Assembly: GCA_003697105.1 (NCBI GenBank)
Contig: RFFQ01000186.1
Span: forward strand, 1-51,145
DNA from: Gemmatimonadota bacterium
GTDB taxonomy: Bacteria > 4572-55 > J002
DNA length: 51,145 nucleotides
Direction: 5' to 3'
The translations under genes and the position numbers were made by a program. The notes below the pieces were generated by a model. That model was not told where the DNA came from and searched no databases. It saw only the letters and a list, made by a program, of their open reading frames with translations. Below are positions 1-51,145 of the stretch, piece by piece. Every line of letters begins with the position of its first letter. Within the stretch, counting starts at the first letter, position 1.

Positions 1-329
1 CTTGAAAGCCCTAAAATTGCGACATATCCTCCGGCTTGCTGACCTATCCCAGATCCCCATATGACAAAAAAACCACCTATTGCAACGATAGTCCACCCAA
101 ATACAATAATAAACTTCCCAAACCCGAGAAGAGCTTGGTAACTATAATCGCTCTTTGGGGTTATAGGGTTCGATTTATATTTAAGTTGCTATGGGCGGAT
201 TACCAAGAGAAATACTACTGCAAATATAACAAAAAATGGCATTAATTGCAGGATCATCCCTATAAAATTTGGCGTCCCACCGTTGTAATCTGGCGGCGGT
301 GCGAATAGCATCAATTCTAAAATCTGCAT
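1..329 (-). pseudogene. Small membrane protein interrupted by an in-frame TAG, cut by the window edge
   Basis: On the minus strand an ATG at 329 follows a strong ribosome site (AGGAGG at 335-340). It opens a frame of 46 codons with one hydrophobic helix (about residues 24-43) that ends ...VIRP, then TAG at 189-191. The same frame continues without another stop to base 1, giving about 62 more residues with a second long hydrophobic stretch (motifs ALLGFGKFIIVFGW and GGFFVIWGSG). No good start codon opens the second half. The sequence around the stop (IRP-stop-QLK) would read IRPQQLK if the stop were CAG, so a single C-to-T nonsense change is the simplest reading. TAG ends other genes here, so recoding is unlikely. 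Function unknown; a faint resemblance to YajC-like membrane proteins is not enough to name it. Confidence 0.5.
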
Positions 330-553
330 AATAACCTCCTGTAATTTCGCGCATGAAGTGCGTTCTTCCAAGAAACTAGGGTTATATAAGCCCTAAAACA
401 TTTTATTACCAATAAGATACAGCGTTTTCATTTTTGTGACGAGGTGTCCTTTTTGACCGCTGGATAGACCTCACCGGGGCGATTTTCCTTCATTTTTGAA
501 AAACCACAGATGTTGAACAAGCCCGATCGCTTCGTACAAACAAATCTTCCAAG

Positions 554-627
554 CGGGGTCTGTGCCACCAATCTATAAACCTACCATCGCTCGGAACCAA
601 GCTAACTATCGGGGTCTATGCCACCAA
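554..627. repeat. Pair of 18-bp direct repeats
   Basis: CGGGGTCTGTGCCACCAA at 554-571 recurs at 610-627 with one change (G to A at the ninth base). The starts are 56 bases apart. The sequence around the repeats does not match, so this is not a simple duplication of a longer unit. Role unknown. Confidence 0.5.
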
Positions 628-917
628 GATGCTGACGGTCTGGACGGCTTAACCACAACTCTATCTTCAAAAAGAACGATGAACGGTGAAAGAGGATTTC
701 GGATTCCAACACAAAACGATGGGACAGCTAACGGATGATACCGGTGCTGCCCGTGCCTTCGGGGCTGAATCAGACCATACATGACATGAAAGTAAAGGAA
801 AGCCGGAAGGATTGAATCGCGGACAGCGCGCTTCTCAAAAAAAAACAGAGATTTGCCCTCAGGGGATCGTCTGCCCTGAAAACAGGGGAAAAAGGGACAA
901 AAAGGCTCTTTTTTCAG

Positions 918-925
918 TAAAAACC
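918..925. repeat. Left copy of 8-bp target-site duplication
   Basis: TAAAAACC directly abuts the left inverted end of the insertion sequence. The identical 8-mer directly abuts the right end at 2621-2628. This is the expected mark of a DDE transposition event. Confidence 0.85.
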
Positions 926-2620
926 GGGATGGTTCATAAACCGCTAGAAATTAGTAGACACTTTTTTGTACCTTGAAAAAAGAATAGGCCGCTGTTCAAG
1001 CAGAAGCGGGGACGGCAAACAGGGCGTCAAATGCGCCGGCCAGAGAATGGGCCTCTTTGACCCCGGCTAACTGCAACGGGCTGGAACCGGCCCGCTTGCC
1101 TCGGGAAAAGACGTGATGGTTCCAGAACAACTGCAGCAGGGGGAGCAGCCAATCCGGCGTGCCGCGATGAATGGACAGGTAAGGACGCAGCCAACTATGC
1201 AATGATTCGGCCAGAGATGAACTGCGGTGGAAAAGAGCAAGAGCATCCCAGATGGCGGTTGCCGTTCTCTGCCACTGCGGGGGGATGGTTTCCAGTGACC
1301 GGATACCGTTTTGCCAGGCGGCCAGAATCCAGGCTAGCAAATCGGGGGGAAGATTTTGGCACCAGGGTGTCAGGGTTTCATGAAGCCAGCGCAGGGGGGC
1401 GAGCAGTTCATCGAGGTGATTCTGCAGGTACCGGACAAAATCAGCGATGCGTTCGCCGGGCAAGGTTTGGAGTAACTCAATGGCGACTTCCGAAGTTTGC
1501 CGTGCCTGATGCGGGTCTTGCAGGCGGTGAAATTTGGTAATCGGCTCCAGCGCCTGACGGACTTCGGCCAGCAACCAGGAGAAGTGCTCGTAGGTGGCAA
1601 TCGCCTGGGTCTCCTGCTCAATGGCTTCTTCTGCAGTCAAATCGACTTTCAGGGGACGGCCTCGCCGCCTGGTGGGTTGGCTGGCTTCTCGCTCGGCTCG
1701 AATAGCCTTTTCGGCCATGCCGATGGCTTTGTAGCCCGCCTTTTCCAGCCGACTTTCCAGTTTCTTGCCATCCCGCAGCAGGTGAAACAAGTCCGGGCGC
1801 AGGGGGACGGCCAGATCCGCTTCTTGCAGCCCCGCACGAATGCCGCGGGCGCCATCAGCCGCCACGTCTTGAAAGACCACGCCCCGGGCATCCAAATCCA
1901 GAAACGTCAATCCCCAATGGGTGGCATCTCGGCTCTCAGCAGCGGCCAGGTTGAGCGCCAGAAATGAGCGGCCATCCACCACCGTCAAGCAAGGCTGACG
2001 TCCGGCGAAGATTTCGTCCGCTTCGCCCAACACCGGCAGCGGCACGCGCACCCCCTCATTGTGTGCTTTCGCCGCTTCACCGGCTGCCTGCAGGGTTTGG
2101 CTGATATAGCCGACCGACCGGTGGACACCGAACAGCAATTCCAGGCCAATCTGAATATTGCGCACCGACCCGGTCAGCACAGGCATCACCGCAATCGCTT
2201 TGCGCACTGTATCCCGGTCAACCCGCAGAAATTTCTCTTCCGCTGGCCGTCCAACCGCTTTCGGCTTCAAGGCTTCTTCCAGCGCTGCTTGCACTCGATC
2301 CTTGAAACGGTACAGCAGGGCGCGGGAGATGCCATATTTATCTGCTAATTCACTCGCCCGGCCCCAGCCTCGTACTTCGGCTGGCAATAACATCTCTATC
2401 CCAATCGCAATCCGGGTTGACAAATCCAGGTCTTTTCTACGATACTCTGACATGGGGAGCCTCCTTTTGGTTCGACACGTTTTCTCAACCCCTATTTTGC
2501 CAGATAAGGGGGCTCCCTGCAACCTATTCTTTTGGTAACGTTCTGTTGACGAGGCATTCTATATGGCCGCTGCCCGTTCTGTTTGGACACCAATGTGTCT
2601 ACTTATTTGTGAACCATCCC
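926..2620. mobile_element. Complete insertion sequence, 1695 bp, family not assigned
   Basis: Both ends begin GGGATGGTTCA (926-936, and its complement at 2610-2620). A second matched block, AGTAGACAC, follows inside each end (953-961 and the complement at 2595-2603), with a 9-base length difference between the blocks. The element is flanked by an 8-bp direct duplication, TAAAAACC. It carries a single transposase gene on the minus strand. The frame is intact and the duplication exact, so insertion is probably recent. The 8-bp duplication and GGG ends do not let me assign an IS family with confidence. Confidence 0.88.
996..2453 (-). CDS. DDE-type transposase of the insertion sequence
   Basis: Encodes a protein of about 485 residues that should cut and join the ends of the surrounding element. 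The ATG at 2453 (MSEYRRKD) is preferred over the longer frame because AAAGGAGG sits just upstream. Residues 30-52 look like a helix-turn-helix (ASELADKYGISRALLYRF). Candidate acidic catalytic residues are D160 in CLTVVDGRS, an Asp in the PDLFHLLRDG region (about 221-228) and the Glu of SSSLAESLHSWLRPY near the C-terminus. The last block is followed by WNHHVFSRGKRAGSSPLQLAG, a C-terminal pattern I associate with transposases common in Planctomycetes and related bacteria. The gene fills most of the element and no frameshift is seen. The transposase assignment is firm; the catalytic triad is inferred by eye. Confidence 0.85.
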   Translation of the reverse strand: MSEYRRKDLDLSTRIAIGIEMLLPAEVRGWGRASELADKYGISRALLYRFKDRVQAALEEALKPKAVGRPAEEKFLRVDRDTVRKAIAVMPVLTGSVRNIQIGLELLFGVHRSVGYISQTLQAAGEAAKAHNEGVRVPLPVLGEADEIFAGRQPCLTVVDGRSFLALNLAAAESRDATHWGLTFLDLDARGVVFQDVAADGARGIRAGLQEADLAVPLRPDLFHLLRDGKKLESRLEKAGYKAIGMAEKAIRAEREASQPTRRRGRPLKVDLTAEEAIEQETQAIATYEHFSWLLAEVRQALEPITKFHRLQDPHQARQTSEVAIELLQTLPGERIADFVRYLQNHLDELLAPLRWLHETLTPWCQNLPPDLLAWILAAWQNGIRSLETIPPQWQRTATAIWDALALFHRSSSLAESLHSWLRPYLSIHRGTPDWLLPLLQLFWNHHVFSRGKRAGSSPLQLAGVKEAHSLAGAFDALFAVPASA

Positions 2621-2628
2621 TAAAAACC
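2621..2628. repeat. Right copy of 8-bp target-site duplication
   Basis: TAAAAACC, identical to 918-925, directly follows the right inverted end. Removing 926-2628 would rejoin an AT-rich site in which GGCTCTTTTT occurs on both sides (904-913 and 2629-2638). Confidence 0.85.
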
Positions 2629-2743
2629 GGCTCTTTTTCATAAAAAAATGAAGAAACAGATCAAAGAACTCTTATTTTTTTATTGACAAGCGGGAAGTGT
2701 ATATACATCATTCGCAAGAATAAAACAAGGTACAATTTGACAG

Positions 2744-2806
2744 AACACGTGTTGTTGCTCACCGTGAAATCGCTATCCGGTGCTTCCGATTCACCGGTTG
2801 AGCAAC
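2744..2806. promoter_or_regulatory. Palindrome plus large imperfect hairpin ahead of the kinase operon
   Basis: A perfect 10-bp palindrome, AACACGTGTT (2744-2753), is followed at once by an imperfect stem-loop. Its outer arms GTTGCTCA (2754-2761) and TGAGCAAC (2799-2806) pair perfectly, and the inner arms (about 2762-2772 and 2787-2798) pair with a bulge. It lies in the 260-base gap between the insertion sequence and the first kinase gene. It could be an operator, a structured leader or a small repeat element. No matching clear promoter could be fixed; a TTGACA at 2683 lacks a good partner. Confidence 0.4.
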
Positions 2807-2887
2807 TTCGATGTCGCTTGTTTTTAACTAGCGAAAATTTGAAAAGTTGTTTATCTTGAACTCGCTAGATTAATAAAGAGGCAGATT

Positions 2888-4354
2888 ATGGAAGCGAAAA
2901 TCAAGCGATTGGAGCACCAGCTACAAGATGCTGTTCCCGCGGATCAGGTGAATATTTTGCGCCAATTGGTAGAGGCGTACCGCGAGCGAGAATCCAACTT
3001 AACCGCCACCTATCAAGCCCAAATTGACCATCTAAAAAATGTTGAGCTGGCGGCGGTCAAAGCGTTTGCCCAGTTTAATGAAAAACAACTGCGTGACCTT
3101 ATCGAACACACGATTGATGGTATTATTATCCTCGACGAGCAAACCCGTATTATTTTTATCAATCCGGCGGGTGAACGCTTACTCAATCGTGCCGCAAAAA
3201 CATTGCTCAACCGGCCGTTTGAGTTTCCACTCGTGATTGGGGATCAAATGATGGAAATTACCATTGACCGTGGAGATGATGCCCCGACATTCGCCGAACT
3301 ACGGATGGCAACGATTACTTGGCAAGGCAAACCCGCCTTTCTTGCCTCGTTGCGGGATATTACCGACCGGAAACGGGTTGAGGCAGAACTGCGGGAAAAA
3401 AACCGTATCATCACCGAACAAAAGGAAGAGATCGAAATTCAAAACCGCTATCTTACTCGGGCTTTGCAAGAACTGGAGGATATTCAGGTCGAACTGGTGC
3501 GGAAAAACAGCCTCATTTTTGACCAAAAAGAGGTACTCGCCCACCAAAATGAGCAACTTCGGCAGACCCTTTCGGAATTGGAACGGACACGCCAGCAATT
3601 GGTCGATTCTGAGAAAATTGCCTCGCTAAGTGTGTTGGTGGCGGGTGTTGCCCATGAGGTCAATACACCCGTGGGGATTGGTGTTACCGCCGCCTCCACC
3701 TTGGTGGAATTGACCCGCTCCTTTGTCGAACGCTATAATGCGGATCAGATTAATAGCTCGGACTTGGAATCCTATGTGCAGGAGGTCTATCGTGCTGGAC
3801 AGCTTATTCTGACCAATCTCCAGCGTGCCGCGGCGCTGGTGCAAAACTTCAAACAGATTTCAGTGGATCATGTTACCGAAGAACGTCGCCATTTCGCCTT
3901 AAAACCGTATTTGGAAACGGTTATCGCCAGCCTGAAACCTAAATTTAAGCATAAAGCGATCACTATTGAAATTGATTGTCCGCCGGAGATTGAACTGGAA
4001 AGTTATCCCGGCATTTTCGCCCAGATTTTGACTAATTTACTTATTAACTCGCTCATTCATGGTTTTGAAGACCGCCAGCAGGGGTATATCCGAATTGGGG
4101 CAACACAACAAGATGACCAGTTGGTACTAACCTATCAAGATGACGGGCAGGGTATCCCCCCGGACATTCGACCCAACGTGTTTGATCCCTTTTTCACCAC
4201 CAATAAAACCGTCGGTACCGGTTTAGGATTGTATCTCATCCATAATTTGGTGGTGCAACAGTTGAAAGGTACCATTTCTTTGGAAAGCCCGCCGGAGGGC
4301 GGTGTACTTGTGACCCTCAATTTACCCCTCAATCCGGAGGAAGACGCCGCATGA
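2888..4354 (+). CDS. Soluble PAS-domain sensor histidine kinase
   Basis: A 488-residue kinase expected to autophosphorylate on His and pass phosphate to a receiver, probably that of the overlapping downstream gene. It has an N-terminal coiled coil (1-65), a PAS-like domain (about 66-165, ending in the typical RDITDRK), a second long coiled coil (165-245), an H-box with H256 in VAHEVNTP, an N-box (LTNLLINSL, about 381-389), a G1 box (QDDGQGIP) and a G2 box (GTGLGLYL). There is no signal peptide or membrane helix, so it should sense a cytoplasmic or membrane-peripheral signal. The stop overlaps the next start by four bases (ATGA), so the two are translationally coupled. The ATG at 2888 follows a weak AAAGAGG. 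The family is clear; the signal is unknown. Confidence 0.9.
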
Positions 4355-6372
4355 GCCAAACGGATGAAAATTCCCTAAATGTGCCTCCGCAAAACAAGCG
4401 CCTGACCAAAACACGGAAAATTACGTTAGATGATGCCTTACCCTCCTCTGAGAAGACACCGGAAAAGGAGTGTAAAACTGGCTGGAAAGTGCTGATCGTC
4501 GATGATGAAAAAGACGTACATGAAGTGACACGTTTGGCGCTCAATTCCTTTGTCTATCACGAAAAACCCATCACCTTTTTGGATGCCTATTCGGCTCAAG
4601 AAGCCAAAGGTTTGATCCGGCAACATCCCGATACCGCGATCATTTTACTGGATGTGGTGATGGAGACCCCCCATGCCGGTTTGGATTTTGTAAAATTTGT
4701 GCGGCAGGATTTGCAAAATACCGTTTCACGCATCATTCTGCGCACCGGACAGCCGGGTCAAGCTCCCGAAAAAGAGGTCATCCAGCAGTATGAAATTGAT
4801 GACTATAAAACCAAAACGGAATTAACCCTTGATAAGCTCTTCACCGCCACTACCGCCAGCCTGCGCACCTATGATGCGATGCTTTCGTTGGAAACTCACC
4901 GGCAAAAGCTGGAACAAGAGGTGAAAGCCCGGACTCGTGAACTGGAGTCCCAAAACCAAAAGCTCTCCGAGACCCTCAAAGCGCTGGAAATTGCCAAAGC
5001 GGCGGCAGAAGCGGCAAATCAAGCAAAAAGTGAATTTTTGGCAAACATGAGCCACGAACTCCGTACCCCGCTGCACGGGATTTTAGGATACGCCCAAATT
5101 CTGCGCCGAGACCGCACCCTTGGCGAGCGACAACGGCACAATGTGGCGGTTATTGAGCAGAGTGGGGAGCATCTCTTGGCACTCATTAACGATATTTTGG
5201 ATCATTCCAAAATCGAGGCGGATAAATTTGACTTGGAACCCTCGGAGTTTCATTTGGGAGAAATGTTAAAAAGCGTGGCGGAGATCATCCGCATTCGAGC
5301 CGAAGAAAAAGGATTGGTGTTTACCTTTCGGGATTCCCCAGAAGCACATCAAATTGTGTACACCGATGAGAAACGACTCCGGCAGATTTTGCTCAACCTG
5401 TTGAGTAATGCCGTCAAATTTACGACCACCGGTGAAGTCCGGTTGATCGTACAGCCGGAGCCAAATGGCAATCGAATGCGGTTTCAGGTGGAAGATACCG
5501 GTATCGGCATCCCGCCGGATCAGCTTAATGTGATTTTCCAGCCCTTTCAACAGGTCAAAAATCCACAATTACCCCGTCCGGATGGCACGGGGTTAGGGCT
5601 TTCCATCAGTTATCGCTTGGTGGAAAAAATGCAGAGCCAATTGGCCGTGAAAAGTACACCCGGTGTCGGCACAACCTTTTGGTTTGACCTCCCATTGGTA
5701 CACGTTTCTGTTCCCATCCGCCCACCCGCCACCGATGGCGTTACCGTGACCGGCTATGAAGGTCACCGTAAAACCATTTTAATTGCCGATGATAAGGAAC
5801 AAAATCGAGCCGTGTTCAAGGAGTTCTTACTCAACCTTGGGTTTGAGGTGTTGGAAGCCGCCAACGGGCGAGAAGCGATACAACGTGCCCTTGCCCATAC
5901 ACCCGACCTTATTTTAATTGATTATGTCATGCCGGAACTAAATGGGATCGAAGCAACCCGCCAACTGCGCCAACACGAATCCTTAAAAGAGACGGTCGTG
6001 ATTATGATGTCTGCTAGTGTGTTTGATGACAACCGTGAGGAGAGTCTTCACGCCGGTTGTAATGATTTTATTAGTAAACCCGTCCGCTTTGAACATCTGC
6101 TCAATCTCATCCGAAAATATTTGCATCTCGAGTGGAAATATGACAATGTCAGTACCTCACAAGAGATAGAACTCATTTATCCACCTTATGAATATCTGAA
6201 AAAAATATACGATCTGGCAAGTATGGGAAATCCCGCCCGAATTATCTCCTTACTGGATAGTATTGAGCAGTTAGATGATGCGTACCATCCATTTACCCAA
6301 TATGTTCGCCATTTAGCGCGTTCCTTCCAGATGAACCACATCTGTGAGTTGATTGCTCCTCACCTCAATTGA
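4351..6372 (+). CDS. Hybrid histidine kinase, REC-HisKA-HATPase-REC with helical tail
   Basis: A 673-residue cytoplasmic phosphorelay protein. Domains: N-terminal receiver (about 46-165, phospho-acceptor D101 in LLDVVME), coiled coil (185-225), HisKA with H235 in [11 protein letters not shown], HATPase (N-box near 349-356, G1 EDTGIGIP at 381-388, G2 GTGLGL at 412-417), and a second receiver (about 474-590, D524 in [10 protein letters not shown], conserved Lys K576). The tail of about 80 residues begins at IYPPYEYL and is all helical. The N-terminal receiver resembles those that precede DUF3369-type linkers, where D101 can accept phosphate from a partner kinase. The gene starts inside the stop of the upstream kinase. 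No DNA-binding output is present. The tail may act as a phosphotransfer or docking module, but no HPt His motif is evident. Confidence 0.9.
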
Positions 6373-6421
6373 ATGACACCTCTTTGATTTTAAACCCCTT
6401 GACTTTCCGGAATTATTGTAT

Positions 6422-6473
6422 AAAATGAGGGATCATCTGGTGTTGTGCCGCCAGACCATATACCTCATTTTTT
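6422..6473 (+). terminator. Rho-independent terminator after the coupled kinases
   Basis: AAAATGAGG (6422-6430) pairs perfectly with CCTCATTTT (6463-6471). An inner stem TCTGG/CCAGA (6436-6440 with 6451-6455) extends it, and six T residues follow at 6468-6473. It begins about 50 bases after the upstream stop. A TTGACT...TAAAAT promoter-like pair (6399-6426) overlaps the left arm and may be fortuitous. Confidence 0.65.
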
Positions 6474-6553
6474 GGATGGACAAGATACCATTTATGACTA
6501 AATCCATCCTATTTTCAGCTTCGGGAGTATTCACCGTTACCTAGAGGATGCGC

Positions 6554-7678
6554 ATGTCTTCCACGATATATCATGCCGTCGTGCTTATCGTTGATGACAA
6601 CCCGACCAATTTGGGGGTATTGTATGATTATCTAGTTGAATTAGGGTTTGATGTCTATGTGGCTATGAGTGGTGAAAAAGCACTCGAACAAGCGAAACGC
6701 ATCCAACCCGATATTATTTTGCTCGATGTTCTGATGCCCGGAATTGATGGCTTTGAAACGTGCCGTCTATTGAAAGAAGACCCCGCTTTCACGGAGGTTC
6801 CGGTCATTTTTATGACCGCACTTTCCGATACTGTCGATAAAATGCGCGGATTTGAGGTGGGCGCCGTTGATTATGTCACCAAGCCCTTTCACCATGAAGA
6901 GGTTTTGGCGCGGGTAAATGCTCACTTGACAATTCAATTGCAAAAACGGAAAATTCGTGAACTGAGTGAAAAGCGGTTGCGTGACTTACGGTTCAACATT
7001 GCATATTCCTTACCGCATGAACTCCGGACGCCACTCACCGTCATTTCCGGTTATGCCGAATTGCTGGCGCGCGGAATGGGTATTCATGACGCGAATCATG
7101 TGCAGAGCATTGGGGCCAAAATCGACTCTGCCGCCCAACGCCTACGTCGCCTGATCGAAAATTACCGGTTTTACGCCGAACTGGAATTGATGGCAACCCA
7201 ACAGGATGAAAATGCACGCCACCGGTTAGAAACCATTAGCTACCCCGCCAGTCTGATCGGTACGGTAGCCGCGGCGAAAGCAGAAGAATACCAACGAGCG
7301 GCTGACTTGCAAGTGATTTCGGAAGATGAGGTACTGCAAATTTCTCCAGAGCACCTGACCAAAATCTTGGAAGAACTGATCGATAATGCCTTTCATTTTT
7401 CGGTGGCAGGCACGCCGGTGGTGATCACCACCGATAGTAGTAGCGATGAGCACTTCTTCGGGATTTCCATCACCAATCATGGTATCGGGATGTACCCCGA
7501 GCAGATTGAAAATATTGCGGCATTCATGCAATTTGACCGGCAAATGCACGAACAACAAGGCTCCGGGTTGGGGTTAGTCATTGCTAAAAGTTTGGTGGAA
7601 TTTCACCAAGGCATGTTTACCATTGAGAGTACGCCGGGGGAACAGATTACCGTTACCGTAAAATTGCGCCGCAAATAA
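6554..7678 (+). CDS. Response regulator-histidine kinase (REC-HisKA-HATPase)
   Basis: A 374-residue soluble protein that joins an input receiver to a kinase. The receiver (about 8-125) has D58 in IILLDVLMPG and the Lys of VTKPF. The kinase has H155 in SLPHELRTPL, an N-box (LEELIDNA) and a G2 region FMQFDR...QQGSGLGL. The G1 box reads NHGIGM, with Asn where the usual Asp stands. I have seen the SLPHELRTP plus QFDR/QQGSGLGL combination in cyanobacterial-style regulator-kinases, so this may be a subfamily trait. I chose the ATG at 6554 over the one at 6548 because GAGG then lies six bases upstream. It is separated from the previous kinases by a terminator, so it is likely its own unit. It probably takes phosphate from a partner kinase. 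Confidence 0.88.
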   Translation: MSSTIYHAVVLIVDDNPTNLGVLYDYLVELGFDVYVAMSGEKALEQAKRIQPDIILLDVLMPGIDGFETCRLLKEDPAFTEVPVIFMTALSDTVDKMRGFEVGAVDYVTKPFHHEEVLARVNAHLTIQLQKRKIRELSEKRLRDLRFNIAYSLPHELRTPLTVISGYAELLARGMGIHDANHVQSIGAKIDSAAQRLRRLIENYRFYAELELMATQQDENARHRLETISYPASLIGTVAAAKAEEYQRAADLQVISEDEVLQISPEHLTKILEELIDNAFHFSVAGTPVVITTDSSSDEHFFGISITNHGIGMYPEQIENIAAFMQFDRQMHEQQGSGLGLVIAKSLVEFHQGMFTIESTPGEQITVTVKLRRK

Positions 7679-7681
7679 CCA

Positions 7682-7710
7682 TTGACCGCCGCACCTCCTT
7701 GCTATATTCT
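7682..7710 (+). promoter_or_regulatory. Probable sigma-70-type promoter for the heptose genes
   Basis: TTGACC (7682-7687), 17-base spacer, TATTCT (7705-7710). It lies 46 bases before the ATG of the heptose kinase. Four to five of six bases match in each box. Confidence 0.4.
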
Positions 7711-7755
7711 AAGCGACCCATATCGTTTTTGTCTCACTTTGTACAGGATGTTAGA

Positions 7756-8748
7756 ATGAATCGAACCACTGCGCAGCGTATTTTAGCTGAATTCAAACAG
7801 AAAAAGGTTATTGTCATCGGAGATGTGATGATCGATGAGTATATTTGGGGCGATGTTCACCGCATTTCGCCAGAAGCGCCCGTACCGGTGATCGAGATGC
7901 AAGGTACGACCGTACGGCTCGGCGGGGCGGCAAATGTTGCCCATAATATCGCGGCGTTGGGCGCCACGCCTATTTTGATCGGCATTATCGGTGATGATGA
8001 TGGTGCCCGCATGTTGATCGATTGTGTCACGGAAAATCAGATGAGTGCCGCTTATCTCATCTCGGATGCTTCCCGTCCCACGACCCGAAAAACCCGCGTG
8101 ATTGCCCACCAACAGCAAGTGGTACGCATCGACCGGGAAAGTACGAACCCTATTTCCGAAACAGTCCGGCAGGATGTTTTGGCACAATTTGAAGCACAAA
8201 TTCAAGATGCCGATGCCGTGTTGATTCAGGACTACAACAAAGGCTTACTCACCCCCGATTTGATCGCATCCATTATCCAGAAAGCACGGGACGCTGGGTG
8301 TTTTATCTCCGTTGACCCCAAATTTGAGAATTTTTTCGCTTATAAAGGGGTGAATCTTTTCAAACCGAATCTACGGGAAGCGGAAACCATGCTCGGTATG
8401 AAAATCCGTGAAAATCAGGATGTCAACCAGATGGGGCGGCGGTTGCTGGAGCAGTTGGAGTGCGATATGGTACTCTTAACTCAAGGTCCCAATGGAATGA
8501 CCCTTTTTGAGGGGGAAAATTTCATTACTTATATCCCCACTGTCGCGCGGGAAGTCTTTGATGTCTCTGGGGCGGGTGATACGGTCATTGCCACCACAAC
8601 GCTGGGGTTGACCACCCACGCTACCCCCGTGGAAGCGGCGGTTCTCGCCACCCATGCGGCAGGGATTGTCATTGGCAAAGTGGGTATTGCGCCGATCCAG
8701 TGGGAAGAGTTGCAACAAACCTTTAGCGAGGACGACAATGGTGATTGA
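7756..8748 (+). CDS. rfaE1: D-glycero-beta-D-manno-heptose-7-phosphate kinase
   Basis: Phosphorylates heptose 7-phosphate at C1, a step towards ADP-L-glycero-D-manno-heptose for the LPS inner core. The 330-residue protein is a PfkB/ribokinase-fold sugar kinase: N-terminal [13 protein letters not shown] and LGGAANVA, and the C-terminal SGAGDT anion-hole/catalytic-Asp motif (DVSGAGDTV). It corresponds to the N-terminal half of E. coli HldE and to stand-alone RfaE/HldA. The ATG at 7756 ([10 protein letters not shown]) matches the usual start; upstream codons in frame (from 7699) do not look like family sequence. It overlaps the next gene by 11 bases, so kinase and adenylyltransferase are coupled. 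Its presence is strong evidence for an LPS-bearing outer membrane. Confidence 0.93.
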
Positions 8749-10741
8749 TTTGCCTGCACTGCTAAATATCCGGCAAGAACTCGCTACCGCCGGTAAAACG
8801 GTCGTGTTTACCAATGGATGTTTTGATATTTTGCACCGGGGGCATGTGGACTATTTACAAGCCGCTAAAGCCCTGGGTGATGTGCTAATCGTGGGCGTCA
8901 ACAGTGATGCCTCTGTCCGGCGTCTCAAAGGTGAATATCGTCCCATCGTCCCGCAAGCGGACCGGGCTTTCATTTTGGCGGCACTTAAACCGGTTGATTA
9001 CGTGATCCTTTTTGAGGAAGATACCCCAGCAGAGTTGATCCGGAATATCGTACCGGATGTTTTGGTCAAGGGTGGTGATTATCCCATTGATCAGATCGTT
9101 GGGCGAGAGATTGTTTGGCAACACGGTGGGGAAGTAAAAACAATCCCACTCACGGCGGGTCGTGCCACAACCAATATCATTGAAAAAATTCGCCATATCT
9201 ACCATTCAACAGAGGGAGGTCGCATGTCTTATTTCGCCACTATCGAGAGTCTCGTTAAACAGGGCACCATTGAATCCGTGCTAAAACGTGGCTCGACTAA
9301 CAAAGAGGCTATCAAAGCCTTGCAGCAACTGCTTTTCCAACTTGGGTTTGGAAATGAATTGAACTGGGATAAATATGGTGCTGATGGTGATTACGGTGGC
9401 AGTTCCACGGCGGCGGTCAAAGCGTTTGCCGCTAAAAATGGAATTTCTGCTTCTGGTGAAGTGGTAACCACCACCATTGGACAAAAACTTTTGGATCGAT
9501 ATGCCATTTTAGATGACCTGCGCCACCTGAAAAGTGCGATTGACAAAGGCAAAGTGGAAGCCTTTCTGTATCGCGGTTCACCCCACAAAGAGGCGGTCGT
9601 TGCGTTGCAGACGTTGCTGAATGAGTTGGGTTATGGTGAGGAACTTAACTGGGATAAATACGGTGCTGATGGCAGTTATGGTGGCAGTTCCACGGCGGCG
9701 GTCAAGGCGTTTGCCGCTAAAGAAGGTTTTAGCAGTGATGGTACGAAGGTCACGGCGGCAATGGCACAGCGTATTGTCGATAAGCTTAGCACCTATTATG
9801 GCGATGGTTGGGAGGGTAGTGAGGTGGCGGTTCGTAGCGGTTCCGGTGACCTGACCATCAAGGAATATACCCGGCGGGGTCGCCAGCGCGTCTGTATCTC
9901 TGATGGTTCGGTGGAAAAAGAGTTTGTTAAATTTAAAAAGGGTGTTTACACCTATGGTAATCAAAAGGCGATTGATGTGGTCAATGCCAATCGGTCGCAA
10001 TTGACCCAACTGGGGCTAACGGATTCTGCCCTCAATGTGATGGTGGCTGTTTCGGAAAATGAAGGTAATCTCGATGCAATTAACACTTGGGATAACTCGT
10101 TCATGACGTTTGGTATGTTTCAATGGACGGTTGGCGCCCGAAATGACCCGGGTGAGCTGCCGGCACTTGTCAAAAAGATAAAAGATAAAGATGCGGCAGT
10201 TTTTCAAACCTATTTTGGCCAACATGGCTTGGATGTCGTCAACACGGATGCCATTTCTGGCTATTTTACCTTGAACGGTCACAAAATTGGCTCCGCGAGT
10301 GAAAAAGAGCGTTTTCGCACCTATGAATGGGCGTTTTACTTTTGGAAGTCCGGGCAAGACCCGCTGGTGCAAATGATCGAAATTCAACATGCCATGTCCC
10401 GGATTGATACCTTTTACCGTGCCCCTGCTTATAAAGTAAAAGGGTATTTTATCGCCGATTTGGTCACCTCCGAATATGGTGTTGGGTTGCTTCTGGATAA
10501 TCACGTCAACCGTCCCGGCTATGTGAAAGGGTGTCTGGAAGAGGCTCTGAAGCAAACCGGTTTGAGTAATCCGGCGGGATGGGGTACTGCCGAAGAGCGG
10601 CAGTTGATTGAAGCCTATCTTAAGATTCGCGAAACCTACGGACGTTATCCCATGACGCACGCCAGTAAACGGGCGGCGGTTACGAAAAAATATCTGGATA
10701 ACGGCACGATTTCAGATGAACGACATTCCTTTCAGTGGTAA
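8738..10741 (+). CDS. rfaE2: Heptose-1-phosphate adenylyltransferase read in frame into a peptidoglycan-binding, lysozyme-like protein
   Basis: Residues 1-162 are a complete heptose-1-phosphate adenylyltransferase, which transfers AMP to heptose 1-phosphate. It has [13 protein letters not shown] with the HxGH nucleotidyltransferase motif, LVKGGDY, and the usual C-terminus TNIIEKI. Stand-alone RfaE2 ends there at about 160 residues, but no stop codon occurs. The frame continues for 505 residues with two peptidoglycan-binding-type repeats and a lysozyme-like C-terminal domain. An ATG at 9224 after GGGAGG offers an internal start. The start at 8738 has GAGG upstream and overlaps rfaE1. Either this is a true fusion, a lost stop with two products, or a sequencing indel. 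A cytosolic LPS enzyme fused to a wall-acting domain makes little sense topologically, which favours two products. Confidence 0.8.
9224..10741 (+). CDS. Tandem peptidoglycan-binding domains plus lysozyme-like domain (probable independent product)
   Basis: Starting at the internal ATG (9224) with GGGAGG at 9214-9219, this gives 505 residues. Two repeats of the peptidoglycan_binding_1 type occupy about 10-92 and 105-188, each with [23 protein letters not shown] and [10 protein letters not shown]. After a linker (195-260) comes a domain with [14 protein letters not shown] and [10 protein letters not shown] (about 278-304). Its E-x-x-G plus FQW layout resembles lysozyme-fold hydrolases, with E278 or E280 as candidate catalytic acid. 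No signal peptide is seen, so export would need a holin, a contractile/type VI-like system, or cell lysis. No secretion genes are nearby. The fold call is inference; the repeats are plain in the sequence. A hairpin terminator follows. Confidence 0.7.
9362..9436 (+). repeat. First copy of a 75-bp intragenic repeat
   Basis: This 75-base block encodes NWDKYGADG...[10 protein letters not shown] of the first peptidoglycan-binding repeat. It matches 9647-9721 at 69 of 75 positions, with a long identical run of 27 bases or more in the centre. Identity is much higher at DNA level than across the rest of the two domains, which suggests recent duplication or gene conversion. Confidence 0.75.
9647..9721 (+). 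repeat. Second copy of the 75-bp intragenic repeat
   Basis: Second copy, 285 bases downstream of the first and in the same frame, so recombination between them would delete exactly 95 codons and leave a one-repeat protein. Confidence 0.75.
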
Positions 10742-10765
10742 ATGAAACGGGTCAGATTTGGTAAC

Positions 10766-10806
10766 GCGGCGGCAAGATGATACCGTATAACGTCGCCGCT
10801 TTTTTA
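10766..10806 (+). terminator. Rho-independent terminator
   Basis: GCGGCG (10766-10771) pairs with CGCCGC (10794-10799) across a 22-base loop, and a run of seven T follows (10800-10806). It sits 25 bases after the stop of the fused gene and just ahead of rlmE. Confidence 0.6.
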
Positions 10807-10817
10807 TCGGGTTGGAT

Positions 10818-11513
10818 ATGGCAAAAAAAGCATGGCGCAAGCGCCAACATACTGAGAAGTACTTCAAACGGGCTAAAGCGGAGGGCTACCGTGCCCGTTC
10901 GGTCTATAAATTTGATGAGATTAACAAGAAATTTCGTCTGATCAAATCCGGTGATGTGGTATTAGACCTTGGCGCCGCACCGGGTAGTTGGAGCCAGATC
11001 GCGCAGAAAATTGTCGGAAAAACCGGTAAAGTGATTGCGGTTGACATCCAACCCATGTCACCAATCTCCGGTGTTACTATCATTCAAGGCGATGTTCGTG
11101 ATCCAGAAGTCCAGCAACATATCCGGCAACAGGCGGAACACCATTATTTTGATGCGGTTATTTCGGATATAGCGCCCAACACGACAGGCATTCCGCTGGC
11201 GGATCATGCACGATCCATTGAGCTAAGCCTGTTTGCTCTGGCAACTGCCATCCGGTGGCTGCGCCCGGGTGGGAATTTTATCACTAAAGTGTTTCAAGGC
11301 GAGGATTTCCCGCACTTGTTTAAGTTGACCCGGCGCTATTTTCGCCAAGTAAAATCGGTATCTCCTGCCGCCACTCGTAAGGAGAGTAAAGAGATTTTTA
11401 TGGTCGCTCATGGACTCCGTGCTCGGGCTGACCTGGACCCGCATCACGGTCTTATGGCACTACTCGCGCTTTCGCCCCAACCGGTTTCCGGCGACGAATC
11501 AAAAGGATGTTGA
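10818..11513 (+). CDS. rlmE: 23S rRNA (uridine-2'-O-)methyltransferase RlmE/FtsJ
   Basis: Methylates the ribose of U2552-equivalent in the A-loop of 23S rRNA using SAM, a late step of large-subunit assembly. The 231-residue protein has the SAM loop VLDLGAAPGSWSQ and the K-D-K-E catalytic tetrad typical of RrmJ: Lys in YRARSVYKFDE, Asp in VISDIAPN, Lys in ITKVFQGEDF and Glu in SKEIFMV. The ATG at 10818 (MAKKAWRKRQ) is preferred to the in-frame TTG at 10812. Length is slightly above E. coli RlmE. It stands alone after a terminator and is not next to ftsH here (ftsH lies at 20-22 kb). Confidence 0.93.
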   Translation: MAKKAWRKRQHTEKYFKRAKAEGYRARSVYKFDEINKKFRLIKSGDVVLDLGAAPGSWSQIAQKIVGKTGKVIAVDIQPMSPISGVTIIQGDVRDPEVQQHIRQQAEHHYFDAVISDIAPNTTGIPLADHARSIELSLFALATAIRWLRPGGNFITKVFQGEDFPHLFKLTRRYFRQVKSVSPAATRKESKEIFMVAHGLRARADLDPHHGLMALLALSPQPVSGDESKGC

Positions 11514-11523
11514 AAAAAAGTCA

Positions 11524-11552
11524 TTGCAAATTTGCCCCTAAAGGGTTATTTT
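11524..11552 (+). promoter_or_regulatory. Probable promoter for speD
   Basis: TTGCAA (11524-11529), 17-base spacer, TATTTT (11547-11552). It lies about 100 bases upstream of the speD start and would give a leader of about 90 nt that contains the hairpin at 11582-11610. Confidence 0.4.
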
Positions 11553-11581
11553 CCCCTGCTATCTCAACTTTTTTGGAGACG

Positions 11582-11610
11582 CCTAACGTGTTTATTTTGT
11601 GTACGTTAGG
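11582..11610 (+). promoter_or_regulatory. Perfect inverted repeat in the speD leader
   Basis: CCTAACGT (11582-11589) and ACGTTAGG (11603-11610) are perfect complements around a 13-base, U-rich loop. Two G-U pairs can extend the stem inwards. No clean T-run follows, so it is not an obvious terminator. It may be an operator or a leader structure controlling speD. Confidence 0.4.
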
Positions 11611-11649
11611 TATTACTTTGTTCAAATTTATTGAGGAGGTATCCATGCG

Positions 11650-12063
11650 ATGGCAAATCCGTCCACGACAAATGCGTTTGGTCCCCACCTGATGTTGGAC
11701 CTGAATGGGTGTAACCCCGAAAAATTGAAGGATTTCGACTTGATTTTTGATATTTTGAATGAATTACCAGACAAAATCGGCATGACCAAAATTACCCAAC
11801 CGTATGTTTTTAAATATTCCGGGCTTGTTCCTGAAGATAAAGGGATTACCGGCTTTGTAGTCATTGCCGAGAGCCACATTTCCATTCACACATTTCAGGA
11901 GAAAGATTACGTGTTTATCGATTTATTTTCCTGTAAAGATTTTGACTATGAGTACGCGAAAGAATATTTGATTAACGTTTTTGAATCCAAAAATCCGATG
12001 GTTTATACGACGATGCGCGGGCTTGATTTTCCCCGTCACAACGCCCCTACAAAAGATACTTGA
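11650..12063 (+). CDS. speD: S-adenosylmethionine decarboxylase proenzyme
   Basis: Makes decarboxylated SAM, the aminopropyl donor for spermidine. The 137-residue class 1b-type proenzyme self-cleaves between E74 and S75 in AESHISIHTF to form the pyruvoyl cofactor on the new alpha chain. S75, H80 and C95 (DLFSCK) keep the exact spacing of the processing and catalytic Ser-His-Cys set known from the Thermotoga enzyme (63-68-83). A strong GAGGAGGT (11632-11639) precedes the ATG at 11650. No spermidine synthase gene is in this window. The leader carries a perfect hairpin, and a bidirectional terminator follows. Confidence 0.94.
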   Translation: MANPSTTNAFGPHLMLDLNGCNPEKLKDFDLIFDILNELPDKIGMTKITQPYVFKYSGLVPEDKGITGFVVIAESHISIHTFQEKDYVFIDLFSCKDFDYEYAKEYLINVFESKNPMVYTTMRGLDFPRHNAPTKDT

Positions 12064-12151
12064 CTGGCGGCATCCCGTTATGTTCAACTACCTTCATTTA
12101 AAGAACATTATGGTTGACTGACGGCGAACAGATTCCGGTTATATCCACTAA

Positions 12152-12188
12152 AAAAGGAGTGCTAAACATCATGTTCAGCACTCCTTTT
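12152..12188. terminator. Bidirectional terminator between speD and the glycosyltransferase
   Basis: AAAAGGAGTGCT (12152-12163) and AGCACTCCTTTT (12177-12188) are perfect 12-bp complements. The A and T runs at the two ends allow it to work on both strands, ending speD (plus) and the convergent glycosyltransferase (minus). Confidence 0.85.
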
Positions 12189-12233
12189 GCGTATGTCCCG
12201 GCTCCCTCGCACAGCCGGGGTTATCCCGTATAG

Positions 12234-13481
12234 TTAATCTAACATGCCATGATTTTTTTCGATGGCGAGTTCATATACACCGAGTAGCATTTCTGCCTGT
12301 TTTACCGGATCGTACAAATTTTTTACCCGCTGGTACCCTTTTTCGGCGTATGTCGCGGCGAACGTTTCGGATCGCAACACCTCCATGATCTGTTTTGCCG
12401 CTCCTTGAGCATCTTTAGGCTCAAAATAGATGGCGGTATCCCCCATTGCCTCCTCGAAAGGTTCGATTCGAGAGGCAACTACCGGTTTTTTCATAATCTG
12501 GGCTTCAATTGATGAAATCCCGAAACCTTCTTGTGTACTCGGCATCAAGACCACGTCTGCGGCGCTATAAAGTTGGGGCATCTGTTCATCCGTGATTTGA
12601 TTTAGTAATAAATGCACCCGGTGGTACAGGTCGAGTTCTCCCAATCGATCATTGTATAGGCGTAACGCCTCGTTAATCCCTGCCGGATTTGCCGAGGAGC
12701 CGCCACTAATGACCAGATGCGCATTGGGAAACTCTTTTAGAATCAACGGCATTGCCATCATCGCTGTTTCAAATCCTTTACGGCGTTGGAGCCGGATGGG
12801 TGCCAAAATAACCTGATCGGAATCGGTTAAGCCTAACCGTTTACGGAACATGTCTCCCGGTATATTTTGATTAAATTTAACCGGACTGGCACTCGGGTTC
12901 ACGATGGTAATCAGTTTTTCAGGGATACCACCTTCAATGCAATGATTTGCCACATAATTACTTAAGACCACCACTTGAGCGACATTAGAGTTGGTATAAA
13001 AATTTTCGGCAGCTTGGGACATCTCCCGGCTGGGGAAATAGTCGGTAAAAAAGCCGTGAATGGAGTCCACATACGGGATATTATGGTATAAATTTAAGAT
13101 TTCCCCCGCGAATGTGGCTGTAAAATGGGTATGGATTACATCAATTTTATACTTTTTGATGAGAGGCAAGGCATCCATTACCAGTTGTAGGTTTTGCGCT
13201 CCCCAACCGGCGTGGTCATCGTTAGTACGCCACCCGCCAATTGCGTTATCTTCCACCGGATAGCTCCAAAAAATATCTTTAACGCTGGTACGGTGTACCT
13301 GTACCCCATCAATGATTTCATCCGGTGGTAAATCCAACCCATTGTTCGGTACAATCACGTGTACCCGGTGCCCTAAATTACATAATTCTCTGGCATTACT
13401 ATGGATATAGGTTTGAATTCCACCCGAAACCGGCAGGTAACTATGGGCTAATACGGCAATATTCAAAGAGACATCCGACAT
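12234..13481 (-). CDS. Glycosyltransferase family 4 (GT-B fold)
   Basis: A 415-residue retaining sugar transferase. It has the N-terminal glycine-rich acceptor loop (LPVSGGIQTY), a central hinge (PIRLQRRKGFETAM) and the C-terminal nucleotide-sugar site with the EX7E motif (EGFGISSIE). The layout matches PimA/GtfA-like GT4 enzymes that act at the cytoplasmic face on lipid- or polysaccharide-linked acceptors. The donor and acceptor cannot be told. The ATG at 13481 follows AGGGGG. It lies downstream of lon but behind a terminator, so it may have its own promoter. Its location in a protease block looks incidental. Confidence 0.88.
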   Translation of the reverse strand: MSDVSLNIAVLAHSYLPVSGGIQTYIHSNARELCNLGHRVHVIVPNNGLDLPPDEIIDGVQVHRTSVKDIFWSYPVEDNAIGGWRTNDDHAGWGAQNLQLVMDALPLIKKYKIDVIHTHFTATFAGEILNLYHNIPYVDSIHGFFTDYFPSREMSQAAENFYTNSNVAQVVVLSNYVANHCIEGGIPEKLITIVNPSASPVKFNQNIPGDMFRKRLGLTDSDQVILAPIRLQRRKGFETAMMAMPLILKEFPNAHLVISGGSSANPAGINEALRLYNDRLGELDLYHRVHLLLNQITDEQMPQLYSAADVVLMPSTQEGFGISSIEAQIMKKPVVASRIEPFEEAMGDTAIYFEPKDAQGAAKQIMEVLRSETFAATYAEKGYQRVKNLYDPVKQAEMLLGVYELAIEKNHGMLD

Positions 13482-13512
13482 GAATAAATCCCCCTACGTT
13501 GGGTGTGTACTA

Positions 13513-13542
13513 AAAAACCAGCGTGCTTCCACACTGGTTTTT
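13513..13542 (-). terminator. Terminator after lon
   Basis: AAAAACCAGCGTG (13513-13525) pairs with CACACTGGTTTTT (13530-13542) around the tetraloop CTTC, with one G-U pair. A-rich and T-rich flanks make it usable on either strand. It sits about 40 bases past the lon stop on the minus strand. Confidence 0.8.
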
Positions 13543-13582
13543 CATCAAAAACAAAACGACAGATACAATGGATAGTTGCGCT

Positions 13583-16030
13583 TCAATGGGCATAACGACC
13601 GGTATTTTCATGGAGCAATTCCCGATCATTTACTTCTGTTGTTGCCAGAGGGAAGACCTGTTCTGCATCTGTTGCCAACGCGATATTCAGCACCTCGTCC
13701 GCGGTGCTAGCCAAATGAATAATCAACCGTTTCCGGATCATTGCCGGAATTTCTTTGAGGTCTTTTTCATTTCGTTTGGGAATGATCACGGTTTTCAGAT
13801 CGGAACGCAAGGCGGCAACCAGTTTTTCATTCAATCCGCCAATTGGTAAAACATGACCCCGCAGGGTCATTTCCCCCGTCATCGCGATGTCATGGCGCAC
13901 CGGAATGTTGGTCAACGCGGAGACCAACGCCGTGGTGATCGTAATGCCGGCAGAGGGACCATCCTTTGGCACGGCGCCTTCCGGGATGTGGATATGGAGG
14001 TCTGTTGTTTCATGGAAATTGGGGTCAATCTTCAAAAATTCGGCGCGACTTCGAACATAACTAACTGCCGCTTTCGCCGATTCTTGCATGACTTCCCCTA
14101 GTTTACCGGTCAAGACGAGATTTCCTTTGCCTTTCAGCACGACCACTTCAATCGTGAGTACATCACCACCGACTTCGGTCCATGCCAAACCGGTTGCCGC
14201 TCCTACCCGATCCACTTTATCCACATCTGCCTCAAGAAATTTAGGGACACCCAAATACTGCTCCAAATTATTGGGTTGAATGCGATACCGTTTAGACCTT
14301 TTTTTGCCGGCAACTTTCCGTGCCGTTTTGCGACAAATATGCGCAATCTCCCGTTCCAGATTTCGCACACCAGCTTCTCGGGTGTAGGCATGAATTAATT
14401 GGTGAATGGCTTTGTCCGAAAAGGTGAGTACCTTCTCGGATAACCCATGCTCTTTCAACTGCTTTGGTATTAAAAAGTGTTTGGCAATTGCAATTTTTTC
14501 GTGATCCAGATAGCCCGGTAACCGGATAATCTCCATCCGGTCCTGGAGCGGTAGGGGGATGCCGTACAAGGAATTAGCCGTGGTGATAAACATCACTTCG
14601 GATAAGTCGAAGTCCACATCTAGGTAGTGGTCATTAAAGGTTTTATTCTGTTCGGGGTCAAGCACTTCCAATAGGGCGGAGGTGGGGTCTCCCCGAAAGT
14701 CAGCCCCCATTTTGTCCACTTCGTCCAGTAAGAAGACCGGATTTTTAGAGCCGGCTCGTTTCAAGGATTGAATGATCCGCCCGGGCATTGAGCCAATGTA
14801 GGTGCGGCGGTGACCGCGAATTTCCGCTTCGTCTCGCACCCCTCCTAGTGAAATTCGGACAAATTCACGTCCTAGCGCCCGAGCGATGGAGCGCCCTAAA
14901 GATGTCTTCCCCACGCCAGGGGGACCAACCAAGCACAAAATAGGACCCTTCATGTGATCCACTAATTTCAGTACCGCCAGATATTCCAAAATGCGTTCTT
15001 TGACCTTTTCTAAGCCATAATGATCTTCATTGAGGATTGTCTCTGCCCGTTCCAAATCCAGATTATCGGGAGTCCGAATTGCCCACGGCATGGAGATCAA
15101 CCAATCCAAATAGTTTCGTATGACGGTACTTTCCGGGGACATCGGTGGTGTCTTTTTGAATTTATCCAGTTCTTTGAGGGCTTTTTCTTCCGCTTCTGGA
15201 CTCATTTTGGCGTTCTGGATGGCTTGTCTTAGCTCATTTACTTCATCAGCGACTTCTTCGTAGCCATCTTCGCGTCCTAATTCGCGGTTGATTACCTTCA
15301 ATTGCTCTTGAAGATAAAACTCCTTTTGGCTTTTTTGCATTCGGTCTCGAACTTCATCTTCAATCTGCTTTTCCAGTTCCAAAATTTCAATCTCTTTGGA
15401 AAGTGCTAGCATCAGGGATTCAAGTTGCTCGGAAATATCATTCATCTCTAAAATCTTTTGTTTTTCAGCAACGCCGATAGCGGTATAAGCCGAGATCAAA
15501 TTAACCAGATGGTTGGCATCATGTAGGTTTCCGACTGAAATTAGAATTTCATCGGGGATGCGGGGATTGAGTTTAACATACTGGACAAATTGCCCCATGG
15601 CACTGCGCAACAATGCCGATACGCGTTTATCGGAGGGGGATGGGGGAGTGTCTTCAATCAATTCAATCCGTGCCATGAGGTATTCTGGATGGGGTAAAAA
15701 TCGCTGAATGCGGGCACGTTTGATACCTTCGATAAGGACTTTCAACGTACCGTCTGGCAAGCGGAGAATTTGAACGACTTTGGCAACGGTACCAATACGA
15801 TACATATCGACCCGGGACGGGTTCATGACCTCGGAGTTTTTTTGGGTTACTAGCAAAATCAACCGGGGGTCTTCATTTTCCATCACTTTTTCCAAAGCAA
15901 GGACTGAGGAATCTCGCCCGACCAACAGGGGCATTACCATATTCGGGAAGATCACAATGTCTCGCAAAGGTAAGATGGGTAATCGATCTGGGATATGTTG
16001 CATGTTTTCAAATTGATTTAAGAAATCCAT
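13583..16030 (-). CDS. lon: ATP-dependent protease Lon
   Basis: An 815-residue cytosolic AAA+ protease that degrades misfolded and regulatory proteins. The N-terminal substrate-binding domain starts at [23 protein letters not shown], followed by a coiled-coil region, the AAA+ domain with Walker [10 protein letters not shown] and Walker B (FLLDEVDK), and the C-terminal protease domain. The Ser-Lys dyad is present: Ser in KDGPSAGIT and Lys in [10 protein letters not shown]. The length is typical of LonA. The ATG at 16030 is preceded by AAGGA. It is the last gene of a tig-clpP-clpX-lon series, a common bacterial order, but a hairpin separates it from clpX. Confidence 0.97.
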
Positions 16031-16062
16031 GTAAATCCTTAATTGTTATTTTTTTGATGAAA

Positions 16063-16087
16063 AACCCAGTGATTGTCTCACTGGGTT
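16063..16087 (-). terminator. Terminator or attenuator between clpX and lon
   Basis: AACCCAGTGA (16063-16072) and TCACTGGGTT (16078-16087) form a perfect 10-bp stem with a 5-base loop. On the minus strand it is followed by TTTT and, a little further, another T-rich run. It would reduce read-through from clpX into lon. Confidence 0.7.
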
Positions 16088-16124
16088 ATCGAAACAGAAT
16101 CATACTTATGACGGATAGCGGTGG

Positions 16125-17402
16125 TTACGCGAGTTTTTTCTCTGCTTCCTCGCCACGGAATAAGTATAATGGGTCGCTTTTGCGAAAGATAACATCTTTG
16201 GAAATCAGGCACTCTTCGATATTTTTGCGGGAAGGTAATTCATACATAATATCGATCATCACGCTTTCCATAATGGATCGCAAGCCGCGGGCGCCGGTGC
16301 CGCGTTTGATGGCGGATTGGGCGACGGCTTTCAGGGCATCCTCGGCAAAATTCAAGCGAACCCCTTCCATTTCAAACATCTTTTTGTACTGTTTGGTCAG
16401 TGCATTTTTGGGGCGCGTCAGAATATCCACCAAGGCGGCTTCGTCGAGTTCATCAAGAGTGGCAATCACCGGTAACCGTCCGATAAGTTCAGGTATCAAG
16501 CCGAAAGCCAGCAGGTCTTCCGCTTCCAGATGGACTAAAATCTCACTAAGGGGTTTACCTTCAAACGATTCGGGTTTTGCATTAAATCCGACCGCATTGC
16601 GTCCTAAGCGGTGTGCGACGTGGTCTTCCAGATGTACAAAAGCGCCACCGCAAATAAAAAGGATGTTCCGCGTATCAATTTGGACATATTCCTGATGCGG
16701 GTGTTTCCGTCCCCCTTTGGGCGGAACATTGACGACGGTGCCCTCTAGCATTTTTAAGAGGGCTTGTTGGACACCTTCTCCGGAAACATCGCGCGTAATT
16801 GAGGGGCTATCACTTTTCCGGCTAATTTTATCGATTTCATCGATGTACACCACGCCAATTTGAGCTTTTTCCACGTCATAGTCCGCAACTTGAAGCAAGC
16901 GCACCAAAATATTTTCCACATCTTCGCCGACATATCCGGCTTCAGTCAAGGTGGTGGCATCTACGATGGTAAACGGTACTTCCAGCATTTTTGCCAATGT
17001 TTGCGCCAGCAGGGTTTTGCCGGTACCGGTGGGTCCGATCAGCAGGATATTACTTTTTTCGAGTTCCACGTCTTCGGTATCATCAATCCGGTTGGTATAT
17101 TTGGCTGAAAGGCTGATGCGTTTGTAGTGGTTATACACCGCAACAGATAAGACCCGTTTTGCGCGATCCTGCCCGATGATGTATTCATCCAACATTTGCT
17201 TGATAGCGGTGGGTGTCGGTAATTCTCGCCGGTCGAGGGGTTTTTCCATGCCCAATTCTTCGTTCAGAATCTCATTACAGAGCGTGACACACTCATTGCA
17301 AATATACACATCTGGTCCGGAGACCATTCGTTCCACTTCATTCTCTTTTCGCCCACAAAACGAGCATTTGACATTTCGAACCTGGCGGTGGTAACGTGCC
17401 AC
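16125..17402 (-). CDS. clpX: ATP-dependent Clp protease ATP-binding subunit ClpX
   Basis: Unfoldase ring that feeds substrates to ClpP. The 425-residue protein has an N-terminal zinc finger (C13, C16, C35, C38 in CSFCG...CNEC), Walker A GPTGTGKT near residue 120, the pore-loop motif GYVGEDVEN, the sensor region [10 protein letters not shown] and the C-terminal small domain ([10 protein letters not shown]). The loop that docks on ClpP, IGF in E. coli, appears as VGF (RNAVGFNA). The start is GTG at 17402 with GGGAGG six bases upstream. It follows clpP by 14 bases. Assignment is firm. Confidence 0.97.
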
Positions 17403-17416
17403 GTTAAACCTCCCTT

Positions 17417-18004
17417 TTATTTTTCGGGCTTCAAAATTTGGTCAACAATACCGTAATCCATGGCTTCTTGAGCTTGCATAAAGAAATTTCGTTCGGTGTC
17501 TTTCTCGATTTGCTCAATTGATTGTCCGGTGTGTTCTGACAAGATTTCGTTTAAGCGGTTACGAATATTGAGGATTTCTTTGGCATGGATTTCAATATCG
17601 GATGCTTGTCCCTGAACACCACCCCATGGTTGGTGGATCATGACCCGAGAGTGGGGCAAGGCAAAACGTTTGCCTTTTGTACCGGCGGCGAGTAGTACGG
17701 CACCCATACTTGCACATTGTCCAACGCAGATGGTGGAGACATCGGCTTTAATCACTTGCATTGTGTCATAAATCGCCAATCCGGCAGTGACGCTACCTCC
17801 GGGGCTGCTGATATACAAGTGAATATCTTTTTCAGGGTTTTCGGCTTCAAGGTGAAGTAGTTGGGCGACCACTAAGCTTGCCGTTGTATCTTCAATGACG
17901 GTATTCAGAAAGACAATCCGTTCTTTCAGGAGACGGGAGAAAATGTCAAATGCGCGTTCGCCTCGTCCAGTTTGTTCCAGAACCATGGGTACATAAAAGC
18001 TCAT
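17417..18004 (-). CDS. clpP: ATP-dependent Clp protease proteolytic subunit with an Asn in the catalytic triad
   Basis: Barrel-shaped peptidase partner of ClpX, 195 residues. The nucleophile S99 (GQCASMGA) and H124 (VMIHQPWGG) are present. The third triad residue, D171 in mature E. coli ClpP (in DTERDRF), aligns without gaps to N173 here (DTERNFF), encoded AAT at 17486-17488. The spacing from His to this residue is 49, as in E. coli. A Ser-His-Asn triad has been described for Listeria ClpP1, which has low activity alone and works with a second ClpP. The start ATG overlaps the tig stop (ATGA). It may need a canonical ClpP encoded elsewhere, or the Asn may be tolerated. Confidence 0.96.
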
Positions 18005-19431
18005 GCGGTTACCTCTTTTTCAGGGGAGGGTTCAATAGTTTCCGGGGTTGATGAGGTGGTGTCTTGGGTTTCTTCTTCAGCGGAGATAGAGATTGGTGAA
18101 TCTAAGAAATTCTTCATAAATTCGTCATGCTCTTCTTTTGTTGAAATTTTTTTGAGTTGGATGTCAGCCTTATCCATCAGGAGATCTACGATTTTTTCCT
18201 CAAGGATAATATCTTCAAGTTGTCTGATTTGGTCGCCTTCTTTTCGCAGTTTTTTGATGTATTTTTGGGGGTCTTGGTTCTGAGAAAGAGCTTCCTCTTC
18301 TAGGATGGTGTCCACTTCTCTGTCGGTGACCTTAATTCCTTCACGTTTGGTAATTTCGCCATATACAAAGTATTCTTTAAGCTGGCGTAACGCATGAGCT
18401 TTTGAGACATTTTCCAATATATCTTCTTTTTCCTCGTCGGTTATGTTTTCATCTCTGAGAAAGATATTTTCCCAGCGTTCTTTCACCGTTTGAGTATATT
18501 CAGCCAGCATTTTTTCCGGTAATTTGACCTCCACTTCTTTAACTAGCTTTCCCAAAACGTGGGTTTTGATAAACTGGCGCTTATAGGATTCCTGTATTCG
18601 CAAAGCCTGGTCATAAAGCTCTTTTTTGAGGTCTTCTAAGGTGTCATGCTGGCTCACTGTTCTGGCGAAGGTATCATCCAATTCAGGGAGTTCAAACCGT
18701 TTAATATCCAACACTTCTATATCAAAATGGAATGTTTTCCCTTGTAATTCTTCGCTTTCATAATCCTCATCATAGGTGATTTCAACGGTTTTGGTGTCAT
18801 TTATTTTTGCACCAATGAGTTGCTTATCAAATTCGGGATGCACATCGCCGCTACCGAGGATAAATTCATATTCTTCTTTTTCTTCAATCACATTACCTTC
18901 GCCATCTTTCAAGATATAGCGAATAACCATCTCATCCTCTTCTAGCGCTCCTTCATCGTCTTCCAAGGGTACCATTTCGCCAATGTCTTCACGCATGCGA
19001 TTGAGCATATCTTCTACGATGCTATCCTCATGATAAAGCGGCACTTCAATGGTCATACTGTCAAACGGGGGGATTTCAAATTCGGGAACAACTTCGACAC
19101 TCACTGAAAATTTCATCGGCTGATCGTCGTTCACTACCACATCGGTTACTTCAGGTGTGCTGACAATCATCAGTTTAGATTCCCCAAATATCACCTCACG
19201 GATAGCATCTTCAATCAGTTCATTGATTGCTTCTGTTTTTACTTCGTTTCCCAATCGTTTTTTCAGGACCGCTACCGGAACTTTTCCCTTCCGAAACCCG
19301 GGAAAATGGATGTTTTTTCTCACTTCGTTATAGATTTTATTGATCTTCCGGTCAAACTCTTTCTGTGGAATCTCAAATTCAAACACGCGTTGGTTCGGTG
19401 CGGTTTCTTTTAGTTCATAATTATAATTCAC
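18001..19431 (-). CDS. tig: Trigger factor
   Basis: Ribosome-associated chaperone with peptidyl-prolyl isomerase activity, 476 residues. The N-terminal ribosome-binding domain has the signature [10 protein letters not shown] (about 43-52). The FKBP-like domain follows (about 155-250, [11 protein letters not shown]...FDIEVLDIK), then the long helical C-terminal domain. The C-terminus is acidic and Thr/Ser-rich. The start is GTG at 19431 with GAGG upstream. It heads the tig-clpP-clpX series and lies just downstream of tRNA-Leu, so transcription may begin at the tRNA promoter (19598-19626). Slightly longer than E. coli Tig (432). Confidence 0.95.
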
Positions 19432-19479
19432 GTGGTTTACCTCACTTTGTCAAATCCATAAAAATAGATAAGGTTAGGC

Positions 19480-19564
19480 TGGTGCACGAGGGGGGACTCG
19501 AACCCCCACACCTTGCGGTACTAGATCCTAAGTCTAGCGCGTCTGCCAATTCCGCCACTCGTGC
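19480..19564 (-). tRNA. tRNA-Leu (anticodon UAG)
   Basis: Acceptor stem GCACGAG/CTCGTGC, discriminator A and encoded CCA (19480-19482). The anticodon stem CTAGA/TCTAG encloses the loop CTTAGGA, giving anticodon TAG (UAG), which reads CUN Leu codons. The extended variable arm (ACCGCAAGGT) is the class II form expected for Leu. T-arm GGTTCGAGTCC is normal. About 48 bases separate it from the tig start. Confidence 0.95.
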
Positions 19565-19597
19565 TAAAATGGTAGCACCTACCGCTCTATGCGGGTG

Positions 19598-19626
19598 AAA
19601 ATACGCCATTTGGGGTGGAAAGTCAA
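19598..19626 (-). promoter_or_regulatory. Promoter for tRNA-Leu and probably tig-clpP-clpX
   Basis: Read on the minus strand: TTGACT (19626-19621), 17-base spacer, TATTTT (19603-19598). Transcription would start near 19591, about 27 bases before the tRNA. No other good promoter is visible between the tRNA and tig. Confidence 0.6.
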
Positions 19627-19671
19627 GCCCCAAATCCCAGCCAGAGGCGCTACGTTGTTTATCATAAACAA

Positions 19672-19701
19672 AAAACGCCCGGTACTCTCACCGAACGTTT
19701 T
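19672..19701 (-). terminator. Terminator after rpmE
   Basis: AAAACGCCCGGT (19672-19683) pairs with ACCGAACGTTTT (19690-19701), 10 of 12 pairs, with a 6-base loop. On the minus strand it runs into a T-rich stretch. It ends the mazG-to-rpmE gene series. Confidence 0.65.
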
Positions 19702-19728
19702 ATCGATTCATATTCAGGATATTAGGGG

Positions 19729-19959
19729 TTAGGCGGTAACGTCTTCAGTGTTTTCGGGTTCCGCTAAGCCATAGCGTTTGCGGAATTTATCCACCCGGCC
19801 GGCGGTATCCACCAATTTTTGTTTTCCGGTGAAAAAGGGATGGCATTCTGAGCAAATTTCTACCCGGATTTCGGCTGCGGTCGAGCGGGTTTTAAACGTG
19901 TGACCACAGGCGCATGTGACGGTGGCTTCTTGGTAGTTTGGATGAATATTCGGTTTCAC
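19729..19959 (-). CDS. rpmE: 50S ribosomal protein L31, zinc-binding (type A)
   Basis: A 76-residue ribosomal protein at the subunit interface. It keeps all four zinc-ligand Cys (C16 and C18 in CACG, C37 and C40 in [10 protein letters not shown]), so it is the C+ form. The tail is acidic and a little longer than usual. The start is GTG at 19959 and overlaps the ftsH stop by four bases (GTGA), an unusual coupling of a ribosomal-protein gene to ftsH. Confidence 0.95.
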
Positions 19960-21950
19960 GCGACTGCTCCTTCCTCTTCGGTGATAGAGTCCGATGAAAA
20001 TGATGAAATAGGGTTGGTCCCATTCTCGGGATTTTCAGATTTATGGTTTGCTAACAAGTGATCAATATCTTCGCTATCGATGGTTTCACGTTCCAGCAAT
20101 GCTTGTGCGATCCCATGGAGCACATCAATATGCTCTTTCAATAAGTTGATCGCCAAATCGTGTGCTTGGGTTACTATCCGGCGGACTTCTTTATCGATGG
20201 CGATTGCGGTCGATTCACTGTAATCGCGATGGGTGGCGATTTCACGACCTAAAAAGATTTCTTCTTCTTTTTTGCCAAAGGTCAAGGGGCCTAATTCGTC
20301 ACTCATACCCCATTCACAGACCATTTTACGAGCGATTTCGGTTGCCCGCTCGATGTCGTTACTGGCGCCGGTCGTTAATTGATTAAATACGATCAATTCT
20401 GCGGCACGTCCTCCCATCATGGATGCCAGCATGTATTCTACATATTCTTTTGAATAGGTGTGGCGTTCATCAATTGGTAAATAATGGGTGACACCCAATG
20501 CGCGTCCGCGCGGGATGATTGTCACTTTATGCACGGGGTCCATCCCCGGCAGGAGTTTTGCCACAAGGGCATGTCCTGCTTCATGATAGGCGGTGGTTTT
20601 CTTTTCTTCATCACTGATGACCAAACTTTTACGTTCCAAGCCCATCATAATTTTATCTTTGGCATCTTCCATATCTGCCATTGTGACGACATCATGGTCT
20701 CGGCGGGCGGCTAATAGTGCAGCTTCATTGACCATATTTGCCAGTTCTGCTCCAGAAAACCCCGGTGTCCCTTTTGCCAGTGTTTTCAAATCCACATCTT
20801 TAGATAGTGGAATTTTGCGGGTGTGGACTTCTAAAATCCCTTCACGTCCTTTCACATCCGGTCGATCCACCACGACCTGCCGATCAAACCGTCCGGGACG
20901 GAGTAGTGCTGGGTCTAGCACATCGGGGCGGTTAGTCGCGGCAACGATAATCACCCCATCGCTGGATTCAAATCCATCCATTTCGGTCAACAATTGGTTC
21001 AGTGTTTGTTCCCGTTCGTCGTGTCCGCCGCCTAATCCCGCGCCACGGTGGCGTCCGACGGCATCCAACTCATCGATAAAAATAATACAGGGTGCATTCT
21101 TTTTACCTTGTTCAAATAAATCTCGCACCCGGGAAGCTCCCACACCCACAAACATTTCCAAAAAGTCGGAACCACTGGTACTAAAAAACGGAACACCGGC
21201 TTCCCCGGCAACGGCTTTGGCGAGCAAGGTTTTGCCTGTACCGGGAGGACCCAGCAACAACGCTCCTTTGGGTATCCGGCCGCCCAAGCGCCGAAACTTC
21301 TCTGGTGCTTTCAGAAAATCAATAATTTCTTGTAGTTCTTGTTTGGCTTCTGTGGCGCCGGCAACATCATTGAACGTGACGCGTGGCTGATTTTCATTAA
21401 ATAACTTTGCCCGGCTTTTACCAAACGAAAATACGCCCCGACCCCCTCCTTGCATTTGGCGCATGAAGAATATCCAAAAAAGCACCAGAAGCAACAATGG
21501 TGACCACGAGATTAACACGCCGGTCCACCAACTGCGTGTCTCCGGTTTAGCATGAATCTTTACCTTATTTTCCCGCAGACGTTCAACAATGTCTGGGATC
21601 ACATCTTGGCTCGGCACGTAAGACTTGAATTCGGTGGGGGTAGTCGTGTCGGCACTATTCTGCGCCTGTTCTAACAGTATGGAATCGGCCCATTTACCGT
21701 GAACTTCATTCTCAATAAAGGTGACTTCCTTAATTTTGCCGGCATCGACATCATCCAGAAATTCACTGTAGGTGATTTCTTGCACATGAGCTTCATTAGA
21801 CTTCCGAACAATTTGGTATAAGCCGATGGAGAGCAAAAAAATTAACAGCCATGCGGAAACTGTTTTGACAATTTGTGACCCTTTGGCATTGGGGTCTGGT
21901 TTTTTTGATGATGTTTGCTTTTTTTCTTCAGGACTGTTTGAATCCGCCAT
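19956..21950 (-). CDS. ftsH: ATP-dependent zinc metalloprotease FtsH
   Basis: Membrane-bound AAA+ protease that degrades membrane and some cytosolic proteins. The 664-residue protein has an N-terminal helix (about 28-46), a periplasmic domain (about 47-145), a second helix (about 146-163), the AAA+ domain (Walker A GPPGTGKT, Walker [15 protein letters not shown] region [19 protein letters not shown]) and the zinc protease domain with HEAGH and the third ligand Asp in GASNDIE. The linker carries the [16 protein letters not shown] motif. The ATG at 21950 follows AAAGGGG. It sits between hpt and rpmE on the same strand; hpt-ftsH adjacency is common in bacteria. Confidence 0.97.
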
Positions 21951-21970
21951 GCCGCGATAATCCCCTTTCT

Positions 21971-22498
21971 CTAGTCTTCCTCTAACACACCAATATACGG
22001 TAGATTCCGGTATTGCTGTGCATAATCTAACCCATAACCCACGACAAAGCGATCCGGTACTGAAAAACCCACATAATCTGGCTCAATATCGATCTTCCGG
22101 CACTCATCTTTACTCAGCAAGGAGCATATTTTCAATGTCTTAGGGCTACGGAGTTCAAGTTCGCGGCTAATATAATGTAAAGTCAAACCAGTGTCAACAA
22201 TATCTTCCACCAAGATGACGTCTCGATTGACGATGTCCACTTGCAAGTCATACAGCATTCGCACCACTCCAGAAGACTTAGTGGCGTCGCCGTAACTTGA
22301 AAGAATCAGAAAGTCCATTTGGGTGGGCACCGTAATATGACGCACCAAATCTGCCATGAAAATAAATGCGCCTTTGAGCATTCCAACAAAAATCAGGGGT
22401 TGTTCCACCGTTTGATAGTCTCTGGAAATCTCGGCGGCTAATGCTTTTACCCGTGTTTCGATTTGCTCGGGGGTAATTAGGATGTCTCCAATTTTCAT
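21971..22498 (-). CDS. hpt: Hypoxanthine phosphoribosyltransferase
   Basis: Salvages hypoxanthine and guanine to IMP and GMP using PRPP. The 175-residue type I PRTase has the PRPP-binding motif [14 protein letters not shown], the flexible-loop region ([12 protein letters not shown]) and the C-terminal [15 protein letters not shown] that binds the purine. Length and motifs are typical. It lies 20 bases upstream of ftsH, as in many genomes. Confidence 0.95.
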
Positions 22499-22517
22499 GC
22501 TACACTTTACCTTTTTA

Positions 22518-23498
22518 CTAAAGAAGCTGGTGATCGATATACCACCGGATTGTTTCTCGCAAGGTTTCGTCCCGATCTGAGGGTTGAAACCCTAATTCGT
22601 AGATTGCTTTTGCCGGACTGCAAATCCAGTATTTATAACTCATTTCCGTAACCTTTTGTGGGCGAAGCGGGAACGGTTTACCAGTCTGTTGTGTTAAAAA
22701 TTCGGAACCGATTGCCATTAATTTCATTAGTGGTATCGGTAATATCACCGGAATCACAATTGATTTGTGGAGTTCCTCCCGTACTAGCCGGGCGAATTGT
22801 TGCCAACTTAACCCGTCAGGATGGCACAGAAAGTAGGTCTGTCCACGTGCCACTTCTTTTGTAGCGGCGTCCCACAATCCCACCAGCAAATCATCGATAA
22901 AACAGACACTAAAAAATTTCTCCGTTAGCCCCATCAGAGGCATCAATCCGCGTTTAACCACCCGCGCATACTTGAGCATCTCAGGGTCATAGGGTCCATA
23001 AACCGCCGGAGGCCGTACGATCGTGACCGGTAATTGATTCAAGTAATGATGGACAGCCTGTTCACCCTGCCACTTACTATAACCATAATGGGAAATTGGT
23101 TTGGGGTCATCTGTTTCGGTGACGGGAACGGCACTTGAACTGCCACCTGCCGCTGCTTGACTACTGATATAGACGAACCGCTGCAGGTGCGGATTCTCTT
23201 CTAAACATGTCACGACGAGATTTTCTGTACCTTGAGCGTTTATCCGCTCGAACTCCGCTAACGTGATTGCACGAGTGACCGCCGCCGCATGAAATATGAT
23301 GTCTATTTGGCGTACGGCAGATCGTAAAGACTCCCGTTCGGTCACGTCCCCGTAATGATACCGGACCGGCAACCCTTGCAATCGAGTCCGATCACTGGAT
23401 TTGCGGACAAAACAGATGACCTCATGTCCTTGTTTGACCAACCAGGTTGCCAGATGACTACCGATAAAACCGTTCGCTCCTGTGATTAGAATCCGCAC
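22518..23498 (-). CDS. NAD-dependent epimerase/dehydratase family protein
   Basis: A 326-residue extended short-chain dehydrogenase. It has the N-terminal dinucleotide loop TGANGFIG, the YGYSKWQGE active-site pair (Tyr and Lys) and the upstream Ser of the catalytic triad (VYISSQAAAGG). It resembles nucleoside-diphosphate-sugar epimerases and 3-beta-HSD-like enzymes that act on sugar nucleotides or lipids. The substrate is unknown. It lies 19 bases before hpt and about 100 bases after mutY, in the same direction. Confidence 0.85.
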   Translation of the reverse strand: MRILITGANGFIGSHLATWLVKQGHEVICFVRKSSDRTRLQGLPVRYHYGDVTERESLRSAVRQIDIIFHAAAVTRAITLAEFERINAQGTENLVVTCLEENPHLQRFVYISSQAAAGGSSSAVPVTETDDPKPISHYGYSKWQGEQAVHHYLNQLPVTIVRPPAVYGPYDPEMLKYARVVKRGLMPLMGLTEKFFSVCFIDDLLVGLWDAATKEVARGQTYFLCHPDGLSWQQFARLVREELHKSIVIPVILPIPLMKLMAIGSEFLTQQTGKPFPLRPQKVTEMSYKYWICSPAKAIYELGFQPSDRDETLRETIRWYIDHQLL

Positions 23499-23598
23499 CG
23501 CACCACACCACTTTGGTTATCCATACCAAACATGAAAAAGATGAGCGCCGAATATACAACATCACTTTCTGACAGACAAGGTTTTTTCAGCACGAAAC

Positions 23599-24693
23599 TC
23601 ATTGCCCAGATTGAACGGTAAGGGAGGTAAGGTGTGCTACCAGTTGGGGGATGAATTTGCGATTCGCGGTGGGAAACGGGAAATCCGTGATCTGATCCAA
23701 CGTGACCCAACGAAAATCTACCGGAGAATGGAGGGTCACCTCCCCGGAACGGTAGGTGCATAAAAACACATCCAACTTAATGCGGAAATGGCTGTATGCA
23801 TGTTTAACGGTTGCCAAGTGGTGCTGGACATCCACAATAAGCTCTGTTTCTTCTTGAATTTCTCGCCGGCAAGCAGCTTCGGCAGTTTCACCTTTTTTAA
23901 CCTTTCCCCCGGGAAATTCCCACAACCCCCCTAGCAAACCATCCGGTTTGCGTTGGGTGATCAAAATTTTATCTGCTTTCTGAACCACACCAACGGCGAT
24001 ATGGTAGGTCGGTGTTCTTCGCAAAGGCTTACGTTTGGGGAACTCCATTTGCCGGGCAGATTGAGCCGCGGCACAATGCGCCCGTACCGGGCAAATCAGG
24101 CATTGCGGTGTTTGGGGGCGGCAGACCAACGCGCCGAGTTCCATCAGAGCTTGATTATGATTACCGGGACGGTGTGGATCGAGCAATCGATCTGCTTCAC
24201 GTTGAAAGTGCACTTTATGCTGGGAGTCGTTCGCCAGCGCCTCTAAGGTGAGCAACCGCGCTAATACCCGCTTGACATTACCATCAACAACGGCGTAAGG
24301 TTGATTAAACGCAATGCTTTGAACTGCTGCGGCAATGTAGTCGCCCACACCCGGTAACGTCCGGAACGTGGCATAATCTGCCGGAACATGCCCCCCGTAC
24401 TGCGTTACGACTATCTTTGCCGCTTTATGCAGATTGCGGGCGCGGGCATAATAGCCCATGCCTTCCCACTGCTTGAGCAAATCCGTTAAATCCGCCTGAG
24501 CGAGGGCTTCCACGGTTGGAAACCGTTCTAAAAACGAGGGGTAATATCTCAAAATAGTCGCCACTTGCGTCTGTTGGAGCATGACCTCTGAAACCCAGAT
24601 TTTATAGGGATCGGTGGTCTCCCGCCAAGGTAATTGTCGTTGCTCATGCGCGTACCATTGATGTAAATCCGTTTGAAATTGAAGAATATCCAT
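23599..24693 (-). CDS. mutY: A/G-specific adenine glycosylase
   Basis: Removes adenine mispaired with 8-oxoguanine. The 364-residue protein has the catalytic Glu in SEVMLQQTQV, helix-hairpin-helix LPGVGDYIAAA, the catalytic Asp in VVDGNVKRVL and the [4Fe-4S] cluster loop C-x6-C-x2-C-x5-C (CRPQTPQCLICPVRAHC). The C-terminal NUDIX-like domain that reads the oxidised base is present, and unusually keeps an almost complete Nudix box (GGKVKKGETAEAACRREIQE followed by ET), with Glu where the late Gly normally stands. The upstream spacer carries a GAGTTT repeat that also occurs beside mazG. Confidence 0.95.
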   Translation of the reverse strand: MDILQFQTDLHQWYAHEQRQLPWRETTDPYKIWVSEVMLQQTQVATILRYYPSFLERFPTVEALAQADLTDLLKQWEGMGYYARARNLHKAAKIVVTQYGGHVPADYATFRTLPGVGDYIAAAVQSIAFNQPYAVVDGNVKRVLARLLTLEALANDSQHKVHFQREADRLLDPHRPGNHNQALMELGALVCRPQTPQCLICPVRAHCAAAQSARQMEFPKRKPLRRTPTYHIAVGVVQKADKILITQRKPDGLLGGLWEFPGGKVKKGETAEAACRREIQEETELIVDVQHHLATVKHAYSHFRIKLDVFLCTYRSGEVTLHSPVDFRWVTLDQITDFPFPTANRKFIPQLVAHLTSLTVQSGQ

Positions 24694-24696
24694 ATA

Positions 24697-24727
24697 GAGT
24701 TTGATGAGTTTGTGAGTTTTATCGTTT
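24697..24727. repeat. GAGTTT-type short repeat, copy near mutY
   Basis: GAGTTTGATGAGTTTGTGAG followed by TTTTATCGTTT. It fills the gap between mutY and the RuvC-fold gene and runs into the latter's stop codon at 24719. The same units form a longer tandem array at 26002-26080. Confidence 0.6.
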
Positions 24728-25189
24728 CAATGGTGGAGGCATCTCTTTCAGCCAGCCCACATCAAGCACACCCCATAATCCTACTAAAATCGCTTCTGCG
24801 GCATCATGACGGAGCGAGGTGGGGCGTGGCGCACCCGACCAATCGATAACTTTACGTGCCATTTCATCAGCGTGTCGCTTTGCCAGAACGGCACTACGTT
24901 GTTCACGCGGGTAGAAAAAATGTTTGCGCCAGACCTCCGCCGGCACTTGCCGTACATTCAGATGCCGTTTTTCTGCTTCTCGCACCCAAACTTCTGCTAA
25001 TGTGCCGCTTCCTTCCAACACCACCCAAACCATGTCGGGAATCTCTGCCAGAATAACGGGAACTCCCCGCCGTAATCGTGAGGATTTCCCAAAATTATGA
25101 GAGCGATACCAGATCAATTTTCCATCAAAACCATAAAGCGCCAAGCCGGTACGGACGCCCACATCCACTGCCAGGAGCGTATCTTTCAT
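24719..25189 (-). CDS. RuvC/RNase H-fold protein, possible resolvase-like nuclease
   Basis: A 156-residue protein not matched to a named family. Its N-terminus LLAVDVGVRTGLALYG fits strand 1 of the RNase H fold with Asp (D9) as first metal ligand. WVVLEGSG supplies a Glu, and the C-terminal RHDAAEAILVGLWG matches the last acidic helix of RuvC-type nucleases. The acidic order D-E-D/E resembles RuvC (D-E-D-D). Length is close to RuvC (about 160-190). It overlaps mazG by four bases upstream and precedes mutY, a repair context. The C-terminus has a PPP-rich tail. It could be a Holliday-junction or other structure-specific nuclease; no ruvA or ruvB is nearby. Confidence 0.6.
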   Translation of the reverse strand: MKDTLLAVDVGVRTGLALYGFDGKLIWYRSHNFGKSSRLRRGVPVILAEIPDMVWVVLEGSGTLAEVWVREAEKRHLNVRQVPAEVWRKHFFYPREQRSAVLAKRHADEMARKVIDWSGAPRPTSLRHDAAEAILVGLWGVLDVGWLKEMPPPLKR

Positions 25190-25989
25190 GCGGATACCGT
25201 TTCCAGTTGTTTAGCGGCTTCCCAAATTTCATCCATTTCTTCTAAGGTTGCATTGTGCAGGTCTTCGCCGCGTTCGTGCAATATCTGTTCGATATAGTAA
25301 AAACGACGCATAAATTTATCTGTTGTACGGCGAAGGGAGTCCTCTGGGTCAATCTCTAAAAAGCGTGATATATTGACCAACGAAAATAGAATATCCCCGA
25401 TTTCTTCCCGAATTTTGTCCCGGTTTTCCGCGGTTAAGGCGGCTTTAAATTCGTCAATTTCCTCGTGTAATTTGCCAATCACAGGTTCGATTTCTTTCCA
25501 ATCAAACCCCACATGAGAAGCTTTATCTTGAATGCGTTGTGCCCGTAAGAGCGCTGGTAAATTTTTGGGGACACCATCCAAAATTGATTGGCGACCATCT
25601 TTCTTCTTTTCCGCTTTTTTGATTTGTTCCCAACTGGTGAGTACCTGTTCGGCGGTGTCCAACTTTTTCTCCCCGAACACATGGGGATGACGCCGCACCA
25701 TCTTCTCCGAAATGGCTTGAATTACATCATCAATTGTAAATCGATTTGCCTCGTGTGCCATTTGGGCGTGAAAAACTATCTGCAACAGTAAATCTCCGAG
25801 TTCTTCTTTCAAATGGGTGAAGTCATTGTGTTCGATGGCTTCAATCGCTTCATAAGCCTCTTCTAGCAGATACGGTGTAATGCTCTGGTGCGTTTGCTTG
25901 CGATCCCAAGGACAACCGTCCCGTCCTCGTAAACGGGACATGATTTCAACGAGTTCTTCAAATAAATTTCCAGTGGTTTGTGCTGCCAT
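25186..25989 (-). CDS. mazG: Nucleoside triphosphate pyrophosphohydrolase MazG
   Basis: Hydrolyses (d)NTPs to monophosphates and pyrophosphate, cleaning the nucleotide pool. The 267-residue protein has two MazG domains. The first carries RLRGRDGCPWDRKQTHQSI, EEAYE and EELGD, and the second EEIDEF and EEIGD; these are the EExxE...ExxD magnesium sites. I chose the ATG at 25989 (MAAQTTG) with GAGGCGG upstream; an in-frame TTG lies at 26001. Its stop overlaps the start of the RuvC-fold gene. Upstream DNA holds a 17-bp tandem repeat and a likely promoter. Confidence 0.94.
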   Translation of the reverse strand: MAAQTTGNLFEELVEIMSRLRGRDGCPWDRKQTHQSITPYLLEEAYEAIEAIEHNDFTHLKEELGDLLLQIVFHAQMAHEANRFTIDDVIQAISEKMVRRHPHVFGEKKLDTAEQVLTSWEQIKKAEKKKDGRQSILDGVPKNLPALLRAQRIQDKASHVGFDWKEIEPVIGKLHEEIDEFKAALTAENRDKIREEIGDILFSLVNISRFLEIDPEDSLRRTTDKFMRRFYYIEQILHERGEDLHNATLEEMDEIWEAAKQLETVSA

Positions 25990-26001
25990 GTTCCGCCTCA
26001 A

Positions 26002-26080
26002 GAGTTTTGTGAGTTTGTGAGTTTTACGAGTTTGTGAGTTTTACGAGTTTGTGAGTTTGATGAGTTTGGGAGTTTGGGAT
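26002..26080. repeat. 17-bp tandem repeat array upstream of mazG
   Basis: Two perfect adjacent units GTGAGTTTTACGAGTTT (26017-26033, 26034-26050) are flanked by degenerate units on both sides (26002-26016, 26051-26067 and onward). It lies between the mazG start and its likely promoter, so it would be transcribed as mazG leader. Related units occur at 24697-24727. Confidence 0.75.
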
Positions 26081-26103
26081 GTATATTCCTCACTCATCAT
26101 TAA

Positions 26104-26131
26104 ATAGTATTTTGCATTGCCAATAAAGCAA
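26104..26131 (-). promoter_or_regulatory. Possible promoter for mazG
   Basis: On the minus strand TTGCTT (26131-26126), 16-base spacer, TACTAT (26109-26104). It would place the 17-bp repeat array within the mazG leader. Confidence 0.35.
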
Positions 26132-26189
26132 AAAACAACTGGAAAATAAAGAGTTTTATGTATATTGAAAAAGTCAAATTAAATTTTAG

Positions 26190-26218
26190 TTGACATCACT
26201 TATTGTATCATCTATTTT
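26190..26218 (+). promoter_or_regulatory. Promoter for tRNA-Arg
   Basis: TTGACA (26190-26195), 17-base spacer, TATTTT (26213-26218). The predicted start is close to the tRNA 5' end at 26230. Confidence 0.65.
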
Positions 26219-26229
26219 CACAGCAACAC

Positions 26230-26306
26230 GCGCTCTTAGCTCAGTCGGATAGAGCAACAGCCTTCTAAGCTGTGGGTCGAAGGTTCGAATCCTTCAGGGC
26301 GCGCCA
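26230..26306 (+). tRNA. tRNA-Arg (anticodon UCU)
   Basis: Acceptor arms GCGCTCT/AGGGCGC (one G-U pair), discriminator G and encoded CCA. D-arm AGCTCAGTCGGATAGAGC, anticodon stem ACAGC/GCTGT with loop CTTCTAA, anticodon TCT (UCU), which reads AGA/AGG. T-loop GTTCGAATC is normal. A terminator follows. Confidence 0.96.
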
Positions 26307-26332
26307 AGGATTTATTTTTTCGGTTGATAAGT

Positions 26333-26373
26333 AAAGCCGGTATGACGCAATCATACCGGCTTTATCGCTTTTT
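26333..26373 (+). terminator. Rho-independent terminator after tRNA-Arg
   Basis: AAAGCCGGTATGA (26333-26345) and TCATACCGGCTTT (26351-26363) are perfect 13-bp complements with a 5-base loop, followed by ATCGCTTTTTT. Confidence 0.9.
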
Positions 26374-26699
26374 TGTTATATCAAAAATAGTATTTGGTGT
26401 ACCTCCAGTCAAGCCTGTTCAGAACAAAAAACCGAAAGGTTTCAAACCATTTCAAGCATAATCCATGTTTGAGGCACCAGCCATTGGGGGCATTCCCACC
26501 CAAATGGCTCTTCTCTGAAAATCAAATTTGTTGTTCGTGGTCTGGTTTTGTGGGAAAATCCGCAGGGATGGCTGAGCGTTGCCGTTTGGTCGTGATTTTC
26601 TCTTGCGGTTTGGGCACAGGCGTATTATACTGGCACTGAATTTCTAACTGTCGGGTATATGCAAGCGTATTTTCACACCGAACAGAAAGCGAGGCAAGC
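26374..26699. other. Intergenic region with a promoter near its right end
   Basis: About 325 bases without a convincing gene; an 81-codon plus-strand frame at 26394 has no ribosome site or recognisable sequence. A short inverted repeat around CCATT...AATGG (26481-26507) is the only other structure. The promoter at 26603-26631 serves the downstream gene. Confidence 0.5.
26603..26631 (+). promoter_or_regulatory. Promoter for the bifunctional-nuclease operon
   Basis: TTGCGG (26603-26608), 17-base spacer, TATACT (26626-26631), about 70 bases before the ATG at 26700. It probably drives the plus-strand series down to about 33.6 kb. Confidence 0.55.
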
Positions 26700-27236
26700 A
26701 TGGAGTGCGAATTAACCGTTTTTGGTTTAGCGTTAGATAGCAACAACAGCCCCATTGTCTTGTTGAAAGAGCGTGATGGAGACCGGATTTTACCGATTTG
26801 GATCGGGCATTTTGAAGCCCATTCTATTGCGTGGGGGCTAGAAAATACACCGATGCATCGCCCCATGACGCATGACCTGATGCTGCAAATAGTGGAAGCA
26901 ATGGAAGCCCGAATCGAAAAGATTGTCGTACATGACCTGAAAGATAATACCTTCTTTGCCAAGATTCATCTCTGGTTTGAAAATAATACCATGGAAATTG
27001 ATGCACGACCGAGTGACTCCATTGCGCTAGCCGTGCGGTGCAAATGTCCGATTTATGCCCATGAAAAGGTGATGAAAGAATCCAGCATTGATAGTTCGGC
27101 GATTGAAGGGATTGTGCAACCGCTTTCCACCTCTGGAAAACCGCCTAAGGCGAGCGAAGAAACCCCACAAGTGGATATTAAGCGTTTTTTGCAAAATATC
27201 AAACCTGAGGATTTCGGTAATTACGACATCAAATAG
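26700..27236 (+). CDS. Bifunctional nuclease family protein (DUF151)
   Basis: A 178-residue protein of the BFN/DUF151 family, some members of which cut both DNA and RNA. Hallmarks are ILPIWIGHFEAHSIA, RPMTHDL, TFFAKIHLWF, EIDARPSDSIALAVR and a C-terminal KRFLQNIKPEDF tail. The usual C-terminal UVR motif is absent. GAGG precedes the ATG. It is followed closely by the carbonic anhydrase-like gene and stands first in a plus-strand operon. The family is clear; the cellular role in bacteria is poorly known. Confidence 0.9.
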   Translation: MECELTVFGLALDSNNSPIVLLKERDGDRILPIWIGHFEAHSIAWGLENTPMHRPMTHDLMLQIVEAMEARIEKIVVHDLKDNTFFAKIHLWFENNTMEIDARPSDSIALAVRCKCPIYAHEKVMKESSIDSSAIEGIVQPLSTSGKPPKASEETPQVDIKRFLQNIKPEDFGNYDIK

Positions 27237-27249
27237 TAATAAGGGTTTT

Positions 27250-27780
27250 ATGCTGTATACATATCACGGCATCGCGCCTAAAATTGGTAAAAATGTGTAT
27301 CTTGCGCCCGGCAGTCATGTGCTGGGCGATGTGGTTTTGGGGGATGAGGTGAGCATCTGGTTCAATACGGTGGTTCGGGGGGATGTCCATTATATCCGTA
27401 TTGGCGCCCGCACCAATATTCAGGATAATTCGATGGTGCATGTGGAAAATGGGCGTTATCCCGCGATTATTGGAGCGGATGTGACGGTCGGGCATAATGC
27501 GGTGATTCATGGATGTACCATCGAAGATGTCTGTCTGATCGGCATGGGTGCGATCATCCTAAACAATGCCACTATCGGTACCGGTTCGATTGTTGCCGCC
27601 GGTGCGCTGGTTAAAGAACATCAAATTATCCCACCACGGAGTTTGGTGGCAGGTGTTCCAGCAACGATCAAACGCACTGTCACGGATAACGAATACCAAC
27701 GCATTCAAGCCTCCGCCAAAAAATATGTCGAGTACAAAACGATTTATATTCAACACGTGGAACCATTGCCGGGGTTGTAA
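27250..27780 (+). CDS. Gamma-carbonic anhydrase family protein
   Basis: A 176-residue left-handed beta-helix (hexapeptide repeat) protein of the YrdA/PaaY type. The three zinc His of the family are in place (SMVHV and VGHNAVIHG), so it could bind metal and hydrate CO2, though many relatives have no proven activity. The core of repeats runs from about 10 to 150. The ATG at 27250 (MLYTYHG) is the family start; the frame is open further upstream inside the previous gene, where sequence no longer fits. Its stop overlaps the next start by one base (TAATG). Confidence 0.9.
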   Translation: MLYTYHGIAPKIGKNVYLAPGSHVLGDVVLGDEVSIWFNTVVRGDVHYIRIGARTNIQDNSMVHVENGRYPAIIGADVTVGHNAVIHGCTIEDVCLIGMGAIILNNATIGTGSIVAAGALVKEHQIIPPRSLVAGVPATIKRTVTDNEYQRIQASAKKYVEYKTIYIQHVEPLPGL

Positions 27781-29588
27781 TGAATCATAAACTTCTTTTT
27801 GTTCTGTCTCAAGTTGTGTTGCTGGGGGTACTGTTCAGTTGTACTTCAACGACCCCAACGCGCCCATCAGATATGCCAGACCGGCAGTATCTGGAAATGG
27901 AAGCGGAATTGGTTTTTGATGAAGCTCTTAAAAACTATCGGGAAAATCGGTTGCAACTGGCTATTGAGAATTTTGAAGACCTGATTCGTTCCTATCCGAA
28001 CAGCCGGAAACGCGCCGAATCCTACTATTTGATGGGAGATGCACAATACCGCCTCCGGCAATATCCCCAAGCGATCCATACCTTAAACACACTGATTACT
28101 ACTTATCCTCAGAATGAATTTTCGACGAAAGCACTGTTGCTGATCGCCCAAACCTATTTTTCCGGTGAGGATTACCTTCAAGCGGCGGCGTTTTCTATTC
28201 GTTTTCTAGACCGCGTTCAGGATAACCCCCTTGCTCAGGAAGCACACCAGTTGCTGGAAGAATTAGTCTATTCCTACTTAACGGTAGGTGAACTGGATCA
28301 GTTGGCGGAAACCTACCAGCAAGCCACGGTACGGGATAAACTGCTATATGTGTTAGCGCGCCGATATAGTCAAAAAAATGAGTTTTCCAAGGCGCGCCGT
28401 GTCTTGATTGATTTGTTACAACATTATCCAGATAGTGCCTATTATGTTGCTGCTCGAACGCTGTATGAACAAATTCGTATTTCTGGGGGATATGACCTCT
28501 CCGAAATTCGCCGGACAGAGCAAGATTCAAGTTATCATCGTCCCGTTTTGCCGGCAAAAGCCCTTTCTATCGGTTTGATTTGTCCACTGACTGGGCGTTA
28601 CGCGGTTTACGGGCAGGCGGTGCAAGCTGGAATCAAATTGGCTATAAAAAAATTTGAATCCCGCGAGGGTATTCAGATAAATTTGGTTACCCGAGATTCA
28701 CAAGCCGACCCCATTGTGGCGCTTCAAGCCGTCAATCAGTTGATCGAAGCCGAAGAAGTGGTCGCGATTTTAGGTCCGGTGATGAGTGATCCGACGGTTG
28801 TGGTTGCCGGTGTTGCTCAGGGACATCATATTCCACTGATCACGCCAACGGCAACCGACCGCGACATTAGTTCCATCGGCTCATATATTTTTCGGCTCAA
28901 TGCGACCACCGCCACGCAAGGGGTGGAAATGGCAGATTACGCGGTGAATGAGTTAGGATACCGTAAATTCGGCTTGCTGTATTCCACCAATCCCGGCGCG
29001 ATTCAACTGGCGCGGAGTTTTGAAAATCGAGTTTTACAATACGGCGGCTTTATTGTCTCGGATCAACAGTTTGTGGAGGGTACCACAGATTTTCGGGAGC
29101 AGATGGAAGCTCTCAAAGCCGCAGAACCGGAAGCGATTTATATCCCAGCGACGCCCGCCGAGGCTGTGTTAATCGCTCCCCAACTGGCATACCACCACAT
29201 TGATGCCCAGATTCTTGGTTCGGAGGGGTGGGGCGATGAGAGTGTGATCCGGCTCGGAGAACGATATGTGAATCATGCGATTTTCACGGCACAGTTTTAC
29301 AGTTCGACCGACTCTCCGGTGGGGACACAATTTCAGAGCACATTTCAATATGAGTATGGTTACAAACCAGACCGTACCGCCGCTTTAGGCTATGATGCTG
29401 TAAATCTGATTTTATCCTGTGTGGCTCAGGGAAATACAACTCCTACCGCCATTCAGCAATGCCTTGCCCGTACGCGTGATTATGAAGGGGCCTCTGGAAA
29501 AATCACCTTTCTGGAGAGTGGTGATGCCAAACGAGATGTGGTATTGTTGACTATCATTGATGGCAATTTTGTGGAGGTTCACGATTAA
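27780..29588 (+). CDS. Lipoprotein with TPR region and periplasmic-binding domain (LppC/LpoA-like)
   Basis: A 602-residue envelope protein. The signal peptide ends in a lipobox (LLGVLFSC, Cys at about 21). Residues 40-240 form TPR-like helices (YRENRLQLAIENFEDLIRSY and similar). Residues 262-600 are a type I periplasmic-binding fold of the branched-chain amino-acid type (IGLICPLTGRYAVYGQ, ILGPVMSDP, TPTATDRD). This TPR plus Peripla_BP_6 layout is that of LppC/LpoA, an outer-membrane lipoprotein that activates penicillin-binding proteins in gamma-proteobacteria. No ABC permease genes are near, which favours a regulatory over a transport role. Coupled to the carbonic anhydrase gene (TAATG). Confidence 0.85.
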   Translation: MNHKLLFVLSQVVLLGVLFSCTSTTPTRPSDMPDRQYLEMEAELVFDEALKNYRENRLQLAIENFEDLIRSYPNSRKRAESYYLMGDAQYRLRQYPQAIHTLNTLITTYPQNEFSTKALLLIAQTYFSGEDYLQAAAFSIRFLDRVQDNPLAQEAHQLLEELVYSYLTVGELDQLAETYQQATVRDKLLYVLARRYSQKNEFSKARRVLIDLLQHYPDSAYYVAARTLYEQIRISGGYDLSEIRRTEQDSSYHRPVLPAKALSIGLICPLTGRYAVYGQAVQAGIKLAIKKFESREGIQINLVTRDSQADPIVALQAVNQLIEAEEVVAILGPVMSDPTVVVAGVAQGHHIPLITPTATDRDISSIGSYIFRLNATTATQGVEMADYAVNELGYRKFGLLYSTNPGAIQLARSFENRVLQYGGFIVSDQQFVEGTTDFREQMEALKAAEPEAIYIPATPAEAVLIAPQLAYHHIDAQILGSEGWGDESVIRLGERYVNHAIFTAQFYSSTDSPVGTQFQSTFQYEYGYKPDRTAALGYDAVNLILSCVAQGNTTPTAIQQCLARTRDYEGASGKITFLESGDAKRDVVLLTIIDGNFVEVHD

Positions 29589-30438
29589 CGTTGGGATTGT
29601 TGGCGCAGGACGGGTGGGTTGTGCCCTTGCCGTTGCGCTAGGGCGATGTGGTTACCGGATTACAGGGATTTCCAGCCGGCGGCGGGCATCGGCTCAGATA
29701 TGTGCCGGATGCGTACCCGGTCAAGCCCCGCCCCCTGTTGTGGAGCTATCCGAACTACCGGTACTGGCAGAGACGATCTTTTTAGCCGTCCCAGATGACC
29801 AACTGCAGGCGGTTAGCCAATCATTGCAACCGGTGCTACAGCCGCACCATGTGCTGATTCATCTGAGTGGGGTATTGGGGGCGGCAGAGGTGATCGCGCA
29901 TCCAAATGCACTCTCCTTTCATCCCATCAAAAGTTTTTCGCGCCGGAAAACCCAAACCAATGAATTTGAGGGGATTTTTATCACCTTAGAAGGGACGCCA
30001 ACCGCGTTACCGGTGGGGAGGGCAATTGCCCAGCGCCTTGGTGCCAACGTTCTGTATGTGGATTCGGCGCAAAAAGCGGTGTACCATGCCGCTTTGTGTC
30101 TCGCATCCAATTATTTGGTGACCCTTTTTGACCTCGCACGGGGGTTGTGCCATACCAGTGGACTTCCAGAAGACGTTATACCCCAACTGCTTTTCACATT
30201 AATGAGTGGCACTCTGGAGAATTTGCAGCGCGACCCGGTGGAAAATGCCCTGACTGGCCCGATCGCCCGCGGAGATGTCCAAACAATACGTAAACATCTG
30301 GATGCGTTAGCCGCTACCACACCGGATCAATTGCCCATCTATAAAATGCTGGGACGTTACACGCTTGACATTGTCCGGCGTAAACAACAGGTATCTTTGG
30401 ATCGTCTTATTGCACTCACCGATTTATTGAAGGATTGA
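29560..30438 (+). CDS. Rossmann-fold DUF2520 protein
   Basis: A 292-residue protein with an N-terminal NAD(P)-binding domain (NVGIVGAGRVGCALA) and a C-terminal DUF2520 domain with its hallmarks LSFHPIKSF and ALTGPIARGD. Relatives are annotated as putative oxidoreductases of unknown substrate. The ATG at 29560 lies inside the upstream gene and lacks a good ribosome site. A strong GGAGG (29573-29577) instead stands six bases before an in-frame ATT at 29584, which would give the start INVGIVGAG, typical for the family. A rare ATT start is thus possible. Confidence 0.85.
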   Translation: MAILWRFTINVGIVGAGRVGCALAVALGRCGYRITGISSRRRASAQICAGCVPGQAPPPVVELSELPVLAETIFLAVPDDQLQAVSQSLQPVLQPHHVLIHLSGVLGAAEVIAHPNALSFHPIKSFSRRKTQTNEFEGIFITLEGTPTALPVGRAIAQRLGANVLYVDSAQKAVYHAALCLASNYLVTLFDLARGLCHTSGLPEDVIPQLLFTLMSGTLENLQRDPVENALTGPIARGDVQTIRKHLDALAATTPDQLPIYKMLGRYTLDIVRRKQQVSLDRLIALTDLLKD

Positions 30439-30442
30439 TGTG

Positions 30443-30976
30443 ATGCCATATTTTATTGAAGGTGTCGAAGTCAAATTGGTCTTAGGTGATTTGACGGAAG
30501 CGGATGTCGAGGCTATTGTTAATTCAGAGTGTGACCAATTAACGATGGCGCGAGGGGTAAGCGGAGCAATTCGTATGCGTGGCGGTGAAACCATTTACCA
30601 AGCTCTTCAAGAGCATGGCAAGGGGACCGTCGGCGAGGCGATTTTAACGAGCGGTGGCGACTTAAACGCGCAACACGTGATACACGCCATTATCATGGAT
30701 ACGGATTTTACCACCGATATGATCAAAATCCGTGAATGTACCCAGAATTGTCTGAACTTAGCAAATGAACACCGGTATATTTCAATAGCGTTTCCGGCAT
30801 TTGGCACCGGTGTCGGGGATTATCCCCCGGATTTGTGCGCTCAAAACATGCTTAGCGAAATTCGGTCTGTTTTGCAAACACACCGTGAGGCAATCTCTAT
30901 TAAAGAAATTCGCTTTTATCTCCATAATCAAGCTGTGTACGACGCGTTTGAAGAAGAATTGAAAAAACAGTTGTAA
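30443..30976 (+). CDS. Macrodomain protein
   Basis: A 177-residue stand-alone macrodomain, a fold that binds ADP-ribose and often removes it from proteins or O-acetyl-ADP-ribose. Matching motifs are AIVNSECDQL (adenine/ribose side), ARGVSGAIR (phosphate loop) and FPAFGTGVGDYP (second loop). In the first motif the usual N-A-A-N is replaced by N-S-E-C, so the catalytic Asn may be missing and binding rather than hydrolysis is possible. AAGGA precedes the ATG at 30443. It follows the DUF2520 gene by four bases. Confidence 0.85.
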   Translation: MPYFIEGVEVKLVLGDLTEADVEAIVNSECDQLTMARGVSGAIRMRGGETIYQALQEHGKGTVGEAILTSGGDLNAQHVIHAIIMDTDFTTDMIKIRECTQNCLNLANEHRYISIAFPAFGTGVGDYPPDLCAQNMLSEIRSVLQTHREAISIKEIRFYLHNQAVYDAFEEELKKQL

Positions 30977-31005
30977 TTCACTATAAACGTAATGAAGGAG
31001 CTTTC

Positions 31006-32586
31006 ATGAAGCTAAGAATCGCACTGGTTCTTGGGGTCTGTTTACTGGCAAATTCGGCGCTGTTTTCCCAACCGGTCTCTGCGGACTATGCCGAGCAAAT
31101 GCGGGCTTTTCAAGGTGCACTTCGTACCATCAAAATGTACTATGTCCAAGATGTGGATTCTGAAGACCTGATTTACCGGGCGATTGATTCCATGCTGGAA
31201 CAACTCGACCCTCATAGTAACTTTTTGGATGCCGCCGCGGCAAAAAGACTGGCGGAGGAGCATCGCGGTAGTTTTGGGGGTTTGGGCATTGTGATCACGA
31301 TTCGGAATGACGTCTTAACGGTTTCCGCCCTGATCAATGATCGGACTCCGGGGGCGCTTGCCGGCCTGCTACCGGGGGATCAGATCATCAAAATTGAAGG
31401 AGAATCAACTGAAGGCATTACCACCAGCGAAGCTGCCCAAAAAATGCGCGGTCCCATTGGTACAAAAGTGACCATTACCGTCAAGCGCGCCGGTGTGGAC
31501 GAGCCGATTGATTTTACCATCACGCGCGGTAATATTCCGGTGGATACCGTACCGTACGCGTTTATGGTCGCACCGGGGATTGGTTATCTCCGGTTGGAGC
31601 GCTTTACCCAAAAGGCCATCCATGAATTCAATAAATACGTCAAAGAATTAGAAGATGCCGGGATGGAAAGCCTCATTTTAGATTTGCGGGGAAATCCCGG
31701 TGGCTATTTAGAACAGGCGTTTGGTATTGCGGAGCAGTTTATCGGTGATCAGGGTGTTATTGTTGAAACACGAGGGCGAATCCCGCGATCCACCCGGAAA
31801 TACCGCTCCCGGCGCGCACAACCCTTGCGGAAGTATCCGGTGGTGGTGCTGGTGAATGAAGGTAGTGCGAGTGCCTCCGAAATTGTAGCCGGTGCATTGC
31901 AAGACTGGGATCGCGGTTTAGTGGTCGGTGAAACGACATTTGGCAAAGGTTTAGTGCAACGCGTGTTTACCGCTCGAACGCCACCCTACCCCATTACTGC
32001 CTGTGACGGTTGCCAGTTGAAATTGACGACCGCGCGGTATTACACCCCAAGCGGGCGGTGTATTCAAAAACCATACGAAGGACTTGACATCTTCAACTAC
32101 CGCCATGAGCGGATTACGGACACCAAAGACCGCCCAAAATATCAAACCATGCACGGGCGTACCGTTTACGGCGGGGGAGGAATTTCCCCAGATGTGGAAG
32201 TGAAAATGGATAAGTTGAGTAAAGTCAGCTCCATTTTGCGTAGCCGTAATGCGTTCCGGCTGTTTGTCCAATACTATTATGAGCATATTCAACCGTTAGC
32301 GAACCTAACGGAAGTCCCTTCGGTGGATTCTACGCTCCAACAGCATTTTCTGACCTATCTGGAAACAGAAGCGATCCGCGTTGAACCGGAGGATGTGAAA
32401 GAAGATTGGGATTACATCCAACATGCCTTGAGCTACGAACTCACTTTAGAATATTGGAGCAAAAAGGGAACAGATTACCACCATGCCCGGCAAGAAGCGT
32501 ACAAACAACTGATTCCCGTAGATACCCAATTAGCGAAAGCAATTGAACTGGCACCTAACGCCGAAGATTTGTTGGCACAGTGGTAA
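31006..32586 (+). CDS. C-terminal processing peptidase, S41 family
   Basis: A 526-residue periplasmic serine protease of the CtpA/Prc type. It has a signal peptide (1-26, cleaved after VSA), a cap region, a PDZ domain (about 85-170, GGLGIVI and GLLPGDQIIKIEGE) and the protease core. The Ser-Lys dyad is in GSASASEIVAG (Ser) and TFGKGLVQ (Lys). An insert with two Cys (ITACDGCQLKL) stands next to the strand TTARYYTPSGRCIQKP. Such proteases trim precursors or control peptidoglycan hydrolases; the neighbouring LpoA-like lipoprotein fits an envelope role. AAGGAG precedes the ATG. Confidence 0.95.
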   Translation: MKLRIALVLGVCLLANSALFSQPVSADYAEQMRAFQGALRTIKMYYVQDVDSEDLIYRAIDSMLEQLDPHSNFLDAAAAKRLAEEHRGSFGGLGIVITIRNDVLTVSALINDRTPGALAGLLPGDQIIKIEGESTEGITTSEAAQKMRGPIGTKVTITVKRAGVDEPIDFTITRGNIPVDTVPYAFMVAPGIGYLRLERFTQKAIHEFNKYVKELEDAGMESLILDLRGNPGGYLEQAFGIAEQFIGDQGVIVETRGRIPRSTRKYRSRRAQPLRKYPVVVLVNEGSASASEIVAGALQDWDRGLVVGETTFGKGLVQRVFTARTPPYPITACDGCQLKLTTARYYTPSGRCIQKPYEGLDIFNYRHERITDTKDRPKYQTMHGRTVYGGGGISPDVEVKMDKLSKVSSILRSRNAFRLFVQYYYEHIQPLANLTEVPSVDSTLQQHFLTYLETEAIRVEPEDVKEDWDYIQHALSYELTLEYWSKKGTDYHHARQEAYKQLIPVDTQLAKAIELAPNAEDLLAQW

Positions 32587-32676
32587 TCGACCACAGAGGA
32601 GGTCTCAAACAAGGGGATTTCAATCGGTTCAAAAAGCGGGGATGTTGGGTCTCCGCTTTTCTTTATGGAGGTAGGC

Positions 32677-33657
32677 GTGAAGTTTCGGCGTTTAGAACGA
32701 GACCTTTTTGGCACATGGCTGTATGCCACCGTGCCGGAGGATCAAAAAAAAGCGATAAAAATACTCGGTACCGCCACCGATGGTGATGATGTGAGCCACG
32801 CCCGGCGGTTGCTCCTAGAATGCCTTGCCCGCAACATCCACACCGAAATGGCTGTTACCAGTCTGCTAAACCTTGGATTGGTAGGTTACGAACTCCCGCA
32901 ACTAACCGATTTTTTGCTCCGTCCTGACCGGGACAGCAGCCGTACGCGGGGACAAACCATAGATGCTATTGCCGCTCTTCCCATTAGAGACGCCATGTTG
33001 TTTTTGCGCGATCTCTACCAGCACCCGGATGCCTCCATATCACTCAAAGTGATGATCATCATTGCCGTGATAAATACGGGTGACCCCGCCCGGTTGGAAC
33101 CGCTGATCAACTGGATCGACATTACCTCCGAGGTTGTGGAAATTGAGCGACTCCACCAGATCATACGTAAAACCGGTGATACCCCGACCCCGACAGATAG
33201 TTTACTTCCGGTATTCTTAGTGGCGCTACTGAAAAAATTTCAAAATGACGCGCCGGATGCGTTACAATATCGCTATCAAACCTATTTTATCCTCAGTTGG
33301 TTTCGTGACCATCCCCACCACATTGATGAAGCTGTCATTGACCGGTTCGTGCCGTTGCTTCATGACCCTCCGCTGTTTCCTCATGTCAAGGCTGCCCTCG
33401 ATCAGGTGGCACAACAGACACCATCCCATCCGTTGAAGAAAATCTTGCAAGAAAAAGAGTGGGAGAGTATTCGGCACCGGGTGGAAACACGGCTTGCCGC
33501 AGGAGATTTTACAGATGCCGCTACCGTGGATCACATTACTGATGAGGTTCTGAAAACGATTATCCGGCAACGGGTGGTGGAAATGCCGGAGACAGAACCT
33601 TCCGATGTCGTCGGAAATGTGATTCAAAATGTCCTGCGTACTTTGGGGTTAGATTAG
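32677..33657 (+). CDS. Helical, HEAT-like protein of unknown function
   Basis: A 326-residue protein I do not recognise. It is rich in paired helices with HEAT/armadillo-like spacing (for example AVTSLLNLGLVGYELPQL, AIAALPIRDAMLFLRDL, LKVMIIIAVINTGDPARL). There are no Cys-rich motifs, no signal peptide and no membrane helix. GGAGG (32667-32671) stands six bases before a GTG at 32677 (start MKFRRLERDLFGTW); the in-frame ATG at 32665 overlaps that site and is less likely. It is the last gene of the plus-strand series and converges on the nuclease gene with a one-base gap. A protein-binding scaffold role is a guess. Confidence 0.75.
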   Translation: MKFRRLERDLFGTWLYATVPEDQKKAIKILGTATDGDDVSHARRLLLECLARNIHTEMAVTSLLNLGLVGYELPQLTDFLLRPDRDSSRTRGQTIDAIAALPIRDAMLFLRDLYQHPDASISLKVMIIIAVINTGDPARLEPLINWIDITSEVVEIERLHQIIRKTGDTPTPTDSLLPVFLVALLKKFQNDAPDALQYRYQTYFILSWFRDHPHHIDEAVIDRFVPLLHDPPLFPHVKAALDQVAQQTPSHPLKKILQEKEWESIRHRVETRLAAGDFTDAATVDHITDEVLKTIIRQRVVEMPETEPSDVVGNVIQNVLRTLGLD

Positions 33658-33658
33658 C

Positions 33659-34468
33659 TCAAAATTCAATTTCTGCCAGTGCTATAAAATCGATAGTCTC
33701 TATATCGTCTTCCACGTCAATGCCATGTCCTACCTCGCCCTGCCGGCAATATGACCGGTACTGGCATTGGGGGCATTCTTTATCTTTCTTTTCCGTCTTT
33801 GTAAAGTCAGCTTCTGTGCGCAACTGGGTGATCTTCTGGATAGCGTTTTGCAATTTTGCTTTAACGTGCTGGTGGAACGTTTCATGGTATGCGATCACGA
33901 CAGGTTGCGCCGGATATTCGGCATACCAGTACACAAATGATATTTGTGCCGGAGAGATGGCTGTTTCTCCGTACAAATGTTGGCTACCTTCTGCCAACAC
34001 ATAGCAATAAACGGCAGTTTGCCAACTTTCTTTAAGCTGATTATACTTCGGTGGAGACTCGCTAGTTTTCCAGTCCACAATGACCGCCTCTCCACTGGGG
34101 GTGAAAATGAGCCGGTCATATTTTGCCGTTAGCCGGTAGCCTTCAAATGGTACTGAAAGTTCCACCTCAGAGAGATGCTCTCCGGCGGGTAAATCCGGTG
34201 GGGTGACCGTGTAGTTTACCCACCACTGCTTCAACTTTTCATCCTGTTGCAAAAGCGGGGAGACCTCCAGTCCCAGAGCCTCTTGGTAGACCAACTGGTG
34301 GAATGCCTGCCCCCGACGAATTTTGGCATCTTGTTCGGTTAGTTGGTGGGTCACCGGGGCGGGCCACGCCAGTTTTTTCACATCCCGCAGATAAAATTTG
34401 CGCGGACACTGGTCAAATAAGGTTAAACAACTCTGGCTAAACTGAAATTGATCGGGGATTAAAGACAT
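33659..34468 (-). CDS. RecB-family (Cas4-like) nuclease with Fe-S cysteines
   Basis: A 269-residue PD-(D/E)XK nuclease. Core residues are the His of RRGQAFHQLVY, the Asp of TAKYDRL, the D-x-K of VIVDWKTS and the QxxxY of QTAVYCYV. A C-terminal CPQCQYRSYC (C-x2-C-x5-C) with one or two Cys in CLTLFDQCPRKFYL would hold an Fe-S cluster, as in Cas4 and AddB. No CRISPR array or cas1/cas2 lies nearby, so it is a free-standing repair or phage-defence type exonuclease. The ATG at 34468 follows AAGGA. It converges on the helical gene with no terminator between. Confidence 0.88.
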   Translation of the reverse strand: MSLIPDQFQFSQSCLTLFDQCPRKFYLRDVKKLAWPAPVTHQLTEQDAKIRRGQAFHQLVYQEALGLEVSPLLQQDEKLKQWWVNYTVTPPDLPAGEHLSEVELSVPFEGYRLTAKYDRLIFTPSGEAVIVDWKTSESPPKYNQLKESWQTAVYCYVLAEGSQHLYGETAISPAQISFVYWYAEYPAQPVVIAYHETFHQHVKAKLQNAIQKITQLRTEADFTKTEKKDKECPQCQYRSYCRQGEVGHGIDVEDDIETIDFIALAEIEF

Positions 34469-34564
34469 GAGGATTCCTTACGTTAAACTCATCCAATTGC
34501 GATCCTGACGGTAAAATGCCACCCGTAGGTTGGCAATTACATCATGGGGGGAGCTTGCCTTTTT

Positions 34565-34781
34565 CTATTGCCGCCGGTGAGCCAAATATTTACCGATGCG
34601 TTCCTCCGATAGTCCATAGCTACGTGCCGTATCGATCAAATTGATACCCGCGTCTAGTATCGTGTTTAATTAAGGTTTCTGCTTCTTTTTCTGTGATCTG
34701 ATTGTCGCCAATCTGCGCGGCGCCAAAGCCGAGTGCAGAGACCGTTATGCCAGTTGTGCCAAAATTTCGGGGTTGGATCAT
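34565..34781 (-). pseudogene. Aldo/keto reductase remnant, frameshifted and truncated
   Basis: Read from an ATG at 34781, the minus strand gives MIQPRNFGTTGITVSALGFG then [18 protein letters not shown], the classic N-terminus of aldo/keto reductases. After LIKHDT the frame shifts. The other frame continues [20 protein letters not shown] then [10 protein letters not shown] and a stop at 34565-34567. The join would restore the family pattern [25 protein letters not shown]. Only about 70 of 280-330 residues remain; the C-terminal catalytic barrel is gone. It is a decayed or recombined fragment in the 400-base gap between the nuclease and the membrane-protein gene. Confidence 0.85.
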
Positions 34782-34876
34782 GAGCTATGGTTTATGGGGA
34801 CGCGTTAAACCGGGGGGTGTGTCTGAAAAAACCAGCTAAATACAAATAAATATTGTTTTATTTTTAGAGGTACCGG

Positions 34877-35278
34877 TCACGCCTTTGTTGCGGGGTTTGT
34901 TTCCCGATATTTGTAAAATGCTCGTATTGCGTAGTACGTGGCTATGGCGACGATCACTACGAAAAGCAGTGGTTGATGCCGTAATGGAAATGCGGGCATT
35001 TCTGCCAAATTCACGAAGACGAACAACGAGACGGGGTAGGATACAAATACCAGCAGATATAATTTTCGTTTCCACTCTCCCACGCCGATCATGGTGAGGG
35101 CTGCCCCTACTGTCGAGATGAAGGCAGAAAGTACCGGATGTGGCAGTTCTGGGGTGGGAGCCGTAGCTGCATCCAACAATAAGATTGAGAAGATCAGGCA
35201 GAGAAAAACGCCCGGAATTCCCACTAAAATAAACAGGAGTGTTTTTTGAAGATTTTCTTTGCTGAGAACAGATTCCAT
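34877..35278 (-). CDS. Small membrane protein with four predicted helices
   Basis: A 133-residue hydrophobic protein of unknown function. Helices can be placed at about 13-35, 47-65, 70-90 and 100-118. Short charged loops and a Lys/Arg-rich C-terminus (FYKYRETNPATKA) suggest cytoplasmic ends. GAGG precedes the ATG at 35278. It is 17 bases after the M14-type gene and in the same direction, so it may be its co-transcribed partner. An overlapping 152-codon frame on the same strand is a shadow. Confidence 0.75.
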   Translation of the reverse strand: MESVLSKENLQKTLLFILVGIPGVFLCLIFSILLLDAATAPTPELPHPVLSAFISTVGAALTMIGVGEWKRKLYLLVFVSYPVSLFVFVNLAEMPAFPLRHQPLLFVVIVAIATYYAIRAFYKYRETNPATKA

Positions 35279-35295
35279 GGTGTGTTTTCCTCAAA

Positions 35296-36507
35296 TTAAG
35301 TGCAACGGGGCTTATTCCCCCGGCGATGGGGAGGATGAATATCGTATTTCCGGCGACTGACTACCAGCATACCATTGATCAGACGCTTTTTCCGGAAACC
35401 GAGCAAATGAAAAATTTGGATGGTGTACAGGCGAGCAATTCGGGTATTTACAATAAACGTATCGGATTGGTGCGGATGGCGGGTGACGCCCGGCAAAAGG
35501 TGTACCCACCGGCACGTCCGGAGCCGGCGCAAAAAGGATGAGACATACAACCAAAACGGCTGGATTCGTCGGGCTAGAAAGAAACCATCATCTCCCTGTC
35601 CTTGGTACAGCGGTAAAAATACGCGGCCGCTTTCTGGAGCGCGGATGTCTCCCTTACGGTCGGTTGCCAATAGTTGGTGCTTGTGGACGGGGGTCAAATT
35701 TTCAAAGCCGGGTTTCATGCGGAAGCGGTCTGCTGGCGTGATCCCATGACGGTAGCGGACTTCCAAAGTCCGGGGTAAGCCGCGGGTGGCGCGGGCAAGT
35801 TTGTGATGATACTGCCGGACTTCCGGAAAGTGCTTTGCCGAAAGGCAACCTGCCGAAACTAAGGATATCCAAATCGCCGCTTCCTGATAATCAATTGAAG
35901 AGGGGTCATCATGTTGACCGGCTTCAAATCCGTAGGAGACACAGCCCAAATCATTGACCCAACCCAACATCACGCCCTCAAGCGCTTCTTCAATGCCTAA
36001 AATCAAGGGGACGGGCAACCGGGACGCAAACCGCCGGTTCCGCAGGGTGTCTCCAAACAATACAAACGGGGCACTCCGGGCAGAAGAGGTGTGCAGGTCA
36101 ATAACGAAAAAATCCTCAAAAGGATGTTGCAGGGCATCATCCAAAACGGCGATTAATTCCTGTTGTTCTTGGTATTCAATCCCCGGTGGGAGATAAGGGC
36201 TTCTGGTACGGGCAATGATTTCATTGGTCCAGATACGGTTTAAATCTTTATCGACATAACGTTTTCCCAAGCGGAGCGCTGTTAAATTGCCGATCACCGC
36301 CATGAATTTGCCTCGAAAGGGCACTTTTTCATGTTCTAAACGTTGGAGCACTCGCCACAGGGCGATAACCCCGGAGCGCTCATTCCCGTGCATTGCTCCG
36401 ACACAAAAGACGATGGGTCCACCGTCAAACGTGCCGTATGTACCCAAAAGCCGGTTTTCAAAAGAGGTTTCGTGTAGTTCATCGTGCAGAATCAATGGTG
36501 CTGACAA
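35296..36507 (-). CDS. M14-family aspartoacylase/succinylglutamate desuccinylase-like enzyme
   Basis: A 403-residue zinc hydrolase of the AstE/AspA branch of peptidase family M14. Zinc ligands are His and Glu in GAMHGNERSG and His in VIDLHTSS; the catalytic Glu is likely in YGFEAGQHDD. Such enzymes release acyl groups from amino acids. The C-terminal third (about 270-400) is Arg-rich and less conserved. The start is TTG at 36507 with GGAG upstream, only six bases after the GCS2-CBS gene stop. Pairing with a carboxylate-amine ligase suggests making and breaking an amide-linked metabolite. Confidence 0.85.
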   Translation of the reverse strand: MSAPLILHDELHETSFENRLLGTYGTFDGGPIVFCVGAMHGNERSGVIALWRVLQRLEHEKVPFRGKFMAVIGNLTALRLGKRYVDKDLNRIWTNEIIARTRSPYLPPGIEYQEQQELIAVLDDALQHPFEDFFVIDLHTSSARSAPFVLFGDTLRNRRFASRLPVPLILGIEEALEGVMLGWVNDLGCVSYGFEAGQHDDPSSIDYQEAAIWISLVSAGCLSAKHFPEVRQYHHKLARATRGLPRTLEVRYRHGITPADRFRMKPGFENLTPVHKHQLLATDRKGDIRAPESGRVFLPLYQGQGDDGFFLARRIQPFWLYVSSFLRRLRTCRWVHLLPGVTRHPHQSDTFIVNTRIARLYTIQIFHLLGFRKKRLINGMLVVSRRKYDIHPPHRRGNKPRCT

Positions 36508-36513
36508 TCTGAT

Positions 36514-38445
36514 TTACTCCTTTTTTAATTTTTCTTCGATTAAGTAGCCCGCGATTTTCATAAAGTCATGCTGGGTCACAATGCCCACCAGTCGCCCGTC
36601 GGAAACAACCGGTAGGCAGGAGACCCGTTCTTGTTTCATCAGGTCAATTGCATCTAAGGTGTGGGTTTCTGGGGAGACGGTGGGCATATCGCGCCGCATC
36701 ACTTCGCCCACCGTGACAGAAAGGAAATTCTCGCATTCAAAATCTCGTTGCAAAATATAGCGGATCAGTGTTCGGAACGAGATTAGCCCGACGAAATTGT
36801 GGTTATCATCTTCTACGGGGACATGCCGGATGTGATGCCACTTCATCAGGCTAATGACCATTTCGAGCAGGTCATCTTCATGCACGGTGAACAAATCCCG
36901 CGTCATATACTGTTCAACCTGAGCATAATGGTATTTCCAACTCTCATCTGAAGGTTCTAACTCTGCCAATTTCCACTCATGAACGGGTATTCCCTGTTTT
37001 TGGTATTTGATCATGGCTTGGGTCAGGGTTGCTAGACATTCTTCGGTAGTCCCTTCATCTTTCATTTGTCCGAACGAGTGAATTTGCCATTTGCAGCCGG
37101 TTTGAAAGGCATTAACGCGCTTTTCAATAACGCCCAAATAGCGATCAATATCCGCTTGATCAATCTCGGCACTTTCCAATCCCTTTTGCGCTAAGGGTAG
37201 GAGCTGGTTGATCAGCTCTTTTGCCGGTATAATCTTTTGGTCGAACCACACAAATTGCGAGTCCAACCCCCGCCGGGCGGCGGCGACAAAATTCCCTTTT
37301 ACATCATCAAAATCCATAAGGTCTTTTACCTTATCGCCGTATTTCCAGTCGATTCCGTTGATCAATCCAAACCAGAACGCGGCATTTGCGACTTCGTCCA
37401 GCACGGTGGGTCCGGCGGGCAACACGCGGTTTTCAATCCGCAGGTGGGCTTTACCATTGGTGATGCCGTAGCAGGGGCGGTTCCAGCGATAAACCGTGCC
37501 GTTATACAATGATAACGCTTTGAATTTGGGTAATTCTCCCCGCTTTAAAATATCAAACGGATTATCTTCCAGATCGCCATGTAAGATGGCGCGGCGGCGC
37601 GAAATATCCTCTTGGAAAATTTCCAATACCGATGTTTCCACCCAGCGGTCACCAAAATTAACCCGTGGATTTTGCTCCCGGAACGGCGTTTGAGGGAAGT
37701 TGCGTTTATCAACCGATTGTTGGAAGACGGCGATACGGGTTTCACACCACAACCGTTTACGGAACAAAAACGGGGAATTGGTGGCAACCGCCATCACCGG
37801 CGCCGTGACCAATTGGGTGATGTTGTACAACCGGGCAAATTTTGCCGGTGATACCTGAAAATGGACTTGAAAACTGGTATTGCAGGCTTCCAGCATCAGG
37901 GAATCATGACGGATGTGCAGTTCGTCAATCCCTTTTAAGAAGAACTCGAAGTCCGAGCCGCCACGCAAACGGTTTAGGGCGTTGTTGAGTTCAAAGTAGC
38001 GCGGATTATCGGTCATATTTTCAAGGGTTAAATCGGATTTACGCACCGTGGGTAGCGTGCCACTCAATACAATATCTGCTCCGAATTTTTGGGCGGCTTG
38101 CCGGGCGTTATCAATGTAGGTATTTAAGTTGGTTTCCAGTTGTCGCAAGCAGTCTCCCCCAAAGTCGATCGGGTCTAAGTTGAATTCAATATTGAACTTA
38201 CCGAGTTCGGTGGTAAAGTGGGGGTCACTTAATTCCGCGAGTACTTCCCGGTTAATCATGGCGGGGCGTGCCGCCTGATCGACTAAAAATAATTCTTGTT
38301 CGGCACCAATCCGGTGGACATCCGATTCAATCAGACCGGCGTTTAACATGTATTCAAATGCCCGAACATCCTCCAATAAGGCTCGGGTAAAATCGCGCAG
38401 ACCTTCTTGATTCTCAGAACTCGTCTTGATATTATGATCGCCCAT
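36514..38445 (-). CDS. Glutamate-cysteine ligase (GCS2)-like enzyme with C-terminal CBS pair
   Basis: A 643-residue fusion. The N-terminal part (about 40-450) is a GCS2/YbdK-type carboxylate-amine ligase: GAEQELFLVD, LGKFNIEFNLDP, ACNTSFQVHFQV and the ATP-site region RIENRVLPAGPTVLDE. The C-terminal 130 residues (from YMTRDLFTV at about 512) are two CBS motifs that usually bind adenine nucleotides and act as an energy-state regulator. The product is an amide between a carboxylate (perhaps Glu) and an amine (perhaps Cys); the true substrate is unknown. AAGGAG precedes the ATG at 38445. The next gene is the M14 enzyme. Confidence 0.9.
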   Translation of the reverse strand: MGDHNIKTSSENQEGLRDFTRALLEDVRAFEYMLNAGLIESDVHRIGAEQELFLVDQAARPAMINREVLAELSDPHFTTELGKFNIEFNLDPIDFGGDCLRQLETNLNTYIDNARQAAQKFGADIVLSGTLPTVRKSDLTLENMTDNPRYFELNNALNRLRGGSDFEFFLKGIDELHIRHDSLMLEACNTSFQVHFQVSPAKFARLYNITQLVTAPVMAVATNSPFLFRKRLWCETRIAVFQQSVDKRNFPQTPFREQNPRVNFGDRWVETSVLEIFQEDISRRRAILHGDLEDNPFDILKRGELPKFKALSLYNGTVYRWNRPCYGITNGKAHLRIENRVLPAGPTVLDEVANAAFWFGLINGIDWKYGDKVKDLMDFDDVKGNFVAAARRGLDSQFVWFDQKIIPAKELINQLLPLAQKGLESAEIDQADIDRYLGVIEKRVNAFQTGCKWQIHSFGQMKDEGTTEECLATLTQAMIKYQKQGIPVHEWKLAELEPSDESWKYHYAQVEQYMTRDLFTVHEDDLLEMVISLMKWHHIRHVPVEDDNHNFVGLISFRTLIRYILQRDFECENFLSVTVGEVMRRDMPTVSPETHTLDAIDLMKQERVSCLPVVSDGRLVGIVTQHDFMKIAGYLIEEKLKKE

Positions 38446-38478
38446 AACGGTTACTCCTTAATACCCAAAGATGGTGAA

Positions 38479-38495
38479 GGGTGCTATAGCAACCC
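38479..38495. promoter_or_regulatory. Short near-palindrome ahead of the GCS2-CBS gene
   Basis: GGGTGCTATAGCAACCC contains the perfect palindrome GCTATAGC with GGGT/ACCC arms and one bulged A. It lies 34 bases before the GCS2 start. It could be an operator or a leader hairpin. Confidence 0.3.
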
Positions 38496-38581
38496 GAAAT
38501 GACGGCGCCGTGGACGGGTCGTGCTACCTCGCGGTGCTGGAGGTATTGAATTGCTACAGATTTGGCGGGTTGATCCGGTAG

Positions 38582-38610
38582 ATTATCAGTTTTAACATAT
38601 TCAAAATCAA
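38582..38610 (-). promoter_or_regulatory. Probable promoter for the GCS2-CBS operon
   Basis: On the minus strand TTGATT (38610-38605), 17-base spacer, GATAAT (38587-38582). The leader would be about 130 nt. It is divergent from the UspA promoter about 50 bases to the right. Confidence 0.4.
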
Positions 38611-38657
38611 AAAGCAAGAAGAATTTACGGGGGTAACTCCTGAACACCGGTTTGACC

Positions 38658-38686
38658 TTGACAGCCAATCCAGAGGGGGATATATT
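38658..38686 (+). promoter_or_regulatory. Promoter for the tandem UspA gene
   Basis: TTGACA (38658-38663), 17-base spacer, TATATT (38681-38686). Eleven of twelve consensus bases match. The start would lie near 38693, about 60 bases before the ATG. Confidence 0.7.
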
Positions 38687-38752
38687 CCGTCACGAATGAG
38701 CGAAATGAGCGTTTTACCCCCAATACGCAATTCCAATAGAGGATACCTCATC

Positions 38753-39670
38753 ATGGAACGGTATGAACGTCTGTTAGTTTGTCTGGAATTGGCTGTTGAA
38801 CCGGTGGACCAAGCCATTATTGAATACACTGCCAAAATTACCCGGATGGCAAAATCAAAAACGGTTTATTTTATTCATGTCGTGCCTACCTTTGATCTTC
38901 CGGCAGACTTGATCGAAACGTATCCCAACTTGATGCCGGTCGATGAAATGGAAATCGCCCTGCTTCAAGACCGGGTAAACGCCTTTTTCGGGACGGCTTA
39001 TCCCGAAACAGACATCCAATTCGATGTGTTAGAAGGGGAAACTGTGACAGAAATTCTCCGCTATGCCAAAAACAAGTTGATCGACCTCGTTGTGCTGGGC
39101 AAGAAAAAAGCGGATCATCATGTGATTGTCACGGAAAAAGTGACACGGAAATCTCCTTGTTCGGTGTTGATCATCCCGGAAGGGTGCGGTACGGCACTCC
39201 AACAGATTTTAGTACCGGTTGATTTTTCACGTTATTCAGAAATTGCCTTAAATGTTGCCATTGAATTTGCCGCGGCGGTACATCCCCCTGCCCAAATTCA
39301 GGTCGCGCATACCTACGATGTGCCGGCAGGATACTACAAAACGGGAAAAACGTATGATGAATTTGCTGCAATCATGGCAGAACATGCTCGGGAAAAATAC
39401 CAGCAATTGATTCAGCGGGTTGACGTGCAGGGTATCGCGGTACAACCGGTATTCAAGTTGGATTCCAATGTGGTCAACAGCATCGAAGCCCTACTCACCC
39501 AAGAAAAGAGCGACCTGCTGGTGCTCGGTGCGCGAGGTCAAACCGATCCGGCATCATTGATACTCGGTAGTAAAACCACCAAGTTGATCCGGCAAATTGA
39601 AATCCCAATGCTGGTGGTGCGGGAAAAAGGAGATCGGGTGCATTTACTAGAAGCCCTGCTTCAAATCTAA
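38753..39670 (+). CDS. Tandem-domain universal stress protein
   Basis: A 305-residue cytosolic protein with two UspA folds (about 5-140 and 143-290). The second keeps the ATP-binding signature G-x2-G-x9-G-S (GARGQTDPASLILGSKTTKL); the first has a degenerate form (LGKKKADHHVIVTEKVT), so only the second half is likely to bind nucleotide. Start at ATG 38753 (MERYERLLV) with GAGG upstream; codons before it in frame are AT-rich leader. It has a near-consensus promoter and lies beside the GCS2-CBS gene and a B12-binding regulator, suggesting a stress-response block. Confidence 0.92.
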   Translation: MERYERLLVCLELAVEPVDQAIIEYTAKITRMAKSKTVYFIHVVPTFDLPADLIETYPNLMPVDEMEIALLQDRVNAFFGTAYPETDIQFDVLEGETVTEILRYAKNKLIDLVVLGKKKADHHVIVTEKVTRKSPCSVLIIPEGCGTALQQILVPVDFSRYSEIALNVAIEFAAAVHPPAQIQVAHTYDVPAGYYKTGKTYDEFAAIMAEHAREKYQQLIQRVDVQGIAVQPVFKLDSNVVNSIEALLTQEKSDLLVLGARGQTDPASLILGSKTTKLIRQIEIPMLVVREKGDRVHLLEALLQI

Positions 39671-39699
39671 AGGTGACGGGACCCAGCACAGACCTTATT

Positions 39700-39733
39700 G
39701 GCACTAACTTTTACATTGACACTGGCAAGTGCC
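39700..39733. promoter_or_regulatory. Inverted repeats over the regulator promoter (candidate operator)
   Basis: GGCACT (39700-39705) is mirrored by AGTGCC (39728-39733). Inside, CACTGGCAAGTG (39720-39731) forms a tighter 4-bp repeat with a 4-base centre, placed in the -35/-10 spacer. Such placement suits a MerR/CarH-type repressor acting on its own promoter. Confidence 0.4.
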
Positions 39734-39744
39734 TTTCATATAAT
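39716..39744 (+). promoter_or_regulatory. Perfect consensus sigma-70-type promoter
   Basis: TTGACA (39716-39721), 17-base spacer, TATAAT (39739-39744): all twelve consensus bases match. The start would be near 39751, only about 11 bases before the ATG at 39762. Confidence 0.85.
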
Positions 39745-39761
39745 CCCCCCACGGAGTACTC

Positions 39762-40619
39762 ATGAAAACCGAAGTGGCGTATTTCAACAGCCGTGAAGCC
39801 GCTCAAATTTTAGGCGTTAATGTTTCATCCGTAAAGCGTTGGACGGATGAAGGTAAACTGGAATGTATCCGCACTCTAGGCGGCCACCGCAAATTTATGG
39901 TGCGGCATCTATTAGACTTTTTGAAAAAGCACCGCCGCAAAACCTCCCAAGTTAATCTAACACCTATTGAGAGTGAAGCCGATCTGGAACTCCGGTACCA
40001 TATGTTTCGCCGGAATTATGAAGCCCTGATTCCACCTATTTATGAGCACGCATTTGAATGTCATCGGGATCAGCTTCAGCAAATATTGAATGAGCTTTAC
40101 CTGAGCCAATGTCCCTTGGCGGAAATTTACGGGGATATTCTAACGCCAGTATTGCACAAAATCGGTCATGAATGGGAGCAGGGGCGGATTTCGATCACGG
40201 AAGAACACATTGCCACCCAGACCATTCGGGATAGTATTATTCGGTTGCGGGGAATTATTCAGATACCCACTGCGAAAATTGGTAAAGTCCTCTCCCTCAA
40301 TTTATCCCATGAATTGCATGATATTGCCCTAAAGATGACCGAACATCTTTTGGAAACCAAAGGATTTGAGGTCTTTTACTCCGGTCAAATAACACCAACG
40401 ATCCACCTAGCACACGTTTTTGAGCGATACCAACCGGATCGATTGTATATTTCAAGTACGGTGGCGAAGGCAGATACGACCCAACAAGAACTAGACCGTC
40501 TATTTGCGTTATGTGAGGCGCACCATTGTGAAGTTTATGTCGGGGGGACCGGCTTTGACGCCCTTCAATACGATCATCCGGCAGTGATCCGACGAATTTA
40601 TCGCTTTCAGGATATTTAA
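39762..40619 (+). CDS. MerR-type regulator with cobalamin-binding domain (CarH/LitR-like)
   Basis: A 285-residue transcription factor. The N-terminal helix-turn-helix (about 7-55, NSREAAQILGVNVSSVKRWTDEG) is of the MerR/excisionase kind. A helical cap (75-165) has W138 in EWEQGRISITEEH, and the cobalamin-binding domain (175-285) has H186 in ELHDIALKM. In CarH, Trp and the His of E/DxHxxG contact adenosylcobalamin, and light breaks the complex. Here the motif Gly is Ala (E-x-H-x-x-A). It has a perfect promoter overlapped by inverted repeats, which suggests autorepression. Light, cobalamin or oxidative sensing is inferred from family. GGAG precedes the ATG. Confidence 0.85.
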   Translation: MKTEVAYFNSREAAQILGVNVSSVKRWTDEGKLECIRTLGGHRKFMVRHLLDFLKKHRRKTSQVNLTPIESEADLELRYHMFRRNYEALIPPIYEHAFECHRDQLQQILNELYLSQCPLAEIYGDILTPVLHKIGHEWEQGRISITEEHIATQTIRDSIIRLRGIIQIPTAKIGKVLSLNLSHELHDIALKMTEHLLETKGFEVFYSGQITPTIHLAHVFERYQPDRLYISSTVAKADTTQQELDRLFALCEAHHCEVYVGGTGFDALQYDHPAVIRRIYRFQDI

Positions 40620-40645
40620 CCATTACTTAGGATAAACCAATTATT

Positions 40646-42655
40646 ATGCCGCGATTGACCGTCAATTTAAGTGATGGACTTCAAAAAGTTTACGAGCTTC
40701 GGCAGGGAACAACGACGCTGGGTCGCGGAGCATCCAATGACATTATTTTGAGTGACCCCACCGTCTCCCGCCGGCACGCCCGGATCGAATTAGATAATAA
40801 TCAGGCCGTTCTGGTGGATCAGGGTAGTACAAGTGGGACGTACCGGAACGGTGTTCGGATTGAGCGCGAATCGCTTGCCCATGGGGACATCATCAAATTG
40901 GGGAGTGTGACCGCCCAGTATGACTCCGAACTGATGAAAGTAGTGGAATTAACCACCCGTACCTATACCGCTTCTGGATTAACCCATTTCGCCATTGATC
41001 GCCCCTCGTCCCTTGATGATTCCCGCTCCACATGGGGCGCCACGGCTTCTACCCACCTTGACCCCAATTCCCGCAATTACCAGCGAAAGCTGGGTATCCT
41101 CCTAGATGTCAGCCGTACCTTGAGTTCTGGATATTATAAAGTAGATGACCTGTTGCATCACATTATTGATCTACTCTTCCAGATCATGAGGATTGATCGT
41201 GCCGTGATTTTGCTCCACGATAAAACCACCGATGAATTAATACCCCGAATCTGTCACCCCGAGTTGGTAAGTAAGGAAGACGTCCATTCGGAATTGATCA
41301 TCAGCCGTACCATTACCCGCAAAGTTTTGGAAGAAGGGGTCGCGATCTTGACCTCCGATGCCAGAGCCGATGAGCGGTTTGATGACGCTCAAAGTATCGT
41401 CTCGCAGGCGGTTCGCTCAGCGATGTGTGTCCCGTTGCAGGCAAAAGAGACTGTGGTCGGGGTGCTCTATGTGGATAATCTGGGTGACCCTGATTGTTAT
41501 AATGATGACGATCTGGAGTTCCTAGCGGCATTTGCCAGTCATGCTGCTATCGCGCTGGAAAATGCCAATCTCTACGAAGCTACCGTCAATATGAAAAACT
41601 ACGTAGAGAACATTCTGCAAAGTATTACCAACGCCATTATCGCCATTGACTTGAATGGGATAATTACCCAAGTCAATCTGGAAGCCGAGCGAATCCTAAA
41701 AATGAAAAGCGATGCCTTGGTTGGGACCCAGTACGCCCAAGTTCCCCATCTGGATCAGTTACAACCCTTTTTGGAGCAAGCTTTGCAAGAAGGTCAGTTT
41801 GTCAACCACGTGGAAAGCAAATTTGTATTAGGTCTCGATCTCGAATTGATTCTGGACTTGGGAACACACCCCTTACGTGACCGGAACGAGCAAACCATTG
41901 GTGTGTTGCTGGTGTTTCGAGATGTAACGAAATTGAAATTGATGGAAGAGGGACTCCGCCGGGCAGACCGGCTGGCTACGATTGGACAGATGGCGGCGGG
42001 GATTTCCCACGAAATCCGCAACCCGCTAACCTCAATCAAAGCTTTTAGTGAGCTTATCTATCGTGATGCTGCTGAAGAGAGCCGCCAACGCCGGTTTGCC
42101 AGTATCGTGGTTGAGGAGGTTGACCGCCTGAACGGTATTGTAGAAGGGTTGCTCTCTTTCGCCAAAGAGGGGAAAGGTACTTTTGAGCCTCAGGATGTGA
42201 AAACCATTCTGGAAGAGACCTTGCGGTTGGCAAAAGAACCAATCATGAAAAGCCGGATTGAAGTCATCAAGCACTACGAAGATGACTTACCACTGATTCC
42301 GGCCGATAAAAACAAATTAAAACAAGTACTCCTTAATCTGATCCTCAATGCGGTGCAAGCGATGAAACCCAATGGGACACTAACACTCTCGCTCTCTGCG
42401 GAAAACCTGAATCCCCGCCTCAACACTGCCGCCGTCATTATCGCTATTACCGACACGGGACCGGGTATCTCTCACCAACAACAGGAAAAGATTTTCGACC
42501 CCTTCTTTACAACCAAGCGGGAAGGTACCGGTTTAGGGCTTGCCATTACCCAACAAATTGTAAAGAGTCATGACGGTTTCCTCGAACTGGAAAGCGAAAT
42601 GGGCGTTGGGACAACCTTCCGGGTGATTTTACCACAAATGAATCCCTCAGAATAA
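40646..42655 (+). CDS. FHA-GAF-PAS sensor histidine kinase
   Basis: A 669-residue soluble kinase. Domains: FHA (about 1-95, TLGRGASNDIILSDPTVSRR and HARIE), linker, GAF (about 145-310, CVPLQAKETVVGVLYVDN), PAS (about 320-430), HisKA with H455 in AGISHEIRNPLTSIKA, and HATPase (N-box LNLILNAVQAM, G1 TDTGPGIS, G2 GTGLGLAI). The kinase core is of the NtrB/AtoS type. The FHA domain would bind a phospho-Thr protein, linking this kinase to a Ser/Thr kinase elsewhere. It lies 26 bases after the B12-type regulator and is likely co-transcribed. No cognate response regulator is adjacent. Confidence 0.93.
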   Translation: MPRLTVNLSDGLQKVYELRQGTTTLGRGASNDIILSDPTVSRRHARIELDNNQAVLVDQGSTSGTYRNGVRIERESLAHGDIIKLGSVTAQYDSELMKVVELTTRTYTASGLTHFAIDRPSSLDDSRSTWGATASTHLDPNSRNYQRKLGILLDVSRTLSSGYYKVDDLLHHIIDLLFQIMRIDRAVILLHDKTTDELIPRICHPELVSKEDVHSELIISRTITRKVLEEGVAILTSDARADERFDDAQSIVSQAVRSAMCVPLQAKETVVGVLYVDNLGDPDCYNDDDLEFLAAFASHAAIALENANLYEATVNMKNYVENILQSITNAIIAIDLNGIITQVNLEAERILKMKSDALVGTQYAQVPHLDQLQPFLEQALQEGQFVNHVESKFVLGLDLELILDLGTHPLRDRNEQTIGVLLVFRDVTKLKLMEEGLRRADRLATIGQMAAGISHEIRNPLTSIKAFSELIYRDAAEESRQRRFASIVVEEVDRLNGIVEGLLSFAKEGKGTFEPQDVKTILEETLRLAKEPIMKSRIEVIKHYEDDLPLIPADKNKLKQVLLNLILNAVQAMKPNGTLTLSLSAENLNPRLNTAAVIIAITDTGPGISHQQQEKIFDPFFTTKREGTGLGLAITQQIVKSHDGFLELESEMGVGTTFRVILPQMNPSE

Positions 42656-42748
42656 CCTTGCTTCGCTTCTTGACATCCCCACGATAGCGGTTTTTACGGT
42701 TGCACCGCAATTCTGTTACCCAACACTACCGGTAAATGTGTATCAGAC

Positions 42749-44260
42749 TTACCAGACTCGCTGTAAATACCCACGTTGATTGAACGTAAGCCGAAATTTT
42801 TCTAATGACCGGTCGGATTTAAATTCGGGATGCTGAGACAGAAATGCTTTCACCGCTTCCATGGGCCCAGGACCAAAATCCGGTAAGACAGGGTGCCCAT
42901 TTACGATCGTATCTTCCACAATCAAATATGAACCCACTGTGACCCATTTGCTGTATGTCTCCATTTCTTGCAACACATGGTCTTTAGTGTGATCACTGTC
43001 CAATATCACCAAAATGGACTTTTTGCCACGTACTTGTTCATAAACCTGATTCACGACCTGTTTGTCTGTGGATGACCCTTCAATATATTGGATACGTGGG
43101 TGGGAGGGTTGCGTCTCTCTCTGTTTGATATCAATACTGATAATTTTTCCCTTGCCACATAGTTCAAGAATAGAAGCAATAAAGAGGGTTGAGCCGCCGT
43201 CGTAGGTACCGGTTTCGATAACCAAATCGGGTTTGAGTCGATAGATGAGTTCCTGATAAATCCACATATCCATGGGGCATTTTTTAGCGGAAACCCCCAA
43301 CCATTTTGTCTCTTCAAACCAGACCCAACTGTTATAATAATCACACAGAAAATCTTCTGCGGTTTTTTGTGGTGAACGCCGGATGGTGTCTCTTAGCCTT
43401 CCCAACCACGAGCGGGTTTGCGCCGGTTTGGTTTGCATGTGTTCAATTTGGGTCTGTAGCGCCCCTAATTTTTGCCATAGGAGTTGGTTTTTGTGCATCA
43501 TTTCGCCGAATTCAATGGCGCGTAACCGTTCGGTTTCTTCCAATAACTCTAGGCTGAATGTGTGACTTTGAAAGCGTTGCCAGCACGCATTTAAGGCTTT
43601 ATTCTGATCAAGTACCGCCGCCGAAACCAAGATACCCAAGCCATAAAATATTGGGAATTGGAGTAACTCAAACGTGATCTGACTCTGCGCGATGAAATCT
43701 TCCAACGCCGTTAGAACACCGTTTCGGGACCCTCCCTCCCCCGTGGCATTGTGTAAATGATGGTTAAACTTGTAATCTTCCCATAGTTCTTTTTCACCGT
43801 ATCGAATCCCAGACTGTTGGTGCGGATGGCGGAATTCAGCAGGAATGATGTCCGGTTGGTAATAAAGGTCGCGGTGACCATAGGGCCAATTCAAATCATG
43901 AAGCAATATCACCGGGAACGTCTCCGCTTGCGGGTGATTTTTTTCAATCGCCTGTAATTCATGGTAGACCGTGTACCAATTATGGTCACCATCAATAAGA
44001 ACCGCGGTAAGGTCTGTCAATTCGGGCAAAATATCTAAACTGTTTTGTTGGTATAATGTGAAGTGTCCACCTATCTCTTGTTCGAGAGTCGCTTTATCAA
44101 ACTGAGGGTACGGTTCGATTACGATCAATGAATTTCCCTTTTTGGTGCAGTGCCGGAGCAACTTTCGGGTGTTTTTTCCACGGTCTGCCCCGATTTCCAC
44201 GATCTGCCCGGAAAGGCAATCGAGTACATCCTCAATAATAATTTCCCAAAAGCGATACAT
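42749..44260 (-). CDS. Fusion of a SAM-methyltransferase-like domain and a CmcI-family hydroxylase/methyltransferase domain
   Basis: A 503-residue two-part protein. Residues 1-235 have a class I SAM-binding start (SGQIVEIGADRGKNTRKLL, VIEPYP, AVLIDGDHNWYTVYHEL). Residues 295-503 match the cephalosporin hydroxylase (CmcI) family: LVIETGTYDGGSTLFIASI, ISIDIK, ILDSDHTKDHV and LIVEDTIVNGHP. CmcI-like proteins are common in sugar-modification clusters as O-methyltransferases. A coiled-coil-like linker (about 245-285) joins them. It is the last gene of a four-gene cluster with a GT2 enzyme and two other methyltransferases, pointing to methylation of an exported glycan. Confidence 0.85.
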   Translation of the reverse strand: MYRFWEIIIEDVLDCLSGQIVEIGADRGKNTRKLLRHCTKKGNSLIVIEPYPQFDKATLEQEIGGHFTLYQQNSLDILPELTDLTAVLIDGDHNWYTVYHELQAIEKNHPQAETFPVILLHDLNWPYGHRDLYYQPDIIPAEFRHPHQQSGIRYGEKELWEDYKFNHHLHNATGEGGSRNGVLTALEDFIAQSQITFELLQFPIFYGLGILVSAAVLDQNKALNACWQRFQSHTFSLELLEETERLRAIEFGEMMHKNQLLWQKLGALQTQIEHMQTKPAQTRSWLGRLRDTIRRSPQKTAEDFLCDYYNSWVWFEETKWLGVSAKKCPMDMWIYQELIYRLKPDLVIETGTYDGGSTLFIASILELCGKGKIISIDIKQRETQPSHPRIQYIEGSSTDKQVVNQVYEQVRGKKSILVILDSDHTKDHVLQEMETYSKWVTVGSYLIVEDTIVNGHPVLPDFGPGPMEAVKAFLSQHPEFKSDRSLEKFRLTFNQRGYLQRVW

Positions 44261-44262
44261 GA

Positions 44263-45105
44263 CTAATCCTTTTGCCAGTAAACCCCAGTCCAGTCAATCG
44301 GGTGTAAGGGTGCGGTAATGGTGTGGGTTTGGCGGAATTTCTGCACGGCACTTTTGCATTGAGGTACAGCCCCGTAATCATCAATAATGACGAATCCACC
44401 GGCGCTGACTTTTTCGTACAGTGCTGTCAGAACTTGCCAGGTGGAACCGAACAGGTCACCATCTACCCGGAGGAGTGCCAATTGTTGTACGGATACGGTG
44501 GGGAGAGTATCCTTAAACCAGCCTTTCACAAATTTCACTTGAGAATCCAACAAATCGTAACGGCGGAAATTCTCTTGGACAGTTTGCAAGCTGACCGAGA
44601 GTCCGGGAACGTTTTCTTTGTGTAGTTGCAGGGGTTCATCTTCGGGTCGTTCGGGAAGGGGAAGCCCCTCAAAGGAGTCTGCCACCCATACGGTCCGGTC
44701 GGAAATCTCGTGAACCGCCAGAACGCCTCGCATGAAAATGCAAACTCCACCGTGCCATACGCCACATTCAATCAGGTCACCCGGAATATCATTTTTGATA
44801 ATCTCATTCAAACAATATTCGACATTTTCCAGCCGCTTACGCCCAATCATGGTATGGGCATAGACCAGATGTTGCAGGTCATTATGGATATGTTCTCCAA
44901 CTTGCCGTCCGGTATATAATTCCTCGAACATGGTCGGATGCATCTGCCGGATATTGTGTAGCTCCTCAAAGCTGACAGAGGGTTTCCTGAAAAATGGTGA
45001 TTTTTCTTGTAATTTCGTATGCAGGTAGTAAATCCGCAGTTCATTTTCCAGATAAATTTCATTCAATAAGGCGCTTTTGAGGAGATTGAGATAACGTTTT
45101 TTCAT
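44263..45105 (-). CDS. TylF/MycF-type O-methyltransferase
   Basis: A 280-residue protein of the macrocin O-methyltransferase (TylF) family, metal-dependent enzymes that methylate sugar hydroxyls. Motifs include LIECGVWHGGVCIFMRG (SAM site), VWVADSFEGLPLP, LLRVDGDLFGSTWQVL and FVIIDDYG with metal-ligand Asp residues. The start (ATG 45105) overlaps the upstream stop by one base (TAATG), so it is coupled. In many bacteria such genes decorate O-antigen or extracellular polysaccharides. Confidence 0.92.
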   Translation of the reverse strand: MKKRYLNLLKSALLNEIYLENELRIYYLHTKLQEKSPFFRKPSVSFEELHNIRQMHPTMFEELYTGRQVGEHIHNDLQHLVYAHTMIGRKRLENVEYCLNEIIKNDIPGDLIECGVWHGGVCIFMRGVLAVHEISDRTVWVADSFEGLPLPERPEDEPLQLHKENVPGLSVSLQTVQENFRRYDLLDSQVKFVKGWFKDTLPTVSVQQLALLRVDGDLFGSTWQVLTALYEKVSAGGFVIIDDYGAVPQCKSAVQKFRQTHTITAPLHPIDWTGVYWQKD

Positions 45106-45881
45106 TATTTGCCTTTGGTTGGGGGGGTTGAAGTCTTTCCAACAGGGAATTTAATAAAATGGTCCCACCTTCGCTGGTCATAGTTCACCTTTTGAAATAC
45201 AGCAATATTAGACGGTGTTGCGGGTACTTCTTCAAAATCGTTCCGGTTTTTGCGGATAAAATGGATTACAGACTGGATGCTACTCATCCACATATCATCA
45301 AAAATAAGGTAACCGCCTTTTTTACAAAGGGGAGCATACATGTAAAAATCTACCAGAGCGGCGTCAAACAGATGATTCCCATCAATAAAAATTAGGTCAA
45401 ACGTGCGGTTTTGCCGAGCCATATCCACTGCTACCCGGTTTGATGAGTCCTCATAAAACTCAAACGCACTTTTTTCACCCCATTGCGGGGCATGAGTTGT
45501 GGCATGGACGTGACCAATACCCTTCCATGCTCGGGTTTGGTAGGGGTCTGTCGCGGTTAAGTATCCCATTTGATTTTTGGTGATGGCGGCGAGGAAAAAG
45601 AGCGTACTAAATCCATACGCCAAACCGATTTCAATGATGGAGATTGGCTTTTTCGCGAGACAAAATTCATATAACCACATGCCCTGACCGGGACTAATGC
45701 GGGTGAATTCCTCAAGTGGATATAATTGTCCGTCAGCCCCTTTTTGCTTTTCACCCTTATACATGGAGATAAGCGTGGATCTGAAGGGTTCGTTGAGATT
45801 CTCCAATAGGTTTTCTACTGGGGGAACCGTAAGGGGGGACACTGGTTTACCGAATATGTTTCTGAAAATATTTGTCATCAT
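45105..45881 (-). CDS. Class I SAM-dependent methyltransferase (Methyltransf_24 type)
   Basis: A 258-residue protein with SIIEIGLAYGFSTLFFLAAI (SAM site), TATDPYQTRAW, LIFIDGNHLFDAALVDF and LIFDDMW. The layout is that of small-molecule or sugar O-methyltransferases. I chose ATG 45881 (MMTNIFRNIF), which overlaps the GT2 stop (ATGA) and has GGAG upstream. A longer frame from 45977 lies within the GT2 gene and is unlikely. The second gene of the glycan cluster. Confidence 0.87.
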   Translation of the reverse strand: MMTNIFRNIFGKPVSPLTVPPVENLLENLNEPFRSTLISMYKGEKQKGADGQLYPLEEFTRISPGQGMWLYEFCLAKKPISIIEIGLAYGFSTLFFLAAITKNQMGYLTATDPYQTRAWKGIGHVHATTHAPQWGEKSAFEFYEDSSNRVAVDMARQNRTFDLIFIDGNHLFDAALVDFYMYAPLCKKGGYLIFDDMWMSSIQSVIHFIRKNRNDFEEVPATPSNIAVFQKVNYDQRRWDHFIKFPVGKTSTPPTKGK

Positions 45882-46741
45882 CCGAATCTCCGTTGGATGT
45901 AGGCGGATATATATCCCAAGAAATGGGCTACTTGGGAGAGTCCTAGCAACCCGATTAATTTCATTTTTTGAATCCATCCATATTTTTTTAATCGGAGCGG
46001 GTAGGTTACTAAATTCCGGTAAAAGTAGCGTTCCCCAAGTTGAATATCGGTTTCATATTCTTTTATTTTTTCGTGATAAACAATCGTTGCTGTACCGTAT
46101 TTAAAGTGCATGTTCCAGAAGGTTCGCAGGGTGTGGTTGTGGATATGATGGAGACGGGCATTTTCCACAAATTTCAGATGGTAACCGGTATGCAAGGCTC
46201 TTACACAAAATTCGCGGTCTTCTCCGGCGGAGGTGGGGAAAGATTCATCAAATTGACCGATGGCATAAAATGTGTCGCGATATAACGCAAAATTGTTGGA
46301 GGTAAAAAAGTAGAACAGACTGCCTTCAAAAAAGTGGTACAAGATGTCAATCAATAGTTGCGAAGCTTCAGAGTAACTGTTTGGTAAGATATTGATAGTT
46401 TTCCCCCCAACTATCGCTTTTTCTTCCCGATGCTCCCACAGGACTTGCAACCAATCCGGCTCAGGAATGCAATCATCATCGGTAAAGGCAATAAATTCAC
46501 CCTGAGCCAGTCTGACACCCGTGTTCCGAGCATGAGCGGGTCCCTGATTTTTTTGTTTGTGATACCGGACCCGGTTGTGCAAGTCGAATGACCGGATGAG
46601 GGGTTGAAGATCGATCTTGCTACCATCATCGATTATGATAATTTCCCATTCTCGATCAATCTGCTGGGCGAATAACCCGTTTAAACATTGGAGAAGCATT
46701 CCGGGGCGGTTATATGTTGGAACGATGACGGAAATATCCAC
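45878..46741 (-). CDS. Glycosyltransferase family 2
   Basis: A 287-residue inverting GT-A enzyme. It has VSVIVPTYNRPG-like start (SVIVPTYNRPGMLLQCL), IIIDDGS, the DxD-type FTDDDC metal site and GEDREFCVRAL as the catalytic-base region. The C-terminal 60 residues are basic with a hydrophobic stretch (MKLIGLLGLSQVAHFLGYI), suggesting membrane association. It is the first gene of the cluster of sugar methyltransferases. It probably extends a cell-surface polysaccharide. Confidence 0.92.
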   Translation of the reverse strand: MDISVIVPTYNRPGMLLQCLNGLFAQQIDREWEIIIIDDGSKIDLQPLIRSFDLHNRVRYHKQKNQGPAHARNTGVRLAQGEFIAFTDDDCIPEPDWLQVLWEHREEKAIVGGKTINILPNSYSEASQLLIDILYHFFEGSLFYFFTSNNFALYRDTFYAIGQFDESFPTSAGEDREFCVRALHTGYHLKFVENARLHHIHNHTLRTFWNMHFKYGTATIVYHEKIKEYETDIQLGERYFYRNLVTYPLRLKKYGWIQKMKLIGLLGLSQVAHFLGYISAYIQRRFG

Positions 46742-46887
46742 TATACCGGCTTACTCGTAAAACCTAGGAGGGAAATAAAGTTATCATCTATTGAAATCTG
46801 CGAATTGGGGTGTTGCCATGCGAGTTGTACGGCGCTCCTGGGGGCAGTTTCTGCTGTATTTTCTAGTTTCGCTTGCGCTACAACAGG

Positions 46888-47013
46888 TTACTTTTTATAT
46901 TTTTTGAGTCGTTTTTTACGTTCTTTTTTACTCAAGGTGTCCCGTTTGGGGCATTTTTTGCAGAACTTACCTTTTTCTTTGTATTTTTTACAACATTTAC
47001 TGGACGTTGCCAT
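46888..47013 (-). CDS. Tiny Cys- and Lys-rich protein
   Basis: A 41-residue protein: after MATSS comes KCCKKYKEKGKFCKKCPKRD, then a highly basic tail ending KKERKKRLKKYKK. The pattern CCxKYxxKGKxCKxCP looks like a conserved mini-family I have seen in other bacteria as short hypothetical proteins; four Cys could bind zinc or iron. The start at 47013 fits the family; longer in-frame starts exist at 47055 (ATG) and 47070 (TTG). The ribosome site is weak for all. It lies alone between the GT2 gene and pbpC. Nucleic-acid binding is a guess from charge. Confidence 0.6.
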   Translation of the reverse strand: MATSSKCCKKYKEKGKFCKKCPKRDTLSKKERKKRLKKYKK

Positions 47014-47123
47014 CTGTGATTTGCTTGTAGGACTTCGAGCGTTTTTTGACTGCATTTCAAAGAGACCCAACGTAAGTAATTCCAGTTATTTTGTCAATAG
47101 CGTAGGACTTTTGAGGTCAGGTC

Positions 47124-49472
47124 ATGGCCCACACGCCCGTATTCTCCTTTATTCGACCGCATCACTTGGCGGTGCTGGTCTTGGTATTTCCACCCCTGAT
47201 CGTTTTCTTTCTGAATCTGGTATTTCCGCTTCCGATAGAGAATCTCACTCCGGAACCTTCGGTGAGGGTCTTTGACCGGAATCATCACTTAATGCGGGCA
47301 TATACCACCTCTGCTGGGCGCTGGCATTTTCCAGAATCATTGGATGAGGTTTCCCCCAATCTGGTTTTAGCCACACTTGCCTACGAAGATCGTTGGTTTT
47401 ACCGGCATTGGGGCATCAATCCTTTTGCCCTGATGCGGGCGTTAACGGTCAATGTTCAGGCGGGGAAAATCGTCATGGGCGGTTCAACCCTGACGATGCA
47501 GATCGCCCGGATGGTGGAACCCAAAGAGCGAACGGTACCCAATAAACTGATCGAAATGTTCCGGGCATTGCAGTTGGAGTGGCACTTTTCCAAGCCGGAA
47601 CTTTTGCGACTGTATTTCAATTTAGCCCCTTATGGCGGCAATTTGGTAGGGTCGGGGGCCGCCGCTCGCTTCTATTTTGGCAAACCGCAAGCACAACTTA
47701 GCCTTGGCGAGGCGGCACTGTTGGCAATTATACCCAATTCACCGAATCAATGGCGGCCAGACCGGTTTCCGCAGGAGAGCCAAGCGCGCCGGGATCTGTT
47801 GCTCCACCAACTGCACACCCGGCGAAAAATTACCACCAAACAATTAAACGAGGCCCTGAGTGAATCGGTGCCCGCCACCCGGCAGAACCTCCCCTTTTTT
47901 GCCCCCCATCTGGCAGATTATCTGCGCCAAACGTTCCCCCGGGAACACACATTTCAAACGACGATTGACCCCCAGATGCAACACCTTGCCCAATCAACCT
48001 TAAACCGCTATTTATTGCCTCTCCGGGCAAAAGAGATTTATCAAGGTGCGGTGGTGATCATCGATGTGCCTTCGCGGGAGGTGCGGGCATTGGTCGGATC
48101 GTTCGATTTTTTTGAGACGGCGCATGAGGGGCAAGTCAATGGTGCCCTTGCACCCCGTTCCCCAGGCTCAACCCTCAAACCCTTTTTGTATGGCTTAGCA
48201 TTGCATCAAGGACGCATCACGCCGGAGACACGTTTAGCCGATGTGCCGGTGGATTATGCCGGTTATTCGCCGGTTAATTATGATGAACAGTTTAGCGGTT
48301 GGGTGCCGGTGCATCAAGCGTTAGCCCGATCATTGAATGTTCCAGCAGTTAACCTTTATGCCCAAATGCGCGGTGGGGATGGGCTTTATTCATTCCTTAA
48401 AGCCGCTGGCATCCGTACCTTGACCGAACCCGAAACGCATTATGGTTTATCTCTGATTTTGGGTGCGTGTGAGGTCAATTTGCTTGAAATGACCAATTTG
48501 TATGCCGGTTTAGCGCATCAAGGGCAGTTTGGAGAGTATCACCTGCTTAAAAAAGACCCTACAGATGTTCAGCGACCCCTTACGGCTGGGGTAGAACTTG
48601 ATCCGGGGGCGTGTTTTATCCTGACAGAGATGTTGACGGAGCTAGAGCGCCCTGATATGCCCGCGACGTGGCAAAAGACCGTCGATTTGCCCAAAGTGGC
48701 ATGGAAAACCGGCACGTCTTATGGTCACAAAGATGCGTGGAGCATCGGCTATTCACCGCGATACGCTATTGGGGTATGGGTCGGCAATTTCGATGGGCAG
48801 GGTGCGCCGGAACTCACCGGTGGGGAAGCCGCCGCTCCCATACTGTTCGCGCTGTTCAATGCCGTCGCGCAGGAGGATCAAATCGATTGGTTTGAAGCAC
48901 CGCCCGCGGTCGCCCAGCGGCAGGTGTGTAGTCTCAGCGGGATGGTGCCGCATGAATACTGCCCGACCACCCAAACCGAATTTTATTTACCCGCGGTCTC
49001 GCCCCGTAAACCGTGTACCGTTCATCTGGGCATTTCGGTGGATGATCAGACCGGATACCGGCTTTGCTCCGTCTGCCGGGTGAATCGAGCCTATCACCGC
49101 GAAACCCGTATTGAATTGCCACCGGAGGTTGCCACGTGGCTGGAACGCCGAGGATATCCTCTTGAACCGCTCCCGGAACACCTCCCCATCTGTACTGCGA
49201 TTCCGGCGGGACAGGCACCGATTATCCGTTCTCCTTCGGCAGATGTGGACTATATTATCCGGCAGGGGGTGGATCGGAAATACCAGCAAATTTTGCTAGA
49301 AGCCAGTGTTTCCAATCGAACCCGAAAAATTTATTGGTTTTTAGACCAAGAATTGATTTTTAGCGGCTTACCCACCGAACCGGTATTTATCACTCCTGAA
49401 AAGGGCATTCATACGTTGGTTTGTATGGATGATGAGAGCCGGCGCACCACAATGACCTTCCGGGTAAAATGA
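47124..49472 (+). CDS. pbpC: Penicillin-binding protein 1C
   Basis: A 782-residue bifunctional peptidoglycan synthase. After an N-terminal membrane helix (about 14-35) comes the glycosyltransferase domain (catalytic Glu in AYEDRWFYRHWG; GGSTLTMQ), then the transpeptidase domain with SxxK (PGSTLKPF), SxN (RSLNVPA) and KTG (WKTGTSYG), then the C-terminal BiPBP_C domain (from about 690) typical of PBP1C. Several Cys pairs (CSLSGMVPHEYC, CSVC) mark the linker, as usual in PbpC. GAGG precedes the ATG. The alpha-2-macroglobulin gene that often accompanies pbpC is not here. Confidence 0.95.
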   Translation: MAHTPVFSFIRPHHLAVLVLVFPPLIVFFLNLVFPLPIENLTPEPSVRVFDRNHHLMRAYTTSAGRWHFPESLDEVSPNLVLATLAYEDRWFYRHWGINPFALMRALTVNVQAGKIVMGGSTLTMQIARMVEPKERTVPNKLIEMFRALQLEWHFSKPELLRLYFNLAPYGGNLVGSGAAARFYFGKPQAQLSLGEAALLAIIPNSPNQWRPDRFPQESQARRDLLLHQLHTRRKITTKQLNEALSESVPATRQNLPFFAPHLADYLRQTFPREHTFQTTIDPQMQHLAQSTLNRYLLPLRAKEIYQGAVVIIDVPSREVRALVGSFDFFETAHEGQVNGALAPRSPGSTLKPFLYGLALHQGRITPETRLADVPVDYAGYSPVNYDEQFSGWVPVHQALARSLNVPAVNLYAQMRGGDGLYSFLKAAGIRTLTEPETHYGLSLILGACEVNLLEMTNLYAGLAHQGQFGEYHLLKKDPTDVQRPLTAGVELDPGACFILTEMLTELERPDMPATWQKTVDLPKVAWKTGTSYGHKDAWSIGYSPRYAIGVWVGNFDGQGAPELTGGEAAAPILFALFNAVAQEDQIDWFEAPPAVAQRQVCSLSGMVPHEYCPTTQTEFYLPAVSPRKPCTVHLGISVDDQTGYRLCSVCRVNRAYHRETRIELPPEVATWLERRGYPLEPLPEHLPICTAIPAGQAPIIRSPSADVDYIIRQGVDRKYQQILLEASVSNRTRKIYWFLDQELIFSGLPTEPVFITPEKGIHTLVCMDDESRRTTMTFRVK

Positions 49473-49558
49473 GAATCCTTGCGTGATTTGCCCCGATGAT
49501 GTATGTTGGCGCGTGTTCATGACCGGTATCGCTTCTCGGGAAGGAGGTATGTTTTGTT

Positions 49559-50245
49559 ATGAAACCCGTTATCTGCCCGCGGGTGAAAATCTGTTGCATC
49601 ACCTCGATAGAAGAAGCTCAACTTGCCATTGAGGCGGGTGCCGCCGCGTTAGGTCTCGTCTCGGAGATGCCCAGTGGTCCCGGCGTGATTTCCGAAGACC
49701 TTATTGCGGAAATTGCCGCCACCGTACCGCCCCCGATCGCCACGTTTTTACTGACCTGCAAAACGTCGGCCGCAGAGATTATCGCCCAACAGCGCCGCTG
49801 CCGGGTAAATACGGTGCAATTGGTGGATCGGGTACAAGAGGGTACTTACCCACAGTTACGCAAATCGTTACCGGGGATTCATATTGTGCAGGTGATTCAT
49901 GTGGTGGATGAGACCTCCGTATCGGAGGCGGTAGAAATTGCACCGCAAGTAGATGCCTTATTGCTGGATTCCGGTAATCCCAATTTACCGGTCAAAGTGC
50001 TCGGCGGTACCGGCAAAACCCATAATTGGGACTTGAGTCACCGAATTCGGGAGCGGGTAAATGTGCCCGTCTTTCTTGCCGGCGGATTGAAACCCGAAAA
50101 TGTGCCAGACGCTATCCGGCAAGTGGGAGCGTTTGGGGTCGATGTCTGCAGTGGTCTTCGCACCGCGGGTAAACTGGACCCGTCAAAAGTGGAACGCTTT
50201 TTTACCGCAATCCGCCGTACCCATTCCCGGATATTGGCGGCATAA
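49559..50245 (+). CDS. trpF: Phosphoribosylanthranilate isomerase family protein, orphan
   Basis: A 228-residue TIM-barrel enzyme. In tryptophan synthesis TrpF converts phosphoribosylanthranilate to CdRP. The catalytic Cys is in VKICCIT, the catalytic Asp in ALLLDSGN, with GGTGKTHNWDLS and LAGGLKPENV for phosphate binding and GVDVCSG at the end. The nearly invariant Gly after the Cys (KICGIT) is Cys here, and the usual DVSSG is DVCSG. No other trp genes are in the window. It could be a genuine TrpF, or a paralogue with another substrate. AAGGAGGT stands ten bases before the ATG. Confidence 0.85.
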   Translation: MKPVICPRVKICCITSIEEAQLAIEAGAAALGLVSEMPSGPGVISEDLIAEIAATVPPPIATFLLTCKTSAAEIIAQQRRCRVNTVQLVDRVQEGTYPQLRKSLPGIHIVQVIHVVDETSVSEAVEIAPQVDALLLDSGNPNLPVKVLGGTGKTHNWDLSHRIRERVNVPVFLAGGLKPENVPDAIRQVGAFGVDVCSGLRTAGKLDPSKVERFFTAIRRTHSRILAA

Positions 50246-50288
50246 GTGATGCGGTTCAATCCTTTTTTTAGAATAGAAAGCTCAAAAT

Positions 50289-51029
50289 ATGGTGGCTCAG
50301 GGGAATGCTTTTGATTACATCACGCATTACCACCAAGATGGCGAAGTATTTGATTATGTAGAAGATGTTGCCTATCGTCCCGATGATGAGCGACGAAAGC
50401 AGTCGGTGCTTTCACTTTGTGGAGCAAAAAGGGGTCAATGGTTGCTGGATGTGGGTAGCGGTAGCGGCTGGTTTTCGCAAGCGATGGTCCGGCGGGGTGT
50501 CCAGGTGATTGCACTAGACCTCTCCCGCCGGAATTTGAAGCGGTTGCAGAACGAGACACCGGCAGTGTTCCCCTTGTTCGCCGATAGTAACCGCTTGCCC
50601 TTGAAAAATGAATCGCTGGACTGGGTCGCCGCCATTGAGGTGATCGAACATCTGGTGCACCCGCTGGCGGCACTGAATGAATTCCGGCGGGTGCTCAAAC
50701 CCGGCGGGTATCTCCTCATTTGTGTGCCTTACCGGGAGCGCTTGGTGTACAATTTGTGCATCCATTGCAATCAATTAACGCCTAAAAATGCCCATTTACA
50801 CAGTTTTGATCTGGCAAAACTAATAGATTTATTGCAAGAAAGCGGATTTACCTATCACCATCACCGGTTGTTCTTAAATAAAGGGATTTCGCTTTTGCGT
50901 CTGAATTCGCTGTGGGGCTGGTTGCCGTTTCCATTGTGGCGCGGAATCGATGGTCTGGCAAATCGCTGGACTGACAAAGCCATGTATATCGGGGTCGTTG
51001 CGCGTAACGTATCCGAACACAGACCGTAA
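50289..51029 (+). CDS. Class I SAM-dependent methyltransferase
   Basis: A 246-residue methyltransferase of the Methyltransf_11/UbiE-like type: LLDVGSGSGWFSQAM (motif I), VIALDLSRRNLKRL, LDWVAAIEVIEHLVHPLAAL and LKPGGYLLICVPYRE. The C-terminal part (about 160-225) has a Cys/His pair (LCIHCNQLTPKNAHLHSF) and is more variable. Substrate unknown. It lies 43 bases after trpF, in the same direction, and is the last gene before the window edge. Confidence 0.88.
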   Translation: MVAQGNAFDYITHYHQDGEVFDYVEDVAYRPDDERRKQSVLSLCGAKRGQWLLDVGSGSGWFSQAMVRRGVQVIALDLSRRNLKRLQNETPAVFPLFADSNRLPLKNESLDWVAAIEVIEHLVHPLAALNEFRRVLKPGGYLLICVPYRERLVYNLCIHCNQLTPKNAHLHSFDLAKLIDLLQESGFTYHHHRLFLNKGISLLRLNSLWGWLPFPLWRGIDGLANRWTDKAMYIGVVARNVSEHRP

Positions 51030-51145
51030 TTGCCCGCTAAAGGACGGTTTTCGTATGAGGTACGACTACCGCTCATGCGACCAAAGGATTTCTGTACTAT
51101 GTGATTTTGCCTGTGGCAAGACCCCATCAAAAAATGGTGGAGACC

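Follow-up and report, generated by a model that had tools for sequence, protein, structure and literature searches.

A putative cobalamin-responsive CtMerR-type repressor and its candidate 9-bp direct-repeat operator in a Gemmatimonadota bacterium

In a 51,145-nt contig of a Gemmatimonadota bacterium (RFFQ01000186.1, the whole of which is called the window below), the gene for a B12-type transcriptional regulator lies between a gene for a tandem universal stress protein (USP) and one for a sensor kinase. This raises the question of what kind of regulator it is, at which DNA site it acts, and whether light or cobalamin could set the expression of its neighbours. A first-pass annotation had proposed a CarH/LitR-like autorepressor, acting on inverted repeats over its own promoter and coupled to the kinase.

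Layout of the locus and its promoters

The features of the locus are collected in Table 1. As the first-pass annotation had noticed, the promoter adjoining the regulator gene (P2) is perfect and the leader is very short, with 17 nt between the -10 element and the ATG at 39762. The exact P2 string occurs six times in the 4.18-Mb genome, versus none for the reversed control, which is more than chance and makes P2 likely to be a real promoter. A second promoter, P1, precedes the USP gene, and the sole copy in the window of the operator described below is found about 11 nt after its -10 element. Because this operator directly follows P1, the likely transcription unit comprises the USP, regulator and kinase genes and is autorepressed from there. 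The USP gene would then be co-transcribed with the regulator, against which counts the 91-nt gap between the two genes, containing P2. A short ATG at 38696, upstream of the USP gene, translates the operator as MSEMSV, and the Usp-like start is at 38753.

Table 1. Features of the locus, with positions in the window
Feature	Position	Strand	Basis
Promoter P1, TTGACA-17-TATATT	38658..38686	+	11 of 12 consensus positions; ahead of the USP, regulator and kinase genes
Candidate operator, AAAACGCTC ATTTCGCTC A, two 9-bp direct repeats	38697..38715	-	Perfect motif match, directly 3' of P1
Tandem USP gene, two Usp domains	38753..39670	+	PF00582, 1.8e-31, two stretches
Inverted repeat GGCACT-N22-AGTGCC (39700-39705 / 39728-39733)	39700..39733	.	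Not significant, P = 0.27
Promoter P2, TTGACA-17-TATAAT, adjoining the regulator gene	39716..39744	+	12 of 12 consensus positions; no conserved operator copy
Regulator gene, 285 aa, BldC-type HTH, B12-binding_2 helical bundle and B12-binding Rossmann domain	39762..40619	+	Pfam/NCBIfam, 8JBS match
Sensor kinase gene, FHA-GAF-PAS-HisKA-HATPase, 669 aa	40646..42655	+	Pfam

Other genes of the window were also recorded. Divergent from P1 is a gene (36514-38445, minus strand) whose product combines a GCS2-like domain (glutamate-cysteine-ligase family 2) with two CBS domains in a fusion; an AstE/AspA-like gene comes next. Further away, one gene joins a cytidylyltransferase-like domain to peptidoglycan-binding repeats and an extended C-terminal region (8654-10741, plus strand; overlapping an upstream kinase-like gene at 7699-8748), and a 508-aa transposase-looking protein (996-2522, minus strand) has no Pfam match at 1e-5.

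Family and cobalamin site of the regulator

The regulator carries HTH_17/MerR and B12-binding_2 Pfam domains, plus a B12-binding domain below threshold (25.4 bits versus a cut-off of 32.1), the latter counting against the assignment proposed here. Its top PDB sequence match is 8JBS (3.1e-32), which is also the top Foldseek match (TMt 0.83, rmsd 1.9-2.1 Å) of its AlphaFold2 model (pLDDT 89.4, pTM 0.78). The 8JBS and 8JBT entries are CtMerR of Chloracidobacterium thermophilum, which binds adenosylcobalamin and responds to green light with a tetramer-to-monomer transition (PMC11796333). CtMerR and the regulator have in common their architecture, the W, EH and ligand His residues, a DxHxxA-type motif and the type of operator, as seen at the 75-76% orthologues of CtMerR; they differ in overall sequence (about 31% identity), in the His that replaces Gly in the GxxH motif of the regulator, and in its neighbours, a stress protein and a kinase. 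The regulator thus displays both features that define the CtMerR type in this work, namely a BldC-type HTH joined to B12-binding_2/B12-binding with 8JBS as nearest relative, and a perfect copy of the 9-bp direct-repeat operator, which was itself derived in this analysis. In a short-search tree, it groups with proteins of Calditrichota, Fidelibacterota and KSB1 (support 87-92, none starred), outside the groups formed by CtMerR and by the planctomycete proteins.

Of the CarH/LitR-like, B12-type label given earlier, the B12 part stands, since CtMerR is the best match in sequence and fold, the ligand residues are kept, and a cobalamin adenosyltransferase and a cobalamin riboswitch are present in the genome, but the CarH/LitR part does not. 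The CarH proteins and LitR (Thermus, Bacillus, Myxococcus) share with the regulator an HTH followed by a B12 helical bundle and a Rossmann domain, the Wx9EH motif and the ligand His; in contrast to it, they have a classical MerR DNA-binding domain, a bis-His partner (H132, Glu in the regulator) and operators made of 11-bp nnnnTnnACAn repeats (PMC9304148). Identity with CarH was rejected on the score for the CarH equivalog NF052513 (54.7 bits versus a curated cut-off of 400), the BldC-type DNA-binding domain and the different operator. The BldC family model NF033787 also scores below its cut-off (42.4 versus 77 bits); this family consists of short proteins devoid of a sensor domain, and the regulator has 285 aa with B12 domains. 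The class II LitR PmlR2 resembles the regulator as a light-linked MerR-type repressor with a B12-like domain, but it binds TGTACA-type sites and works with a LOV partner (PMC9758184). Overall, the regulator is likely a CtMerR-type B12 repressor with autoregulation, and not of the CarH kind.

The cobalamin-binding Trp and His reported by the first-pass annotation are indeed present, as W138, E148-H149 (Wx9EH) and H186, and so is the Ala that it saw in place of a motif Gly (Ala189). With respect to the SignatureFinder pattern for light-responsive cobalamin domains, the regulator contains GxxW (G135 and W138), EH (E148 and H149) and GxxxP (G208 and P212), and reads HxxH at the GxxH position, with His183 for Gly and the ligand His186 kept. 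GxxH is a published light signature, and the cobalamin-site residues have been described for CtMerR (PMC11796333); His183 therefore counts against the CtMerR-type explanation. The position of the second axial His of CarH (H132), next to the Trp, is occupied by Glu139 in the regulator and by Arg in CtMerR. B12 sensing by the regulator is likely; light sensing is unproven.

The operator and its DNA code

The predicted operator, a 9-bp direct repeat (AAAWCGYTCAAAWCGYTCA), was first spotted as repeated CGCTCA upstream of orthologues. The search was then extended to 80 homologue loci covering several phyla. There, the pattern CGYTCANNNCGYTCA is found 35 times in the 55 kb ahead of the regulators and a single time in the remaining 700 kb; these loci were chosen by HTH similarity, so that shared DNA specificity is expected and they are not independent draws. 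The reversed pattern is absent both upstream of the regulators and elsewhere. A perfect operator is present in 31 of the 80 loci, and one with at most one mismatch in 52; pairs of CGYTCA on the same strand peak at a spacing of exactly 9 bp (35 pairs, with no other distance exceeding 4), and 36 operator sites give the consensus AAAWCGYTCAAAWCGYTCAT. The loci with an operator belong to Calditrichota, KSB1, Fidelibacterota, Acidobacteriota, Planctomycetota, Verrucomicrobiota and Rhodothermota. Upstream of two Chloracidobacterium orthologues of CtMerR (L041, 76% identity; L042, 75%), a perfect CGCTCAAAACGCTCA is found at about 4904-4919, approximately 100 bp from the gene and adjoining a promoter-like site, and is consequently the predicted DNA target of CtMerR. 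An operator or DNA target of CtMerR was not found in the text of PMC11796333, nor was a published copy of the operator strings in the literature library searched.

In the whole genome of the organism, only two sites perfectly match a stricter form of the pattern, one being the site downstream of P1. The strict pattern was also run on 59 other genomes, with 12 matches (six in one tandem array) versus 5 for the reversed control, so that single perfect matches elsewhere are not individually convincing. The second perfect copy of the genome (C113:12674; L138 1503-1517) is located between marR and a gene for an HlyD-type efflux adaptor, and a copy with one mismatch (C186:75923; L142 1503-1517) lies 49 bp upstream of dxs, involved in isoprenoid precursor synthesis.

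The motif can be compared with the binding rule of Streptomyces BldC, a 68-residue protein that binds head to tail on 9-bp direct repeats, each AATTXXXX(C); its Arg30 recognises the YpG step facing the C, and His46/Arg47 lie in the minor groove of the AT-rich part (PMC5859096). The operator unit, AAAW-CGYT-C(A), consists of an AT-rich four, a four-base spacer and a C, then an A that creates TpG on the opposite strand; its sequence fits the BldC rule in unit, 9-bp period and head-to-tail orientation. R26, W27, H42 and R43 of the regulator align with BldC R30, W31, H46 and R47 and are invariant in 28 homologues. The likeness between the two proteins thus covers DNA-binding residues and the direct-repeat rule, and their difference lies in the B12 module of the regulator, as BldC has no sensor domain.

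Gene neighbourhoods differ among the homologues. In a Calditrichia (Calditrichota) contig (L032; JANQQU010000084.1, 138-5867), a close orthologue is divergent from genes for lycopene cyclase, two CrtI-type oxidoreductases and phytoene synthase, with the TTGACA-17-TATATT promoter form and the 9-bp operator (CGCTCA repeats) at both the crt and the regulator promoters; this is the classic light-carotenoid setting. In L035, the regulator precedes polyketide-cyclase-like, NmrA/epimerase and DUF1295 genes. Among 109 neighbouring genes at the 31 loci with a perfect operator, 15 encode sigma-70-type factors and 12 DUF1731-epimerases. The same operator is found in L046, L075, L077, L084, L089 and other planctomycete loci, many of whose regulators are divergent from a sigma-70-type factor and a DUF1731-epimerase.

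Signal, output and meaning of the switch

In our view, the regulator is probably a CtMerR-type repressor that responds to cobalamin and acts at 38697-38715 on the USP, regulator and kinase genes. Loaded with adenosylcobalamin, it would form a CarH/CtMerR-like tetramer whose BldC-type DNA-binding domains would occupy the two 9-bp repeats in a head-to-tail arrangement. As the operator adjoins the predicted transcription start of P1, transcription of the three genes would be blocked. If adenosylcobalamin were lost, either because light cleaves the Co-C bond or because the cofactor runs short, the tetramer would be released, allowing induction of the stress protein, of the repressor itself (a negative feedback) and of the FHA kinase, while P2 would ensure a basal supply of regulator and kinase.

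The site and the extent of this regulation could be understood otherwise. The first-pass annotation had the regulator repress its own gene by binding inverted repeats at 39690-39750. A perfect 6-bp inverted repeat does straddle P2, but 6-bp arms arise within 30 nt in 27% of 2000 dinucleotide shuffles of the same intergenic stretch, i.e., at chance level, and the family of the regulator uses direct repeats, of which P2 has none; the inverted repeat was rejected as an operator, and this model is scarcely credible. CarH-type tandem 11-bp repeats are likewise absent from P1 and P2, where TnnACA copies are only 6 or 17 bp apart. The idea of an autorepressor nonetheless remains likely, a B12-type autoregulator being well supported, and what was misplaced is its operator, the conserved repeat standing one gene further upstream. 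The kinase has the announced FHA, GAF and PAS domains, followed by HisKA and HATPase, and begins 26 nt past the regulator stop, a gap that suggests co-regulation. The proposed kinase circuit is real as a gene pairing here but is not conserved: an FHA-GAF kinase adjoins the regulator in none of the 80 homologue loci, so that a conserved pairing was rejected and the operon appears lineage-specific. In 115 other genomes, the kinases most similar to it show no match over the FHA part. The absence of a conserved pairing would agree with the kinase being an unrelated gene that merely lies on the same strand, outside the regulated unit, which we nevertheless find rather unlikely given the short same-strand gap, with no terminator-like site listed in it. 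The kinase as an output of the switch is unproven.

The nature of the signal is more evenly balanced. It is quite possible that the same repressor and operator respond to cobalamin supply or redox state (AdoCbl versus OHCbl) and not to light, in an organism living in the dark. The genome (96.9% complete) encodes a cobalamin adenosyltransferase and other B12-binding proteins and has a cobalamin riboswitch; neither phytoene synthase nor photolyase was detected in it, which removes its carotenoid and photolyase genes as evidence for light, and the GxxH signature of the regulator is incomplete. Against this speak the response to green light of CtMerR, the nearest solved relative (PMC11796333), and the carotenoid genes beside the Calditrichia orthologue. 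A more radical proposal is that the regulator no longer binds cobalamin and works as an apo-protein or via a partner, as do CarA or class II LitR. The planctomycete homologues aligned here have Tyr, Ser or Thr in place of the ligand His and keep the same operator, and CarA and PmlR2 offer precedents for such a mode of action (PMC9304148, PMC9758184). The operator alone is hence no proof of B12 sensing, and DNA code and B12 use have been separated in evolution. Such a loss is decidedly improbable for the regulator itself, in whose own clade none of W, E, H and the ligand His has been replaced.

Returning to a cobalamin-responsive repressor of the CtMerR type, the data suggest that a tetramer under ligand control has been combined with head-to-tail DNA binding of the BldC kind. 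More tentatively, CtMerR-type sensors may form a separate lineage of B12 regulators whose members, in several bacterial phyla, recognise 9-bp direct repeats in the manner of BldC; in the lineage of this bacterium, the switch would have left the pigment genes and come to control a stress protein and a phosphothreonine-reading kinase, the level of phospho-signalling then being set by cobalamin state or light. The most useful result is the operator code of the CtMerR-type class, which sets this class apart from CarH. The 9-bp operator is an orderable sequence that can be directly tested with both CtMerR and the regulator, provides a compact element for gene switches driven by green light, and predicts regulons in Calditrichota, Acidobacteriota and Planctomycetota.
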